DNA of 63,989 nucleotides, from positions 71,257 to 135,245 of the forward strand of contig JALLOO010000002.1 of NCBI GenBank assembly GCA_027717985.1, in the 5' to 3' direction. Below the pieces are notes generated by a model. That model had not been told where the DNA came from, made no database searches, and was given only the letters and a program-made list of their open reading frames with translations. This document shows positions 1 through 63,989 of the stretch, piece by piece (positions within the stretch are counted from its first letter, which is position 1; each line of letters begins with the position of its first letter). Origin of the DNA: Patescibacteria group bacterium AH-259-L05 (GTDB lineage: Bacteria > Patescibacteriota > Patescibacteriia > UBA2591 > UBA6264). The position numbers were made by a program, and so were the translations under genes.

Positions 1-2
1 AT

Positions 3-896
3 TATTGTAACAGCCCTTCTCATATGCAAGAATGTATTGAGTTCGCCATTGAATATGACATACTGCCCGAGGGAGAAAAACAAGAAGTGATTAAAGTTTT
101 AGCTGCTTTAAAGAAAGGCGTAAAAATGCCAAATTGTCGCAGCAAACAAGAATGTGATATATATTGTTCAGAACCGGATCATATACTTGAATGCATTGAG
201 TTTGCCGAAGCAGCAGGTTTTGTATCGCCTGAAGAAGCAGCAATGATACGAAAAACAGGAGGGAAAGGTCCAGGCGGATGTATTGGAAGAGAATGTGAAA
301 CGTATTGTGATGACCCAAATCATATGCAGCAATGTATGGAATTTGCTATAGAATATGATCTAATGCCGCCAGAGCAAAGACAGGATGCAGAAAAAATGTT
401 ACGTGCGCTTCAAAAAGGAATAGGGCCTCCGGGTGGCTGTCGGAGTGAAGTAGAATGCGAAGCATATTGTAAAGATCCTGCTCATATTGAGGAGTGTTTG
501 AATTTTGCCGAAGCTGCAGGATTTATGAGTTCTGAAGAGGTACAAAAGGCGCGAAAAGGAATGGAATTTATGAAGACGGGCGGTCCAGGAGGTTGTAAAA
601 GTGAACAAGAATGCAGATCCTACTGTGAAGATTTATCTCATGTTCAAGAGTGTCTTGACTTTGCAGTTGAAATGGGAGAGATGAGTTCTGAAGATGCTGA
701 ATTTTCAAAAGAAATGCTTAAAAAAGGAATAACTGGTGGTCCGGGCGGATGCAGAAGCAAAGAAGAATGTGAAACATATTGTAAAAATCTTCTTCATTTA
801 CCTGAATGTATAAAATTTAAAAAAGAACATGGATTAGAAGGATCTGAAGATATAGAGGAACTTGAAAGAAGTATAAGAGAAGAATATCGTCCTTAG
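3..896 (+). CDS. Cysteine-repeat protein, 5'-partial (extends upstream of window)
   Basis: Repeated motif C-x4-EC-x3-C-x5-H-x2-EC-x2-F, about 5 copies; the in-frame codons before the ATG at 24 read YCNSPSH and continue the repeat. Confidence 0.75.
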   Translation, partial: YCNSPSHMQECIEFAIEYDILPEGEKQEVIKVLAALKKGVKMPNCRSKQECDIYCSEPDHILECIEFAEAAGFVSPEEAAMIRKTGGKGPGGCIGRECETYCDDPNHMQQCMEFAIEYDLMPPEQRQDAEKMLRALQKGIGPPGGCRSEVECEAYCKDPAHIEECLNFAEAAGFMSSEEVQKARKGMEFMKTGGPGGCKSEQECRSYCEDLSHVQECLDFAVEMGEMSSEDAEFSKEMLKKGITGGPGGCRSKEECETYCKNLLHLPECIKFKKEHGLEGSEDIEELERSIREEYRP

Positions 897-916
897 TTTA
901 TTCATTTATTAAAAAC

Positions 917-950
917 AAAAAAGACCGTCATTGAGATGACGGTTCTTTTT
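917..950. terminator. Intrinsic bidirectional terminator between convergent genes
   Basis: AAAAAAGACCGTCA-TTGAGA-TGACGGTTCTTTTT. Confidence 0.75.
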
Positions 951-952
951 AA

Positions 953-1540
953 TTAGCCATATAATTGATAGGGAGTAAATCTTTCAGGTACATCAGGATT
1001 ATAATATCCTATTGATGGAAAGTTAGTCCTATATCCAGGCAGAAAATAATCTTCTATTTTTTCAAGTCGTATTTTGAATTGAATTAGTTCATGCTTAGAT
1101 AAATTTTCAGGAACATACAATCGGCTTGGCCACTTGTCTCCTATGCATGGTATAATTTCTTCCCATATGACTCGCCTTGCATCAAATGGTAGAAGTTTTT
1201 TATCCACAAAATTTTTAAGCGATTCAATACCATATTTTTCTTGAACTGTATCTTGAATAATATCCCAGAATCCAGCAACATTTTCAGGATGGCAGACAGG
1301 GCAGGTAATAAATCCTAATTCTATTAATTTGCGCAAGCCCTTATCACCAATAGCTAATAAAACCTCACTATATCCTTTTGGCCCTTTATTTCCTGATGGA
1401 CAATTTGTTTTGCCAAGCAATCCGGTAGAAAGTCGTGCTGACCAAATGCGAAAATGGCGTTGTAATCTTGCTATATCTTCTAATCTGAGCACATCATACC
1501 TATCATTTATTAAAACACCATATTCATCCTTTCTCGCCAT
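953..1540 (-). CDS. Hypothetical protein with a CPVCH motif
   Basis: 195-aa ORF; upstream AAGGAG; terminator downstream. Confidence 0.6.
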   Translation of the reverse strand: MARKDEYGVLINDRYDVLRLEDIARLQRHFRIWSARLSTGLLGKTNCPSGNKGPKGYSEVLLAIGDKGLRKLIELGFITCPVCHPENVAGFWDIIQDTVQEKYGIESLKNFVDKKLLPFDARRVIWEEIIPCIGDKWPSRLYVPENLSKHELIQFKIRLEKIEDYFLPGYRTNFPSIGYYNPDVPERFTPYQLYG

Positions 1541-1730
1541 GATTTTTTCTCCTTATTTTTACTTTTAAAAAACTATCTATATTATACAAAACACGATAAA
1601 AACGTCAACTATTTTGCTTGACCGTTCAAGGTGACATCTTGACTTATCCTCAACAGTAGGTCTTGACAGGATTTTATAACATTATATACTTACAGTGTTG
1701 TTCTTTAAATTTTAAAAATAAGGAGGAAAA

Positions 1731-2276
1731 ATGGATATAACAGTATTTGATATACTACGAGCATTGTTTATGTTTACTATTGGTGGAGTTATTGTTGTTG
1801 ATTTGACGAGCTATTTCTGGCATCGCTTTGTTGAGCACAATGGGTTCCTTGGAGAGATGTTTAGACCTCGGCACGTAGTTCACCATGAGGGACATTATCC
1901 ACCCGAGTCGCTTCGACCAAAGCATCCAGAAGAATACAAAAGTGCTGGTTCAAAGGGCTGGTATGTATTAGCAGGGTTGGATATTGTTTTGATTTTTTTA
2001 ATCTTTCCGCTTCGCGATGCAGTGCCTTTAGTAGTTGGTGGTGTGCTTTATGCGCGGTTTGTTGTTCAGTACTTTCATATAGTATTTCATATACCCTCTC
2101 ATTGGCTGCATAGATTTAAGCGGTTTAAGCGTTTGATTAAGTTGCACGATATTCATCATTGGGCTCCTTGTAATTATGGAATTGTTTTTTTCTGGGTGGA
2201 CAGAATTTTTAAGACATTACGAGAAGATATGCCAAAGGAAAAGGAAGATATTTTTCCTGGATATAAAAGGAGTTAG
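1731..2276 (+). CDS. Fatty acid hydroxylase/sterol desaturase superfamily membrane protein
   Basis: Histidine clusters HRFVEH, HVVHHEGHYP, HDIHHW plus hydrophobic segments; SD aaggagg. Confidence 0.7.
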   Translation: MDITVFDILRALFMFTIGGVIVVDLTSYFWHRFVEHNGFLGEMFRPRHVVHHEGHYPPESLRPKHPEEYKSAGSKGWYVLAGLDIVLIFLIFPLRDAVPLVVGGVLYARFVVQYFHIVFHIPSHWLHRFKRFKRLIKLHDIHHWAPCNYGIVFFWVDRIFKTLREDMPKEKEDIFPGYKRS

Positions 2277-2305
2277 TTATATACTAACCCTTTTTTGTTT
2301 TTGGA

Positions 2306-2502
2306 AAATGGGCAAGAAAGAACATAGTCGCTCGCTAATGCTCGCGAGCTATGTTCTCCATAGGGCTTCCGCCCTCTGGCGTGGCTCATCCGCTCACCCA
2401 GCGAGCTGGGTGAGGGATTCGCTCCTGTCACCCCAACGGGGAAACTATGTTTCCCCGACCCCCTTCCTCTTGTATCGGAATTTCTAAATTCCGATACAAT
2501 AA
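2306..2502. repeat. Cluster of four palindromes
   Basis: GAACATAG..CTATGTTC; CTCACCCAGC-GA-GCTGGGTGAG; CGGGGAAAC-TAT-GTTTCCCCG; TTGTATCGGAATTT-CT-AAATTCCGATACAA. Confidence 0.7.
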
Positions 2503-2527
2503 AACAATTTTCTATGTTGTAAGTAAG

Positions 2528-2602
2528 TGGTGCCCCCGCCAGGATTCGAACCCGGAACCTTGGCTCCGAAGGCCAGTGTGATATCCGTTTCACCACAGGG
2601 GC
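2528..2602 (-). tRNA. tRNA-Arg(UCG)
   Basis: Cloverleaf read by eye; loop CTTCGGA; encoded CCA. Confidence 0.9.
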
Positions 2603-2680
2603 TTAGAAATAGAATCAGGGATTTACCCCTGATTTATTATTCGTATCATTCGTATGAATATGTAGATTAGTATCGCGTTT

Positions 2681-3733
2681 TTAATCTTTTAAAATTTCTT
2701 CAGGGTAGTTTGTACTATTTACCGCAGTGTCAAGATCAATATCACCTTTTCGATATAATTTTTTAAGGTCTTGCTCTAAAGTATGCATGCCATCTTTGGA
2801 TCCTGTCTGGAGTGCAGATCGGATTTGGGCAATTTTATTTTCTCTAATTAAGTTGGCAACAGCCGGGGTATTGATAAGGATTTCGCGGGCCGCAGCTCTT
2901 CCCCCACCTTTTTTTGGCAATAAATGTTGAGAAATAACTGCTCGTAAGGCCATGGCAACCTGTAATCTAATTTGTCGTTGTTGTCCGGTAGGAAAGATGT
3001 CAATCATTCGATCAATGGTTTGTGGCGCATTTGGTGTGTGAAGTGTTGCTAAAAGTAAGTGTCCGGTTTCTGCTAATGTAATTGCTAGACTAACCGTTTC
3101 TAGATCTCTCATTTCAGAAACTAAAACAACATCGGGATCTTGTCTGACAATATGTTTTAATGCTGATTTAAATGAGAGCATATCTCTACCAAGTTCACGT
3201 TGCGCAATCACACTTTTTTTCGGTTTAAATATAAATTCAATTGGATCTTCAAGTGTCATAATATGACATGCTCGTGTTTCATTAATATGATCAATCAAGG
3301 CTGCAAGTGTGGTAGACTTTCCAGATCCTGTTGGCCCGGTAACTAATACCATTCCATCATTAAGTTCAGCGAGTTTATATGTTGATTTAGGCATACCAAT
3401 TTCTTCCATAGCAGGGATTTTGGGTAAAATAAGTCGCGCAGCTAAGGCAAGTGTATTTTTTTCCCAAAAAATACTTACTCTATAGCGAATACCATCACCA
3501 TCATCAATTTGATACGAAAATTCTAAATTTCGTTCTTTAAAAAGTTCTTCTTTTTGTCCTTTACTGATAATGGTTTCAATTAAGGATAAAATATCATCGT
3601 GATTAAGTGCAGGCCAGTTTTTTGCAGGCCTTAAAATGCCGTCAATTCGATAATAAACAGGCAGTCCATGAGCCAAATGAATATCAGAAGCCTTAAGACT
3701 TACTGCTCCTTTAAAAATTTCTTCAACAGTCAT
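2681..3733 (-). CDS. pilT: PilT-like type IV pilus retraction ATPase
   Basis: Walker A GPTGSGKSTT, MTLEDPIEFIF, RQDPDVVLVSEMRD, ETGHLLLATLHT. Confidence 0.9.
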   Translation of the reverse strand: MTVEEIFKGAVSLKASDIHLAHGLPVYYRIDGILRPAKNWPALNHDDILSLIETIISKGQKEELFKERNLEFSYQIDDGDGIRYRVSIFWEKNTLALAARLILPKIPAMEEIGMPKSTYKLAELNDGMVLVTGPTGSGKSTTLAALIDHINETRACHIMTLEDPIEFIFKPKKSVIAQRELGRDMLSFKSALKHIVRQDPDVVLVSEMRDLETVSLAITLAETGHLLLATLHTPNAPQTIDRMIDIFPTGQQRQIRLQVAMALRAVISQHLLPKKGGGRAAAREILINTPAVANLIRENKIAQIRSALQTGSKDGMHTLEQDLKKLYRKGDIDLDTAVNSTNYPEEILKD

Positions 3734-3762
3734 GCGTTTAAAAATTATACTAATTATAAGAA

Positions 3763-3823
3763 CCTGACTCCGTCAGAACCTTGATTTTCAATTAAGGACC
3801 TGACTCCGTCAGAACCTTGAAGT
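3763..3823. repeat. Two direct repeats containing a short palindrome
   Basis: acctgactccgtcagaaccttga appears twice; internal CTGAC-TCC-GTCAG. Confidence 0.7.
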
Positions 3824-3864
3824 TTGAAAGGAATAATATTTGTATCCAAACTTTAAAATTTCAT

Positions 3865-4422
3865 TTAAACCCTTTCTACATATGATCCTGTTTCTGTATT
3901 TATTCTAACAATATCTCCCCTTTTAATAAATATAGGGACCGTTAGTTGAGTATCGGTCTCTAACGTTACTGTTTTTGTTGGCGTGGTTGCGGAGTCACCT
4001 TTAATAGATGGTGGCGCTTCAATAACCTCAAGATTAACCTTTTTTGGGAGCTCGATAGCCACGGGATTTTTATTATATATAAGGGTGGCAATCTCAATGC
4101 CCTCTTTTAAAAATTTTTTTTGATCAGTTAAGGATGCTGCAGGGAGGAAAAATTGTTCATATGTATGAGTATCCATAAAAAAGAATTTATCATCCTCTTT
4201 GTATAAGAAATTTGCAGTAGATTTTTCAATATCTGCAGTTTTAATTTTATCAGATCCGGTAAATGTTTTCTCTAATGTAAGACCAGTGATAAGATTTTTT
4301 AGTTTGGTACGTACATATGCGCCGCCGCGGGCAGTAGTTGTGTGTTGAGAATAAATAATTTTATATGGTTCGTTATTAAAAGTGATAATAATTCCAATTT
4401 TTTTAAGATTATTGATATCCAT
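3865..4422 (-). CDS. efp: Elongation factor P
   Basis: KOW/OB-type EF-P protein; IYSQHTTTARGGAYVRTKLKNLITG. Confidence 0.92.
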   Translation of the reverse strand: MDINNLKKIGIIITFNNEPYKIIYSQHTTTARGGAYVRTKLKNLITGLTLEKTFTGSDKIKTADIEKSTANFLYKEDDKFFFMDTHTYEQFFLPAASLTDQKKFLKEGIEIATLIYNKNPVAIELPKKVNLEVIEAPPSIKGDSATTPTKTVTLETDTQLTVPIFIKRGDIVRINTETGSYVERV

Positions 4423-4424
4423 TG

Positions 4425-4634
4425 TTATTTTTTAACAAATGGTAAAAGTGCCATAATACGTGCTCGTTTAATAGCGCGTGCAAGTTTTCTTTGATGTTTT
4501 GCACAGGTTCCTTTTCTGCGTCGAGGAAGTATTTTTTCATACGGCGAAATAAATCGACGTAATAGATCAGTATTTTTATAGTCGATTTCATTTATATTGT
4601 TAACGCAAAAATAACAATGTTTTTGATTCTCCAT
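4425..4634 (-). CDS. rpsR: 30S ribosomal protein S18
   Basis: [49 protein letters not shown]. Confidence 0.95.
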
Positions 4635-4687
4635 ACGTTCATTAAAACATTAAAACAGATTGTTTTTTTACCCTTGTATTTTTATGC

Positions 4688-5113
4688 TTAAAAGGGAATT
4701 TCTTCTACGTTGATTTCCTCTTCTTCAGGAGCCTCTTCTTCCGACGTTTTTTTTGAAGAGGGTTCTTTGTCTGTTGTTTGTGTAGATCGTGGACCTAATT
4801 GTATTCTTTCGGCAATAATTTCTGTTCTATATTTTTTATTGCCTTGCTGATCTTCCCAACTGTTTGTTTGTAATCTTCCTTCAATATATACTAAACTACC
4901 TTTTTTTAAAAATTTTTGAGCAATTTCAGCAAGTCTTCGCCATGCAACAATGTTGTGAAATTCAGCTTGCTGCTGTTTTTCACCGCTTTCTTTATTTGTC
5001 CAAAATCTATTGGTAGCTACCCCAAATGAAGCCACTGTTTGTCCTGAAGGAGTGGTTCGTACTTCTGGATCTCTGGTAACATTCCCCAAAATAATTGCTT
5101 TGTTTACATTCAT
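4688..5113 (-). CDS. ssb: Single-stranded DNA-binding protein
   Basis: OB fold: MNVNKAIILGNVTRDPEVRTTPSGQTVASFGVATNR; acidic tail ending IPF. Confidence 0.95.
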   Translation of the reverse strand: MNVNKAIILGNVTRDPEVRTTPSGQTVASFGVATNRFWTNKESGEKQQQAEFHNIVAWRRLAEIAQKFLKKGSLVYIEGRLQTNSWEDQQGNKKYRTEIIAERIQLGPRSTQTTDKEPSSKKTSEEEAPEEEEINVEEIPF

Positions 5114-5136
5114 AATTTATTATACATTATATTTAT

Positions 5137-5694
5137 TTAGATTTTTAATAGTTCATCAATTTTCTCTCCCAATTTTTTAAGGTTAACTTTTTTAGGTTTT
5201 TCAGATTTTTTTTCTTCTTCTTTTGCTTCTGGAGGTGTTTCTTCTTCCTCTGAAGTTTCAGGAGATGCGTCGGCGGATACATCTTTTTCTTCTTTCTTGT
5301 CCTCCGCAGCCCTATCCAAGGCGGGTTCCTTTATTTCTTCTTTAAAAATGTCATCGAATTCTTCTTTTTTTCGTTTTGGTCTTTTTCTAAGGCGAGGTTT
5401 AGTTTCTAATGCGGCAGTGATCATATGGCGCAGAACTTCAGAGGTTAGTTTTAGTTTTTGGTTGAGTTCGTTAATTTTTTTAGCATTTATATCAAAGCGT
5501 ACTAATAGATAAAAACCCCGATGAATGGATTTAATCGGATATGCTAATTTTTTCCCGCCGAGAATTTTTTCATGGGTAATTGTTCCTTCTAAATCAGAGA
5601 TAATCTTTTTTATTTTTTGCGAAATTCCCCCTAGATCCTTTTCTGTATATGGAGCAGGAACAATATATAAGAGTTCATACATATTAATTGACAA
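5137..5694 (-). CDS. rpsF: 30S ribosomal protein S6 with acidic/lysine-rich tail
   Basis: YELLYIVPAPYTEKD...KKLAYPIKSIHRGFYLLVRFD; classic rpsF-ssb-rpsR order. Confidence 0.9.
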   Translation of the reverse strand: MSINMYELLYIVPAPYTEKDLGGISQKIKKIISDLEGTITHEKILGGKKLAYPIKSIHRGFYLLVRFDINAKKINELNQKLKLTSEVLRHMITAALETKPRLRKRPKRKKEEFDDIFKEEIKEPALDRAAEDKKEEKDVSADASPETSEEEETPPEAKEEEKKSEKPKKVNLKKLGEKIDELLKI

Positions 5695-5721
5695 TTATGG
5701 ATGGTAATTGATAATAGTAGT

Positions 5722-6270
5722 ATGACCTACTTTTTTATATTAGGCAATAACCCTACTTTGTCAATAGCAGAGATTGTGTGCGTATTGTCTGCAAAAATAA
5801 AAAAACAAAATATAAAAATTCTTTCTCAAGATATATTTATTGTTGAGCTTAATAAAAAGATTGATACCAGTTTGCTCCAAAAGCAATTAGGAGGAACTAT
5901 TAAAATTGGGCAGATTATTAATAACTTCAGTATAGATGATATAAAGAAGGCAGAACAATCATTGGTTAAGCAGATTTTGTCGTTGTTCCCATTAAACAAA
6001 CCAAAAATCTTTTTTGGTTTTAGCATTTATGGGAGAAAAGTAAATATAAAACAGTTGGCTTTGGCAGTAAAGAAGAAATTAAAACAGCAGGGAATTGCTT
6101 CGCGATGGGTAGTATCAAAAGAAAGCGTTCTTTCGTCAGTGGTTGTGCAGAAAAATAAGTTATTAGAACAAGGAGCAGAATTTACATTATTTGTGAACTA
6201 CTCTATCCCTAAAGGGATAAAGCTTCCTGCTTCATCGTCGAGAGTAACCTCTCAACTCCACAAGCGTTGA
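5722..6270 (+). pseudogene. N-terminal (THUMP-like) half of a TRM11-type RNA methyltransferase, interrupted
   Basis: Reading continues into the tnpB-element end (...SIPKGIKLPASSSRVTSQLHKR*); the methyltransferase half lies at 8169-9035. Confidence 0.6.
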
Positions 6271-7426
6271 TTCCTGTAGTCCCTACAGTATGTAAACTTA
6301 AGGCAAGAATGTTTCTAGCTGCGTTAACATCTCTATCTATGGTCAAAGCACATTCAGGACAGTGGTGAATTCTGACAGCTAAAGATTTAGGAACTGTTTT
6401 TTGACAATTGCTGCATATTTGAGATGTATTTTGGGGATTCACTCCTTGCGTCCACATACTAGCTTCTTCCGCTTTGTATGTAAGCATGTGCAGGAATTTG
6501 CCCCAGGCAGCATCAGATATTGATTTTGCTAAATATTTGTTTTTAACCAAACCTTTGATATTTAATTTTTCAAAGGCAATGAGCTGAAAGGCATTGACCA
6601 GCGATGTGCTTAGTTTGTGTAAAAAATCTACTCTTTGATTATTGATTCTTTCGTGTAATTGAGCCACTTTTAATCTTGATTTACTTCTGTTCTTGCTTTT
6701 AAGTTTTTTTCTTGAATGCTTTCTTTGGATTTGAGCTAATTTTTTTTCTGATGCTTTTAAATATCTCGGATTATGTATATTTTCCCCTTGAGACGTGGTT
6801 ACAAAACTGTTTAATCCTACATCAATTCCAATCATATTTTCATTTTTGATATTCTTGATTCGTGGTTTATCTGGTAATTTTTGATTAATCTCAACTGAAA
6901 AACACGCATACCATTTATTAGTTAAAGTTCTTCTAATAATTAAGGTTTTAATATTTCTTTTAATTGGTCGATGGAGTATAATTTTAAGAGAACCAATTTT
7001 GGAAAGATTAAGTTTGTTGGTCTTTACTTCAAATCCTGATTGTGGATATATCAAACTATCATATCTATTTTTTCCTTTAAATCGAGGATATCCTGGCTTT
7101 TTGTTTTTCCCTTTCTTGTTTTCTGCTACTCTTCTAAAAAAGTTTTGAAACGATTTGTCTAAACGTCTGGGTACATCTTGTAATACTTGAGAATATATTT
7201 GATTTAATTCCGGTTTTTGTTTTTTAAGCTCTGGTATTTGTTTAATTTGATCAAAGCATGTTATTTTTGTTTTATCCTTTTCATACGCATCTTTTTTTTG
7301 TTCTAGAAAATGATTGTACAGCCAGCAACAAGAACAAAGCCAGGATTCAAGTAAGGCTTGTTGAGCCTTAGTTGGATATAGTCTGAATTTGTAAGTTCGT
7401 TTTAGCATATTTTTATTCATTAATCA
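6193..7426 (-). mobile_element. IS200/IS605-group element with tnpB only (IS1341-like); bounds approximate
   Basis: tnpB plus end hairpin CTATCCCTAAAGGGATA next to GTGAACTA; no tnpA seen. Confidence 0.65.
6209..7420 (-). CDS. tnpB: TnpB RNA-guided endonuclease (start could be 7408)
   Basis: MIGIDVGLNSFVTT, LIAFEKLNIKGL, zinc ribbon CSNCQ...HHCPEC, TIDRDVNAARNI. Confidence 0.92.
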   Translation of the reverse strand: MNKNMLKRTYKFRLYPTKAQQALLESWLCSCCWLYNHFLEQKKDAYEKDKTKITCFDQIKQIPELKKQKPELNQIYSQVLQDVPRRLDKSFQNFFRRVAENKKGKNKKPGYPRFKGKNRYDSLIYPQSGFEVKTNKLNLSKIGSLKIILHRPIKRNIKTLIIRRTLTNKWYACFSVEINQKLPDKPRIKNIKNENMIGIDVGLNSFVTTSQGENIHNPRYLKASEKKLAQIQRKHSRKKLKSKNRSKSRLKVAQLHERINNQRVDFLHKLSTSLVNAFQLIAFEKLNIKGLVKNKYLAKSISDAAWGKFLHMLTYKAEEASMWTQGVNPQNTSQICSNCQKTVPKSLAVRIHHCPECALTIDRDVNAARNILALSLHTVGTTGINACGVERLLSTMKQEALSL

Positions 7427-7432
7427 GTTTCC

Positions 7433-8038
7433 TTAGCTGGTAAAGTGAATAATATTTTTTACCTCTCCGACAATATGAAAATTTTCACTTTTCTTTACAA
7501 CTTCATGCGGATATTTCGGATTAAAAGATTCTAACACAATGTGTTTGCCCGCAAAGATAATCTTTTTGATTTTTGCCTCGTGGTTATGAATCACAATACC
7601 AAGCTGGCCTGATGTAACATCTCTTTGTTTAGTAGCTAAAACCAAATCATTTTCAAATATTCTCGGTTCCATTGAATCACCCATGGCTTTAACTAAAAAG
7701 ATTTGATCTGAAACACCAAACGCTTTAGTGGAAAGTGGTATTCGATCAATCACATTTTCTTGTACCAATAGTCCTCGGGGCCCGCACTGAGCCATGCCAT
7801 AACAATTAACATAGGTTAAGTCTTCTACCGGATCTTTAAGAACGATGTAGTCTTGCGGGTTGGCTGGATTTCGCCGAAGATACCCTTTTTTCTCAAGCTG
7901 CTCAATATGGTAAAAAGCTGTGTTAGGCGAGCTAACGCCTATTTCTTCAGCTATATCCCTCAGAGTCATACCCCTAACACCTTTTTTAAGTATATTGAGA
8001 ATTATTTTTTGTTTAGGGTGGAGTAATTCTTTAGTCAT
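7433..8038 (-). CDS. lexA: LexA-family repressor (S24 peptidase)
   Basis: N-terminal winged helix; Cys-Gly site QCGPRG; GDSMEPRI serine; AKIKKI lysine. Confidence 0.85.
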   Translation of the reverse strand: MTKELLHPKQKIILNILKKGVRGMTLRDIAEEIGVSSPNTAFYHIEQLEKKGYLRRNPANPQDYIVLKDPVEDLTYVNCYGMAQCGPRGLLVQENVIDRIPLSTKAFGVSDQIFLVKAMGDSMEPRIFENDLVLATKQRDVTSGQLGIVIHNHEAKIKKIIFAGKHIVLESFNPKYPHEVVKKSENFHIVGEVKNIIHFTS

Positions 8039-8076
8039 ACATTTTGTTTTAATTTTTTAAAATATATTTGTTCTGT

Positions 8077-8146
8077 TCTATATTTTATAGGATAAGATAT
8101 AGTTTGTCAATTAACGTTATCCACAGGTCTATTTTATAGGAGAGGG
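8077..8146. promoter_or_regulatory. Candidate LexA operator pair upstream of lexA
   Basis: tctatattttataggataag and tctattttataggagagg. Confidence 0.4.
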
Positions 8147-8168
8147 TAATTTAGAAATCATTAAAACT

Positions 8169-9035
8169 ATGTTAGAGTATAACAAGAAAATGCGAGCTTT
8201 CATCTCGTCCCCTAAAGGGGGCAGGTTTTCTCGCTCGCGATATATAGAAAAGGATAAAGTATTGCTTGGCAAAACACTCACATGCCAGGAATTTGAAAAA
8301 TATAGTTTTTATGATTTTTCTCGCCCGTATCGGGCAATTGAAAAAGGAATGATGCCGCCAAAGTTAGCAAAGATTATGATTAATTTAGCCGGTGCAGGAG
8401 AAGATTCAGCCCTTTTAGATCCGTTTTGCGGCTCAGGAACAATCCTACAGCAAGCATTGCTTATGGGGTATACAAAAGTGATAGGGACAGATATAGATCA
8501 GAGAGCAGTGGACAATTCTAAAAAAAATTTACAATGGTTAGCGCCCTCCTTGTCATCCCGCATCCCTTTGTCATCCCGCACGAATGTGCGGGATGACAAA
8601 GAAGGGACGTCATCCCGAGTACAACAAGGGGTCTCATTATATAGATGTGATGCCCAAGAGTTGAGCAAGAAAATACCACAACATTCTATTGATGCAATTA
8701 TTACTGAGCCATATCTTGGCCCGCTTAAAATTGGAAATTTAAAAGCAGAAATTAAAATTTTATCAGATTTATATATTAATGCTTTTAAATCGTTTAAAAA
8801 AGTTTTAAAATCAGATGGACGAGTGGTTATTATTTTTCCCGTATTCAGTATAAAAAATAAATTACATTTTTTACCAATTTTAGATACGCTCAAAAAAATC
8901 GGTTGGCAAATACGAATGTCATTACCTCAATATTTATTAGATAATCCAGTTATTAAAACTACGAGTCGCCAGTCCATTATATATTCTCGACCAAATCAAA
9001 AGATTTTACGCGAAATTTTAATTTTTATATTATGA
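8169..9035 (+). CDS. C-terminal methyltransferase half of a TRM11-type RNA methyltransferase
   Basis: LLGKTLTCQEFEKYSFYDFSRPYRAIEKGMMPPKLAKIMINLAG, LLDPFCGSGTILQQAL, TEPYLG. Confidence 0.8.
   Translation: MLEYNKKMRAFISSPKGGRFSRSRYIEKDKVLLGKTLTCQEFEKYSFYDFSRPYRAIEKGMMPPKLAKIMINLAGAGEDSALLDPFCGSGTILQQALLMGYTKVIGTDIDQRAVDNSKKNLQWLAPSLSSRIPLSSRTNVRDDKEGTSSRVQQGVSLYRCDAQELSKKIPQHSIDAIITEPYLGPLKIGNLKAEIKILSDLYINAFKSFKKVLKSDGRVVIIFPVFSIKNKLHFLPILDTLKKIGWQIRMSLPQYLLDNPVIKTTSRQSIIYSRPNQKILREILIFIL
8548..8632. repeat. Palindromic repeat in frame within the methyltransferase
   Basis: TTTGTCATCCCGCAC-GAAT-GTGCGGGATGACAAA, encoding LSSRTNVRDDK. Confidence 0.85.
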
Positions 9036-9559
9036 AAATAGGAATCGATGCTCGATTTTATGGGCCTCATGGCAAAGGTATTGGGCGTTATACACAAAAG
9101 TTACTTGCCAGTTTAGAAAAATTTGACCATAACAATGAGTATTATGTATTCTTGCGTCAAGAAAATTTTGATTTATATAAACCGCAAAATCCTAAATTTC
9201 ATAAGGTGTTAGCTGATTATCCATGGTATTCATTTAAGGAGCAAGTAGTATTTCCGTTTAAATTGTATATGTATGGTCTTAATTTAGTACATTTTTTTCA
9301 CTTTAATGTTCCGTTTTTATATAAAAAAAAGTTTGTGGTAACAATTCATGATCTCATACATCATAAAGCATCACGGGAGGCATCAACACTATCTTTTATA
9401 TTGTTTTATGGTAAAAGGTTATTATATTTTTTAGTAATACGACGTGCAATTAAAAAATCACAAAAAGTTATAACGGTTTCTTCGCATACAAAGATTGAGA
9501 TTATCAGAGAATACAAAGTTAAACCGGAAAAAGTTATTGTAACATATGAAGCAGCTTAA
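9032..9559 (+). CDS. Glycosyltransferase GT-B, N-terminal part (split gene)
   Basis: MKIGIDARFYGPHGKGIGRYTQKLL...ends VIVTYEAA*. Confidence 0.75.
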   Translation: MKIGIDARFYGPHGKGIGRYTQKLLASLEKFDHNNEYYVFLRQENFDLYKPQNPKFHKVLADYPWYSFKEQVVFPFKLYMYGLNLVHFFHFNVPFLYKKKFVVTIHDLIHHKASREASTLSFILFYGKRLLYFLVIRRAIKKSQKVITVSSHTKIEIIREYKVKPEKVIVTYEAA

Positions 9560-10100
9560 AGAACCATATTTATTGTATGTGGGCAATGCATATCCACATA
9601 AGAATTTAGAGCGGCTTATTTCCGCGTTTAAAATTGTATTACAAAAACAACCTGAGTTATATCTTGTATTAGTTGGGAAAATCGATTATTTTTACGAGCG
9701 CTTGCAAGATTTTGTAAAAGAATTGGGTTTAGAAAAAAATGTTATATTTACTGGATATGTTTCAGATTCTGAACTTTCATGGCTATATACGCATGGGCTT
9801 GCCTATGTATTTCCGTCATTATCAGAAGGATTTGGTTTACCCGGATTAGAAGCAATGACACATAGCTTACCAGTAATTTCATCAAATAAAGAGCCGTTGC
9901 CAGAAATATATGGTGAAGCTGCCTTATATTTTAATCCAGAAGATATTAATGAGATGGCGCATGCTATTTTACAAATAGTTCAAAGTAAGGAAGTAAGAGA
10001 AAAATTAAAAAAAGTTGGAAGAGTCAAAGTTAAAAAATATTCATGGGATCGTTGCGCGAAGCAAACTCTCGAAGTATACAAAAGCGTTTTGAAAATATAA
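9546..10100 (+). CDS. Glycosyltransferase group 1, C-terminal part (split gene)
   Basis: EPYLLYVGNAYPHKNLERLI...FPSLSEGFGLPGLEAM; overlaps preceding ORF in another frame. Confidence 0.8.
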   Translation: MKQLKEPYLLYVGNAYPHKNLERLISAFKIVLQKQPELYLVLVGKIDYFYERLQDFVKELGLEKNVIFTGYVSDSELSWLYTHGLAYVFPSLSEGFGLPGLEAMTHSLPVISSNKEPLPEIYGEAALYFNPEDINEMAHAILQIVQSKEVREKLKKVGRVKVKKYSWDRCAKQTLEVYKSVLKI

Positions 10101-10109
10101 GTATAAAGT

Positions 10110-10442
10110 ATGACTGTTTATGAGATAATAGTTTTAATTTTATCTGCTTTTGTAGGATATGGTATTCAGAGATTGTGGTCAGGCAGATATGAGGATGATC
10201 GATTAAAACGGTCGCTACGGTTTTTGATTGGTAATTATTATATTCATATTCACCATTGGGTTTATTTATTAGTTATTCTTGCAATACTTTATTTTTATGA
10301 TGTTTATCACCCTATAATTTATGGATTATTAATTGGATTTATTATACAAGGACTTACGTATCAAGATCGGTTTATTTTTATATATCATAAAGATAAATTT
10401 GATACCATATATAGAAAATGGAAATCATCTGTTAAAAATTAG
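10110..10442 (+). CDS. Hypothetical membrane protein
   Basis: 110-aa hydrophobic ORF after the glycosyltransferase. Confidence 0.55.
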   Translation: MTVYEIIVLILSAFVGYGIQRLWSGRYEDDRLKRSLRFLIGNYYIHIHHWVYLLVILAILYFYDVYHPIIYGLLIGFIIQGLTYQDRFIFIYHKDKFDTIYRKWKSSVKN

Positions 10443-10463
10443 GCTTTGTTAAGCCTAATTTTA
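10438..10463 (+). terminator. Hairpin terminator
   Basis: AATTAGGCTT-TG-TTAAGCCTAATTTTA. Confidence 0.55.
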
Positions 10464-10558
10464 GCTATTGACAAAAAGGATGATTTTTGTTATAATGTAG
10501 ATAATAAGATACAGCATACGGAGTGCTGTAGTTTGGAAACCTTATAAAGGAGGAAAAA

Positions 10559-11170
10559 ATGGAAAGTGACAATCTTGTAGTGGATGAAACAGAAAGGGCA
10601 AGCGTTAGTGTGTTTTTGATAGATATATTTCGTCCGCAAAAACGATCTACCATTCTTCCAACAGACAGAATTTTATTAGTATCGAATGAAAGGCGAGGTA
10701 GAGATGACAGGGAAGGGCGAGGACCAAGACCAGAAGGCTGGGGTATGCCAGGTGGACATGGAGAGCCCGGTGAATGGTATATAAGGACTGGTTACCGAGA
10801 GTTGGGAGAAGAAACAGGAGTTAACCCTCAATACAAGAAGAAGATATATAACCAAGTTGAAATTGTAGATGATAGAAGAATGTTTTTGGCTGAGCCTGGA
10901 GTAGATACAGAGAGTGGGCCAGAAAAGGATGAGAAAGGAAATTTAGTATACAAAACTCATTGGCATTTAACAGTTGGCGGTCGTCTCTTAGTTCCTTGGG
11001 ACGAAACAGTGATAGCAATTGGAAAAGAAGATATTAAGACGGCGGCCTGGCATCGTTTTGATGGGTTGCCTTCAGGAGTATATGGGACTCATGGTAAACG
11101 AATAGAGATTTTTTATAATAGATTGACCGACAAAGAACTGTTTGACTATGTCTTTAATCAGAAAAGCTAA
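10559..11170 (+). CDS. NUDIX hydrolase
   Basis: Nudix box GHGEPGEWYIRTGYRELGEETGV; SD aaaggaggaaaaaatg. Confidence 0.85.
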   Translation: MESDNLVVDETERASVSVFLIDIFRPQKRSTILPTDRILLVSNERRGRDDREGRGPRPEGWGMPGGHGEPGEWYIRTGYRELGEETGVNPQYKKKIYNQVEIVDDRRMFLAEPGVDTESGPEKDEKGNLVYKTHWHLTVGGRLLVPWDETVIAIGKEDIKTAAWHRFDGLPSGVYGTHGKRIEIFYNRLTDKELFDYVFNQKS

Positions 11171-11189
11171 CCATTTGGTTGGCTTTTTC
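11163..11189 (+). terminator. Intrinsic terminator
   Basis: AAAGCTAACCATTTGGTTGGCTTTTT. Confidence 0.65.
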
Positions 11190-11339
11190 ATTAAATTAAA
11201 ATTTTTTGATGTTAAATGGTTAATAAATAATTTACGACACTATAATTATACTAAAATAAGTATAATTCTTTATTTTATATTAAATTAAATATATAAAATT
11301 ATGCCTGTTGATAACCTGTAGATAACTATTTTTTATTTT

Positions 11340-11660
11340 TTTGTCATTTATTTTTTTGTCATCCCATACTTCTTTTGTTATCCTACCTTTCCTTGTCATC
11401 CTGCATTTCGTGCGGGATGACAGAAAAAAAGAGTCTCATCCATCTCCTTTTGTCATCCCACTTTTTTTGTTATTAAGGCTCGTGAAGGATCGAGGAATCC
11501 CTTAACAGGCTTTGGCAATAAAAGACTGCTATTGACCACACTATTTTTTTTGTCATTCTTTAGCCTTTTGTCATTCCGCACTTCGGAATGACAAGAAAGG
11601 AAAGTCACGAAATGACAATCCTCCCCCTGTCATTCCTTGCGAGCTATAGACGAGTAAGGA
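11340..11660. repeat. Intergenic array of degenerate TTTGTCAT(C/T)CC repeats
   Basis: Multiple copies, some with full palindromes: cttgtcatcctgcatttcgtgcgggatgacag; tgtcattccgcacttcggaatgaca. Confidence 0.7.
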
Positions 11661-11921
11661 ATAAAAGAGAGGACGGGTTGATAAAAAAGAGAAATATGGA
11701 CAAAAATTGGCACAAAGTTTATAAAGATAGAGAAAAAAATCTCAATTTTGTGATATTTAGCTGATATTAATTAGAAATATTTTATTAATGTTAAACCGAG
11801 AACAGGAGACGTTCGTCGGGGAACAATTTTTCTGAAATTTATCTAATATTTATTAATAATTTATAGTTTTTATCTAATTTTTCTATAAATTTAGCGTCGT
11901 GAAACGTTATAATGATAAAAC

Positions 11922-11955
11922 AAAAAAGACCTCTATATTCAATAGAGATCTTTTT
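11922..11955. terminator. Intrinsic terminator
   Basis: AAAAAAGACCTCTATATTCAATAGAGATCTTTTT. Confidence 0.7.
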
Positions 11956-12886
11956 ATTGGTTTTGATTTAATTCTTCATTAACAGCACACATAAGTTCAT
12001 CTGGAGGCACTCCACTGCCTTTAACGATCGCGCTACCCCCTCTGTTGTTTCTCCCTCCCCAACGATCTATTCTTAATTTTTCTATTTTATTCATAGTTTT
12101 ACAAAATTTGGGGATAGGAAAATGAAAAAATGATTTTTTATGCATTGCGTATACCCATCTTCCGTCAGGGCGTTGCCGAGCTGAAATATATGCGTGGTAT
12201 CCATCAGCAAAAACACCCATACCTGCTTGAGCTCCAACTTCTTGTATCATTGCCCATCCTTGACCACCACCAATTTTTTTATAATCCATATTAAGAGGGA
12301 TTGATTTACCACGGCCTGAAATATGTTTTAATATACGTTTCTCAACATCATCTACTATACCCTTATAAGCATCAGGATCTCTTTTATCTATTTCCCCGCT
12401 GATCCGGAAATGTCGATATGGCTCAAAAATCCATGCAAGTTGTTGAAATAGTAATAGATCATTAGGAAAAGGATGTATGCTTGGAACAGTATCATGTAGA
12501 TCTTCCACGAATACAATCTGAATCAACTTAGGATTGCCAATAAATTCGTCCTCGTGGCCATGTTTTAATACAGTATATGAGGTAGAAATATCTTCATCAC
12601 AATCAAGCGCATAAACGTTTGCTTTCGGTTCATTATTTTCATCGTGGAAAAGAGTGGTGAAGAACCCATCACGAATTGCTGCATATACTTGTGTACAGGT
12701 TGCTCGCGTAGCAAGATGATCCACTCCTTCATGATGATTAAAGTTTATTCGTGGACCACTTTTCTGGCGGCGCGGTCTCCCCGATACATATCCATCAAGT
12801 GCAATAGAATAAGGGTCAGTTACGCGGCAGAATTTTCTCCATGACATGGGCGGGTCATTTGGGCGCATAAAAAGCTTAACAGCCAT
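11954..12886 (-). CDS. Conserved-looking hypothetical protein; possible phosphoesterase-like motifs (FNHHEGVDHLATRATC)
   Basis: 310-aa ORF; SD aaaggaggag; family not firmly recognised. Confidence 0.6.
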   Translation of the reverse strand: MAVKLFMRPNDPPMSWRKFCRVTDPYSIALDGYVSGRPRRQKSGPRINFNHHEGVDHLATRATCTQVYAAIRDGFFTTLFHDENNEPKANVYALDCDEDISTSYTVLKHGHEDEFIGNPKLIQIVFVEDLHDTVPSIHPFPNDLLLFQQLAWIFEPYRHFRISGEIDKRDPDAYKGIVDDVEKRILKHISGRGKSIPLNMDYKKIGGGQGWAMIQEVGAQAGMGVFADGYHAYISARQRPDGRWVYAMHKKSFFHFPIPKFCKTMNKIEKLRIDRWGGRNNRGGSAIVKGSGVPPDELMCAVNEELNQNQ

Positions 12887-12954
12887 TGTTTTCTCCTCCT
12901 TTTTTAGGAACTACGAATTAGAATAGTAAATATTTTGATATGAGTCAAGTGTAT

Positions 12955-12980
12955 AAAAAAAGAGCCTACAGGCTCTTTTT
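12955..12980. terminator. Bidirectional terminator
   Basis: AAAAAAGAGCCTACAGGCTCTTTTT. Confidence 0.75.
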
Positions 12981-12985
12981 ACTTT

Positions 12986-13816
12986 TTATTTATGCGTTTT
13001 TAAAAAGTGCAAGCCGCCATAAAGTCCTGATTTGTCGCCCAATTTACTTTTGACAATGGGGGGCGGGTTAAAACGATTTTTTTTAACATTTTCTCTGGTT
13101 TGTTTTAAAAATAAGTGAGCGCGCTGAGAAAATCCGCCACCAATAATAAAAATGTCAGGAGACCATAATACTATGCCGTTGACAATCCCTTGGGCTAGGT
13201 GTTTTGAAAAATCATTCCAGATTTTTTCATTTTTACAATTTTCAGCTTGTATGCCATAATTTTTATAAAAAGCCCTTCCTGATACATATGATTCTAAACA
13301 TCCATATTGGCCGCACGACGGCCACTTTTCCCCATGTATATTAATAATTTGATGACCAGGTTCAAATCCTCGAGAAAAAACATCAATTTGTTTATTAACA
13401 ATTCTAGTCCCGCCAAGTCCAGTACCAATCGCATAATAGCCAACAATCTTATGCCCCTTGCCGGCCCCAAAAGCTACCTCTCCTAAGCCCCCTAAGTCAG
13501 TATCATTCTTAATAAATATTTTGCAGTTAAACTTTTTTGATAATATATTAGTTAAAGGCTTATGTATCCAGGAGCTAAAAAGATCTGGGGCTCTTGCCAA
13601 TCGTCTTGTTTTTTTGTCTATCGTCCCTGGTAAACCAATAATTATGCCCTGTGTTTTGCCCTCTTGAGTAATATTTTCTATAGAAGCGGTTATTCTTTTT
13701 ATAGATAGATCAAAACTTCTTATTGTTGAGAATTTATCTATTTTATCAATAGTTTTAAGTTTTTTTGAGGACGCAATACGCGTAGATGTTCCCCCAATAT
13801 CAAGCACTATGTACAT
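12986..13816 (-). CDS. ROK-family sugar kinase/regulator
   Basis: DIGGTSTRIA, GLPGTID, NDTDLGGLGE, GTGLGGTRI, EPGHQI, CGQYGCLESYVSGRA. Confidence 0.9.
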   Translation of the reverse strand: MYIVLDIGGTSTRIASSKKLKTIDKIDKFSTIRSFDLSIKRITASIENITQEGKTQGIIIGLPGTIDKKTRRLARAPDLFSSWIHKPLTNILSKKFNCKIFIKNDTDLGGLGEVAFGAGKGHKIVGYYAIGTGLGGTRIVNKQIDVFSRGFEPGHQIINIHGEKWPSCGQYGCLESYVSGRAFYKNYGIQAENCKNEKIWNDFSKHLAQGIVNGIVLWSPDIFIIGGGFSQRAHLFLKQTRENVKKNRFNPPPIVKSKLGDKSGLYGGLHFLKTHK

Positions 13817-13940
13817 AACTAATTTGTGTTATTGTTTATTGCATCTATTGTATCAACAGGATCGACTCTTGACAATAAGGCGAAAGTTTGTAACACTGAT
13901 AATAATGTTAGTTCATTAAATTTGAAGGGAGGTTGGATAG

Positions 13941-14426
13941 GTGAATTATTCCGAGGACAGACATGGAAGAGAGTGTCTAGAATTAGCACAAAAGTCGAAA
14001 GGTGATATGGGGTTTGGCGCTTTGCTAGAAAAAAATGGTAAAATTATTGGTCGAGGATGGAATAGGCGCTCAACTCCGCAAGAACGTAAATTATTGAGCC
14101 ATGTTGATTATAAAATTGATGCTGAACAGGCATGTATTGCTGATGCATTACTGAATAATAGAGATGTTCGGGGTAGTGAGGTTTATGTTTTGGGCATAGT
14201 TTTGCGTGGAGCTGAAAAAGGAAAACTGAGTACCAGAAGAGGCAGAGTTTTTATTTGTAAGAGATGCCCACACACATTTATTCGTTTTGGAATCCCAGTA
14301 AATATTCCACGATTTGATGGGTGGGTTAAACTTAGCCCGGAAATGGCATTAAAAACAGCGAAAATAGTTAAAAAAACTTACGGCAGGGGATATTGGCAAA
14401 GGTTTACGCAGAAAAAAGAAAAATAA
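13941..14426 (+). CDS. Cytidine/dCMP deaminase-like protein with variant motif (GTG start)
   Basis: KIDAEQACIADAL and CKRCPHTFIRFGI; upstream gaagggagg. Confidence 0.6.
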   Translation: MNYSEDRHGRECLELAQKSKGDMGFGALLEKNGKIIGRGWNRRSTPQERKLLSHVDYKIDAEQACIADALLNNRDVRGSEVYVLGIVLRGAEKGKLSTRRGRVFICKRCPHTFIRFGIPVNIPRFDGWVKLSPEMALKTAKIVKKTYGRGYWQRFTQKKEK

Positions 14427-14548
14427 AAAGAGACCGTTTAGAAAATTAAGCGGACTCTTTTGATTTTGAAGAAGACTTGACAGAGAGGATTTTTTTAGCT
14501 ACTATTATTAATAATTGATCTTTTACAGAACAGAAAAGGAGACAAATT

Positions 14549-15760
14549 ATGAGTGTTGATATGCGTGAGATAAATACAGAAGTCAGAAAGATTATGAAAA
14601 GACATGGTGTTTCATATAAAACCGGATTTCTTGCCGAAAAGCCACTGCGCTGGATACCCTTTGATCAGCGTAATCCATCAGAACAATCCCGATGCTATCA
14701 GTGGCTTGACACAACAGCGCATACGCTCCCCGAGTTGATTGCGCAGAAAGCGGTACGTAAACGTGTAGAAATGTTAGAGACCCCATCATGGTTATTTGTT
14801 GATTTAGATAGAGAAGTCATTAACCTTTTACTATTGAATTTTACTATGATTATTCATGCATACTTTAGAGAGACATTTCCTTATAGTAACGTTGGTGAGT
14901 TAATGCAGGATGAGAGTATAAAGTATGTGCCGCCACAGCTTGCCATACCAGCATGGGAGCTTTCAAAAATTGTGGGTATGCATCCTGTTATGTCATATTG
15001 TTTGTATAGTCCTTGTAACTACTATATACCTGATCAGAATAAGGCATTATCCTTAGATAATATTGAGTTGATTCATTCGTTTACCAATACGCTGGATGAG
15101 AAGTGGTTTGTATGGGATCATCAGGTTGTTGAGAAAATAGTGGCACCAGCTATTCCTGCATTACTTAAAGCGTACCTATTGTGTAAGCGTAATGATCCTC
15201 CGGTTGATGCAATAGTTTATTACCTTTCTGTTGCTACACGGGCGCATGAAAAAGCAGTTGATGTTCTTGAACGAATGCGCGAGCACTGCGATTATCAGAC
15301 ATATTTTGACCAGGTACGATTGTTCTATTCATTTCCAAAAAATGTTGTTTTTGAAGGCGTGGATGAACTTAAGGGAGAGCCGCAAAACTTTTTTGGTGAA
15401 ACAGGAGGACAGAGTCCGTTTATGCACCTTCGTCTTGCTATATTAGGCATTGATCATTATAAAGATCCATACTTTGCAAAAATGCGCGATTATATGCCAA
15501 AAGAATTTCGAAGTCTTATTGAATTGATAGGTGATTCAAAGATTCGTCAATTTGTACTTGATTGCGTGAAAAAGGGAGAGGCAAGGCCAGTACGTCGTTA
15601 TAATGCGCTAGTAATGTCAATTCTTGCATGGGAAGCAGAACATATTACCTTGGTTGATGATTATATTAAACAGTACGGCGAGGTTTATGGAACGGGTAAG
15701 CCACCGCTTGAATGGTTAAGACACCTGTATGATAAAACAAAATCAAAGCTCATTCTCTAG
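14549..15760 (+). CDS. Hypothetical protein
   Basis: 403-aa ORF, SD aaaaggaga, terminator downstream. Confidence 0.6.
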   Translation: MSVDMREINTEVRKIMKRHGVSYKTGFLAEKPLRWIPFDQRNPSEQSRCYQWLDTTAHTLPELIAQKAVRKRVEMLETPSWLFVDLDREVINLLLLNFTMIIHAYFRETFPYSNVGELMQDESIKYVPPQLAIPAWELSKIVGMHPVMSYCLYSPCNYYIPDQNKALSLDNIELIHSFTNTLDEKWFVWDHQVVEKIVAPAIPALLKAYLLCKRNDPPVDAIVYYLSVATRAHEKAVDVLERMREHCDYQTYFDQVRLFYSFPKNVVFEGVDELKGEPQNFFGETGGQSPFMHLRLAILGIDHYKDPYFAKMRDYMPKEFRSLIELIGDSKIRQFVLDCVKKGEARPVRRYNALVMSILAWEAEHITLVDDYIKQYGEVYGTGKPPLEWLRHLYDKTKSKLIL

Positions 15761-15764
15761 GTAT

Positions 15765-15795
15765 AAAAAGCCCACCTCATTTGAGGCGGGTTTTT
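15765..15795 (+). terminator. Intrinsic terminator
   Basis: AAAAAGCCCACCTCATTTGAGGCGGGTTTTT. Confidence 0.75.
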
Positions 15796-15870
15796 GTTTA
15801 AGACATTTTTCCTTCAGACGCATACAGAATACATATCGCGCTTCCCTAAAAAAGTGTTATACTAAAGGGC

Positions 15871-16998
15871 ATGAAGAGTATTTTTATCATCATTTTGGTG
15901 CTCATGGTTGCTGGTATTGGGTATTACGTTTTTAGTCAGCCAGTACCGCAAGCACAAGAGATTCAAGTGGCTCCACCTATTAGTGAGGGCGCGGTCGATA
16001 ATACGGTGAGACAAGAGCCAGTCGAACCGCCTCCTGAACCAAAACCAAACCGGGTAGATTTTTCGCAGTTTCATTCGCTCTTTCGTTTCTCAGGAGAGAT
16101 TCCCAATGGTTGGAAGGTTGAATTTGTACCTGAAATCATTGCATTCAACATTTATAATCCTGAAAGTTCTGCGGCAAGTATTAGAGAACAATCGCAGATA
16201 TTCATCCGGTACTTTGAAGCAAGCAGATTTTTAACACTTTCAACTGTTGATATTACTTTGCGCGAAGAAACAAAGAGCAATGGCCATCCTGCGGTGCGTT
16301 ATGAAATTATTAAAAAGCCAGGAGTTCCTAACTTTCCTCATCAACCAGGTTGGCGCAATGAGAAACACCGGCTTATTGATATTCGATTCACTAACAACAG
16401 CCCTAGTTTATTTTATGTGTTCACCTATACTCCCTCACTTGAAGAGTACATGTTTGATGATTTTATTAATTCGCTTACCTTCCATAATGATCTAGATAGT
16501 ATATATCCGCCGATTGATAGAATATTAGAACGATCTGTTAAAAAATCGTTTGGACTGAAAGTTTCACCAGAAGACTCTCCTATACAACCAGAGCGGTTTT
16601 CTGGATATCACACTGGCGTTGATTATGAAGTGTTTGGCGAGGAGTTGGAAAAAGACGTGTTCGTACGAGCAATATGCGGCGGTAAACTCCGTCAAAAGCA
16701 AAACGCTGATGGGTATGGCGGCGTTGCGGTACAAGATTGTCTTTTACAAGATCAAGCAATAACGGTGGTGTATGGTCATCTGAAACTCACAAGTATCATA
16801 CTTGAAGTTAATTCATACATCGCACCAGGAAGCGAGATTGGTATCCTGGGTGCACATCAGAGTATAGAAACAGATGGTGAGCGCAAACATCTTCACCTAG
16901 GCATCCGCAAGGGAACCATCGTAGATATTCGTGGTTATGTTGAAAATGAATCAGAACTTACAAATTGGCTGGATCCTCGTGCGCTTCTTTCTTTTTGA
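15871..16998 (+). CDS. M23/LytM-like peptidase domain protein with N-terminal membrane anchor
   Basis: N-terminal hydrophobic segment; HTGVDYE, VVYGHLKL, HLHLGIRKG. Confidence 0.7.
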   Translation: MKSIFIIILVLMVAGIGYYVFSQPVPQAQEIQVAPPISEGAVDNTVRQEPVEPPPEPKPNRVDFSQFHSLFRFSGEIPNGWKVEFVPEIIAFNIYNPESSAASIREQSQIFIRYFEASRFLTLSTVDITLREETKSNGHPAVRYEIIKKPGVPNFPHQPGWRNEKHRLIDIRFTNNSPSLFYVFTYTPSLEEYMFDDFINSLTFHNDLDSIYPPIDRILERSVKKSFGLKVSPEDSPIQPERFSGYHTGVDYEVFGEELEKDVFVRAICGGKLRQKQNADGYGGVAVQDCLLQDQAITVVYGHLKLTSIILEVNSYIAPGSEIGILGAHQSIETDGERKHLHLGIRKGTIVDIRGYVENESELTNWLDPRALLSF

Positions 16999-17059
16999 AA
17001 TGAAGCGCTAATGAGTTAATACGAAAGCGTTGTTTAGTTGGTAAGGGACCATTTTTTAT

Positions 17060-18547
17060 TTATTTATACCATCCTTGGGCTTTAAGAATTTTGCGTAAAG
17101 CCGGGTCATCTAAAGAAACTGGTGGGAGATAAACGCCAATGCGTTCTCGATCCCAAATGGCACCAGTTTTTTTCTTTTCACGAGGGGTTGTGAAGCGATA
17201 TTTATAAAATAAGGCACGAATATAGTGAGGTGGTTGATCTGAAAAAGGATTATGGCGCATCAGAGAAAGGGTGGCTTTATCATTTTTAAGAAGTTTTGCC
17301 ATAAAGTTTATAAACCACGGGTCATAGCCGTACGGAAGAGAAACACCTTCTGAGGTTATGCTAGCGCGAAAGGGTAAAAACCACATAAGCCAATCAAGCC
17401 GTAAATGATACGGAGCAATTTGGGGTGGCGTGCGTTTAAGATCCCCTGGCTTGCCCATAAATTCATATTCATGCCAGGTAGTTTCAGAGCTGATTACGTT
17501 CTCGTTTGTTCCTTCAACAATTACTTCGTAGCGAGGTCTGGTAATAGATCCAAACGCACCATAGGTGCCTACCAAATGTAAAGAGTTATACGAGGTATTC
17601 ATTACTTGACGGCGAGAAAGCATATTGCGTATGGGATAATAACTTAAAAAAGCAGTAATAACTGTGATAAGGATGATAACATAAGCAAAAACAGGCGTAG
17701 GAGCGGAGAGCAGCCCTGGTTTAAAGTGAAACAGCGCTCGAAGTTGTGCCCCGGAAAAGGTAGGGATGACAAGCACCATGGTGAGTAATCCAAGCCAGGA
17801 AAAATTTCCACTTATAAATAACCATCCGTGAAAAAGTAAGGTGAGACCTCCTGCAATTGCGGCAAATGGTTGAGGCGCAAAGTAGAAAAAAGGGACTATT
17901 AGTTCAACAAAATGATTAAACCCGACGCCGAATTGGTGAATCCATTTTGGCAGCCAGTGAAAATACCAACTTAAAGGGTTAGGCATAGGCTGGGTTTCAT
18001 AATGGTAGAAAAGGCAGGTAAAATCGCGCCAACATTCATCGCCTCGGAGTTTAATAAGTCCTGCGCCAAACATGGTTCGAAAAAGCAGCCATCTGAAAAG
18101 TAAAATAACCAAAAAAGAAGGATTGGTTTTTACTGATCCAAGAAAAACAGCAAAAAATCCTGCTTCTAACAGCATGGATTCCCATCCAAACGCAAAAAAG
18201 GATTGACCAACATTTGTAAAAGAAAGGTATAAAATCCAAAGCAGCAGCCAGGTAGTTACTGAAACGCCAGTACCAAATCGTTCAGAAAATCCTAAAAGCG
18301 CAAAGAGGGCCAGTCCTACCCCAAGCCATCCAAAAATGGTAAAGGCGACATCGGTTGATATCCATTGAAAGATGCTGGGGGCATTTCTAAAACTAATGTG
18401 TTGGATAAATTGAGGGACTGGGAGGATACCTTTTTCTCCAACAAGGGGTTTGAATTGGTGCACAATTGCAATAAAAGCAATAAGATATATCAGAGCAAGC
18501 GCTCGCTGAAATATAATTTTGGTAAGCCAATAACCGGTTATTTCCAT
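17060..18547 (-). CDS. Lipase maturation factor (LMF) family membrane protein
   Basis: MLLEAGFFAVFLG, LFRWLLFRTMFGAGLIKLRGDECWRDFTCLFYHYETQPMPNPLSWY. Confidence 0.85.
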   Translation of the reverse strand: MEITGYWLTKIIFQRALALIYLIAFIAIVHQFKPLVGEKGILPVPQFIQHISFRNAPSIFQWISTDVAFTIFGWLGVGLALFALLGFSERFGTGVSVTTWLLLWILYLSFTNVGQSFFAFGWESMLLEAGFFAVFLGSVKTNPSFLVILLFRWLLFRTMFGAGLIKLRGDECWRDFTCLFYHYETQPMPNPLSWYFHWLPKWIHQFGVGFNHFVELIVPFFYFAPQPFAAIAGGLTLLFHGWLFISGNFSWLGLLTMVLVIPTFSGAQLRALFHFKPGLLSAPTPVFAYVIILITVITAFLSYYPIRNMLSRRQVMNTSYNSLHLVGTYGAFGSITRPRYEVIVEGTNENVISSETTWHEYEFMGKPGDLKRTPPQIAPYHLRLDWLMWFLPFRASITSEGVSLPYGYDPWFINFMAKLLKNDKATLSLMRHNPFSDQPPHYIRALFYKYRFTTPREKKKTGAIWDRERIGVYLPPVSLDDPALRKILKAQGWYK

Positions 18548-18575
18548 AACACATTGTCTAAATATGAATTGTTTT

Positions 18576-18649
18576 TGGTGGACCTGGGCGGAATCGAACC
18601 GCCACCACTGCAATGCGAATGCAGCGCTCTACCACTAAGCTACAGGCCC
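18576..18649 (-). tRNA. tRNA-Ala(CGC)
   Basis: Anticodon stem-loop CTGCA-TTCGCAT-TGCAG; encoded CCA. Confidence 0.9.
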
Positions 18650-18650
18650 T

Positions 18651-19211
18651 TTATTGAGATATTTTTAAAACAGATTTTAAAGCACTTGGGAGTTTATGTA
18701 TACCATCATCACCACTGAAATGTCTCATGTTACGTTCTATAATTATTTCAGCATGTAACTTTTTTTTAAAAAACTCTTTTCCATAATGGAGTGAAACCCA
18801 AGGATCATTATCAGAGTGTATTACAATAAATTTTTTACAATGAGATATTATTTTTTTCCAGTTGATAGGTTTAGTAAAAAAACTATTTAGCTCTTTATAC
18901 CCTAAGTTTGAGGTAAATCCAGCAATAAGAACAGCACCACCGATTTTTTGATTTTTTTGTAAGGTTTCACAATATCTCAGAATAGTGATACAGCCTAAGC
19001 TATGGCCAACAAAATAGCAGTTTTTATCTGGAATCCCTACTGTTTTTGTCAAATGCTTTAACCATGCGTTCATGTTTGGATGATTTGTGTTTGGCATAGC
19101 AGGAACGTAAACCTTAAAACCTCTTTTTTCTAACTCGTTTTTCAGCCAAGGTCTCCAGCCTTCTTCTGGATATCCTTCCCAGCCATGTATAAGAAATGCT
19201 CTTTTAGTCAT
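18651..19211 (-). CDS. Alpha/beta hydrolase (RBBP9/YdeN-like)
   Basis: KRAFLIHGWEGYPEEGWRPWL, FVGHSLGC, IHSDNDPWVSL, MRHFSGDDG. Confidence 0.8.
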   Translation of the reverse strand: MTKRAFLIHGWEGYPEEGWRPWLKNELEKRGFKVYVPAMPNTNHPNMNAWLKHLTKTVGIPDKNCYFVGHSLGCITILRYCETLQKNQKIGGAVLIAGFTSNLGYKELNSFFTKPINWKKIISHCKKFIVIHSDNDPWVSLHYGKEFFKKKLHAEIIIERNMRHFSGDDGIHKLPSALKSVLKISQ

Positions 19212-19327
19212 GATACCAATTAATTTAGACAATAAGTTATTAGTTTTTTAATTGTATCAATTTTTACCTTGTTTTGTAAAGATAAGAGTTGACGGAAAGA
19301 AAATATTGCTTATACTAAGTGATAATT

Positions 19328-20491
19328 ATGAAATATTTTATTAAAACATTTGGGTGTCAGCAAAACACTGCTGATTCAGAGCGCATTGCATCATACTATC
19401 AAGCGCGCGGTTATACACCGGCAAACAATTACGAAGATTCTGATGTGGTGGTAATTAATACGTGCGTGGTGCGCCAGCAAGCAGAAGATCGAGTGTACGG
19501 CTTGGCTCAAAATTTACAGCCATTAAAGGATAAAAATCCAGATTTTAAAATTGTGGTAACCGGGTGCTTAGTGGGCGCAGCAGCACGCGAGCCAACCGGG
19601 AAACTAGTGCGGCAAATGAAACGACGACTTCCGAATGTGGATGAATTTTTGCCTATTGAAGAAGTTGGTTTTGAGTATCAAGCGATTCGCGACGATAAAG
19701 AGCATGGATGGGTCCCCATATCTTCTGGATGTAATAATTTTTGCACGTTTTGTATTGTGCCGTTTTCTCGCGGCAGAGAAATCTCGCGGCCATTCCAAGA
19801 AATTATTGACGAAGTTAAACATTTAGTACAAGTTGGATATAGCAAACTTACGTTGCTTGGGCAAAATGTTAATTCGTATGGCTCGGATCTGGTTAAGAGA
19901 CATGAAGATAAACAAGTTAAATATTATGAGCTTCCTGATGGCAGGAAAGTAAAACCAGTAATAGTAAAGCATTTAGGCAGGTATCGGATTCCTACACTTT
20001 TCCCGTATCTTTTAGAAACAATAGCCAAGATAAAACAATTTAAAAAAATTTCATTTATTTCATCAAATCCTTGGGATTTTTCAGATGAGCTGATTGAGGT
20101 CATTTCAAAATACAAAAATATTGATCGTATACTTCATTTACCCGTGCAAGCGGGCGACAATAAAGTGTTAAAGCGCATGAATCGATGGTATACGCGGGAA
20201 CAATATATGGATTTAGTTAAGAAAATCAGAGGTAAAGTTAGGGGGGTATCATTTACTACTGACATTATTGTTGGGTTTCCGGGAGAAACAGATAAGGCAT
20301 TTCAAAACACTATTGATCTATCTAGGCGCATTAAGTTTGAACGAGCATTTATTGCATGTTATTCTCCTCGACCCGGAACTGTTGCAGCACAGTCACCGCA
20401 ATTTAAAGACGATGTGCCGTATGAGATAAAAAAACAGCGCTTTCACACGCTTGATAAGTTTATCAACTACAAATACCGAAAAGATAATTAA
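19328..20491 (+). CDS. miaB: MiaB-like tRNA methylthiotransferase (radical SAM)
   Basis: IKTFGCQQNTADSE, INTCVVRQQAEDRVYG, ISSGCNNFCTFCIVPFSRGREISR. Confidence 0.9.
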   Translation: MKYFIKTFGCQQNTADSERIASYYQARGYTPANNYEDSDVVVINTCVVRQQAEDRVYGLAQNLQPLKDKNPDFKIVVTGCLVGAAAREPTGKLVRQMKRRLPNVDEFLPIEEVGFEYQAIRDDKEHGWVPISSGCNNFCTFCIVPFSRGREISRPFQEIIDEVKHLVQVGYSKLTLLGQNVNSYGSDLVKRHEDKQVKYYELPDGRKVKPVIVKHLGRYRIPTLFPYLLETIAKIKQFKKISFISSNPWDFSDELIEVISKYKNIDRILHLPVQAGDNKVLKRMNRWYTREQYMDLVKKIRGKVRGVSFTTDIIVGFPGETDKAFQNTIDLSRRIKFERAFIACYSPRPGTVAAQSPQFKDDVPYEIKKQRFHTLDKFINYKYRKDN

Positions 20492-20558
20492 ATCGGGGGT
20501 TTGACTCCGGATATACACAAGATATACAAAATCAGGAGTCAAGCTCCCGATTTTTTTT
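20491..20558 (+). terminator. Intrinsic terminator
   Basis: AATCGGGGGTTTGACTCC...GGAGTCAAGCTCCCGATTTTTTTT. Confidence 0.8.
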
Positions 20559-20566
20559 GCAGTTTA

Positions 20567-20713
20567 TTAAAAAAACAAAGATATAGCATATACAAAGCCA
20601 AGTACTGCGCCCTCTACAGCTTTCGCAAAAGTTATGACTAGAATAGACGAGAGAGGGATAGAGAAGAGAAATAATCCCATCAATGCTACAAAGAGTCGTA
20701 TGTTTTTACTCAT
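20567..20713 (-). CDS. Small membrane protein, 48 aa (absent from the ORF track)
   Basis: MSKNIRLFVALMGLFLFSIPLSSILVITFAKAVEGAVLGFVYAISLFF*; upstream GGAGGGC. Confidence 0.5.
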   Translation of the reverse strand: MSKNIRLFVALMGLFLFSIPLSSILVITFAKAVEGAVLGFVYAISLFF

Positions 20714-20873
20714 GATGCCCTCCATTTTAAGGGGTAAGGTACAACAAGGATATTATATAACACTGTTATTTAAAGGGCAAGACCACTTATCCACATTAAA
20801 GATTTTTTATTTTAAAAAAGAAATCCCGCCAGCAATGTGGCGGGAAGCAGTTGGTCTGCTTAGTCCTTGATGC

Positions 20874-21095
20874 TTACAACCATTGCAGCCAGGCAAGGAG
20901 CGTGCCGATCAGCGTCGGAATTGCAGCATACTTCACCGTTACCACCAAACTGACTATGGGGGCAATAGAGAGAGCTGACCGTACACCTCTCCAACCATTG
21001 ATTGCATAGCCCATCACTGGAGCCATGAGGATTAGAGCGCCGGCAAGTGTTGCGAGCATTCCTAAGCAGAACTGTAGAGCCTCTGGAAAAGTCAT
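20874..21095 (-). CDS. Small membrane protein, 73 aa
   Basis: Hydrophobic ORF; SD aaaaggaggaacgtcATG. Confidence 0.55.
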   Translation of the reverse strand: MTFPEALQFCLGMLATLAGALILMAPVMGYAINGWRGVRSALSIAPIVSLVVTVKYAAIPTLIGTLLAWLQWL

Positions 21096-21233
21096 GACGT
21101 TCCTCCTTTTATTATGTAAGCATGTGAATTACCATGCAATTTTCATGGTAGAGGTTATCGGTTCTTCCGATATTATATTATGTTTATATTATACCACATT
21201 TCGCCCAAAATGTCAAGAGCAGATTTCCACTTT

Positions 21234-22406
21234 TTATACTTTTTCTAAGGCCTGTTTCAGGTCATTTATAATGTCATCCGGATCTTCAATACCGACCGAG
21301 AGGCGTACTAATCCATCAGTCAGTCCGCGTTCAAGACGTTCTTTTTTAGGAACTTCAGCATGCGTCATAGTTGCCGGGTGGGTAATCATGGTTTCAACTG
21401 CCCCTAAACTTTCTGCTAAAGAGCACAGTTTAACGTTATTCATTAGTTTTTTTCCTGCACTAATGCCACCCTTAAGTTCAAATGAAATCATGCCAGAAAA
21501 TCCACTCATTTGTTCAGCTGCGATATTATGTTGTGGATGAGATGCAAGACCTGGATAGGTTACTTTTTTAACTTTTGGATGACTTTGTAAAAATTCTGCT
21601 ACTATTTGACCACTTTCACAATGCCGCTTCATGCGCAAAGATAATGTTTTTACTCCTAAAAGCGTGAGCCAGCAATCAAATGGAGACGGCACGGCGCCAA
21701 TAGTTTTTTGTACAAATTTCATAGCTTCATATATGTCTTTACGATTCGTAATTAAAATGCCGCCAATAAGCTGATTATGGCCGCTGATATATTTAGTGGT
21801 TGAATGTATTACAATATCAGCACCAAATTCAAGTGGACGGAGTAATGCGGGTGTGGCAAAGGTGGAGTCAACTACATAGATAAGTTTATGCTGTTTTGCA
21901 ATATTTGCCATTGCACCGAGGTCGGTTATTTTTAAAAGTGGGTTAGTGGGCGTTTCAATCCAGAGCATTTTTGTATTTTTTCGAATTACTTGTTTTACTT
22001 TTGGCGGGTTTGACGTGTCAACATAGGTAAATTTTAAATTATACTTTGTCAAAATGTTATTAAAGTGACGAGAAACGCCGCCATAGACATCATCGGAACA
22101 CACCACATGATCACCTGCTTTTAAAAGTTTGGTACAACTGTCAATTGCAGCCATGCCAGAGGCGAATGCAACACCATATTTTCCTCCTTCAATTGCTGAA
22201 AGATTTTCTTCCATAATTTGGCGTGTAGGGTTTGCTGCGCGGGTATAGTCAAATCCTTTATCTTTACCAACCTGTTCTAATACATAGGTTGCGACAGAAT
22301 AAAGCGGTGGAATAATCGCGCCGGTTGTTTTATCTGGCTTAATTTTTGCCCGCACTACAAGCGTATCAAATTTCATATATATGGTTGGGTTATTATTTAT
22401 TAACAA
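21234..22406 (-). CDS. Cystathionine gamma-synthase/beta-lyase family PLP enzyme
   Basis: YTRAANPTRQIMEENLSAIEGGKYGVAFASGMAAI, VDSTFATPALLRPLEFGADIVIHSTTKYISGH. Confidence 0.92.
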   Translation of the reverse strand: MLINNNPTIYMKFDTLVVRAKIKPDKTTGAIIPPLYSVATYVLEQVGKDKGFDYTRAANPTRQIMEENLSAIEGGKYGVAFASGMAAIDSCTKLLKAGDHVVCSDDVYGGVSRHFNNILTKYNLKFTYVDTSNPPKVKQVIRKNTKMLWIETPTNPLLKITDLGAMANIAKQHKLIYVVDSTFATPALLRPLEFGADIVIHSTTKYISGHNQLIGGILITNRKDIYEAMKFVQKTIGAVPSPFDCWLTLLGVKTLSLRMKRHCESGQIVAEFLQSHPKVKKVTYPGLASHPQHNIAAEQMSGFSGMISFELKGGISAGKKLMNNVKLCSLAESLGAVETMITHPATMTHAEVPKKERLERGLTDGLVRLSVGIEDPDDIINDLKQALEKV

Positions 22407-22479
22407 TGCCCCGACGAGGGATCGAACCTCGATATCATTCTTAGGAGGAATGCGCTCTAATCCGTTGAGCTATCGGGGC
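22407..22479 (-). tRNA. tRNA-Arg(CCU)
   Basis: Anticodon stem-loop CATTC-CTCCTAA-GAATG; no encoded CCA. Confidence 0.9.
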
Positions 22480-22480
22480 T

Positions 22481-22635
22481 CTATTTAGTTATGAGGTTGG
22501 CTAATTCTAGAAGAAAGTTTGTTCGAGTATTAATAATTGCCAAAATAATTAAAATAACTGCGATAACTATGCTGATACTAAGAATTCGTTTGAGATCTTT
22601 TACTAAGTACTTTGTTTTATTTTCTATTTCGCTCA
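22481..22635 (-). pseudogene. Small membrane protein with apparent frameshift near its start
   Basis: MSEIE in one frame, then KTKYLVKDLKRILSISIVIAVILIILAIINTRTNFLLELANLITK* in another. Confidence 0.4.
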
Positions 22636-22759
22636 TTTGATAATTTAAAAATTGATTAGAAATTTGCCCACGATGTATATTGTAGGCAACTTTATATTGT
22701 TGTCAATGTATAATTAATTTGTTATTATGAATATAATAATAAGCTATTAATTATTTTTT

Positions 22760-23167
22760 ATGTTAGGAAAAGAAGGAAAAATAAAACCAGAAGATGCTGA
22801 AACTATTATTGGTGCAGGCGTTAAAGTAGAAGGGAGTTTTTCTGCGTTTGGTAATGTAATTATTAAGGGGCAGCTTTTAGGCTCCTTAGAGACAAAGAGT
22901 AATCTTGAGTTGCGAGAGGGCGGAAGAATTGAGGCAGATATTGTAGCAAAAAATGCATCAGTTGGCGGTGAGGTAAAGGGCAATTTTGATGTGGAAGAAA
23001 AAATTGAGCTTGCCTCTAGCGCCAAAGTTTCAGGAGATCTTACGTGCCGGGTGTTGGCCATTGAAGAGGGCGCAGTATTAAATGGACGATGTAGCGTTGG
23101 CGGTGGAACACCAAGTGCTGTTCCGGAGGAACGAGAAGAGGAAAGAGAGGAACGAGAAGAGGAATAA
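22760..23167 (+). CDS. Bactofilin (polymer-forming cytoskeletal protein)
   Basis: IGAGVKVEGSFSAFGNVIIKGQLLGSLETKSNLELREGGRIEADIVAKNASVGGEVKGN. Confidence 0.9.
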   Translation: MLGKEGKIKPEDAETIIGAGVKVEGSFSAFGNVIIKGQLLGSLETKSNLELREGGRIEADIVAKNASVGGEVKGNFDVEEKIELASSAKVSGDLTCRVLAIEEGAVLNGRCSVGGGTPSAVPEEREEEREEREEE

Positions 23168-23193
23168 TGGAGGCGATATAAGTCGCTGATATT

Positions 23194-23301
23194 ACCCAGC
23201 ACTCAATTTTGTAAGCATCTGTATTTTAGAGATACAAGGTTTTCTTGATAATGAATTTAAACTAAATGTGATGTTCACAAAAATTGAGGGCTGGGTGCTC
23301 G
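23194..23301. other. Structured intergenic element with long terminal stem
   Basis: ACCCAGCACTCAATTTTGT pairs with ACAAAAATTGAGGGCTGGGT about 65 nt downstream. Confidence 0.45.
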
Positions 23302-23324
23302 AAAATTAAAATTAATTTTCTCTC

Positions 23325-24107
23325 ATGTATTTTTATATTTACGATTCTTTTCTGGCGAAAAAAAAATATGCCAGGACTATTTCGAAGATAGAAATTCGGC
23401 TTGCACGGCTAGGCATTGATGGTAAAAAACGCCAGCTGACAGTTTTAAAGAATGTCAAAGAAATGGTAAATGATATATTAAAGCACGAATCCCCCACCAT
23501 TGTTGTCGTAGGGGGAGACGAAACATTTTATGCTGCAGCAATTCCTATGGCAGGCTCTCCCGCCGTTTTAGGTTTTATCCCAACTGATTCTCACTCAAGC
23601 GTTGCTCATGTGCTCGGTTTGCCATTAAATGAGTATGCATGTGATGTGATTTCAGCACGGCGAATTGAAACGGTAAGTTTTGGCAAGGTTAATAAACAGT
23701 ATTTTTTTTCATCCCTTGAGTTTACTGCTCATAAAGTTGTTTTAAATGTTGATGACACCTACCAAATTATTCCTAAGCGAGTAAAATCTATTAAGGTTAT
23801 TAACCTAGATTTGCTACAATTTGAGCAGTTGTCAGAAGAACCAGATTTTAAAAAAATGGCATCTAACCCAAAAGATGAATACTTAGAAGTGTTGATGGGT
23901 ACGCCAGGACAAAAGCTTTTATTCTGGCAAAGAAAAGAAAAACGTGATAGTTTATTCTTTGTTAAGAAATTAAAAGTTGATGCAAAGAATCCTAAAGATG
24001 AGGTTAACATTACCCTTGATAAAAATAAAATAGTAAAGACTCCTGCAGTAGTAGAATTGGCTCAAGAAAGACTAAAAGTAATTGTGGGGAAAGATAGACT
24101 TATTTGA
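23325..24107 (+). CDS. Diacylglycerol kinase-like (DAGKc/NAD kinase fold) protein
   Basis: TIVVVGGDETFYAAAIPMAGSPAVLGFIPTDS. Confidence 0.75.
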   Translation: MYFYIYDSFLAKKKYARTISKIEIRLARLGIDGKKRQLTVLKNVKEMVNDILKHESPTIVVVGGDETFYAAAIPMAGSPAVLGFIPTDSHSSVAHVLGLPLNEYACDVISARRIETVSFGKVNKQYFFSSLEFTAHKVVLNVDDTYQIIPKRVKSIKVINLDLLQFEQLSEEPDFKKMASNPKDEYLEVLMGTPGQKLLFWQRKEKRDSLFFVKKLKVDAKNPKDEVNITLDKNKIVKTPAVVELAQERLKVIVGKDRLI

Positions 24108-24133
24108 AGAATAAATTGTTCATACGTTAGTTT

Positions 24134-24784
24134 ATGCAAGATATTACAAAATATATTGAGCATACCAATGTGAGACCAACGGCAACCACCGTAAATATTA
24201 AAAAACTATGTCAGGAAGCAAAAAAATATAGTTTTTATGCAGTGTGCGTGAGCCCTATTTACGTTGCATTAGCGAAAAAAAAATTATTAAAAACAAATAT
24301 TGCTGTTGTTTGTGTAGTTGGATTTCCGCATGGAGGATCTGTCACTAAAACCAAAGTCATAGGGGCGAAGCAAGCAATAAAGGCGGGAGCTGATGAAATT
24401 GATATGACCATGAATATACAAGCGCTTAAAGATAAAAATTATAATTATGTACATGATGATATTAGTGCCGTGGCTCGGGTAGTACAAGGGAAAAAAGTGA
24501 AAGTGATTATAGAGACAGGATATTTAACACACGATGAGATAAAAAAAGCTGCCCAAATTGTAGAGGAAGCAGGGGCACATTTTGTGAAAACATGTACGGG
24601 GTATGGGCCGCGTGGTGTGCGCGTAGGCGATGTTCAATTACTTTCTCAGACATTGAAACAGATAGGCATTAAGGCGTCAGGAGGGATAGATACTTATAAA
24701 AAAGTTGTATCAATGATTAGGGCCGGTGCTGATCGTATTGGTACAAGTCATGGGCCGGAGATAATGAAATCATTAAACCATTAA
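24134..24784 (+). CDS. deoC: Deoxyribose-phosphate aldolase
   Basis: YIEHTNVRPTAT, VVGFPHGG, GADEIDMTMNI, KVIIETGYLT, FVKTCTGYGPRG, IKASGGI. Confidence 0.93.
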   Translation: MQDITKYIEHTNVRPTATTVNIKKLCQEAKKYSFYAVCVSPIYVALAKKKLLKTNIAVVCVVGFPHGGSVTKTKVIGAKQAIKAGADEIDMTMNIQALKDKNYNYVHDDISAVARVVQGKKVKVIIETGYLTHDEIKKAAQIVEEAGAHFVKTCTGYGPRGVRVGDVQLLSQTLKQIGIKASGGIDTYKKVVSMIRAGADRIGTSHGPEIMKSLNH

Positions 24785-24787
24785 AAC

Positions 24788-26251
24788 ATGAAGATTTTAT
24801 TTGTTGCTTCTGAATTAAATCCATTGATAAAAGTAGGAGGACTTGCTGATGTTGTTGGATCGTTAGCAAAAGAAATAAAACAATTTGGGCATGATATACG
24901 GATTATATTACCGTTTTATCAAAGTTTAAAAGAAAAAAGTTTGGATCCTTTAAAAAAAATTGCTGATATAAATATAAAGATTGAAGGAAGCGATGAGCCC
25001 GTCTTAGTATATCAGACTATACTTGATCACATCCCCCTCTATCTTATTAAAAACGACTCATATATAACCAATGGCGATATATATTTAGAAGTCAGTGAAT
25101 TTTCGTCTATAGCTCGATTTTTATTTTTTTCACAAGCAGCGGTAGAGCTGTTAGGGGAAATTGATTGGCAGCCAGATATTATTCACGTTCATGACTGGCA
25201 AACAGGCATCATACCGCTTCTTATTAAAATCAAGGGGTTCCCTATTAAAACGGTATTTACGATTCATAATTTACTTATTCAGGGCCAATGGAATTATAAA
25301 CAGAGTTTAGACTTTTTAGGACTTACGGGCGATGAGATTTCGTCGTTAAAACAAACAAAACAAGGTTTGTATGGCAAAGATCTTAATATTGTTCAGCAGG
25401 CGCTTTTAAATGCAGATGTGATTACGACGGTCAGTCCACAGTATGCCAAGGAAATAAAAACAGATTCATCATATGCCCGTGGTCTAGATACAGAGATTGT
25501 AAAGCGAGCAGATGATATATATGGGATTCTTAATGGCATTGATACGTATGCATTCAATCCAAAAAGTGATCCATATATACCAAAACAGTACTCAATTAAA
25601 ACACTTGATGATAAAGGAGAAAATAAGCTTTATTTACAAAAAAAAGCCGGTTTTAAACAGGACAAAAATATACCATTACTTGGCATGGTAACTCGCTTAG
25701 ATATACAAAAGGGCATTGATTTTCTGGCTTCTGCAGTAGACGATATGGTAGATATGGAATGCCAGATTGTTTTTTTAGGAACTGGTCAAGAAAAATATGA
25801 AAATATGCTTAAACAATGCGCTCAAAAATATCCTAAAAATGTAGCAGCATATATTCGGTTTGACGTAAAGCTTGCTCAACAAATATATGCGGGCGTAGAT
25901 ATATTTTTAATGCCATCGCGTTTTGAGCCATGCGGTTTGAGTCAGATGATTTCTATGCGCTATGGTACTATTCCAATAGTACGAGCAACTGGCGGGCTTA
26001 TTGACAGCGTAGAAAATATAACTATAAAACAAGGGTTATTTGGAAAGATAAAAAGTATTAAAGGAACTGGTTTTTGGTTTGATGCTCTTGATAAAGAAGA
26101 GTTTGTAACAACTCTTAAAAGAGTATTACATATATATTCTCAAAAAAAATTATGGCGTCAAATTCAGATCAATGCTATGAATACTGATTTTTCATGGAGA
26201 AAATCAGCTCAAAAATATATAAAATTGTACAAAAAACTTTTTCAAATCTAA
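24788..26251 (+). CDS. glgA: Glycogen/starch synthase
   Basis: MKILFVASELNPLIKVGGLADVVGSL, DVITTVSPQYAKEI, GILNGIDTYAFNP, PSRFEPCGLSQM. Confidence 0.95.
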   Translation: MKILFVASELNPLIKVGGLADVVGSLAKEIKQFGHDIRIILPFYQSLKEKSLDPLKKIADINIKIEGSDEPVLVYQTILDHIPLYLIKNDSYITNGDIYLEVSEFSSIARFLFFSQAAVELLGEIDWQPDIIHVHDWQTGIIPLLIKIKGFPIKTVFTIHNLLIQGQWNYKQSLDFLGLTGDEISSLKQTKQGLYGKDLNIVQQALLNADVITTVSPQYAKEIKTDSSYARGLDTEIVKRADDIYGILNGIDTYAFNPKSDPYIPKQYSIKTLDDKGENKLYLQKKAGFKQDKNIPLLGMVTRLDIQKGIDFLASAVDDMVDMECQIVFLGTGQEKYENMLKQCAQKYPKNVAAYIRFDVKLAQQIYAGVDIFLMPSRFEPCGLSQMISMRYGTIPIVRATGGLIDSVENITIKQGLFGKIKSIKGTGFWFDALDKEEFVTTLKRVLHIYSQKKLWRQIQINAMNTDFSWRKSAQKYIKLYKKLFQI

Positions 26252-26284
26252 TATGTTTCAAAATTTTAATGTTCTAATATTTTT

Positions 26285-26911
26285 ATGACCATAAATTGGT
26301 ACGGACAATCATGTTTTAAAATACAAGAAGGACAAAGAACAGTATTACTTGATCCCTATGGCCCAAAAAAATATGGGTTACGCGGCCCTCAACTTAAGGC
26401 ATCAGTAATTTTAGTGACTGATCCTGATGATGTAAAAGAAACTCAAAAAAAACTTAAAGAAAAAAGTTTTTTAGTGAGCGGACCTGGCGAGTATGAAGTA
26501 AAAGACATTGTTATATATGGCATTTTTTCACCGCAAAAGAAAGAGTCATTAACTATATACCATTTTGAAATAAGCGGAATCAAATTTGGTACCCTGGGGG
26601 AGATTGATAGAGCGCTTACCGATGAAGAACTTGAATCCTTAGATGGTGTAGAAGTTTTATTTGTTCCAGTCGGCGGAAAAACAGTAATGAGTGGTAAGGG
26701 CGCGATTGAAATTATTAATGCGCTTGAACCAAAGTTGGCAATCCCAACGTGTTTTAAAATTCCCAAGCTTAAAGCTGATTTATTTTCAGTGAGTCCGTTT
26801 TTAAAAGAGGTAGGGAAAAAACAAGTAGAAAAAATGAATAAATTAACCCTTAAAAGATCATCCTTGCCGCGCGAGGGAACAAAAATTGTAGTGTTACAGT
26901 CAGGAGGGTAA
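26285..26911 (+). CDS. Metallo-beta-lactamase-fold protein, degenerate metal motif
   Basis: MTINWYGQSCFKIQ...VLLDPYGP; VTDPDDV where HxHxDH is expected. Confidence 0.75.
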   Translation: MTINWYGQSCFKIQEGQRTVLLDPYGPKKYGLRGPQLKASVILVTDPDDVKETQKKLKEKSFLVSGPGEYEVKDIVIYGIFSPQKKESLTIYHFEISGIKFGTLGEIDRALTDEELESLDGVEVLFVPVGGKTVMSGKGAIEIINALEPKLAIPTCFKIPKLKADLFSVSPFLKEVGKKQVEKMNKLTLKRSSLPREGTKIVVLQSGG

Positions 26912-26918
26912 AAAAATT

Positions 26919-27209
26919 ATGGCAAATAAAGATAAAATCCCCTGGTATTTAGCATGGATAATTGGCATTATTATTTTTGTCACATGGTTTTTTAATCTGG
27001 ACTACCTTTGGAAAGGAAAGCAAAGCGCAGATTCATTTATGATATCAATTAAAGAAGCGATTTCTGAAGTGTTAAAAGGCTTTAAGGAAACAGGACAGGC
27101 GTTGCAATCATCAGATCCAACAGACTCTCCCTTGCCATTAGATAAAGAAAAATTAGATAAGTTAAAAGAAAAAATATTACAAAATGTCCAAGAAGAAATC
27201 ACAAAATAA
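26919..27209 (+). CDS. Hypothetical single-TM protein
   Basis: [21 protein letters not shown] then charged tail; overlaps gyrA start. Confidence 0.6.
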
Positions 27210-29694
27210 GTCTCCTCAGACAGAAAAGAATACTAATGAGCTAAAAGAGGTTATTGAGCCCGTAGGCCTTGAAAACGAGGTTCAGCTTTCATATATTGAC
27301 TATGCAATGAGCGTGATTGTATCTCGTGCTTTGCCTGATGTTCGAGATGGATTAAAGCCAGTACACCGACGTATTCTCTATGCCATGCACGAGATGGGGC
27401 TTAAACATAGTGCAAAATATAGAAAATCAGCTACGGTTGTGGGATCGGTAATTGGGCGTTATCATCCACACGGCGATCAAGCTATTTATGATTCACTTGT
27501 TCGTATGGCTCAAGATTTTTCTTTGCGTTATCCCTTAATTGATGGTCAAGGTAATTTTGGAAGTGTCGATGGGGACCGTGCTGCCGCTTATAGGTATACG
27601 GAAGCGCGTTTGACTCCTTTGGCCGAAGAAATGCTTGCTGATATTGAACAAGAAACAGTTAATTTTATGCCGAATTACGATACTACTACGGAGGAGCCGC
27701 AGGTTTTGCCTGCAAAACTGCCAAATTTATTACTCAACGGTTCAATGGGAATTGCGGTTGGTATGGCTACCAATATTCCGCCGCATAATCTTATTGAAGT
27801 ATGCGATGCCATTGTTCATTTAATTGATCATCCCAAGGCAGAGATGGATGATTTATTTGAATTTATACAAGGGCCTGATTTTCCAACCGGTGGTATTATT
27901 TTCGACTTCGAAGCAATTAAAAGTGCGTATGCCTTAGGCAAGGGAGGGATTGTGGTACGCGCAAAAACAGATATTGTTGAACGCGCTCAAAATCACTATC
28001 AGATTATAGTGCATGAACTGCCCTATGTTATTAATAAGACATCGCTTTTGACTCGGATTGCTGATTTGGTAAGAGATAAAAAGTTGCAAGACATTAAAGA
28101 TATCCGCGATGAGTCTGGCAAAGAAGGAACGCGGATTGTATTTGAGCTTAAAAAAGGAGCTATTCCGCAGAAAATATTAAACCAACTGTTTAAACTCACC
28201 GAACTTCAGCAAACATTTCATATGAACATGATTTCATTAGTGGATGGTATTCAACCGAAGGCATTAGGGCTTAAACCAATGTTAGAAGAGTATATAGAGC
28301 ATCGGAAAACAGTGGTGTTGCGGAGAACTGAATATAATTTACGGGTGACAAAACAACGAATTCATATATTAAATGGGCTTAAAATAGCGATTGATCATAT
28401 TGATGCAGTTATCAAATTAATTAAGCAGTCAAAAGATCGCGAGGCTGCCAAGACTAACATACTAAAACGATATAAATTAACCGAAGTTCAGGCAGATGCT
28501 ATTTTAGATATGCGGCTTCATCAACTCGCAAATGCCGATAGAAATAAAGTATTAGAAGAATTAAAAGAAAAAAGAAAGTTAGCGCGTGAGTTAAAACAAA
28601 TTTTAGATCAGCCCAAAATAGTGCTTCAAATAATCAAACATGAGCTTAAAGAGCTAAAAGAAAAATATGGAGATGAGCGTCGAACTAAGGCGGTAAAGAG
28701 CGGTGTAGAAAAGTTTAAAGAAGAAGATTTAATTTCTGATGAGCCAGCGGTAATTATTCTTACGCGCGACAACTATATTAAACGATTATCTCCAAAAAGT
28801 TTTAAAACACAAGTTCGTGGTGGAAAGGGCGTAGCAGGTTTGAGTATAAAAGAAGAAGATAGGGTCTTACATTTGATTACGACAACCACGCATGCAAACT
28901 TGTTATTTTTTACAACCAAAGGAAGAGTATTTCAATTAAAAGCATATGATATAGAGCAGGCAACACGGATTGCAAAAGGAAAGGCGCTGGTTAATTTTTT
29001 AGAAATAGCTCAGAACGAAAAGGTTTCGGTGATTTTACCTGTTTCAGACTTTAAAGAATATGAGTATTTGGTAATGGTGACAAAACATGGCGTGACTAAG
29101 AAAGTGCCGCTTGAAGCATTTCAAAATGTAAGACGATCAGGACTTATTGCATTGAAGCTTAAGAGTGGTGATGTACTAAACTGGGTTAAGCCAGTAAATA
29201 AAAGGGACGAGCTGGTATTAGTTTCTGCAGGCGGGAAAGCAATTCGATTTAAAGATAAAGATTTGCGGCCAATGGGCCGTGTTGCTGCGGGGGTTCGAGG
29301 TATGAGGCTAAAAAAAGATGATGTTATCGTTGGCATGGGTGTTGTTCCCGCTTCTGCCAAGGCTCGGGATACGTATAAGCTTCTTGTTATTACTGAGCAT
29401 GGGCATGGCAAGATGTCTGAAATTAAACATTATCGGATCCAAACACGAGGAGGAGTTGGTATTAAAACAGCTAATATATCTGATAACGTTGGCAAAATTG
29501 TTGGTGCTATTGTGATAAGTGAAAAAAGTCTTCCTTCGTATATTTCTGGTGATCTTATGTTGGTATCTCGCCTTGGACAAATAATCCGTTTGCCGCTTAA
29601 AAGTGTTCCGACCATGGGGCGTGCAACACAAGGGGTAAAGTTAATGAGATTTAAACAAAAAAATGATAAAGTAAGTTCATTTAACCTTATATGA
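27184..29694 (+). CDS. gyrA: DNA gyrase subunit A
   Basis: [63 protein letters not shown]-terminal repeat domain. Confidence 0.96.
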
Positions 29695-30323
29695 CAAGCT
29701 TAATTCAACAGCTTATTAATCAAGGATATTTAAAAACGCCTGAGATTATCTCTGCATTTCGTCGCATCAAGCGCGAGGATTTTACAATCCCTGAGTTAAA
29801 ACATGAGGCAGAACAAAATTATCCTCTTTCTATTGGCTATCAGCAAACCATTTCTCAGCCGTTGACTGTTGCGTTTATGTTGGAGCTCTTAGATCCCCAT
29901 AAGGGACACACTATTTTAGATGTAGGGAGTGGATCAGGATGGACTACTGCGTTACTGAGTGAGATTGTAGGTGAGGACGGGAACGTATATGCCTTAGAAA
30001 GAATCCCAGAACTGACAGAGTTTGGGGAAGACAATACACGTAAATATAATTTTGTTGCATCAAAACGAGCAGTCTTTATTACCGGCGATGGTTCAAAAGG
30101 ATTGAAAGAAAAAGCGCCGTTTGATAGAATTCATGTCGCCGCAGCTGCGCCAAAAGTACCCAAGGATCTTTGTGATCAGTTAAAGATTGGCGGAAAACTT
30201 GTGATTCCTGAAGGAGCAGACATGCAAAATATTGTACTTATAGAAAAAGTAGATAAACATGAATTAAGGCGACAAGAATTCCCCGGATTTGCTTTTGTTC
30301 CCTTGGTAAGTGATAAAAAATAA
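29691..30323 (+). CDS. pcm: Protein-L-isoaspartate O-methyltransferase
   Basis: [52 protein letters not shown]. Confidence 0.92.
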
Positions 30324-30409
30324 TGTCACACCTTTTTTGTCATTTCACCTTCCTCCCTCGTCATTTCGAGGATATAGTTCAAGAGATCCCATAAAACAAT
30401 TTATTTATA

Positions 30410-32335
30410 ATGATTTCTAAAAAATGGCTTAATCTATTTTATGTAAGTGTAGCAATTTTATGTGGATTGATACTTTTTACGATTTTGTACTCACTCTCTA
30501 TTGATAAATCAAAATTTGAATATGCAGATGAATTATTAATTAAGCTAAAAACCAGTAATACAATTTATAAAATCAAAGGACGCGGAATGAATATAAAAGA
30601 ATGGCATAATGTTATCTCTACATGGGAAGAGGCAGAATATATAGAGCCAAATGTTTATTTTCACATTTCATATATCCCGCGAGATAATTTTTATCATGAA
30701 CAATGGTATTTAGATAAAATACAAGCACCACAGGCATGGGATTTAACAAAAGGGGGAAGTGAAGACGTTGTTATTGCGGTGCTAGATACAGGCGTCGATG
30801 TCAACCATCCTGACTTAAAAGATAATATATGGGTAAATGTTGATGAAATACGGGGCGATGGGATAGATAATGATAATAATGGATATGTTGATGATTATTA
30901 TGGGTGGGATTTTGTACGTAACAGTCCTGATCCACGGCCTAAGTTTGATGAGTCATATACTGAAAATGGTATTCATCACGGCACCTTGGTTGCTGGAATT
31001 GCAGCAGCGGTAGGAGATAATGTTGAGGGAGTGGCTGGCCTTTCATATAAAAGTAAGGTTATGCCGTTGCGCGTTTTAAATAGTGAAGGCAATGGAAGTG
31101 TAGATCATGTAATTAAGGCAGTGAATTATGCTATTGATAATGGGGCAAAGATTATTAATTTAAGTTTTGTCGGAACCAGTAAAAGCTATTTTTTAAGTGA
31201 GGCAGTACAATTAGCATGGCAAAAAGGTATTTTAATTGTTGCTGCAGCAGGAAATGAAACTGCTGGGCAGCCAACTGATTTAAACAAGAATCCGAATTAT
31301 CCCATTTGTTTAGATAAAGACGAGGACGAAAATTTTATTATTGGTGTCGCTGCGGTTGATAGCGCAGATAAAAAAGCAATTTTTTCTGATTATGGATCTG
31401 ATTGCGTTGATATTTCTGCTCCAGGGACACGAATCTATGGTACGTTGGTATATAACCCTTCTTATGAGAATTATGATGAATATTATGGAGGATATTGGTC
31501 AGGAACTTCAATTGCCGCACCATTAGTTTCTGGCCTTGCTTCATTAGTGTTTGCTATTAACCCTTTATTTTCTCATAAGCAAGTGCAAGATTTTATTTTA
31601 TCGCAAGCCGATGATATTGATGCAAAAAATCCTCAGTATTCTGGGCAACTAGGGAGCGGAAGAATTAACGCGTATAATACGGTGAAGCACGCACATGAGC
31701 AATTAGGGGGGTTGCCGCAATCATATTATATTATCACCGGTGCTGGGTTTGGAGGCGGACCTCATGTGAGAGTGTTTGACTCCGCCGGATTGCCGGTGAG
31801 CAGTTTCTTTGCCTATGACGAGCGGTTTTCAGGTGGTGTCTCAGTTGCCGCTGGTGATGTTGATGGTGATGGGAAGGATGAAATCATCACGGGCGCAGGT
31901 CCTACCGGTGGTCCTCATGTGAGAGTATTTGATGGGAGTGGCAATGTGAAGTTTCATTTTTTTGCGTTTAATAAAAACTTTTTTGGAGGTATTCGCGTTT
32001 CTTCGGGCGATGTTGATGGTGATGGGAAAGACGAAATCATCACGGGCGTAGCTTCAGGAGCTTCTTCGTATATGAGAGTATTTAATGCCGAGTTTTTATT
32101 ATTGCGGCTTCAGTTTTTAGCATATGATAAAGATTTTTATCATGGGGCCACTATTGCAGCAGCTGATTTTGATGGAGATGGATCGGTTGAGATTGTTACC
32201 GGCCCCCAAAGCAATCATGGACCGCAAGTACGCGTATTTGATTTTTGGGGGAATCAGCTTTCTCAATTTTATTCATATGCACGTCAGTTTAAGGGAGGAG
32301 TGAATCTTGCAACCATGAGAACACAAGGATATTAG
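30410..32335 (+). CDS. Subtilisin-like S8 serine protease with FG-GAP repeats
   Basis: AVLDTGVDVNHPDL, HHGTLVAGIAAA, SGTSIAAPLVSG; DVDGDGKDEIITG repeats; N-terminal TM. Confidence 0.92.
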   Translation: MISKKWLNLFYVSVAILCGLILFTILYSLSIDKSKFEYADELLIKLKTSNTIYKIKGRGMNIKEWHNVISTWEEAEYIEPNVYFHISYIPRDNFYHEQWYLDKIQAPQAWDLTKGGSEDVVIAVLDTGVDVNHPDLKDNIWVNVDEIRGDGIDNDNNGYVDDYYGWDFVRNSPDPRPKFDESYTENGIHHGTLVAGIAAAVGDNVEGVAGLSYKSKVMPLRVLNSEGNGSVDHVIKAVNYAIDNGAKIINLSFVGTSKSYFLSEAVQLAWQKGILIVAAAGNETAGQPTDLNKNPNYPICLDKDEDENFIIGVAAVDSADKKAIFSDYGSDCVDISAPGTRIYGTLVYNPSYENYDEYYGGYWSGTSIAAPLVSGLASLVFAINPLFSHKQVQDFILSQADDIDAKNPQYSGQLGSGRINAYNTVKHAHEQLGGLPQSYYIITGAGFGGGPHVRVFDSAGLPVSSFFAYDERFSGGVSVAAGDVDGDGKDEIITGAGPTGGPHVRVFDGSGNVKFHFFAFNKNFFGGIRVSSGDVDGDGKDEIITGVASGASSYMRVFNAEFLLLRLQFLAYDKDFYHGATIAAADFDGDGSVEIVTGPQSNHGPQVRVFDFWGNQLSQFYSYARQFKGGVNLATMRTQGY

Positions 32336-32360
32336 ATTTAAGATTTAAAAATTAAGAATT

Positions 32361-33287
32361 ATGACAAAGTCGGAGATACGCAAAGACTATTTTCTAGACA
32401 AATATGTGATTATAACGCCTCGTCGTAGTAAGCGACCGCGTGGTGTTATGGCAAAAACAACGTTTAAAAGAACAAGTGAGTGTCCGTTTTGCCCAGCGTA
32501 TGTAGAGAAAAATCTTGTTATCAAATCGTATCCCACAAAAGACAAAACGTTTCCGTGGTCTATTATGGTATTAAAAAATAAGTATCCGGTTGTCACATAC
32601 GATAATGATAAAGCATATGGAGAGCATGAAGTGCTTATTGAGACGCCGCGTCATGGTGAAGAGTTGTCTCAGTTAAGCGTTTCAAGAATTGTCGCAATGC
32701 TTGAGGCGTTTAAAGACAGGACAAGAAAGATAAGTAAAATTAAAAATATTGACTATATTTTGATTTTTAAAAATGAAGGAGGAAAAGCAGGCGCGACACT
32801 TGCACATGCGCATTGCCAAATTTTTGCATCTCAGCTTTTGCCACCAGACTTATCTCAAGAGTTTGTGGCAATGGAGAAGTATCATCGTACTCATCGCCGG
32901 TGCCCGTATTGTGATATTATAAGTAAAGAAGAGAAAAGTTCTCGTAAAATTTATGCTGATGAATATATTGTTGCATTTGCGCCGTATGCATCCCAATATC
33001 ATTATGAAACATGGATTTTGCCGCGGCGGCATGTTGATAATATTGTTGGGTTCAAGAGTGAAGAAACAAAATATTTCGCAAAAGCGTTGAAGGGTATTTT
33101 AGAAAAAATTTATAACAAAGGACTTTCATATAATTTTTTCCTTCATCAGGTTATCTCGAAACAGAATCAACATTTTTATTTAAAAATCCAGCCGCGTGAA
33201 TCAGTCTGGGCTGGGATAGAGCTGGGGGCAGGTATTGTGGTAAATTCTATCGCACCAGAAGAAGCTGCAAAATACCTTAGGTTATAA
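32361..33287 (+). CDS. galT: Galactose-1-phosphate uridylyltransferase-like HIT protein
   Basis: DKYVIITPRRSKRP, CPFCPAY, GATLAHAHCQIFA, CPYCDII. Confidence 0.85.
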   Translation: MTKSEIRKDYFLDKYVIITPRRSKRPRGVMAKTTFKRTSECPFCPAYVEKNLVIKSYPTKDKTFPWSIMVLKNKYPVVTYDNDKAYGEHEVLIETPRHGEELSQLSVSRIVAMLEAFKDRTRKISKIKNIDYILIFKNEGGKAGATLAHAHCQIFASQLLPPDLSQEFVAMEKYHRTHRRCPYCDIISKEEKSSRKIYADEYIVAFAPYASQYHYETWILPRRHVDNIVGFKSEETKYFAKALKGILEKIYNKGLSYNFFLHQVISKQNQHFYLKIQPRESVWAGIELGAGIVVNSIAPEEAAKYLRL

Positions 33288-33322
33288 AATTACAAGAATG
33301 TAAATTGTTTTAAGAAAATTTT

Positions 33323-33826
33323 ATGAAATTATCTTGGAAAAAAATAACATCATTGCCTCCCCATGTCTTAGAAAAAGATACAGAAGAGGTAGAGGTAGTT
33401 TATAAAGAGAAAAAAAAAGAAAAACAAAAGTTTTCTCGTAAAAAGAAAGATAAGGAAGTAGCGCCAGAAGAATGGCTGCCCGAATCGAATCAAGAACAGT
33501 TAGTGGTTGATATTTATGATGATGAGGAGAAAAATATCCTCATGCTTCAATCAACAATTGCAGGAGTAAGGACTGAAGCTCTTGATATTACAGTTGAACC
33601 AGATTTAATTGTTATCCGAGGGAAGCGGGAAAAAGAAAAAATCAAGGAATCACACCATTATTATTATCAAGAATGTTTTTGGGGGAATTTTTCTCGTACC
33701 TTAGTACTGCCCGTTCGTATTATGCCAGACAAAGTAAAGGCAAGTTTAAAAAACGGAATTTTAACTGTTATTTTACCAAAAGCAGAAGAGGATAAGGGAA
33801 GTGGGAAGGTTGAGGTAGAAGAATAG
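33323..33826 (+). CDS. Hsp20/alpha-crystallin small heat shock protein
   Basis: LVVDIYDDEEKNILMLQSTIAGV, LKNGILTVILPK. Confidence 0.88.
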   Translation: MKLSWKKITSLPPHVLEKDTEEVEVVYKEKKKEKQKFSRKKKDKEVAPEEWLPESNQEQLVVDIYDDEEKNILMLQSTIAGVRTEALDITVEPDLIVIRGKREKEKIKESHHYYYQECFWGNFSRTLVLPVRIMPDKVKASLKNGILTVILPKAEEDKGSGKVEVEE

Positions 33827-33943
33827 ATAGAAAAATTTCTAATATTTAATTGTCTAACACCCAAAAAAATTTTTAAAAATTAGGATTTAAGAATTAGTAA
33901 TTGGAGCGGTAGGTCCGATGTAGATCGGACTGAAGCGACACCT

Positions 33944-35791
33944 ATGGGTCATATTAATTTAATGAAAACAGAAAAGAAAAAAATATCTGCTCAAAAACGG
34001 ATTATTTTCTATTTTGTAATGATTATAATTATTATTGGTGGATACTTTTTTGTTTTTGATACAATCTATGCTTCTGCTATTTATCCTGGTATATATTGTT
34101 GCAATGATTTTTCATTGAGCGGTTTAGGGCCGGAAGAAGCCAGGACGTTATTAGAAATATTTATTGAAGGAGTTGATTCAAATGGGTACACATTTTACGC
34201 AAACACAGAATTAGGAGAAAAAAAAGCGATTATTTATCCTAATTTAATTGCGCTTACTGATCCAGATTTAAGTAGATCATTGATCCATTTTAATATTGAA
34301 GCAACCATAGAGAATGCCTATGCAGTAGGTAGAGAAGGAAATATTTTTCAACGAACATTTAAAAAAATATCAAGCATTGCGTCAAACAAAAAACTTGATT
34401 TGATAGTAGCTGTAGAAGAGCAAGAGATACAACAAATGTTGCAAGTTCAATTTAAAGAATTAGAAAAACCCGGAGAAAATGTCCATATTGTTATCTCTGA
34501 TTCGGGCCTTGGATTAGAGCCAGAAGTTACTGGTTTTACACTAAATTATGAGCATGCTACTACGTCTCTTAAATATAATTTAGAGCAGTTTAGGTCTGAT
34601 GGCATTCGGATTCCCATAGTGGCGCAAGAACCAGACATAAGCTATGGAGAAGCCTTGGGCGTGTTTGTCTTAGCGCAAGAAGTATTTGATAGGGGACCAT
34701 ATGTGGTGTCATATCAAGATAAAACATGGGAAATAGAGAAAAAAGACGTTGGCCAGTGGCTTGAGTTTGGGCGTGATAATGTAGGTTTTGTAAAACTAAA
34801 ATTTAGTTTTGAGCATGTTTATCAGTATTTAAATACAATTGCCCAAGAAATAAATATTGAGCCGCGCGAGCATCATATTGTTATAGAAAATGACAGAGTT
34901 ACGAATTTTGAAGTGGGCGCGCCCGGTTTAGCGCTTAATATAGATAAAAGTATTCACGTTATTGAGAACGCCGTTTTAGGTGATAAAAAAGTTGAAAATA
35001 TTAATTTAGTAGTAGAAACAGCAGAGCCGGCATCATTGCCCGAAGACGTTGATAATCTTGGTATTAAAGAGCTTATTGGCCGAGGTATTTCTAATTTTAG
35101 TGGTAGCCCAAAAAATAGGCGGCATAATATTAGAGTAGGTGCAGAAAAACTAAACGGGATTTTAATTGCACCAAATGAAGAATTTTCTTTAGTTGAAGCA
35201 TTGGGAGATATTGATGAGGAAGCAGGATATGTTCCCGAGTTGGTAATTAAAGGTGATAGAACAGTCCCTGAGTATGGTGGCGGGTTGTGTCAAATTGGCA
35301 CCACCACGTTTCGCGCCACGCTTAATGCAGGTCTGCCCATAACTGAGCGTCGCAACCATTCGTATCGGGTGGCATATTATGAGCCAGCCGGTATGGATGC
35401 GACTATTTATCTCCCCAAGCCTGATTATCGGTTTATTAATGATACAGACCATCATATTTTGATTCAAACAAAAATACAAGGAGATGAATTGATTTTTGAA
35501 TTTTATGGGACGTATGATAGGAGAATAGTTAAAACTGAAGAGCCTGAGATTTATAATATTGTTGATCCAGGTCCGCCCCGATATATTGAAACTGATAAAT
35601 TGTTACCAGGAGAAAAGAAAAAAGTTGAGTCCTCGCATTTTGGCGCTAGTGCTAAGCTTAAAAATACAATTGTCTATGCCAATGGTATTGAGCGCGTTGA
35701 TCTGTGGCGCAGTTATTATAAGCCATGGCCAGAAGTATGGATGGTAGGGAGAGAAATAAAGAACACGGATGAAGCAGATAATAACGAGTAA
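33944..35791 (+). CDS. VanW family protein
   Basis: N-terminal TM; NFSGSPKNRRHNIRVGAEKLNGILIAPNEEFSLVEALGDI, PEYGGGLCQIGTTTFRATLNAGLPITERRNHSY. Confidence 0.9.
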   Translation: MGHINLMKTEKKKISAQKRIIFYFVMIIIIIGGYFFVFDTIYASAIYPGIYCCNDFSLSGLGPEEARTLLEIFIEGVDSNGYTFYANTELGEKKAIIYPNLIALTDPDLSRSLIHFNIEATIENAYAVGREGNIFQRTFKKISSIASNKKLDLIVAVEEQEIQQMLQVQFKELEKPGENVHIVISDSGLGLEPEVTGFTLNYEHATTSLKYNLEQFRSDGIRIPIVAQEPDISYGEALGVFVLAQEVFDRGPYVVSYQDKTWEIEKKDVGQWLEFGRDNVGFVKLKFSFEHVYQYLNTIAQEINIEPREHHIVIENDRVTNFEVGAPGLALNIDKSIHVIENAVLGDKKVENINLVVETAEPASLPEDVDNLGIKELIGRGISNFSGSPKNRRHNIRVGAEKLNGILIAPNEEFSLVEALGDIDEEAGYVPELVIKGDRTVPEYGGGLCQIGTTTFRATLNAGLPITERRNHSYRVAYYEPAGMDATIYLPKPDYRFINDTDHHILIQTKIQGDELIFEFYGTYDRRIVKTEEPEIYNIVDPGPPRYIETDKLLPGEKKKVESSHFGASAKLKNTIVYANGIERVDLWRSYYKPWPEVWMVGREIKNTDEADNNE

Positions 35792-35845
35792 AATAAATTT
35801 ATTTTATTCGTGATAATTTATTTAATGAGCATTATTTAGTTATCT

Positions 35846-37861
35846 ATGAATGTTACAGAACTTGCCAGACGATTAAAAATTACCCCAAAGGAGCTTAAGG
35901 ATGAGCTTCCAAAGCTTGGTTTTCATATTGGTCCTCGTGCGATTCAAATTCCTGATAAACAAGCAAGACAAGTAATAGATCTCTATAGACAAAAAAAAGA
36001 AAAAGAACAGGTCTTAGAAAAAGCTAAGAAAAAAATTGTACAAAAAAAAGAAGAAAAAGAAAAAAAAGAAGAAAAAGAAGAAAAAGAAGAAAAAGAAGAA
36101 AAAGAAAAAAAAATAGTAAGGATTTCATCGGCCATTCAAGTATATAAGCTTGCAGAAAAATTGAATTTACCCGTGGTTACGGTGATGAACGAATTAATTA
36201 AAAACGGGGTACTATCGAGCGTTAATGAAAATCTTGATTATGAAATAGCAGCCATTGTTGCACAAAATCTTGGGTTTTCTGTTGAAAAAGGAGAAGAAGA
36301 GGAGAAAGAAACAGGTACATTGGTTAAGCAAAAATTTCAACAAGCACTTAAGAGCGCGGACAAAAAAGAGCTCCGTCCGCGTGCTCCCGCTGTAGTGGTA
36401 ATGGGGCACGTTGATCACGGCAAGTCGTCAATCTTATCAGCAATTCGTGAAGTTGATATGACCTCTCGAGAAAAAGGAGGCATTACACAGCATATTGGTG
36501 CGTATTCAGTTACAAAAAATGACCGCGAAATTACTTTTATTGACACCCCTGGTCATGAAGCGTTTGAAAGTATGCGTGCGCGCGGGGGCGAGGTAGCTGA
36601 TATTGCCATTCTTGTTATCTCAGCTGATGACAAGATCCAGCCGCAAACCCTAGAGTCAATTAAGGTTATACAAAATGAAGACTTGCCATTTATTGTAGCA
36701 ATTAATAAAGTTGACAAACCAGATGCAGATGTAAAAAAAATAAAAAAAGAATTATCTGAAATTAATTTAACTCCTGAAGATTGGGGCGGCAAGGTTATCA
36801 CGATCCCTGTTTCAGCCAAGACAAAACAGGGAATAGAAGATTTGTTAGAGACGATAAATTTAGTAGCCGAGATGCATAAAGATACACTGGTAACAAATCC
36901 GAATGGTACACTTATTGGTACGGTGATTGAATCGCATCTTGATCATGGGTATGGGCCAGTGGCAACATTAATCCTGTATAATGGCACATTACGACGAGGA
37001 GAAAATGTAATTATTGGCTCTAGCTATGGCCGCATCCGTTCCATTAAAAATCAGCAGGGTATATCATTAGAGAGTGTGAGTGCAAGTATACCGGTTCAAA
37101 TTTTTGGACTGAAAAATGTTCCTCAAGTTGGTCATATTGTGGAAGTAATTAAAAATAATCGAGAATTTAAAAAAAGAATTAAACAGATAAGAGTCAGTGC
37201 TCCGGCAATAGAATCTTCTCAGGGAAAAGAAGCGTCAAAAGGGTCTCAATTAAGGGTTATTGTGCGCGCTGATGTTTTAGGGTCGCTTGAGGCAATTATC
37301 CATTCATTGGGAAAATTAGAGCATTCAGAAGTGAAGATTAAAGTTGTTAAAAAAGGGTTGGGGAATATAACAGAATCTGATGTTGACCTATCTCAGGCGG
37401 CTCATGCTTGGATTATTGGATTCGGGGTTGATATAAATGCTCCGGCAAAGCAGTTGGCGCATGAGCTCAGATTAAAAATATCTTTCTACACCGTGATTTA
37501 TGATTTAATTAGTGATGTAAAACAAGAAGTAAATAAATTATTGCCTGAAGAAATTGAAGAAAAGGAGCTTGGAAAAGTTGAAGTATTAAAAGTGTTCCAA
37601 CATAAAGGCAAAGAAACCATTGTAGGTGGCAAGGTAACTCATGGTAAGGTTATAAAAAATGTACTTGCTCGTGTGTGGCTGGAGGGCGAACAAGAATTGA
37701 AAGGAGAAGGTGAAATTACGCAATTGCAAGTTAACAAGCGTGATGTAGACGAGGTAAAAGAGGGGGCTGAGTGTGGCATGAAATTTGTTGGAAATGTAGA
37801 TTTTATTACTGGTGATGTTTTAGAAGTATATAAAGAAATCAAAAAGAAAAAAACAATTTAA
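35846..37861 (+). CDS. infB: Translation initiation factor IF-2
   Basis: VVMGHVDHGKSS, DTPGHEAFESMRARGGEVADIAILVI, NKVDKP. Confidence 0.96.
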   Translation: MNVTELARRLKITPKELKDELPKLGFHIGPRAIQIPDKQARQVIDLYRQKKEKEQVLEKAKKKIVQKKEEKEKKEEKEEKEEKEEKEKKIVRISSAIQVYKLAEKLNLPVVTVMNELIKNGVLSSVNENLDYEIAAIVAQNLGFSVEKGEEEEKETGTLVKQKFQQALKSADKKELRPRAPAVVVMGHVDHGKSSILSAIREVDMTSREKGGITQHIGAYSVTKNDREITFIDTPGHEAFESMRARGGEVADIAILVISADDKIQPQTLESIKVIQNEDLPFIVAINKVDKPDADVKKIKKELSEINLTPEDWGGKVITIPVSAKTKQGIEDLLETINLVAEMHKDTLVTNPNGTLIGTVIESHLDHGYGPVATLILYNGTLRRGENVIIGSSYGRIRSIKNQQGISLESVSASIPVQIFGLKNVPQVGHIVEVIKNNREFKKRIKQIRVSAPAIESSQGKEASKGSQLRVIVRADVLGSLEAIIHSLGKLEHSEVKIKVVKKGLGNITESDVDLSQAAHAWIIGFGVDINAPAKQLAHELRLKISFYTVIYDLISDVKQEVNKLLPEEIEEKELGKVEVLKVFQHKGKETIVGGKVTHGKVIKNVLARVWLEGEQELKGEGEITQLQVNKRDVDEVKEGAECGMKFVGNVDFITGDVLEVYKEIKKKKTI

Positions 37862-37879
37862 TAATTTAATTTAAATTTT

Positions 37880-38608
37880 ATGAAGGGAATTATCTTATCG
37901 GGAGGTACAGGGACAAGAATGTCTCCCTGTACTAAGGTAACTAACAAACATTTACTGCCGATCTATTCAAAACCAATGATCTATTACCCATTAGAGACAT
38001 TGGTAAATGCTGGGATTAAAGAAATTTTGATTGTGACGGGCGGTAATAGCCCAGGCGATTTTTTAAAGCTGTTAGGCAATGGCAAAGAATTTGGTTTAAA
38101 AGAGATTCACTATACGTATCAAGAGGGGGCAGGCGGTATTGCCGAAGCCTTGGGATTGGCAGAAGATTTTGCTGATAATGGCAAAGTAGCAGTTATTTTA
38201 GGAGATAATATTTTTGAAGGCAGTGTTAAATCTGCGGTTAAAGATTTTATGGATCAACCTATGGGAGCAAAACTATTTTTAAAAAGAGTGACAGACCCAG
38301 AACGTTTTGGTGTTGCTGAAATTAGAGGCAAGAAAATAGTGGGCATTGAGGAAAAACCTAAAAAGCCAAAAAGCCAGTATGCCGTCACGGGTTTATATAT
38401 GTATGATGAAAAAGTATTTGATGTAATAAAAACGCTTAAGCCATCGCGGCGGGGAGAGCTTGAGATTACTGATGTAAACAATTTTTATATCAAACAAGGC
38501 ACCGCGACGTTTGAATCTGTAAAAGGTTTTTGGTCAGATGCAGGCACGTTTGAATCATTATTACGGGCGTCAAATTTGGTGGCCAAGAAAGCCAGTCAAA
38601 GCAGTTGA
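37880..38608 (+). CDS. Glucose-1-phosphate thymidylyltransferase
   Basis: MKGIILSGGTGTRMSPCTKVTNKHLLPIYSKPMIYYPLETL, ILGDNIFEG. Confidence 0.92.
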   Translation: MKGIILSGGTGTRMSPCTKVTNKHLLPIYSKPMIYYPLETLVNAGIKEILIVTGGNSPGDFLKLLGNGKEFGLKEIHYTYQEGAGGIAEALGLAEDFADNGKVAVILGDNIFEGSVKSAVKDFMDQPMGAKLFLKRVTDPERFGVAEIRGKKIVGIEEKPKKPKSQYAVTGLYMYDEKVFDVIKTLKPSRRGELEITDVNNFYIKQGTATFESVKGFWSDAGTFESLLRASNLVAKKASQSS

Positions 38609-38658
38609 TTATTTAAGGCAGTATGTTAGAATATTCCAATATTCTAATGTATTAATGA

Positions 38659-39258
38659 TTGTCTATGTTAGCAATTAAATTTTCTCGCAAAGGCAAGAAG
38701 AACCAACCGTTTTTTCGAATTATTGTGTTAGAAAAATCCAAAGATCCATGGGGTGATTTTTTAGAAGATCTTGGCTTTTATAATCCCTTAACAAAAGAGT
38801 GCTCATTAAATGAAAAACGAATAAAGTATTGGATCTCAAATGGCGCTCAGCCAACCGGTTCAGTACATAATTTATTAGTTAATAAAGGAATTATTAAAGC
38901 TGAAAAGGTTAATGTTACGAAGAAAAGGGTTTCGAAGAAAAAAGAAACACTCAAAAAAGCTATGGATAGAAAAGAAGAAAAGAAACCAGACGAAAAAAAG
39001 GAAAAATTAAAGAAGGAGGACAAAGAGAAGGAGACCAAAGAAGAACCCGAAGAAAAGAAACCAGAAGGAAAGTCTAAGGAAGATAAAAAAGCCGCCCCCG
39101 AAGGGGGCGAGCCTCGCCCCGATGTTACATCGAGGCGGGAGGAGAAGAAAGAGGAGAAGAAAGAGGAGAAGAAAGAGGAGAAGAAAGAGGAGAAACTGCC
39201 TAAAAAAGAAGCAAAGGAGGAGAAAAAAGAAGAGGGGGGAAAAGAGGTGGAAAAGTAA
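38659..39258 (+). CDS. rpsP: 30S ribosomal protein S16 with long charged repeat tail
   Basis: MLAIKFSRKGKKNQPFFRIIVLEKSKDPWGDFLEDLGFYNPL; tail of KEE/EKK repeats. Confidence 0.92.
   Translation: MSMLAIKFSRKGKKNQPFFRIIVLEKSKDPWGDFLEDLGFYNPLTKECSLNEKRIKYWISNGAQPTGSVHNLLVNKGIIKAEKVNVTKKRVSKKKETLKKAMDRKEEKKPDEKKEKLKKEDKEKETKEEPEEKKPEGKSKEDKKAAPEGGEPRPDVTSRREEKKEEKKEEKKEEKKEEKLPKKEAKEEKKEEGGKEVEK
39135..39195 (+). repeat. 12-bp tandem repeat (gaggagaagaaa) in rpsP tail
   Basis: About 5 direct copies encoding EEKK. Confidence 0.85.
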
Positions 39259-39372
39259 CTTGACAAAAAAATTAAATCTGTCATACTATAATATGAAATA
39301 CCAGTCTGTATGTTATGGAGCCGAAAGGTCGGACGGCTGGATAATATGAATTGTATGTAAGTATTAAGAATT

Positions 39373-39678
39373 ATGGCTGCAAAATATCAAGATCAAGAGT
39401 TTCTTGAGAATCTTATTAAAGCGCTTGTTGCTAATCCAAATGATGTGAGCGTAACACGCAACGTAGACGAAATGGGTGTTCTTCTTTCTTTGAAGATTAA
39501 CCAAGAAGATATGGGCCAAGTTATTGGTCGTCAAGGATCTACTGCACGTTCAATCAGAACATTGCTCAGGATTGTTGGATTGAGGAATAATGCCCGTGTC
39601 AATCTTAAGATTGAAGAACCTGAAGGATCGACGCGCAAGAGGCCTACTTCAAGTTCTGATGACGAATTGAAGTTATAA
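39373..39678 (+). CDS. khpA: KH-domain RNA-binding protein (KhpA-like)
   Basis: LIKALVANPNDVSVTR, LKINQEDMGQVIGRQGSTARSIRTLLR. Confidence 0.85.
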   Translation: MAAKYQDQEFLENLIKALVANPNDVSVTRNVDEMGVLLSLKINQEDMGQVIGRQGSTARSIRTLLRIVGLRNNARVNLKIEEPEGSTRKRPTSSSDDELKL

Positions 39679-39759
39679 AATTACTCCCAATAAAAGGGTG
39701 ACAGAAGTCGTTGCTTATTGGGTAGCGATTTTTGTTTCAGTAACAAGGATTATTTTTTT

Positions 39760-40527
39760 ATGCAGTTTGATATCATTACTATTTTTCCTGATATATTTGA
39801 TCTTTATTTTAACACCTCAATAATTAAAAGGGCACAGGAAAAGAAATTAGTTGTCATCAAAATCCATGATCTTCGCAAATGGACTGCTGATAAGCATAAG
39901 ACTGTTGATGATCGACCGTATGGCGGGGGCCCGGGCATGATTTTAAAAGTCAGGCCGATATATGAAGGATTAAAAAAAATCAAAGCAGCTTCTCCCTTGT
40001 CATCCCGCGCTTCGCGCGGGGAGACAAAAAAAGAAGTGTCATCCCGAGCGAAGCAAGGGACAAACGTTATTTTATTGACGCCGAAAGGCAAACAGTTTGA
40101 TCAGAAGATGGCTAAAAGATTTTCAAAGTTAGATAGAGTAATTTTAGTATGTGGAAGATATGAAGGCGTTGATGAACGAGTAACAAAATTTATTGATGAA
40201 CAGATTTCAGTTGGTCCTTATGTTTTGACTGGTGGAGAGCTTCCTGCTATGATAATGATTGATACAATTACACGGTTAATTCCCGGTGTCATTAGCCCTG
40301 AATCCTTACAAGAAGAAACTTTTTCTTTCAGAAAAATCAAGAAAAATAAATTAGAAATTAAAAATTCGGAATTAGAAATTTTTCATGAGTATCCACAATA
40401 TACTCGTCCAGAAGTCTTTACATATAAAGATACATCTGGTAGAATAAAATCGTTCAAAGTGCCAAACGTTTTATTGTCAGGTAATCATAAAAAAATAAAG
40501 CAGTGGCGCGAAAAATACGTTCGTTGA
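39760..40527 (+). CDS. trmD: tRNA (guanine-N1)-methyltransferase with in-frame repeat insertion
   Basis: MQFDIITIFPDIFDLYFNTS, DDRPYGGGPGMILKV, VCGRYEGVDERV, GPYVLTGGELPAM. Confidence 0.93.
   Translation: MQFDIITIFPDIFDLYFNTSIIKRAQEKKLVVIKIHDLRKWTADKHKTVDDRPYGGGPGMILKVRPIYEGLKKIKAASPLSSRASRGETKKEVSSRAKQGTNVILLTPKGKQFDQKMAKRFSKLDRVILVCGRYEGVDERVTKFIDEQISVGPYVLTGGELPAMIMIDTITRLIPGVISPESLQEETFSFRKIKKNKLEIKNSELEIFHEYPQYTRPEVFTYKDTSGRIKSFKVPNVLLSGNHKKIKQWREKYVR
39991..40071. repeat. Palindromic repeat in frame within trmD
   Basis: cccttgtcatcccgcgcttcgcgcggggagacaaaaaaagaagtgtcatcccgagcgaagcaaggg. Confidence 0.85.
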
Positions 40528-40535
40528 CAATTTAA

Positions 40536-40561
40536 ATAAAATGCTTATCAAAGACAGAGAA
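40536..40561. other. Left arm of 16S rRNA processing stem
   Basis: AAAATGCTTATCAAAGACAGAGAA (40538-40561) perfectly complementary to 43680-43703; 2 further outer base pairs. Confidence 0.8.
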
Positions 40562-41190
40562 TTTACCCTTCAAAATTTTTTTGAAATTTAGAAGGGTGAA
40601 CCAATCTATTCTTATAATTCCTAAGAGCGAATCAAATGAAAAAATTTATTTTTACATTTGTGAGCCCTGACGGAATTTCAAATTTTACTTAATATATCAA
40701 ATTCTTGTTAAGAGAGTTTGATCCTAGCTCAGGATGAACGCTGGCGGCGTGTCTAAGGCATGCAAGTCGAACGGTCCGATTCGTCGGATAGTGGCAGACG
40801 GGTGAGTAACACATTGGTAATCTACCGGAAAGTGGGGAATAACCTTGAGAAATCAGGGCTAATACCGCATGTGTTCTAATGTTGTTTACATTAGAATAAA
40901 GGCCGCAAGGTCGCTTTCTGAGGAGCCTATGGCCCATCAGGTTGTTGGTAGGGTAATGGCCTACCAAGCCAATAACGGGTAGCAGGTGTGAGAGCACGAC
41001 CTGCCTCATTGGGACTGAAACACTGCCCAATCTCCTACGGGGGACTGCAGTCAAGAATCTTCCTCAATGGCCGAAAGGCTGAAGGAGCGACGCCGCATGC
41101 AGGATGAAGCTCTTCGGAGTGTAAACTGCTTTTCTGGGAGAAGAACCTTCGGGTGACGGTACCTCAGGAATAAGCCGCCGCTAACTTCGT

Positions 41191-41573
41191 GCAAGTAATT
41201 TTTGTCTTATCAAAGAGCGCGACTTCTTCGAGTAATCGAAGTTGAAAACTCAGCTTATATGCTGGAACCCTATAAGGATTGCTGCGTTTCGCATAGAGCG
41301 AAATACCTTATGGGCAATCAGCAGGGAAGTTGTCCCGATTAGTCGGGATTAACCCCTCAGAGACTGATTCACTAAATAATATTTAGGTGAAGAGATGACA
41401 GGTACCAAATAATTTGGATTTAAACTGTTATCATACGCTGAGGGTCCTTTATAATCGAAGCGAGGGTCAAAAGAAAAATTTATTTTTCTTTTGCGCCCGA
41501 ACGAAGATTTCAAGCTTTGCTTATTTAGATAAAGGATCATGAGATAGTCCGTAATCGATATAGATCGATACAG
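41191..41573 (+). other. Group I-like intron in 16S (near E. coli 516-520), boundaries within a few nt
   Basis: Interrupts aacttcgtg/ccagcagctgcgg; Q-like aatcagcagggaag, R-like cctcagagactga, S-like atgagatagtcc. Confidence 0.75.
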
Positions 41574-41952
41574 CCAGCAGCTGCGGTAAGACGAAGGCGG
41601 CAAGCGTTATCCGGATTTACTGGGCGTAAAGGGTGCGTAGGCGGTCTGACAAGTTTCTGGTTAAAGTCCTTTGCTCAACATTGGAAATGCTGGAAAAACT
41701 GTCAGACTAGAGGCCGGGAGAGGCAAGCGGAATTGCCGGTGTAGGGGTTAAATCCGTTAATATCGGCAGGAACACCAAATGCGAAGGCAGCTTGCTAGAA
41801 CGGTTCTGACGCTGAGGCACGAAAGCGTGGGGAGTGAAGAGGATTAGATACCCTCGTAATCCACGCCGTAAACGCTGGATGCTGGACATTGGAAGTGTCG
41901 ACCCTTTCAGTGTCGCATAAAAAAGCTAACGCGTTAAGCATCCCGCCTGGGA

Positions 41953-41984
<32 letters not shown>

Positions 41985-42113
41985 AGACGGGAGTTCGCAC
42001 AAGCGGTGGACCATGTGGTTCAATTCGACGATAAGCGAAAAACCTTACCAGGGCTTGACATGCTAGAAGTACCCTGATAGAAACATCGGGGGACCGTCAA
42101 ATCGGAGTCTAGT

Positions 42114-42145
<32 letters not shown>

Positions 42146-42241
42146 GGTGACGTGTACCCTTAAGTGGGGAAACGAGCGGAACCCCTACTGCCAGTTACTA
42201 ACGGGTAAAAGCCGAGGACTCTGGCAGGACTGCCGGTGATG

Positions 42242-42273
<32 letters not shown>

Positions 42274-42468
42274 GCATGGCCCTTATGCCCTGGGCGACAC
42301 ACGTGGTACAATGGCCGGTACAAAGGGTTGCTAAGCCGTAAGGTGGAGCTAATCCCATCAAAGCCGGTCCCAGTTCGGATTGAGGTCTGAAATTCGACCT
42401 CATGAAGCTGGAATCGCTAGTAACCGTGTATCAGCACGGCACGGTGAATACGTTCTCGAACTTTGTAC

Positions 42469-43467
42469 TCGGGTGCCTTGCAGCTCTAAAAGCTAATCCG
42501 TTGAAATCGGATCAAGAAGACTATAGACTTTTTGAAGCGAAATTGCAGTCCCGACGCGCGAGTGATCGGGATGAAGGGCAAAAGTAGCATTTTCCAGCTT
42601 GAGTTTTCGTTGAGGCTTTATGTATTGACGACCCTGCGAGTACATGGGGAAGTTATCTATAGATGAAGTACATAAAGTATAGAAGACCAAGATGGAAAAG
42701 AAATGTTTCTAGAGTGACCAAGGGAGATCTCGTGAAGTCCTCGGAATTTATCTTGACATGACTTTAAAATGGTAGTAAACTAAAACCGAGGTATGAATAA
42801 AAGTAATTTTATTTCAAAAACTTCGCGAGAAGTCAGCAGAGCTCATAGTACTCATCGAAATCCTTATAAAAGAAATTTGAGACTTAAGGATCCAGTGGGG
42901 AAGGAGCAAATCCAAGGAAAAGAAGAATTAAATCCTTATTATATAATTGGCTTTATTGAAGGAGAGGGATCATTTTATGTAGGCATCGGCAGACATAAAA
43001 CACTCCGAAGAAAAATAGATATTAGACCCGCATTTACTATTGAACTTCGTGCAGATGATCGTGAGATTCTTGAGCGCATTCTTATTACAATCGGATGCGG
43101 CAAGATATATGATTGTTCATACGAGAGATATGGATGGTATCCGCATGTAAAGTATAAGATTGGAAGTACAAAGGAAATGAAAGAGTTTTTGATTCCTTTT
43201 CTAGATAGATATCCTTTGCAGGCAAAAAAGGCAGAAGTTTACGCTTTATTTCGAGAGATTGTTTTAATGGTTCGCAGAAAAGAACACCTTACTGATAAAG
43301 GATTTAAGAGAATTCAGTATTTACGTAATGAAATGCGTAAGTTCGGCAAAAAGCATAATTATAAAAGGGATTTTAATCCTTCCTTGGAAACCGCCAGGAT
43401 ACGGGAAAACCGTTCGTCCGGTGGTGTGGGACAAAAGATAAAGTAATTTACTTATTGATCCCAATAC
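42469..43467 (+). other. Intron in 16S (near E. coli 1390) encoding a LAGLIDADG protein
   Basis: Interrupts ctttgtac/gcccgtcaag; P-like aattgcagtccc and Q-like accctgcgag pair GCAG/CTGC; candidate S gtgaagtcct. Confidence 0.75.
42793..43446 (+). CDS. LAGLIDADG homing endonuclease (intron-encoded)
   Basis: NPYYIIGFIEGEGSFYVGIG...FTIELRADDREILERILITIGCGKIY. Confidence 0.88.
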   Translation: MNKSNFISKTSREVSRAHSTHRNPYKRNLRLKDPVGKEQIQGKEELNPYYIIGFIEGEGSFYVGIGRHKTLRRKIDIRPAFTIELRADDREILERILITIGCGKIYDCSYERYGWYPHVKYKIGSTKEMKEFLIPFLDRYPLQAKKAEVYALFREIVLMVRRKEHLTDKGFKRIQYLRNEMRKFGKKHNYKRDFNPSLETARIRENRSSGGVGQKIK

Positions 43468-43679
43468 TGCCCGTCAAGTCAAGGAAGCCGGTAATACCCG
43501 AAAGTCCACGTTCGTGGGAATAAGGTAGGACTGGTAACAAGGGCTAAGTCGTAACAAGGCAGCGGTAGCGGAAGCTGTCGCTGGATCACCTCATTTAGAG
43601 GACTGGCCTTTTGCCTTTATAGGCAAAAGAGCAAGGTCGACCTCCTCACTTGCAAGCAAGTGAGGAGCGAAGATTGGTC

Positions 43680-43705
43680 TTCTCTGTCTTTGATAAGCAT
43701 TTTAT
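43680..43705. other. Right arm of 16S rRNA processing stem
   Basis: TTCTCTGTCTTTGATAAGCATTTT (43680-43703) is the exact reverse complement of the left arm. Confidence 0.8.
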
Positions 43706-43754
43706 GGTTTAAATAAAGTCAGTTGACGATACTGATTTTTTACTATCATAAACT

Positions 43755-43789
43755 TGTTATATCTGAAAGAGTATGTTAAAATATATTAT
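43755..43789 (+). promoter_or_regulatory. Candidate sigma70-type promoter for tRNA-Ile
   Basis: TTGTTA-17-TAAAAT upstream of the tRNA. Confidence 0.45.
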
Positions 43790-43795
43790 GTTTTT

Positions 43796-43870
43796 GGGCG
43801 CGTAGCTCAATGGGAGAGCGTCTTTCTGATAAGAAGAAGGTTGAAGGTTCGATCCCTTCCGCGCCCACCA
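43796..43870 (+). tRNA. tRNA-Ile(GAU)
   Basis: Anticodon loop CTGATAA; acceptor GGGCGCG/CGCGCCC; encoded CCA. Confidence 0.93.
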
Positions 43871-43945
43871 TCAAACCGCTTGACAAAACCGGTTTTTTTG
43901 TTAAACTTATGTATAGATAGTTATTTTACAAAAAGGAGGTTTTTC

Positions 43946-45076
43946 ATGACAAGAATTGTCATCATTGGTGCTGGTGTATTAGGTACTGCAATTTCTTATA
44001 CCTTGAAGAAATGTTTAGAAGATACGGTTGATGTGTTATTACTAGAAAAACATGACGGACCTGGTCAGGAGACCAGTCAATTCAATAGCGGCGTTCTTCA
44101 TTCTGGCATTCATTCAGAACCTAAATCTTTTAAGGCACGATTTGCAAGAAAAGGAAATGTAATGGCAAAGCAGTTTTGCAAAGACAACGATGTTCCATTG
44201 AGCGAGCAAGGTATGCTTATTGTTGCCACATATGGTGATCTTGTTCATTTGGCAATGAGAGGACGCGATTTTTTAAAAATGTATCACAATGGCAAAGATC
44301 AAGGTATAAACATGAAAATTTTAATGTCATGGAACATTCCTCATATAGAGCCTTATATACGCGGCGCAGGAGCGTTATATATTCCCTCAGTAGCAGTGGT
44401 TGATTCGGTCGCATTTGTACAGGCATTATTTAGAAGCGCAAAAGAGGCTGGTGCTCGTTCATTGTTTAATACAAAAGTGGTAGAACTTGAGGCGGTGGGG
44501 GAGCGTTATCATATACGCACAGAAAAATTCGCAGACGTTTATGATATGGTGATTAATGCCGCAGGACTATATGCTGATGAAATTGCAAAAATGGCAGGTT
44601 TTAATCAGTATACGGTTTATCCATACCGCGGAGAATATTACGAAGTACTGGGCAAAGAAAGAGAATTGGTTAACCGCCTTATATATCCGGTGCCCATTAC
44701 TGGTTCAGCTGGGAAAGGTATTCACTTTTTGAAAAAACCTGATGGGCGGTTGTTTTTAGGACCAAATGCACGATTAGTGCCTACGAAAGAGTATTATGAA
44801 GAAGATAAGACTCCGCCAGAAGTATTTCGCGATGCTGCGGTTCGATTTTGCTCTGATCTAAAGAATGCAGAGCTTCGCTGGGCGTATTCAGGAATTCGTC
44901 CAAAAGTGGTACAAGAAGATGAATTGCACAACGATCCTGACTTTATATTCTCAGTTGATAATGAAAAACCGTTTTTATTAAATATTATTGGGTATGAATC
45001 TCCCGGTTTATCAGGTGCACTTGCAGCTGCTGAGTATGTAAAAGATGTAGTAAACAAATACATAAAGTCCCGCTAG
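43946..45076 (+). CDS. FAD-dependent oxidoreductase (L-2-hydroxyglutarate oxidase-like)
   Basis: MTRIVIIGAGVLGTAISYTL, LLLEKHDGPGQETSQFNSGVLHSGIH; SD aaaggaggt. Confidence 0.88.
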   Translation: MTRIVIIGAGVLGTAISYTLKKCLEDTVDVLLLEKHDGPGQETSQFNSGVLHSGIHSEPKSFKARFARKGNVMAKQFCKDNDVPLSEQGMLIVATYGDLVHLAMRGRDFLKMYHNGKDQGINMKILMSWNIPHIEPYIRGAGALYIPSVAVVDSVAFVQALFRSAKEAGARSLFNTKVVELEAVGERYHIRTEKFADVYDMVINAAGLYADEIAKMAGFNQYTVYPYRGEYYEVLGKERELVNRLIYPVPITGSAGKGIHFLKKPDGRLFLGPNARLVPTKEYYEEDKTPPEVFRDAAVRFCSDLKNAELRWAYSGIRPKVVQEDELHNDPDFIFSVDNEKPFLLNIIGYESPGLSGALAAAEYVKDVVNKYIKSR

Positions 45077-45240
45077 TTCGGGACTTTTCATTCCCCCTTG
45101 TCATCCCACCATCGTTGGGAGAGAAATAAATGTTGTTTTTCTCTTGATTTTTGTTACAATATAAACAAAGGGCACTTGGCGCAGTTTCCGCCAGAGGCGG
45201 ATCAGCCTTTGGCTGAGGTTAGTTACGTAATTGAAAATGT

Positions 45241-45315
45241 GGGCTCGTAGTTTAATGGTAAAACGCTTCGTTGACATCGAAGAGAGCGGTGGTTCAATTC
45301 CACCCGGGCCCACCA
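45241..45315 (+). tRNA. tRNA-Val(GAC)
   Basis: Anticodon loop TTGACAT; encoded CCA. Confidence 0.92.
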
Positions 45316-45336
45316 TTAAAAACTATATTAAAGTCA

Positions 45337-45804
45337 ATGCCAAAGATAACACTTTTAACCAAAGATTCATACCTTGCAATAATAGAAAATAGTGCAGGGA
45401 CAAAGCTATTTCAAAAATTTTATGTAAAAGTAGATAAAAGAAAAATTGATGCGGTAAAAGGTGGCCGATTTTCTTGTGCTTTTTTTGTGTCCTTTATCTT
45501 ACACAATTTTAATCTTATAAAACAAGCGCATATAACCGTAGACTCTACGCTTGATGATATGGAAAAATCCGGTTGGAAAGAAATTAAAAGACTACGAAAG
45601 GGTGCAGTTCTTGAGTGGGAAGAAAAAGAGTTTCCAGATAAAAGTATACATAAGCACCTTGGTTTTTATATTGGGAATAATCAAGCAATAAGTAATAGCA
45701 CCCGTCATAGAAAGCCCGTTCGCCATCATATGACGTTTGGTCCGCAATCAAGTAAAAAATACCGTAAAATAATTGCCATGTATTGGCATCCAAAATTTAA
45801 TTAA
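45337..45804 (+). CDS. NlpC/P60-like hypothetical protein
   Basis: FSCAFFVSFIL, HKHLGFYIGNNQAISNSTRHRKPVRHHMTFG. Confidence 0.6.
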   Translation: MPKITLLTKDSYLAIIENSAGTKLFQKFYVKVDKRKIDAVKGGRFSCAFFVSFILHNFNLIKQAHITVDSTLDDMEKSGWKEIKRLRKGAVLEWEEKEFPDKSIHKHLGFYIGNNQAISNSTRHRKPVRHHMTFGPQSSKKYRKIIAMYWHPKFN

Positions 45805-45817
45805 CGTTAAAAAATTT

Positions 45818-46252
45818 ATGGTAAAAGAAAAAATTGAAATACCAAATGTTTATGAAAGTGCTTTATTAGAGCATGAGCGTCAGCTATTTGAGATAGATGA
45901 AGAAAAGTTTTTACGCAAGGCACATCAAAATCCAGAACATTATAAAATGGTTTTAATGGATTTAAGAAACAGTTTGGAGCGATATTTAGATAAAGATTGT
46001 CGCAGAAATAAGCAGGGTGAATTTTTAGAAAAAATAGAAGTGTTTCTTGCCACATTATATAGAAAACTCCCTAAAGAGTTAAATGATAAAGTAGAAGATA
46101 TGGTAGAGCACATTTTAGATCATTATTCTGAGAATAAAGAATATTATGCTCGAAAGGGAGAGGAGCAAAGAGAGCAGGCCTTGCGAGAGCTTTTAGATAA
46201 AGCTGGCATAGAGGGCGTAATTGATAACAAGAATGGAAAAGAGAAAAAATAA
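45818..46252 (+). CDS. Hypothetical charged protein
   Basis: ORF overlaps start of the CCA-transferase gene. Confidence 0.55.
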   Translation: MVKEKIEIPNVYESALLEHERQLFEIDEEKFLRKAHQNPEHYKMVLMDLRNSLERYLDKDCRRNKQGEFLEKIEVFLATLYRKLPKELNDKVEDMVEHILDHYSENKEYYARKGEEQREQALRELLDKAGIEGVIDNKNGKEKK

Positions 46253-47828
46253 TATATTTGAGAAAAATATGTCACCAGAGAGAAAAAACAAGACCTCTCT
46301 AAATTTAGAGTTTCTAGAGAAAGAGAAAAAATTTGCTTTTCTTAAAGAATTAAGAGAACAATTCCCTAAAGCAGAAATATATTTAGTTGGCGGTGCAGTC
46401 CGCGATTTATTATTAGGGAGAGAAACCAAAGATTATGATTTTGTAATTCGCAAAGTTCCTGCTAATGAGATAGAGCCTTTTTTACAGAATCGCGGAACAG
46501 TTGATTTAGTTGGCAACACCTTTGGTGTTTTTAAGTTTATCCCCAAAGAGGATGATTCGCATAATAAAATTGATATTGCTTTACCGCGAAAAGATTTTGC
46601 TTTAGGCACAGGCGGATATCGTGACGTTGAAATACAATCTAACCCTGACCTAGCTATTAAAGAAGATTTGTCTCGACGCGACTTTACCATTAATGCAATG
46701 GCAGTAGAAATCAAAGACGGCAAGTATAAAATTGTTGATCCATTTAACGGACAAAAAGACTTAAAAAATAAAGTAATTCGCGCTGTTGGCAATCCTATTG
46801 ACCGATTTAAAGAGGATTATTCCCGCATGCTGCGCGCCTTGCGATTTTCATGTCAGCTTAACTTTGATATTGAAAAAAGTACATGGAAAGCGATAAAAAA
46901 TAAGATTAAAGGACTTAATGAAATAAAGCGCAATGTTGAACTGTCTTCACGAGGGTCTATTGCTGAGCCAAAAGTTATTGAGCATCGCGTGGTACCATAC
47001 GAGGTAATTGCAAAAGAATTTTTGAAGTCATTTTATGAGAATCCGGTTCGCGCATATGAATTATATGATGAAAGCGGTGCGTTTGAACAGTTGATCCCAG
47101 AGCTTCTGAAGATGAAAAATTGTCCTCAACCAGAGCAATACCATACTGAAGGCGATGTATGGGCACATATTCGTATGGCGCTGGGAAAATTAAATTCAGA
47201 GGAGTTTCAAAAAGAATTTGGTAGTGAACCATTATCAAAAGAATTAATTATTGCAACGTTATTTCACGATGTTGGCAAGCCATATACGCTTCAAACGCCT
47301 GAAGAGCATGGTGTTGATCGTATTCGTTGTAATGATCATGATAAAGTTGGTGCAAAAGTATTAGAGCAAATATGCGAGCGTTTAAAATTATCAAGTCCTC
47401 CAAAAGTTGGTGTTGATTGCGAAAAAGTAGTATGGATGGTGGGGCACCATTTACTGATAGCACACAGTAAGGGCGTAAAGTTAAAGGCCAGAACGATTGA
47501 GCGATACTTTTTTAACCCTCAAAATCCAGGAGATGATTTAATTAAGCTTGCGTTTGTTGATATTTCAAGCACTATTTCCTCAAGTGGAAAACCAGATTTT
47601 ACTCAATATAATTCATTGCTTGAACAAATTAAAAATTTTAAAAAGTTAAGTCCTACTAAAAAAGGGTTACCTAAAGCATTATTAAATGGCAATGAGATTA
47701 TGAATGAATTTAATTTAAAACCAGGGAGAAAAATTGGAAAACTAAAAGATTTAGTACGCGAAGAACAACTGCAGGGAAATATAAAAACAAAACAACAAGC
47801 AATAAAATTTTTGAAAAAGCATATATAA
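46233..47828 (+). CDS. CCA-adding enzyme/poly(A) polymerase with HD domain
   Basis: IYLVGGAVRDLLLGRETKDYDFVIR, RDFTINAMAVE, LFHDVGKPYT. Confidence 0.92.
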   Translation: MEKRKNNIFEKNMSPERKNKTSLNLEFLEKEKKFAFLKELREQFPKAEIYLVGGAVRDLLLGRETKDYDFVIRKVPANEIEPFLQNRGTVDLVGNTFGVFKFIPKEDDSHNKIDIALPRKDFALGTGGYRDVEIQSNPDLAIKEDLSRRDFTINAMAVEIKDGKYKIVDPFNGQKDLKNKVIRAVGNPIDRFKEDYSRMLRALRFSCQLNFDIEKSTWKAIKNKIKGLNEIKRNVELSSRGSIAEPKVIEHRVVPYEVIAKEFLKSFYENPVRAYELYDESGAFEQLIPELLKMKNCPQPEQYHTEGDVWAHIRMALGKLNSEEFQKEFGSEPLSKELIIATLFHDVGKPYTLQTPEEHGVDRIRCNDHDKVGAKVLEQICERLKLSSPPKVGVDCEKVVWMVGHHLLIAHSKGVKLKARTIERYFFNPQNPGDDLIKLAFVDISSTISSSGKPDFTQYNSLLEQIKNFKKLSPTKKGLPKALLNGNEIMNEFNLKPGRKIGKLKDLVREEQLQGNIKTKQQAIKFLKKHI

Positions 47829-47834
47829 TTTTTT

Positions 47835-47985
47835 GTCATCCCCCTCTTGTCATCTCGCCCCTCTTGTCATCTCGCCCCTCTTGTCATCTCGCCCCTCTTG
47901 TCATCTCGCGCCTCTTGTCATCTCGCGCCCCCCTGTCATTCCGCACGGATGTGCGGAAAGACAAAGAAAGAGAGTGCGGAATGAC
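47835..47985. repeat. Tandem cctcttgtcatctcgcc repeats plus palindromic repeat
   Basis: About 6 tandem units of about 18 bp, then tgtcattccgcacggatgtgcggaaagaca. Confidence 0.8.
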
Positions 47986-48134
47986 AAAGAAAGGGCGCTA
48001 TTCCTCGGTTAAAAGCTGAGGAACTTTTGTTTATTTGAGGAGTTTTCCACAGGTAATTTTGACGGGGTTGACAACTTTTTTATATATATTATAGTATAAG
48101 TGTTGTTCATTTCACAAAGAGAGGAGGACATGTT

Positions 48135-50252
48135 ATGTCTTCGAAACAAGCAGTAAATACATGGGAAAAGCCGAAACCAAAGGTTAGGATAGGAGTTATT
48201 AGCGGACTTTTTCACGGTGATGCTGGCGAAAGACAGGGCTTATGGCATAAAGCTGCCGAGAAGTTCAAAGATAAGCAAGTTAATTTTGTTATATTGGTTG
48301 GTGGGTTAATACGAACAGGCATACAAAAAGTTGATATATTTGGAGAAAGAACATTAAATATGGCCTTAAGAGTCAGGCTCGAGCTTACAAGAGAAAGCCA
48401 TTACGCTAAAGATAAAGGTAAGTGGACCAAATATGACAGAGAAGCTGCGGAACGGGGTTTTATAGAAGATCGCGCAAAAAGATTAGCTCAGGATATCCCT
48501 CAAATAGATGGCATAAAAATATATATTGTAACAAGCCCTGCACTAGATAAAACTCTTGGAAGATTAATAGCTGAACAGCTTGCAGATCAAAGAAAAGATA
48601 TTTGGTTATGGGGTGATGGGGATCAACATTTTGATGTCAAGCAGGTAGGTTTAATTTTAGGAGTATTTGCTCCTGATAAAACAGCCCCTCCTTTCCGGAT
48701 AAAATACTATGGCGCACCTATTCAGAGAAGATTATTGGATGCTAAAAAGGGTCCGGTAGAAGGGCTTGGTGATATTAATATTGTTGGAGGCCACTCTTCA
48801 GTAGTATTTCATCCAGGCGATTCTGTTGATGATGTTCAAAAGCCATTTCTTTCAGCACCGTCGTTGTATAGTATTTCTAAAAATAGGACCGCAGAAAACC
48901 AGACAGGGGTATGTATTCTGAATTTTTATTCAAATGTTGCAAAAGAAGTTGAAGTGGTTAATTATTCTTTGAAGGACTTAGTGGCAAATGAATGGAAATT
49001 TATTAAGGCACCGAACGGAACTACCAGAGCTCAAAAGGCAGTCATTAAAACCTTAAAGGATCATGGACGAGAATTAACTATTGGTCGGCTTGAGGACTTT
49101 GCTGGATATAGCAGAGATACGTTGGTTAAAGAAATTGATGACTTAAAGAAATTTCGGCGGAGCAGTCGTTGGCCGGGTATTGCCGCGCAAAAAATAGGTG
49201 ATAATAGATATTTTTTCAATGTTGATTGGGTTCGAGAAAAGACGCGATATACTTTGCCGCCTGTTAAGAAAGCAGTTGATAGATTGATTTTATTTTCGTG
49301 TTTACATGCAGGCTGTAAACATACTGATATGCGATATTTCATAGAAGAGGTTCCTCGGTTAATGCTTGAAAATGGAGTGAAATACCTTGTGAGCGCGGGT
49401 GATTTTATAGAGGGAGAGTTTCATGGGCTTCACAAGAAGGGAGAACTGGTTGGGAGTAGATTCGGGCCGGTAAACTATACCTATCAGGAGTCGTTAGCGG
49501 CATGGTTGGTTGGAACGGCGATTGCCAAGGTTTTTGATGAATTGTTGTTTGCGCAAATTCCATCAATTAAAACCTCAAAAAGAGCGCGCGTAAATCGGAT
49601 AGATTTGGCAGAAGCGGTACAAAACGCACTGATTGATTTTCCGTATATTCCTGGTAATCATTGCAGATGGACTGAGTATGGCGGGATGGATGCCCTGGCT
49701 CGGTTTGAACCTATGCTAGAGACATTTATCATGGAACACATTGAAAAGACTTTATGGAAAGCAGGCCTATGCATTCCTGGAATTATATTAAGACAGATAG
49801 TGAGAGATAAGCTTACAAAGCTAGATCATGGCGAAGAATACAAACTACCATCTGGCCTTCCTTTTTCAATATATCATCCCAGCCTTTCAAGGACCATAAC
49901 TGCTACCATCAGAATCCAGTCAGCATTAGCAAGCGCAAAGACACTGCTGGTACTTACCGGGAACTATCATACGGGAGCTCGTGTTGAAGAATGGGACAAT
50001 AAAAATAAACAGAGAGTAGGATTGGAGGCTGGTGCTTTGAAGATAAGTAGTCGATTTGAAGACGAGCGATTAAAAACTATTGACTTTGGCGTTGCGTATT
50101 TGGAAACTACATTTGCACGAAATCAGATTGTAAAAACAGCGACAAGATTTTTTGGAGAAAAGCGTACTCAGAAAGAATTAGATAGGGATAATAATAAGAT
50201 CCTAAATCGGTTTGAAAAATGGCACTATCAGGAGAATAACAATCATAAGTAA
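48135..50252 (+). CDS. Large protein with two metallophosphoesterase-like regions and a middle helix-turn-helix-like region
   Basis: First region degenerate; second FSCLHAG...SAGDFIEGEFHG...IPGNHCRW...LTGNYHTGA; SD gaggagg. Confidence 0.65.
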   Translation: MSSKQAVNTWEKPKPKVRIGVISGLFHGDAGERQGLWHKAAEKFKDKQVNFVILVGGLIRTGIQKVDIFGERTLNMALRVRLELTRESHYAKDKGKWTKYDREAAERGFIEDRAKRLAQDIPQIDGIKIYIVTSPALDKTLGRLIAEQLADQRKDIWLWGDGDQHFDVKQVGLILGVFAPDKTAPPFRIKYYGAPIQRRLLDAKKGPVEGLGDINIVGGHSSVVFHPGDSVDDVQKPFLSAPSLYSISKNRTAENQTGVCILNFYSNVAKEVEVVNYSLKDLVANEWKFIKAPNGTTRAQKAVIKTLKDHGRELTIGRLEDFAGYSRDTLVKEIDDLKKFRRSSRWPGIAAQKIGDNRYFFNVDWVREKTRYTLPPVKKAVDRLILFSCLHAGCKHTDMRYFIEEVPRLMLENGVKYLVSAGDFIEGEFHGLHKKGELVGSRFGPVNYTYQESLAAWLVGTAIAKVFDELLFAQIPSIKTSKRARVNRIDLAEAVQNALIDFPYIPGNHCRWTEYGGMDALARFEPMLETFIMEHIEKTLWKAGLCIPGIILRQIVRDKLTKLDHGEEYKLPSGLPFSIYHPSLSRTITATIRIQSALASAKTLLVLTGNYHTGARVEEWDNKNKQRVGLEAGALKISSRFEDERLKTIDFGVAYLETTFARNQIVKTATRFFGEKRTQKELDRDNNKILNRFEKWHYQENNNHK

Positions 50253-50254
50253 TT

Positions 50255-50282
50255 CAAAAGGCCCGAATTTCGGGCCTTTTTC
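50255..50282 (+). terminator. Intrinsic terminator
   Basis: AAAAGGCCCGAATTTCGGGCCTTTTT. Confidence 0.8.
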
Positions 50283-50324
50283 ATTTACGCTGTTAAATTT
50301 ATCCTTATTTGCTAGAATAATCGT

Positions 50325-51053
50325 ATGGTCAATCTTGACATTTTGGATAAAATCAATATACTATACGAAAGTAGGGATTTTTTAATTTTAGATAAACCAT
50401 CGGGGTTGCTCATTCATCCAACAAAACATCAAAAAACAAATACCTTAGTTGGTTGGTTAGTTAAAAAATATCCTGAAATAAAAAATGTAGGGCAAAGAGA
50501 GCGTCCAGGCATTGTTCATAGATTAGATAAAGATGTTTCTGGGTTGATGGTTGTAGCACGAACGCAGAAGATGTATGATTTTTTAGTGTTTCAGTTTAAG
50601 CAGGGAAGAGTAAAAAAAGAATATATAGCTTTAGTTCATGGAAAGCCGCCTGAAATACATGGTTTTATTGAAACGCCAATTGGGAGAACAAAAAAGGGAA
50701 AACTCGTAGCAGTTATAAGCAGAAAAAAATTAAAATTTGAAAAACCAGCATTTACGGAGTATCGCGTGATTAAAAAATATAAAGACTGTTCCCTTTTACA
50801 GGTCCGACCTGTCACGGGCAGGACCCATCAAATTAGGTTGCACCTTAAAAGCGTTGGTTGTCCAATCGTTGGAGACTCCCTCTTGTCATCCCGAGCGAGC
50901 CGCAAGGTGAGCGAGGGATCTCATATACATCCAAACCGTATTTTTTTACACGCCTCGTATTTAGGGTTTTATGATCTAGGTAAGCAATGGCAAGAATTTC
51001 AAAGCGATTTACCTCAAGAATTAAAAAACTTTTTAAGTATTTTACAAAACTAG
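50325..51053 (+). CDS. RluA/RluD-family pseudouridine synthase with in-frame repeat insertion
   Basis: DKPSGLLIHPTKH, PGIVHRLDKDVSGLMVVART, RTHQIRLHLKSVGCPIVGDSL, HASYLGF. Confidence 0.9.
   Translation: MVNLDILDKINILYESRDFLILDKPSGLLIHPTKHQKTNTLVGWLVKKYPEIKNVGQRERPGIVHRLDKDVSGLMVVARTQKMYDFLVFQFKQGRVKKEYIALVHGKPPEIHGFIETPIGRTKKGKLVAVISRKKLKFEKPAFTEYRVIKKYKDCSLLQVRPVTGRTHQIRLHLKSVGCPIVGDSLLSSRASRKVSEGSHIHPNRIFLHASYLGFYDLGKQWQEFQSDLPQELKNFLSILQN
50876..50925. repeat. Repeat related to the gtcatccc family, in frame in the pseudouridine synthase gene
   Basis: ctccctcttgtcatcccgagcgagccgcaaggtgagcgagggatctc, encoding SLLSSRASRKVSEGS. Confidence 0.7.
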
Positions 51054-51055
51054 AC

Positions 51056-51646
51056 ATGGCAAAACTTTTTATTATTACGGGATTATCAGGCGCTGGAAAG
51101 GATAGTATTACTGATGGTTTGAAAGACGCAGGCCTTGATTATACACGCGTCATTACCACGACAACACGGCCTATGAGAAAAGGAGAGAAGCAGGGGACCC
51201 CCTATTATTTTGTTTCAGAAGATGATTTTAAGCACATGATATCAGAAAATAAGTTTTTTGAATGGGCAGTGGTATATACTAATTATTACGGTAATACCAA
51301 AGACGCGGTTGATAACGCATTATCCATAGGCAAGCCAGTTGTACTGCGTATTGATTGTCAGGGCGCAGAAACAATTAAGCAAAAATATCGTGGGGCAGTG
51401 GTTATCTTTATAAAAGCACCGAGTATAGAAATTTTAGAAAAACGATTACGAAAAAGAGGGCTTGATTCTGACTTTGTTATCAAACAACGGCTCAAAGAGG
51501 TAGAAAAAGAAATGAAGTCTTTAGAAAAAAGTGATTATGTAGTAGTAAATGAAGAAGATAAGTTAGACGAAGCTATTGAAGAAGTAAAAAATATTATTTT
51601 AAAAGAATCAAAATATGACAGAAGAAGAACAAAAAGACAAAAATAA
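51056..51646 (+). CDS. gmk: Guanylate kinase
   Basis: [44 protein letters not shown]. Confidence 0.92.
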
Positions 51647-51992
51647 AGTTGAAGAAAAAAAACAAGAGAAAAGAGAGATCCCTGAAATTAGGTCAGGGTA
51701 TGTTGTTCGTGTTCATCAAAAAATTACCGAACTTGATGCGAAAGGAAATCCTAAGGAGCGAATTCAGGTTTTTGAAGGAATAGTGATTGCGCGTAAAGGA
51801 GGTAATACGCCTGGGGCAACTTTTACCGTTCGCAAAGTTGCTACAGGTGGCGTTGGGGTAGAAAAAATTTATCCTTTGCATTTACCCTCAATTCTAAAAG
51901 TAGAAATAGTTAAAAAATATAAAGTCAGACGTGCTAAACTATATTATCTACGCGGCAAATACAAAAAGAAATTAAAAGAGATAAAGGAATGA
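51615..51992 (+). CDS. rplS: 50S ribosomal protein L19
   Basis: [56 protein letters not shown]. Confidence 0.92.
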
Positions 51993-52642
51993 GAGGTAAT
52001 CAGAAACATAAGAATTATGTAGTAAAATGGACGCCAGAGTTTGCTTATGCTATTGGCTTGTTGACCACAGATGGATGTTTATCTAAAGATGGAAGACATC
52101 TTGATTTTACATCCAAGGATATGCAGTTAGTTAAAACTTTTAAGAAGTGTTTAAATTTAGATGTTAAGATAGGATATAAATCGGATGGGCACGGAAGAAT
52201 ATATCCCCGTATTCAATTTAGCAATGTTAGGCTTTACAAATACCTTCTCACAATTGGATTGACCCCAAATAAGAGTAAAACTATTGGCGAATTGAGAATT
52301 CCAGATAAGTTTTTCTTTGATTTTCTACGAGGACATTTTGACGGAGATGGCTCTTGCTACTCTTGCTGGGACAAAAGATGGCCGAACAGTTTTATGTTTA
52401 ACATCCACTTTACTTCTGCTAGTTTACCTCATCTTAAATGGTTGCATAATCGGGTCAAACAATTGACAGAAGTTAAGGGGGGCGGTATATCTAAGGCCGT
52501 GAGGTCTTGGCAATTAGGGTATGCCAAAAGAGATTCACAAATTCTTTGGAAAAAGATGTATTATAAAAAAGACGTACCATGTCTTTTGAGAAAGCATAAG
52601 AAAGTAGAGAATATTCTTAAAGTACAGGCCCAGGTGGCGTAA
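51989..52642 (+). CDS. LAGLIDADG-type homing endonuclease
   Basis: [18 protein letters not shown] and [17 protein letters not shown] motifs. Confidence 0.85.
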
Positions 52643-52711
52643 TTAGGTAAACGCGGCGGCTTGAGGAGCCGTGCTCTTCGGAGCGTGTGGGTTCGAGTCC
52701 CACTCTGGGCA
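52628..52711 (+). tRNA. tRNA-Leu(GAG)
   Basis: Anticodon stem-loop GCGGC-TTGAGGA-GCCGT; long variable arm; no encoded CCA. Confidence 0.9.
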
Positions 52712-52722
52712 CTTTTGTTTCG

Positions 52723-52797
52723 GGGCCCGTAGCTTAGAGGGAAAGCGTTAGTATGGCATACTAAAGATCGTGGGTTCGAGTCCCACCGGGTCCACCA
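52723..52797 (+). tRNA. tRNA-Ala(GGC)
   Basis: Anticodon stem-loop TTAGT-ATGGCAT-ACTAA; encoded CCA. Confidence 0.92.
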
Positions 52798-52813
52798 TTT
52801 TAAGCTAAAATTT

Positions 52814-53464
52814 ATGGAGCGAAAAGAGTTTAGCAATTCATATAGAGTAGAAACGGCGGAATCCTCTGAGAACATACGTAATCCAGAATATCTCGAATCT
52901 CAGCTTTTGAGGCGCACTACTGATCTAAAACTCGAGGAAGAAGATAAAAAGTTTATTAAAGAGGCCATAGTAGTACTGAAAAGTTCTCATGCCAAGCAAA
53001 CGCGAGACGAAGGCGATCCGTATATTGTACATCCGTTGCGCGTTGCACTTGATGCTATTGAGAGATCATAGGTAAAAGATCCAGAGGATATAGTTATCAC
53101 ATTATTGCATGATGTCATTGAGGACTCTGATATATCGTATGAAGATTTACAAGCTCGTTTTGGCAAAAGGGTTGCTGATACGGTGAGAGATTTGAGCAAA
53201 AATAAGGAACTGCCTAGAAAGGAAATGTTTGATGAGTATCACGAGCGTTTAAAGAATTTACCAAAAGATATACTAAAAATTAAATTACTTGATCGTTTGG
53301 ATAATCTTCGGTATCTTCATCTATCTCCAATAAAAGGGAAGAAAGATGCCTATATACGGAATACAGAAAAACACTATTTGCCATTGGCAAAAAAGATTGA
53401 TAAAGAGTCATATGATGAAATGGTTAAAATTATCAATAATTTAAAAGAATCTAATAATTTATAA
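52814..53464 (+). pseudogene. SpoT/RelA-type HD domain protein with in-frame TAG at 53069-53071
   Basis: ...DPYIVHPLRVALDAIERS*VKDPEDIVITLLHDVIEDSDI...LDRLDNLRYL in one frame. Confidence 0.75.
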
Positions 53465-53467
53465 AAT

Positions 53468-53764
53468 ATGGAGAGATCAATAGAAAAAGCAAAAAATATT
53501 CAAGATAAAGAGGCAGTTCTTCAGCAACTAGAAAAGCAAGAGAAAAAAGTGCTAGAAATAGCATGGCAGAGTTTTTTGAAAAGCAAGGAAATGTCTGAGG
53601 AAGAAGGCCGCTCCTTATCACCTGCAGAAAATGAAGAACTTTTTGAAGAATTTTGGAAGCTCTCGAGCACGCAAAAGATTTATAAGGAATTTAAAAGGTT
53701 TAAACAGCCCCTTGATCGTCTTATCAAAAAATTTGCGAAATCTGATCAAGAATCCGAAAGTTAA
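53468..53764 (+). CDS. Hypothetical protein
   Basis: 98-aa ORF adjacent to the HD gene. Confidence 0.5.
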   Translation: MERSIEKAKNIQDKEAVLQQLEKQEKKVLEIAWQSFLKSKEMSEEEGRSLSPAENEELFEEFWKLSSTQKIYKEFKRFKQPLDRLIKKFAKSDQESES

Positions 53765-53793
53765 CAAATAGTTTTTTGTAGTACTGCTATTAT

Positions 53794-55476
53794 ATGACAG
53801 AAGTTTTTGTTCAAAAAATTTTACAAGAGTCGCCACAGACATTTGAGGAGCTTCAGAAATTAAAGCGTCAAGTGGCAAAAGAGACGAAGACCACAATGCC
53901 CTCCCAGCGCGATTTACTCTCTAGTTATCGCGCTCTTTTGAAATCAGGCGAAATTAGGCCAAGCCGTACGCTAGAACAGATTTTAGTTTTACGGTCTGTT
54001 AGAACAATTTCTGGCGTAGCACCTATTACGGTTTTAGTAAAGCCATATCCATGTCCCGCAAAGTGTGTGTATTGTCCAACTGAGAAAAATATGCCCAAGA
54101 GCTATTTAGCAAACGAGCCTGCTGCGGCACGGGCATTACGTAACAACTTTGATCCATATCGCCAAGTCATGACCCGTCTTAGGACGTTATATGAAAATGG
54201 GCATCCGGTTGATAAGCTTGAGCTTATTGTTAAAGGAGGGACCTGGGGAAGTTATCCGTGGCCATATGATTTGTGGTTTATCACTCGGTGTTTTGAGGCC
54301 GCAAATGATTTTCCCAATGAGAATAATCATACAGAAAAAGATCCATCACTTTTAAGAGAAGGATATTTAAAAGAATTTTTACAAAAAGCAGAACAGCGCT
54401 TACTACAAACACAAGGAAAAAATGAAAAAGCGCAATGCCGTTTTATAGGTATAACACTCGAGACAAGACCGGACTGGATTGATTTAGAGAAAATACGGCG
54501 CATGCGTTTGCTCGGCACCACCCGACTTGAGATTGGGTTTCAGCACAGCGATGACAAAATCCAGAAGTTAACCTTGCGCGAGCATACATTACAAGATACC
54601 AAAGTTGCAGCGAAGCTGCTTAGAGATGCCGGGTTTAAAGTTGATTTTCACACCATGCCGCATCTTCCTGGATCTACGCCGAAAAAAGATTTTAAAATGT
54701 ATAAAACACTTTTTAAGGATTCAGGGTTGCGCCCTGATATGATTAAAATTTATCCCTGCGTGGTAATTAAGTCTGCAGAGCTGTATCAATGGTGGAAGCA
54801 GGGCAAATATATGCCGTATAAAGATAAGGATTTGGTCGAAATGTTGATCAAAGTAAAATCAGAAGTTATTCCGCCCTATGTGCGTATTTCTCGTTTAATA
54901 CGAGATTTTTCCTCAAATGATATTGTTGCAGGAAATAAAGTAACTAATCTTCGAGAGGTAATCCAGGGAAAAATGCGAAAAAGGGGCTTGCAATGCGAAT
55001 GTCTTCGTTGTCGCGAGATTGGGCATAGCGTGAAACAATCAAATAAAGATGTACAAACAGCACTGCGTAGCAAACCGCAGCTTTTTGAGTATAAATATAG
55101 CGCATCAGGCGGAAAAGAATTTTTTGTAAGCTTTGAAAGCAAAGATAAAAGTGTTGTATTTGCATTTTTACGCATGCGTTTTCCTTCAAAAGATAATAAA
55201 GAGATTATAACGTTATTCCCTGAATTACAAGGGGCTGCATTTATACGCGAGCTCCACACCTATGGGCATTTAGTATCATTAGGAAAAATTGGAGATATTT
55301 CAAGTGCGCAAGCACAGCATCAAGGATTAGGGAAAAAGCTTATGGCTCGTGCTGAAAAAATAGCAAAAAATGCAGGATATACGAAAATGGCAGTGATTTC
55401 TGGTATTGGGGTACGCGAATATTATCAGAAATTGGGCTATAAAAAACAAGGAACCTATATGGTAAAGTCTTTGTAA
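53794..55476 (+). CDS. Elp3-like radical SAM/GNAT tRNA uridine modification enzyme
   Basis: VLVKPYPCPAKCVYCPTEKNMPKSYLANEPAAARA, LELIVKGGTWGSYP; C-terminal QHQGLGKKLMARAEKIA. Confidence 0.92.
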   Translation: MTEVFVQKILQESPQTFEELQKLKRQVAKETKTTMPSQRDLLSSYRALLKSGEIRPSRTLEQILVLRSVRTISGVAPITVLVKPYPCPAKCVYCPTEKNMPKSYLANEPAAARALRNNFDPYRQVMTRLRTLYENGHPVDKLELIVKGGTWGSYPWPYDLWFITRCFEAANDFPNENNHTEKDPSLLREGYLKEFLQKAEQRLLQTQGKNEKAQCRFIGITLETRPDWIDLEKIRRMRLLGTTRLEIGFQHSDDKIQKLTLREHTLQDTKVAAKLLRDAGFKVDFHTMPHLPGSTPKKDFKMYKTLFKDSGLRPDMIKIYPCVVIKSAELYQWWKQGKYMPYKDKDLVEMLIKVKSEVIPPYVRISRLIRDFSSNDIVAGNKVTNLREVIQGKMRKRGLQCECLRCREIGHSVKQSNKDVQTALRSKPQLFEYKYSASGGKEFFVSFESKDKSVVFAFLRMRFPSKDNKEIITLFPELQGAAFIRELHTYGHLVSLGKIGDISSAQAQHQGLGKKLMARAEKIAKNAGYTKMAVISGIGVREYYQKLGYKKQGTYMVKSL

Positions 55477-55568
55477 AAAAGCATTCGCTCTTGACATTTT
55501 GTAAAAAAATATGCTAAACTGAGAATATATAATTGTAGTTCATTAACATTAAAGGAGGATAACGGAAA

Positions 55569-57587
55569 ATGTCACATTTTCACGGTTTCACAAAAGAAGA
55601 ACTCCTCACTATTTACCGGAACATGGTACTCACCCGTAAACTTGACGAAAAGATGCTTATATTGCTACGGCAAGGGAAGGGATTTTTCCATATTGGGGCG
55701 GGGGGCCATGAAGCGGCTCAATTGGCTGCAGCTCGTGTTATGCGCCCAGGAGAGGACTGGTTTTATCCCTACTACCGTGATTTGCCCTTCTGTCTTGGGA
55801 TTGGCATGACCGCCCGTGAGGTGCTGTTGTGCTTTCTTTCCCGGGATGAGGATCCCAATTCGGGTGGCCGCCAGATGCCCACCCATTACAGTCACAAGAA
55901 GCTTCGGGTTGTGTCGCAATCCAGTCCTACCGGGACCCAATTCCTTCAGGCTGTGGGATGCGGGATGGCTGTGGCGAAAGAAGGGAAAAAGGAAGTGGTA
56001 TACGTTTCCGCCGGCGAGGGTACAACCAGCCAAGGGGACTTCCACGAAGCCCTGAACTGGTCCAGCAAAGATAAACTTCCTATCATATTCCACATTGAGG
56101 ACAATAAGTACGCTATTTCGGTCCATATCAGTGAGCAAACGTCTGGCGCATCTGTATATCATATGGTGGCAGGATATAAGAATCTTGCTCGGTTCCAGGT
56201 GGATGGTACCGACTTTTTTGAGTCTTATTTAACGTTTCAGAAAGCGGTGGATCGGGCACGTAAGGGAAAGGGGCCCAGCGTCATTGTGTCAGACGTAGTC
56301 CGCCTTTTTCCCCATTCTTCCTCCGATGATCATCGAAAGTACAGGAAAGAAGAAGAGATTGAGGCGGACCAGAAGCGAGATCCGATTAAGTGTTTTTCAG
56401 ACTATTGTGTCGAAGGTGACGTGATTTCACATGAGGAGTTTCAAGATATTGATAAGGAAGTTGAAGAACAGGTTAGGGCGGATGCCGACTGGGCTGAATC
56501 GCGACCACTTCCAGATCCGGAATCAGCCACAAGATTTGTCTATAGCCAGGACAGCTGCCCCTTGCTTTCGGCGGAACCTGAACCAAACTATATATCCGAT
56601 AAAATCGTGATGGTGGATGCCATTAATCATGCCCTTCGAGAGGAAATGTCAAGGAATGATAAGATGGTAGTATATGGACAGGATGTGGCGGATATGAAAG
56701 GTGGTGTATTTACGGCCACAAAAGGGTTAACGATCGAATTCGGACATGATAGGGTTTTTAATTCACCTTTGGCAGAATCATCCATTATCGGAACCGCGGC
56801 AGGGATGGCAGTGGCAGAATGGAAACCGGTTGTGGAAATCCAGTTCGGTGATTATATTTGGACGGCCATGATGCAGATTCGCAATGAAGTAGCCCCGATG
56901 CGATATCGGTCAAGAAATGACTGGTCCTGCCCCATCGTGATTCGAGTCCCGGTGGGAGGATATATTCATGGAGGACTATGTCATAGCCAATCTATTGACG
57001 GATATTTTCTGCACCTACCCGGAATCCGCATTGCCTACCCCTCCAATGCAGAGGATGCCAAAGGTCTTCTTAAGACCGCCTGTCGAATAGATGATCCCGT
57101 CATGTTTATGGAGCATAAGGCACTATACCGATTAGCCCAGGCAGCGACACCGGAGCCGGATGAGAACTACCTTCTCCCTTTTGGCAAAGCAAAAATCATT
57201 CAGGAAGGTTCCGACCTTTCGATCATTACGTATGGCATGATGGTATATAAGTCTCTTGAAGCATCAAAGAAACTCCACGAATCTACTGGCGCATCCATAG
57301 AAATCATTGATCTGCGCACATTAAACCCTATGGATCTTGATACCATAGAACGTTCGCTCAAAAAGACGAATAAAGTTCTCGTTGTCTATGAGGATAATAT
57401 TACCAACGGTCCTGGCGCGGAGATTTCTGCCATTATTGGAGAGCGGTTTTTTGAGTTTTTGGATGGACCGGTGATACGGGTTGCTGCAAAAGATAGTCCT
57501 GTTCCCTTCAGTTCTGTACTGGAGGATCGGGTTCTGCCGCAAACAGAGGACATTGTCACATCCGCTAGACAGTTACTGGAATACTAA
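55569..57587 (+). CDS. Fused alpha/beta E1 component of a 2-oxoacid dehydrogenase
   Basis: GHEAAQLAAARVM, GEGTTSQGDFHEALNW, EDNKYAIS; then NHALREEMSRNDKMVVYGQDVADMKGG, FNSPLAESSIIGTAAG; SD aaaggagg. Confidence 0.92.
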   Translation: MSHFHGFTKEELLTIYRNMVLTRKLDEKMLILLRQGKGFFHIGAGGHEAAQLAAARVMRPGEDWFYPYYRDLPFCLGIGMTAREVLLCFLSRDEDPNSGGRQMPTHYSHKKLRVVSQSSPTGTQFLQAVGCGMAVAKEGKKEVVYVSAGEGTTSQGDFHEALNWSSKDKLPIIFHIEDNKYAISVHISEQTSGASVYHMVAGYKNLARFQVDGTDFFESYLTFQKAVDRARKGKGPSVIVSDVVRLFPHSSSDDHRKYRKEEEIEADQKRDPIKCFSDYCVEGDVISHEEFQDIDKEVEEQVRADADWAESRPLPDPESATRFVYSQDSCPLLSAEPEPNYISDKIVMVDAINHALREEMSRNDKMVVYGQDVADMKGGVFTATKGLTIEFGHDRVFNSPLAESSIIGTAAGMAVAEWKPVVEIQFGDYIWTAMMQIRNEVAPMRYRSRNDWSCPIVIRVPVGGYIHGGLCHSQSIDGYFLHLPGIRIAYPSNAEDAKGLLKTACRIDDPVMFMEHKALYRLAQAATPEPDENYLLPFGKAKIIQEGSDLSIITYGMMVYKSLEASKKLHESTGASIEIIDLRTLNPMDLDTIERSLKKTNKVLVVYEDNITNGPGAEISAIIGERFFEFLDGPVIRVAAKDSPVPFSSVLEDRVLPQTEDIVTSARQLLEY

Positions 57588-57597
57588 ATTCAGAGAT

Positions 57598-57632
57598 AAA
57601 AAAATTCCCGCTGCAATGAGTCGGGAATTTTT
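57598..57632. terminator. Bidirectional terminator
   Basis: AAAAAAATTCCCGCTGCAATGAGTCGGGAATTTTT. Confidence 0.75.
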
Positions 57633-57634
57633 AA

Positions 57635-58495
57635 TTACATAAATTGTTCTAAAAGATCGTTATAATCGATTCCTTCGAGCTCGAGATCCACCAAAGGTTT
57701 ATCAGGTTCTGTTATTGGTTTTTCTACTTGATAAAATATGCCGAGTGCGAATTCATCTTTTTTTTCAGCGTGTGTGTAGGCCTGTATTTTATCTTTTGTA
57801 TCATAGTCTGGGTATTTATCTTTAAGATAAAATACTTTTTCTTTAAACCAGTCATGGGTGTTGATTTTGTTAAACGTGGGGCAGGGCGAAAAATCATTAA
57901 TAAAGGCAAATCCACAGTGAGTAATTGCTGCTTTAATGATTTCTACTGATTGGTTCACATGGCCGGCAAAGGTCCGGGCAATAAATGTTGCTCCTGCGGC
58001 AAGCGCTGCAACTATGGGATTTACTGGTTCATCAGTTACGCCTTTCGGATGACTTAGCGTTTTTGTTCCTTGAGGGGTGGTTGGTGAGGTTTGTCCGGTG
58101 GTAAGACTATATCTTTGATTATCAAGAATAAGATAGGTTATATCAATGTTAGTTCGCGGCGTGAGCATAAAATGCTCCATACCAATTGAGACCCCGTCTC
58201 CATCACCGCCGACACCAAGTACACATAAGTCTTTATTTGCCATTTTAATGCCATGTGCGAGTGGAAGAATACGACCATGGTCAGCTTTGATTACATTACA
58301 ATTGATATATCCTCCGATTTGACCTGAACATCCAATACCCGTGACACAAACCACTTGATGAGGCGGAATTGTTAGTTCTACCAGTGCTTTTTGAAGTGCT
58401 TTGAGGACACCAAAGTCTCCACATCCAGGACACCAATCTTTCCGTGCAATATCTTTTTGATATAACTGATTAAGGCTTTTTTCTTGGTCAGTCAT
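57635..58495 (-). CDS. 2-oxoacid:ferredoxin oxidoreductase, beta subunit
   Basis: DWCPGCGDFGVLKALQKAL, GIGCSGQIGGYINC, HGRILPLAHGIKMAN, GGDGDGVSIGMEHF. Confidence 0.93.
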   Translation of the reverse strand: MTDQEKSLNQLYQKDIARKDWCPGCGDFGVLKALQKALVELTIPPHQVVCVTGIGCSGQIGGYINCNVIKADHGRILPLAHGIKMANKDLCVLGVGGDGDGVSIGMEHFMLTPRTNIDITYLILDNQRYSLTTGQTSPTTPQGTKTLSHPKGVTDEPVNPIVAALAAGATFIARTFAGHVNQSVEIIKAAITHCGFAFINDFSPCPTFNKINTHDWFKEKVFYLKDKYPDYDTKDKIQAYTHAEKKDEFALGIFYQVEKPITEPDKPLVDLELEGIDYNDLLEQFM

Positions 58496-60365
58496 TGCTT
58501 ATCCCTCCTCTCTGTACAAAGTTTTGCAGTTTTTCAAGAATTTCACGTGGCTCAAACGGTTTGCCTGAATATTTGTTGATTCGAATTACATCTTTATAGA
58601 GAATTTGTTCAAGAATGTTTGCAAATTGGCCTGTGTAGTTTTGCTCTATAACTGCTACGGGAGTGTTTTCAGGAAAGTATTTTTTGATTCGTTCTTTGTC
58701 AAGCGGCCAGAGGTGGGTAAAGTGAACAAGTGCAGCATTGATGCCATATTTCTCAAGACGATCGAGAACATCACAGAGTATGGCTTTTGTTGATCCCCAG
58801 CCAACCAAAATGATTGATGCGGTTTTTATATCCCCGTATACATGAGGATCTTTGAAGTGTTTCCGTAGATACGTATCCATTTTACGCATACGTTTCTCGT
58901 GCATTTTGTTTCTTCCTTCAGGAGTTGCATCAATTTCTCCGCTTTCAGTATGTTCAGCACCAATCTTTTTGATTACTGTACCTTCGTGTTTTCCAAGTAC
59001 AATCCAACTGGAAACACCAGTCGGCGTTATTTGATGTGGCTGAAATTTACTTTTCCTTTTTGCTAAATTTTCAGCGTTGAGTAGTTTTCCTCGATCTATT
59101 TTTATCTTTGACAGATCTGGTTTTGGAATTCGTTTTTTTCCTTCGGCAATGGTTTGGTCGAGGAGTACAATAACCAGTCCTTGGTATATCTCGGCAAGAT
59201 TAAATGCTTCAGCTGCCATAAATAAGCATTCTTCATGATCTGATGGTGCAAGAATAATTTTTGGGATGTCGCCATGACTTCCCGCTTTAACCAAATCAAA
59301 ATCAGCTTGTTCTGGTTTGGTAGGCATACCAGTATCGGGCCCGGCACGTTGGGCATCAAGAATAACAGTAGGAATTTCCATCATTGCCGCATGTCCAATT
59401 CCTTCTATCATTAAGGAGAGTCCTGGTCCTGAGGTTGGGGTGTAGGCGCGCATGCCAGCAACGGCAAATCCAATAACTGTATGAATGGCTGCAATTTCAC
59501 TCGATGCTTGAATAACCATACCGCCATATTTTTCTATATACTGGCTCATAAAGTCCAGATGCGGTGATGCAGGACTGATGGGGTAGCCAACCAGTGCGCG
59601 ACAGCCAGCAGCAAGTGCACCAATACAAAATGCTTCATTTCCCGTAACACTGATTGTTTGTTCTCGTTCCTCTGGTGGTGGTGGTACTATTTTATATTCA
59701 GGTGCATGAGTTTCTTGTGCTATCAATTCTCCCATAGCTTTAAATCCAGATTGAGCTGCAGTAATGTTTTTATCAACAATGTCTTGCCCTTTTGATATAA
59801 ATCTTTTTTCAAGAATGGTGTATAAGAGTTGAAGTCCTTCATTACAATTAATAAGACCCAAGAATGCTCCTACCATATAGATATTTTTTGCTCGTTCAAG
59901 ACCTATTTCTTTGCACTGTGCTGCTGCGGGGAGTGGATACACATGAATGTTTCTTTTCTTGAAGTTTTTTATCAATTTTTCAATGGGAACAATGTTTTTT
60001 GAGCTGTCGTATATAATACATCCGCCATTAACGATTTTATCTTGGAATTTTATAATAGAAGCTCGGTTCGGCTTTATATCCCATGCCGGATTTTTTCGAT
60101 GCGCTGGATTTGGTTTATATGAGCTTGGTTCAAGAGAGATACAAACATCAATATCTTCATCGCCAGGAGACAGCCATTGCTCGCGAGAAATAGGAAAGCT
60201 GGTATGAATAGTGTCAGGTGACATGATAACAGAGAGAAGGGTGCGGTATGTTTGATGTGCCATAAGATTGAGTCGATTTAACAGTGTGCCAAGTGTTTCT
60301 CCAACGGTTCGTGTTGCGCCGTCACCAGATTGACCAGCAACGACCAGTTTCATGCGTTTTTTCAT
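58488..60365 (-). CDS. 2-oxoacid:ferredoxin oxidoreductase, fused gamma-alpha subunit
   Basis: MKLVVAGQSGDGATRTVGETLG; GNEAFCIGALAAGCRALVGYPISPASPHLDFMSQY. Confidence 0.92.
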   Translation of the reverse strand: MKKRMKLVVAGQSGDGATRTVGETLGTLLNRLNLMAHQTYRTLLSVIMSPDTIHTSFPISREQWLSPGDEDIDVCISLEPSSYKPNPAHRKNPAWDIKPNRASIIKFQDKIVNGGCIIYDSSKNIVPIEKLIKNFKKRNIHVYPLPAAAQCKEIGLERAKNIYMVGAFLGLINCNEGLQLLYTILEKRFISKGQDIVDKNITAAQSGFKAMGELIAQETHAPEYKIVPPPPEEREQTISVTGNEAFCIGALAAGCRALVGYPISPASPHLDFMSQYIEKYGGMVIQASSEIAAIHTVIGFAVAGMRAYTPTSGPGLSLMIEGIGHAAMMEIPTVILDAQRAGPDTGMPTKPEQADFDLVKAGSHGDIPKIILAPSDHEECLFMAAEAFNLAEIYQGLVIVLLDQTIAEGKKRIPKPDLSKIKIDRGKLLNAENLAKRKSKFQPHQITPTGVSSWIVLGKHEGTVIKKIGAEHTESGEIDATPEGRNKMHEKRMRKMDTYLRKHFKDPHVYGDIKTASIILVGWGSTKAILCDVLDRLEKYGINAALVHFTHLWPLDKERIKKYFPENTPVAVIEQNYTGQFANILEQILYKDVIRINKYSGKPFEPREILEKLQNFVQRGGISND

Positions 60366-60490
60366 GATTAGTCTCCATTATATGTATATTGAAATGATCT
60401 ATATATAACGATAATTTATTTTTTTTAGTCTGTCAAGGGGACGTGAATCTTGACGGAGCACTGCAATGCTGGTATAGTGAAGAGAGATGT

Positions 60491-61390
60491 ATGCTAGAGA
60501 TTTTCCCATATAAACTTGATACCAAGGTTCAGCTCTCTCCTGACAAATTAGGTTTAAATTTTATTCCTGAGAAGGGGAGCGTATTCAACTTTAAACCAGG
60601 TCAGTGGGTTTTTTTATATCTTTACAATACCAGCGGCTCTTTATGGGGTAAGCGGGCATTTTCAGTTTGTTCTGCGCCAACAAATAAAGTGTATATTCAG
60701 CTCGGTATTAAAGTTTCGGGTACATTTACCCGAAGAATGGCAAAAATGAAAACAGGCGAACGTGTGGGAATTTCAGGACCATATGGTTTTTTTACATTTG
60801 AGGAAAAAAAAATGAGAAATACAGTATTTCTCACAGGAGGAATCGGTATTACACCGTTTATGAGCATGATTCGCTATGCAAAAGATAAGAAATTAAAAAA
60901 TAAGCTTACGTTCATCTATAGCAACAGAGATAAAAATGACATTGCTTTTTATAAAGAATTAGAATTACTTTCACAGCAAAATAAAGATTGTAGAGTTATT
61001 TTTACGTTAACGGGTAAGATTCCAGCTTCCCCTCTGTCATCCCGCTCCCCTTTGTCATCCCGCTCCCCTTTGTCATCCCGCTCCCCTTTGTCATCCCGCT
61101 CCCCTCTGTCATCCCGCTCCCCTTTGTCATCCCGCTCCCCTCTGTCATCCCGCTCCCCTCTGTCATCCCGCGCTTCGCGCGGGAAGACAAAAAAAGAAGT
61201 GTCATCCCGTCCTTTATGGGAGGGAGAAAAAGGACGAATAAATGGAACAATGCTGAGAAAATATTGCTTTCCGTATAAGGGAAAATATTTTTTTCTCTGC
61301 GGTCCATTGCCCTTTATGGAGCGTATGGTACAATATCTTAAAAACAGCGGCGTTTCTCAAGAGCATATCAAAATAGAACGGTTTGGATAA
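60491..61390 (+). CDS. Ferredoxin/flavodoxin-NAD(P)+ reductase-like flavoprotein with tandem repeat insertion
   Basis: KPGQWVFLYL, KRAFSVCSAP, VSGTFTRRM, FLTGGIGITPFMSMIRYA, FLCGPLPFMERM. Confidence 0.88.
   Translation: MLEIFPYKLDTKVQLSPDKLGLNFIPEKGSVFNFKPGQWVFLYLYNTSGSLWGKRAFSVCSAPTNKVYIQLGIKVSGTFTRRMAKMKTGERVGISGPYGFFTFEEKKMRNTVFLTGGIGITPFMSMIRYAKDKKLKNKLTFIYSNRDKNDIAFYKELELLSQQNKDCRVIFTLTGKIPASPLSSRSPLSSRSPLSSRSPLSSRSPLSSRSPLSSRSPLSSRSPLSSRASRGKTKKEVSSRPLWEGEKGRINGTMLRKYCFPYKGKYFFLCGPLPFMERMVQYLKNSGVSQEHIKIERFG
61023..61225. repeat. 18-bp tandem array (tcccctttgtcatcccgc) plus palindrome, in frame inside reductase gene
   Basis: Eight SPLSSR units, then SSRASRGKTKKEVSSRPLWEGEKG. Confidence 0.92.
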
Positions 61391-61391
61391 A

Positions 61392-61466
61392 GGGCGAGTA
61401 GCTCAATGGTAGAGTACTGCGCTTACATCGCAGGGGTTACAGGTTCAAATCCTGTCTCGCCCACCA
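61392..61466 (+). tRNA. tRNA-Val(UAC)
   Basis: Anticodon stem-loop CTGCG-CTTACAT-CGCAG; encoded CCA. Confidence 0.92.
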
Positions 61467-61574
61467 TTTTTAGATAAAACAAAAACTCGTTATAATACGA
61501 GTTTTTGTTTTCCAATAATGTGGTATATTGAAAATAAGTTCGAATTATTTTAAGAATACTCAACCATTTTAAAA

Positions 61575-61646
61575 TGCCAGGGGTGGGAGTCGAACCCACT
61601 ACCTCAACGTTTTCAGCGTTGCACTCTACCGGTGAGTTACCCTGGC
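61575..61646 (-). tRNA. tRNA-Phe(GAA)
   Basis: Anticodon stem-loop CAACG-CTGAAAA-CGTTG; no encoded CCA. Confidence 0.9.
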
Positions 61647-62852
61647 TTACTTACTAATTTTTACTTTAAGAATTGTTTTCTTGGTTGCGTCTTCAATAGC
61701 GATTTTTACTGTGTCTAATTCTAGTTTTTCTTCTTTTTTCGGGATGCGCCCTAATTTATCAAGGATCACCGCACTAATAGTCTCGTGTTCGTTGCCTGGT
61801 AATTTTACTTTAAAAAATCGATTAATTTGACCAATCTCAGTTGCCCCGTCAACTAAAATAGTGTTTTTATCAATTCGTTTGATAACAATTCTATCAACAT
61901 CTTTTTCATCAGCTATTTCTCCTACCAATTCCTCGAGCAGATCTTCTAAGGTAATCAAACCAATAATCTCTCCCCATTCATTCACCACAATTGCAATATG
62001 AACAGCTCGTTTTTGGAATTCTTTAAGCAAGTCGTTTAATGGTTTTTGATCAGGGATAAAGTATGGTTCTTTACAAATTTCGCCAAGGGTTAGTTTTTGT
62101 GCGCGTTCGGAAGAATATTTAAGTAAATCTTTGGTATATAAAATGCCAATAATATTATCTTTGCTATTTTTAAAAACAGGAATACGGCTTAACGGCGCTT
62201 TTTTAATCGCTTTAATAGCATCAGTTATGCTAAGGGTATGATTTAAACTAAAGATTTTTGATCGCGGCGTCATTGCATCTTCAGCCGTAATATCAGTAAA
62301 TTGAAAAACTTTACCAATAATTTCCCTCTCCTCTTCTTCAATGGTGCCTGCTTCAACGCCCATGGCAGTCATGGTTTGCACATCTTCTTCAGTAATGCGA
62401 ATTGGTTGAATCGTGCCAGTAATTTTTACTAATTTTTCAAAAATGACAACGAGGGGATAAAGAGCATAACTGATAAGTTCAATTGGTCGGGCTACTAATA
62501 AAGATATAAATGAGGCTTGTGCCGTAGCCATTGATTTTGGCAAGATTTCGCCGAAAAGTAAAATTAAAAAAGTAGTGCCGCCAAACGCAATACCAGCACC
62601 ATATGAACCAAACCATTGGGTAGCCAGAATCGTTGCAAGAATTGAGGCTGCTACATTAGCAATGTTGTTTCCAATTAAAATCGTAATAATCAGTCGTTTT
62701 GGTTTTTCTTTAATGCGGGATAGCGCCTTAGCCCCTTGCTTTTTTTGCCGTAAAAGTCTTTTAACTTCTACTCCACTAATGGAGTAGAGCGCTGTTTCAG
62801 ATCCAGAAAAAAATCCAGATAATAGTAGTAGTATAATAAATACTGTTAGCAT
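61647..62852 (-). CDS. CNNM/CorC-type (DUF21 + CBS pair + CorC_HlyC) membrane protein
   Basis: FFSGSETALYSIS, AEDAMTPRSKIFSL, SRIPVFKNSKDNIIGILYTKDLL, VVNEWGEIIGLITLEDLLEELVGEI. Confidence 0.92.
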   Translation of the reverse strand: MLTVFIILLLLSGFFSGSETALYSISGVEVKRLLRQKKQGAKALSRIKEKPKRLIITILIGNNIANVAASILATILATQWFGSYGAGIAFGGTTFLILLFGEILPKSMATAQASFISLLVARPIELISYALYPLVVIFEKLVKITGTIQPIRITEEDVQTMTAMGVEAGTIEEEEREIIGKVFQFTDITAEDAMTPRSKIFSLNHTLSITDAIKAIKKAPLSRIPVFKNSKDNIIGILYTKDLLKYSSERAQKLTLGEICKEPYFIPDQKPLNDLLKEFQKRAVHIAIVVNEWGEIIGLITLEDLLEELVGEIADEKDVDRIVIKRIDKNTILVDGATEIGQINRFFKVKLPGNEHETISAVILDKLGRIPKKEEKLELDTVKIAIEDATKKTILKVKISK

Positions 62853-62915
62853 ACTAGAATGGTAACCATAAATAGAAATCCCGTCAATACGGGATTATGG
62901 TAAATTATGTATACG

Positions 62916-62990
62916 TGGAGCGGGCGAAGGGAATCGAACCCTCGTTATCAGATTGGAAATCTGAGGCTTTACCACTAAGCTACACCCGCC
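62916..62990 (-). tRNA. tRNA-Gly(UCC)
   Basis: Anticodon stem-loop TCAGA-TTTCCAA-TCTGA; encoded CCA. Confidence 0.9.
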
Positions 62991-62996
62991 AATTAG

Positions 62997-63929
62997 CTAG
63001 ATTTTATACCCCATGTCTTCTGCCAATTCTTCAAGTGACATGGTTTTTCGTTTTTCTGCCCGTTCTTGTGCAGCCTGAATTGACTCATCAAATTTATTAA
63101 ACAAGGCGCGGACCGCATCTTTTGCTGTCCCTGGAATGCCCTTAAGTTCTTTATCTAATGAATCTTTGCGGCCTTGAGCAAATTTTGGTTGAAATTCAGC
63201 CCATGTAATCATTCTTTTTTTGTAATATTCTTTTTGTTCGTTGGTGAGATTTTTAATATTTTTAACCGCATCAGCAATATCCATATTTTCTTCGCGAAAA
63301 AAGTTATCACCGTCTGCAAGAAATGCTTCTGCCCCGTCGAGTCCAGCCGCGCCCAAGTCTGCAAGCGCAACGGCTCGCGTTATAAGCGATGAGTCTTTAG
63401 TAAGATTGGGCTGAATAACCGTGTTGTTTTTAAGAATATCGCCAGGTATAGTAGCTTCAATAGCTTCTTGAACCGTTTTCATATCTTGTTCAGTAAATAC
63501 TTCTTTGCCCTCTTCTTGATTTGCTTGTTTCATAAATTTAATTGCTTCTTTTGCACTATCTTTTTCATTATCGCTGGTATGCCGTTTACGTATTATTTTT
63601 TCAAATTTACCGTCTTGTTTGTCTTTATCATAATTTTGAATAACATCATGAAATGCGCCTGCAAGACACCCAATTTTTACATCATGACTGGTTAAAAGGG
63701 ATGAATCAGCGTGCTGTATTGTCGAGAGAATATACTCAACTCTTTGGACAATTTTGTTTGTATGGTCTCTGTTATGAAAATCAAGGTTGTCATCAGGATT
63801 TTTTGCCTGTTCAAACCGCTGTTTAATTTTTTCCAACGCTTCTTCAATTCCTTTATAAATATATAAGCCAAAGCGAGATTCTTTTTCTCGTTCACTTTCT
63901 ACTGGTTGTGATTCTAACTTTTTAAACAT
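62997..63929 (-). CDS. HD-domain-like hydrolase
   Basis: FHNRDHTNKIVQRVEYIL, GCLAGAFHDVIQNYDK, ALADLGAAGLDG. Confidence 0.7.
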   Translation of the reverse strand: MFKKLESQPVESEREKESRFGLYIYKGIEEALEKIKQRFEQAKNPDDNLDFHNRDHTNKIVQRVEYILSTIQHADSSLLTSHDVKIGCLAGAFHDVIQNYDKDKQDGKFEKIIRKRHTSDNEKDSAKEAIKFMKQANQEEGKEVFTEQDMKTVQEAIEATIPGDILKNNTVIQPNLTKDSSLITRAVALADLGAAGLDGAEAFLADGDNFFREENMDIADAVKNIKNLTNEQKEYYKKRMITWAEFQPKFAQGRKDSLDKELKGIPGTAKDAVRALFNKFDESIQAAQERAEKRKTMSLEELAEDMGYKI

Positions 63930-63989
63930 ATTAGTACTGTATCAGATTTTTGGGCTCTTGTCAATCCCCCACCACTTTTGGAATAAAAG

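Follow-up and report, generated by a model that had tools for sequence, protein, structure and literature searches.

The question raised by this locus is how trmD, a gene whose product is normally essential, came to carry 66 nt of GC-rich repeat DNA within its reading frame, and how the insertion is tolerated. The gene lies in a stretch of 63,989 nucleotides (G000:C12:71257-135245, referred to below as the window) from a Patescibacteria MAG of 1.03 Mb that is 77.5% complete. The most probable answer, to which we assign a probability of about 0.87, is that the insert is a copy of a genus-restricted, REP-like palindromic repeat which has recently been spreading in this genome and whose copies are filtered for reading frame and for tolerant loops. 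The observations behind this answer are the multicopy nature of the family, sites in two other genes that are empty in a sister species, a frame constraint on the units, the position of the insert in a loop and the independent use of the same loop by other repeats. Coordinates are collected in Table 1.

The first-pass annotation had reported a repeat family in frame within trmD, and both the DNA and the peptide were found as quoted. Its span, 39991-40071, covers the entire element and adds S before and TN after PLSSRASRGETKKEVSSRAKQG, the peptide that the 66 nt encode as TrmD residues 79-100. The element ends in a 6-nt terminal inverted repeat (CCCTTG/CAAGGG) and has a GC content of 59% vs 34% for the remainder of trmD. 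Its first palindromic unit, with a predicted hairpin energy of -20.9 kcal/mol, and its second unit are separated by an A-rich spacer of 10 nt. When the 66-mer was compared with the genome by BLAST 40 matches were obtained, the nearest being window positions 61156-61209 (96% identical), where the composite of hairpin plus second unit is found again, as it is at G000:C12:25748-25814 (88%).

Table 1. Features of the window, with positions counted from its first letter.
Feature	Position	Strand	Basis
trmD, tRNA (guanine-N1)-methyltransferase, bearing the insert	39760..40527	+	Pfam PF01746, E 2.4e-49; sole PF01746 gene in assembly
Entire inserted element in trmD, 66 nt = 22 codons	39994..40059	+	Sequence CCCTTGTCATCCCGCGCTTCGCGCGGGGAGACAAAAAAAGAAGTGTCATCCCGAGCGAAGCAAGGG; GC; without counterpart in order relatives
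First palindromic unit of trmD element, TGTCATCCCGCGCTTCGCGCGGGGAGACA, 29-nt hairpin	39998..40026		Sequence; 29-nt hairpin is the family's modal palindrome
Second unit of trmD element, TGTCATCCCGAGCGAAGCAAGGG, orientation as first unit	40037..40059	+	Sequence; composite recurs elsewhere
Family in frame, RlmKL-like methyltransferase ORF (8115-9032)	8551..8617		Sequence
Family, two intergenic clusters	11357..11637		Sequence
Family array just after poly(A) polymerase-like gene, seven + units and two - units	47834..47986		Sequence
Family single unit near end of pseudouridine synthase ORF (50325-51053)	50884..50923	+	Sequence
Family in frame, ferredoxin-reductase-like ORF (60443-61390)	61035..61209		Eight 18-nt units (SPLSSR repeats) + hairpin + third unit

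The gene neighbourhood is ordinary, with rpsP (38659-39258) and then khpA (39373-39678) upstream of trmD. The S16 protein encoded by rpsP has a long, Lys/Glu-rich C-terminal tail, and the GC-rich palindromic stretches GCCCCCGAAGGGGGC and CCTCGCCCCGATGTTACATCGAGGCGGG lie within this tail. Within trmD itself the interdomain linker (40345-40385) contains an AT-rich near-repeat, two copies of AATTAGAAATT at a distance of 21 nt, and the length of this linker varies among orthologues. It was considered as a second repeat insertion (KLEIKNSELEI) and dropped, as its 11-mer was met just three times in 251 kb, twice at this very place. The neighbouring 16S rRNA gene (40706-43583) appears to be interrupted close to its 3' end by an intron of group II type, with matches to domains D1-D4 at 42552-42710 and 42792-42906, a match to the group II 3' domain at 43389-43465 that is below the gathering score, and an ORF (42793-43446) for a LAGLIDADG protein in place of a reverse transcriptase; SSU 3' sequence resumes at 43466-43583. 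The whole split gene is flanked by a perfect 26-nt inverted repeat (40536-40561/43680-43705), which is probably a processing stem.

The family to which the trmD element belongs is a palindrome of the form TGTCAT[C/T]CCGC...GCGG[G/A]ATGACA. Its 10-base core, TGTCATCCCG, was counted 151 times over the 1.03 Mb (83 forward and 68 reverse), while a reversed-pattern control gave no match. The core is found 38 times in a genome of the same genus (G023) and between 0 and 8 times in each of 24 other genomes of the order. At 24 places in the genome studied (G000) the palindrome is complete (TGTCATYCCGC-N(3-12)-GCGGRATGACA), and none of 378 further genomes sampled from the phylum has it; that sample excluded G023, where there is one perfect TGTCATCCCGC palindrome.

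The architecture of the family was determined from 70 clusters, taken from stretches around repeats and RAYT genes. The modal unit, seen in 42 cases, is a 29-nt hairpin (+- start-to-start spacing of 19) with the stem-loop ATCCCGCG-CTTCG-CGCGGGAT. In 40 of the clusters half-units are arranged with + units to the left of the hairpin and - units to the right, and 13 are tandem only. At each array end a 7-nt pyrimidine tract comes first and leads into TGTCAT[C/T]CCGC, and the 3' end, GACA plus a purine tract, mirrors the 5' end. TGTC occupies positions 0-3 in 98-100% of 113 array ends, a figure to which the search seed contributes as it favours TGTC; no target-site motif was conserved among these ends beyond the pyrimidine tract. 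Unit spacing is uniform inside many arrays and differs among arrays (15-24 nt), as would be seen if slippage multiplied the units once they had inserted.

Copies in frame are found in about 21 ORFs, 18 of these with Pfam families. The hosts include AlaRS, RpoC, TsaD, a class I aminoacyl-tRNA synthetase, a GatA-like amidase, a Mur ligase, UvrC, topoisomerase I, an amino-acid kinase, a PGI-like SIS protein, a glycosyltransferase, an RlmKL-like methyltransferase, a ferredoxin-reductase-like protein and TrmD, among others. The hairpin is free of stop codons in two frames, SSR and VIP, and these are the frames used by nearly all units inside genes (about 14 vs 7 clusters, a difference that is not significant), whereas the CHP frame runs into TGA in the second arm. 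Tandem spacing is a multiple of three in 50/56 cases within genes vs 35/83 outside (Fisher, 8e-9), and when counted by cluster in 15/19 vs 12/36 (p 0.0018). The array following the poly(A) polymerase-like gene has a spacing of mostly 17 nt, which is no multiple of three. Because a cluster was counted as in-gene when an open frame ran through it, the frame statistic is biased to some extent, and part of the signal could be due to ascertainment; retention of the frame as a whole does not by itself force a multiple of three on each unit.

Filled and empty sites were compared for two genes whose G000 and G023 copies share about 90% DNA identity. In RpoC, G000 has 51 nt more, reading GDSIAILPSLSSRASRGKTKEVSSSGKKITARHSG vs the empty GDSIATIGKQKVKARHSG of G023. 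In AlaRS the excess is 330 nt (110 residues; L138:1850-2204), a 24-nt tandem array of 13 units encoding TPPLSSRA repeats, and the site is again empty in G023 (ELSQISEKQEDSEKAVR). This stretch (query residues about 279-390) is also absent from the other genomes of the order where the match spans both sides. A RodZ-like gene (L140) carries an array in both species, of different content. Together these sites show that the family moved or grew after the two species had split.

Among 101 TrmD orthologues only three places are strongly variable in length, and the insert sits at the most variable one (0-78 residues, SD 10.9), with the interdomain linker second. Loops of order relatives are short and without insert, e.g., ALRSLSKAKDKKQKIILL, and S. 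aureus TrmD (9sdv, the best PDB relative) has an alignment gap at this position. A same-genus trmD was looked for and not found, so the empty trmD site is known from other genera only. The first-pass annotation had placed the insert just before a strand, between conserved blocks, and had supposed that the peptide is tolerated in a loop. The AlphaFold model (57 sequences, mean pLDDT 87.6) agrees in that helix 64-77 and strand 101-112 are well modelled and residues 79-100, between them, form a loop of low confidence (pLDDT about 56), the strand being the one that leads into the TrmD knot; with Foldseek the top matches of the model were TrmD crystal structures. The search of the orthologues for conserved residues at the insert position, which would have spoken against a tolerated peptide, yielded none.

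The same loop has been filled independently by unrelated repeats in other lineages. In one Moranbacteria trmD (L064:3001-3765) the loop insert has nine more matches in its own genome, at 73-92% identity, and bears no likeness to the TGTC family; in a second (L080:3001-3903) it is patched together from pieces that have 44 more matches in its own genome. Further loops in L031, L034, L040 and L075 look repeat-derived by appearance. That different lineages keep different repeats in this loop favours tolerance rather than a conserved function. An alternative is nevertheless that the insert was adopted, i.e., that the peptide or the mRNA hairpin became useful in TrmD, for instance in contacts with tRNA or protein or in tuning of translation, and has been retained on this account. 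Its place a few residues before the strand into the knot, the stability of the unit hairpin and the long extensions of the pre-knot loop in several lineages are in line with this. The fillers, though, are unrelated between lineages and repeated elsewhere in their own genomes, the identical peptide is found in unrelated proteins and the predicted loop is of low confidence, which makes adoption improbable.

Still less credit can be given to the idea that this trmD is a decaying or silent copy, with the working gene in the unassembled 20-25% of the genome. The completeness of the MAG leaves room for such a gene, and a search for a second intact trmD found only the one PF01746 gene in the assembly; the frame is however intact, 28/28 invariant columns of a 57-sequence alignment are kept, the rpsP-khpA-trmD neighbourhood is ordinary and the order relatives have one full-length trmD each, where matched. 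Given the intact frame, the conservation of the invariant residues and what is generally known of TrmD, we infer that the enzyme is functional and essential here. Removal of the insert from RNA or protein, as by an intron or intein, seems the least credible reading of all: the element RNA forms a stable hairpin and a group II-type intron lies nearby in the 16S gene, but no known self-splicing core or intein is as short as 66 nt, and splicing would not need the element and the 13-unit AlaRS array to be in frame as read.

If the insert is a copy of the spreading repeat, two TGTC-tagged units, the hairpin and the second unit, would have landed in trmD as a dimer, which would have survived there because 66 nt is divisible by three, the frame used is free of stops and the site falls in a tolerant loop. 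Copies elsewhere may grow by tandem duplication of the 18-24-nt half-unit, presumably through slippage; inside genes unit lengths that are neutral for the frame are mostly retained, and harmful insertions would be purged by selection. The palindrome may be copied by a trans-acting factor such as a HUH/RAYT-type transposase, or else by template switching at a replication hairpin. A RAYT-like gene is present in the genome (C56:6772, 245 aa) together with a fragment (C3:5758). RAYT as a linked mobiliser was rejected, as none of the 22 RAYT loci in the order has a repeat directly beside it; no repeat was seen in the flanks examined of C56 in G000 and of four RAYT loci in G023, and the repeat nearest to the C3 fragment is about 1.4 kb away. 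Across the order RAYT genes are present in 7/7 genomes with at least two cores vs 5/19 others (hypergeometric p 0.0012, calculated by hand and ignoring kinship). It is tempting to speculate, as a distinctly tentative extension, that the palindrome is adapted to gene interiors by its stop-free used frames and frame-neutral units, that it is spread in trans by a HUH/RAYT enzyme without a linked repeat, and that tolerant loops of core proteins, the pre-knot loop of TrmD among them, serve as parking places common to unrelated repeat families across Patescibacteria.

The family is young enough for filled and empty sites to be compared between two congeneric species, e.g., in RpoC and AlaRS. Even very small genomes thus take mobile DNA into core proteins of translation and transcription, and the insertions provide natural maps of the tolerance of TrmD, AlaRS and RNA polymerase to extra sequence.

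Among known systems the CGTC-tagged REPs come close. The TGTC tag of the family is a reported variant of CGTC, and CGTC/TGTC-tagged REPs include RPE-4 and RPE-6 of Rickettsia conorii (Di Nocera et al., 2013; PMC3733652). Such REPs have no dedicated transposase and no known mobiliser, and intragenic REPs occur in several species (PMC3733652). The family shares with them A-T pairs at stem positions 1-2, an 8-bp stem and a 5-nt loop (criterion 8-9 bp and 4-5 nt), a high copy number, in-frame copies in genes and the lack of transposase linkage. It differs in its mirrored ends (TGTC...GACA), where theirs have a short unpaired 3' tail, mostly CCA, in its common head-to-tail arrays of half-units, where that survey found a negligible number of head-to-tail dimers and few grouped elements (PMC3733652), and in its Patescibacteria host. 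As the tag and stem-loop geometry fit and the CCA tail does not, the family is called REP-like and not filed as a member of the CGTC-tagged REPs. REPINs and RAYT-mobilised REPs (PMC3116915, PMC2817692) likewise have two inverted REP-like arms forming a hairpin, a high copy number and RAYT-family genes in the genome, whereas here the tag is TGTC and not GTAG, no RAYT is flanked by repeats and copies in genes are many. The palindromic elements of Rickettsia (RPE-1 and others; Ogata et al., 2000, 2002; reviewed in PMC10969869) are also palindromes that a reduced genome carries in frame in numerous unrelated genes; they measure about 150 bp according to that review, compared with units of 18-29 nt in variable arrays in Patescibacteria. 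A literature search for REPs and Patescibacteria together returned no report. The phenomenon is thus known in kind from the Rickettsia RPEs and from intragenic REPs, while the host, the mirrored ends, the expanding half-unit arrays, the degree to which core genes are affected, the sites shown to be empty and the convergence on one loop of TrmD are new within the literature examined.

Follow-up and report, generated by a model that had tools for sequence, protein, structure and literature searches.

Protein-coding palindromes have been regarded as typical of Rickettsia and a few of its relatives, with scattered cases among REPs elsewhere. In Rickettsia, for which in-frame palindromes are known (PMC10969869), the palindromic elements (RPEs) are short and dispersed; some lie between genes, and others are set in frame into numerous unrelated protein-coding genes (for reviews see PMC10969869 and PMC3733652). 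For Wolbachia, PMC4224334 describes WPE-like inserts in addA, addB and priA. A further group, the CGTC-tagged REPs, which include a TGTC variant of the tag and a stem that starts with AT, occupies intergenic DNA and also genes, among them repair genes and those for tRNA synthetases (Di Nocera et al. 2013, PMC3733652). Their hallmarks are an unpaired CGTC or TGTC tag, an unpaired 3-bp CCA tail, a stem of 8-9 bp with A-T and T-A as its first pairs, and a loop of 4-5 nt; clusters are rare, head-to-head dimers predominate, and there is no dedicated transposase (PMC3733652).

We analysed a stretch of 63,989 nucleotides (the window) from Patescibacteria group bacterium AH-259-L05, the assembly of which has 63 contigs and is 77.5% complete, and compared its elements with those of the sole congener, Patescibacteria group bacterium AH-259-L07, for which the genome is likewise incomplete. 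Like RPEs, and RPE-4 and RPE-6 especially, the palindromes described here are dispersed, with copies in intergenic DNA as well as in-frame copies in protein genes that have no relation to one another. One Rickettsia locus (L093) has the same TTGTCATCCCG arm with the LSSR reading; the arm motif is the only thing in common, and the ten RPE sequence families were not compared. Unlike RPEs, the present elements are found in Patescibacteria rather than Rickettsia, have near-symmetric arms, form coding head-to-tail arrays, the largest with up to 12 units, and occupy many core informational enzymes. They resemble the Wolbachia palindromic elements in that palindromes are inserted into functioning genes in frame and introduce no premature stop, and differ from them in lineage and in the tandem amplification of arms, which PMC4224334 does not describe in its passage on these inserts. 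With coding minisatellites (VNTRs) they share head-to-tail units of 15-30 bp, local homogenisation, copy change between relatives and, in genes, spacing in multiples of three (3n), whereas here a dispersed palindromic element seeds the arrays, and does so at many loci simultaneously. No report of such elements in Patescibacteria or the CPR was found in a search confined to open-access literature. In-frame palindromes as such are already known, both as RPEs of Rickettsia and as intragenic REPs. What appears to be new is the lineage, together with the growth of half-palindromes into coding minisatellites within essential genes.

The in-frame insert of a reductase gene

The gene encodes an FNR-type FAD/NAD-binding reductase of 299 aa (60491-61390, forward strand), as supported by Pfam matches to NAD_binding_1 (9e-14) and FAD_binding_6 (2.8e-07) and by orthologue alignment. 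Its frame is open throughout and reads KIPA-(SPLSSR)8-ASRGKTKKEVSSRP-LWEGEKGRI...FLCGPLPFMERM, the insert-border region also including EVSSRPLWEGEK. The original prediction placed at 61023-61225 an 18-bp unit repeated in frame about eight times and running into a full palindrome, and both the array and the palindrome were confirmed; the insert proper is narrower, at 186 nt or 62 codons (61028-61213, forward strand). It begins with eight head-to-tail 18-bp arms of consensus TCCCCTYTGTCATCCCGC, which read (SPLSSR)8 in translation (61028-61171, forward strand) and for which Tandem Repeats Finder gives a period of 18, 8.0 copies, a 96% match and a score of 260, the highest of any tandem array in the window. 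The last unit overlaps the near-perfect palindrome TGTCATCCCGCGCTTCGCGCGGGAAGACA (61161-61189, forward strand), which has a predicted RNA fold of -21.2 kcal/mol (z about -5.8, with 0 of 200 shuffles equal to it), and a single trailing arm, TGTCATCCCG, is located at 61200-61209 on the same strand. The repeat unit, which had itself been called a palindrome, is actually the left half, or arm, of one.

Orthologues that carried this segment as conserved sequence would have refuted the prediction, but the 62-residue insertion is missing in all nine aligned relatives (29-49% identity). The insertion point lies between the strand end ...FTLTGKIP and the motif WEGEKGRI, where the nearest relative in the alignment has KVPFFWQGEKKRI. 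The insert is predicted to be a disordered loop between folded flanks, residues 183-236 of the AlphaFold model mostly having pLDDT <50 and the flanking domains >90. No match to the reductase was found in the incomplete genome of AH-259-L07.

The insert had been treated as a single case, whereas about 90 clusters of the same family, this one included, are present in the roughly 270 kb of this genome that were examined. That survey was drawn from stretches around element matches and is thus biased towards the element, with the exception of the window, which was not so selected and contains the element in four genes and in three places between genes. Besides the reductase gene, the coding copies comprise an in-frame element of two palindromes, SPLSSRASRGETKKEVSSRAKQGTN, in trmD (gene 39760-40527, element 39991-40065, forward strand), at a loop that six relatives have only in short form; a single in-frame element in a length-variable loop of an RluA/RluD-family pseudouridine synthase gene (gene 50325-51053, element 50883-50923, forward strand); and an in-frame element in a UPF0020/TIGR01177-type methyltransferase gene (gene 8169-9035, element 8545-8636, forward strand). 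The structure model of TrmD was of low confidence and too weak for use. Between genes we found an array at 47834-47986 (forward strand) with a frame-breaking period of 17 bp (period-17 run 47841-47939, by Tandem Repeats Finder), in contrast to the 18-bp coding arrays, and a cluster of arms and palindromes of the family at 11342-11636 (no strand assigned).

An element family expanded in one genus

The element core is TTGTCATYCCGC, mostly closed by GCGGRATGACAA around a 3-nt GAA/TTC loop. Stems (ATCCCGCAC and others) are most commonly of 9 bp and match those of CGTC REPs, and the modal loop is 3 nt under our stem definition. We found 283 TGTCATYCCG arms in the AH-259-L05 genome (control 2) and 62 in AH-259-L07, with 0-1 in each of four further family members. 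The 12-base form TTGTCATYCCGC occurs 144 times in this genome against 0-10 times in the 191 other genomes of a class-wide sample of 192 (reversed-pattern control about 1). Searching the DNA of the genome that contains the window gave 54 matches with a first query and 127 with a second, and 37 clusters were examined in the congener. The family is thus expanded in one genus of Patescibacteria.

With the CGTC REPs the element shares TGTC, the AT stem start, both genic and intergenic copies and the lack of a known dedicated transposase. In 74 of 82 palindromes, however, its TGTC pairs with a GACA at the opposite end; its right ends are GACA where CGTC REPs have the CCA tail, and head-to-tail clusters are frequent (41 arrays of at least three arms). 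Because the tag is paired, the tail is missing and clusters are common, we have not filed it under CGTC REPs.

Spacers between arms are 95% alike within arrays and 58% alike between arrays, which indicates that arrays expand locally and not through repeated insertion; local duplication of arms is in this way supported by observation. Could the arrays be chimeric or miscounted products of metagenome assembly? With 63 contigs, exact copy numbers of the 18-24 bp arrays may indeed be wrong. Nevertheless, array units carry private variants, coding and non-coding arrays differ in phase, and the family together with its insertion sites in atpG, valS and a rodZ-like gene recurs in the independent assembly of the congener, so that an artefact, which would also have overturned the original prediction, is almost certainly not the explanation.

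Two further readings of the family were set aside. Carriage by viruses was rejected, as no tandem-arm match was found in IMG/VR contigs, and a role as DNA-uptake signal was dropped, the arms being nearly always within palindromes or arrays. Tandem arms are also seen in high-GC loci of other phyla, mostly between genes or in doubtful ORFs.

By Pfam and NCBIfam searches, the in-frame carriers in AH-259-L05 include, in addition to the trmD, pseudouridine synthase and methyltransferase genes described above, alaS, rpoC, uvrC, gatA, topA, valS, murD, atpG, miaA and tsaD, and genes for a GT2 glycosyltransferase, a phosphoglucose-isomerase-type protein, a RodZ-like HTH protein, a DNA-ligase-like N-terminal fragment, a pyrH-like kinase, a penicillin-binding protein, a SpoIID-like protein and an O-antigen-ligase-like protein. 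In the congener, family searches identified rpoC (with the element at a different site), aspS, leuS, rsmA and dnaE, while atpG and valS were paired with their counterparts here through alignment. Since the loci were picked from element matches in a genome of 77.5% completeness, counts of carrier genes for the whole genome are extrapolated. A candidate case of a gene split by the element, comEC, was rejected: its product has 521 aa here and the comEC ORFs of relatives have about 490-545 aa, which makes the element at this locus a gene-end insertion. At comEC (L041:2-1531) the last codons and the stop are supplied by the element, and the metallo-beta-lactamase part is a separate ORF (1571-2452).

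Reading frame and comparison with the congener

Arm spacing is a multiple of three in 46 of 49 cases in validated genes versus 51 of 128 outside ORFs (P = 7e-12, Fisher's exact test), and arrays are wholly 3n in 15 of 18 cases versus 15 of 56 (P = 4e-5). As all three forward frames of the arm are stop-free, an open frame alone does not force 3n spacing there; one reverse-strand frame has a TGA, however, so a mild 3n bias stays in an in-gene set for which an open frame is needed. These results bear on the possibility that the inserts never reach the protein, being removed by ribosome bypass or RNA processing (compare the hairpin byp elements of yeast mitochondria). The palindromes do fold into very stable hairpins, yet bypassed sequence needs neither 3n length nor freedom from stops, and the validated in-gene inserts are open with 3n spacing; bypass or RNA processing of the inserts can therefore scarcely be credited.

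Five reading frames of the element are in use in genes (LSSR 18, RDD 15, VIP 10, GMT 5 and CHP 2), which counts against selection for one peptide. The predominance of LSSR, used in 18 of 30 genes, and the rarity of CHP (2) suggest that peptide chemistry matters somewhat, as would be expected if the peptides were useful, for example as disordered linkers or regulatory tails kept by positive selection. We nevertheless consider this unlikely: the five frames give unrelated peptides at unrelated sites of unrelated proteins, the element is equally common between genes, in any phase, and congeners with empty sites hold the same genes under constraint.

Comparison with AH-259-L07 provides filled and empty sites. 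The alaS insert is of about 104 codons; the gene has about 110 codons more here than in the congener, where the corresponding site is empty between flanks that are 95% identical; topA, gatA, murD and pyrH are likewise filled here, and empty or nearly so, or shorter, there. A 30-bp unit of atpG is present three times here and once in the congener, a direct copy change that fulfils the coding-minisatellite criterion of unit numbers differing between relatives. In valS both genomes have one palindrome with extra arms here, and the RodZ-like gene has remodelled elements in both. Six net length differences (330, 75, 105, 81, 69 and 60 nt) are all 3n. Inverted arms are present, but no clean target-site duplication, a MITE criterion, was seen in the filled/empty comparisons. 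The earlier suggestion of an RPE-like, in-frame element of variable copy number thus holds for the family as a whole, in its empty sites, its fewer copies in the congener and its 3n spacing in genes.

The extreme length of some inserts, as in alaS, might be taken to mark the frames that bear them as decaying genes. Against this, the validated carrier genes have no stops or frameshifts, the carriers are core enzymes, and each one searched for has a single copy in the assembly (77.5% complete). Moreover, pairwise dN/dS is 0.15-0.31 across nine carrier genes; although these values cannot be assigned to the insert-carrying branch, the carrier genes are under purifying selection, and it is very unlikely that the inserts mark pseudogenes.

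Origin, amplification and mobility

We consider it highly probable that selfish palindromes resembling REPs and RPEs insert, that their arms amplify locally through slippage, and that selection keeps those translated copies that are in frame, free of stops and located in loops. The elements would be non-autonomous. Single palindromes would land in genes and between genes, an event visible only as filled/empty pairs, after which arms at each site would duplicate head-to-tail, most simply via replication slippage, which is inferred. Copies that break genes would be lost, and those surviving in genes would be stop-free, 3n in total and confined to surface loops or linkers; this step is supported by the phase and structure results. 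Survivors are inferred to pass through transcription and translation into low-complexity peptides, such as (SPLSSR)n, that are probably disordered, in enzymes that may remain functional despite the insert; neutrality, too, is inferred, and for none of this is there peptide or transcript evidence.

A more far-reaching possibility, which we hold to be doubtful, is that the family generates coding minisatellites across the whole genome. Half-palindromes would then be multiplied head-to-tail by an active process, perhaps through a host or mobile enzyme yet to be identified and not by plain slippage, and several per cent of the proteins, with RNA polymerase, DNA polymerase, tRNA synthetases and topoisomerase among them, would bear fast-changing disordered insertions.

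Insertion followed by selection for tolerated copies, the reading that we prefer, would represent an independent and recent outbreak in the core genes of an ultra-small uncultured bacterium, of which the congener retains empty or smaller sites. It offers a clean system in which to study the load of foreign sequence that essential enzymes can bear, the persistence of selfish DNA where genes are densely packed, and the origin of low-complexity insertions in proteins. Annotators should also take from it the warning that inserts of this kind are genuine sequence rather than errors of frame.

Neither of the two Y1_Tnp matches in this genome is a transposase tied to the element. A RAYT was rejected as mover, the matches being a 61-aa fragment and an ORF (C56), the only one of useful length, that adjoins another palindrome, GTCGGAGATCGGGACTCCG, of which this genome has few copies; in contrast to RAYT-mobilised (GTAG) REPs, the element here is not the repeat found next to that gene. 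The Y1/RAYT-like transposase ORF (L010/C56) has an unrelated palindrome, TCGGAGTCCCGATCTCCGAC, upstream of it and inside its own frame (1475-1503 and 1236-1260).

Several other features of the window were observed. An IS200/IS605-type TnpB-like ORF (6209-7420) adjoins a LexA-like repressor gene. An apparent ribosomal protein S16 gene, just upstream of a KH-domain-like gene and trmD, has in its lysine/glutamate-rich tail a perfect 12-bp tandem repeat, GAGGAGAAGAAA (39139-39194). The 16S rRNA match (40706-42502) is of about 1.8 kb against a model of 1533 positions and contains insertions; just downstream of it, a match to a group II intron D1-D4 model (42792-43446) overlaps the start of a 217-aa ORF (42793-43446) that resembles a homing endonuclease.
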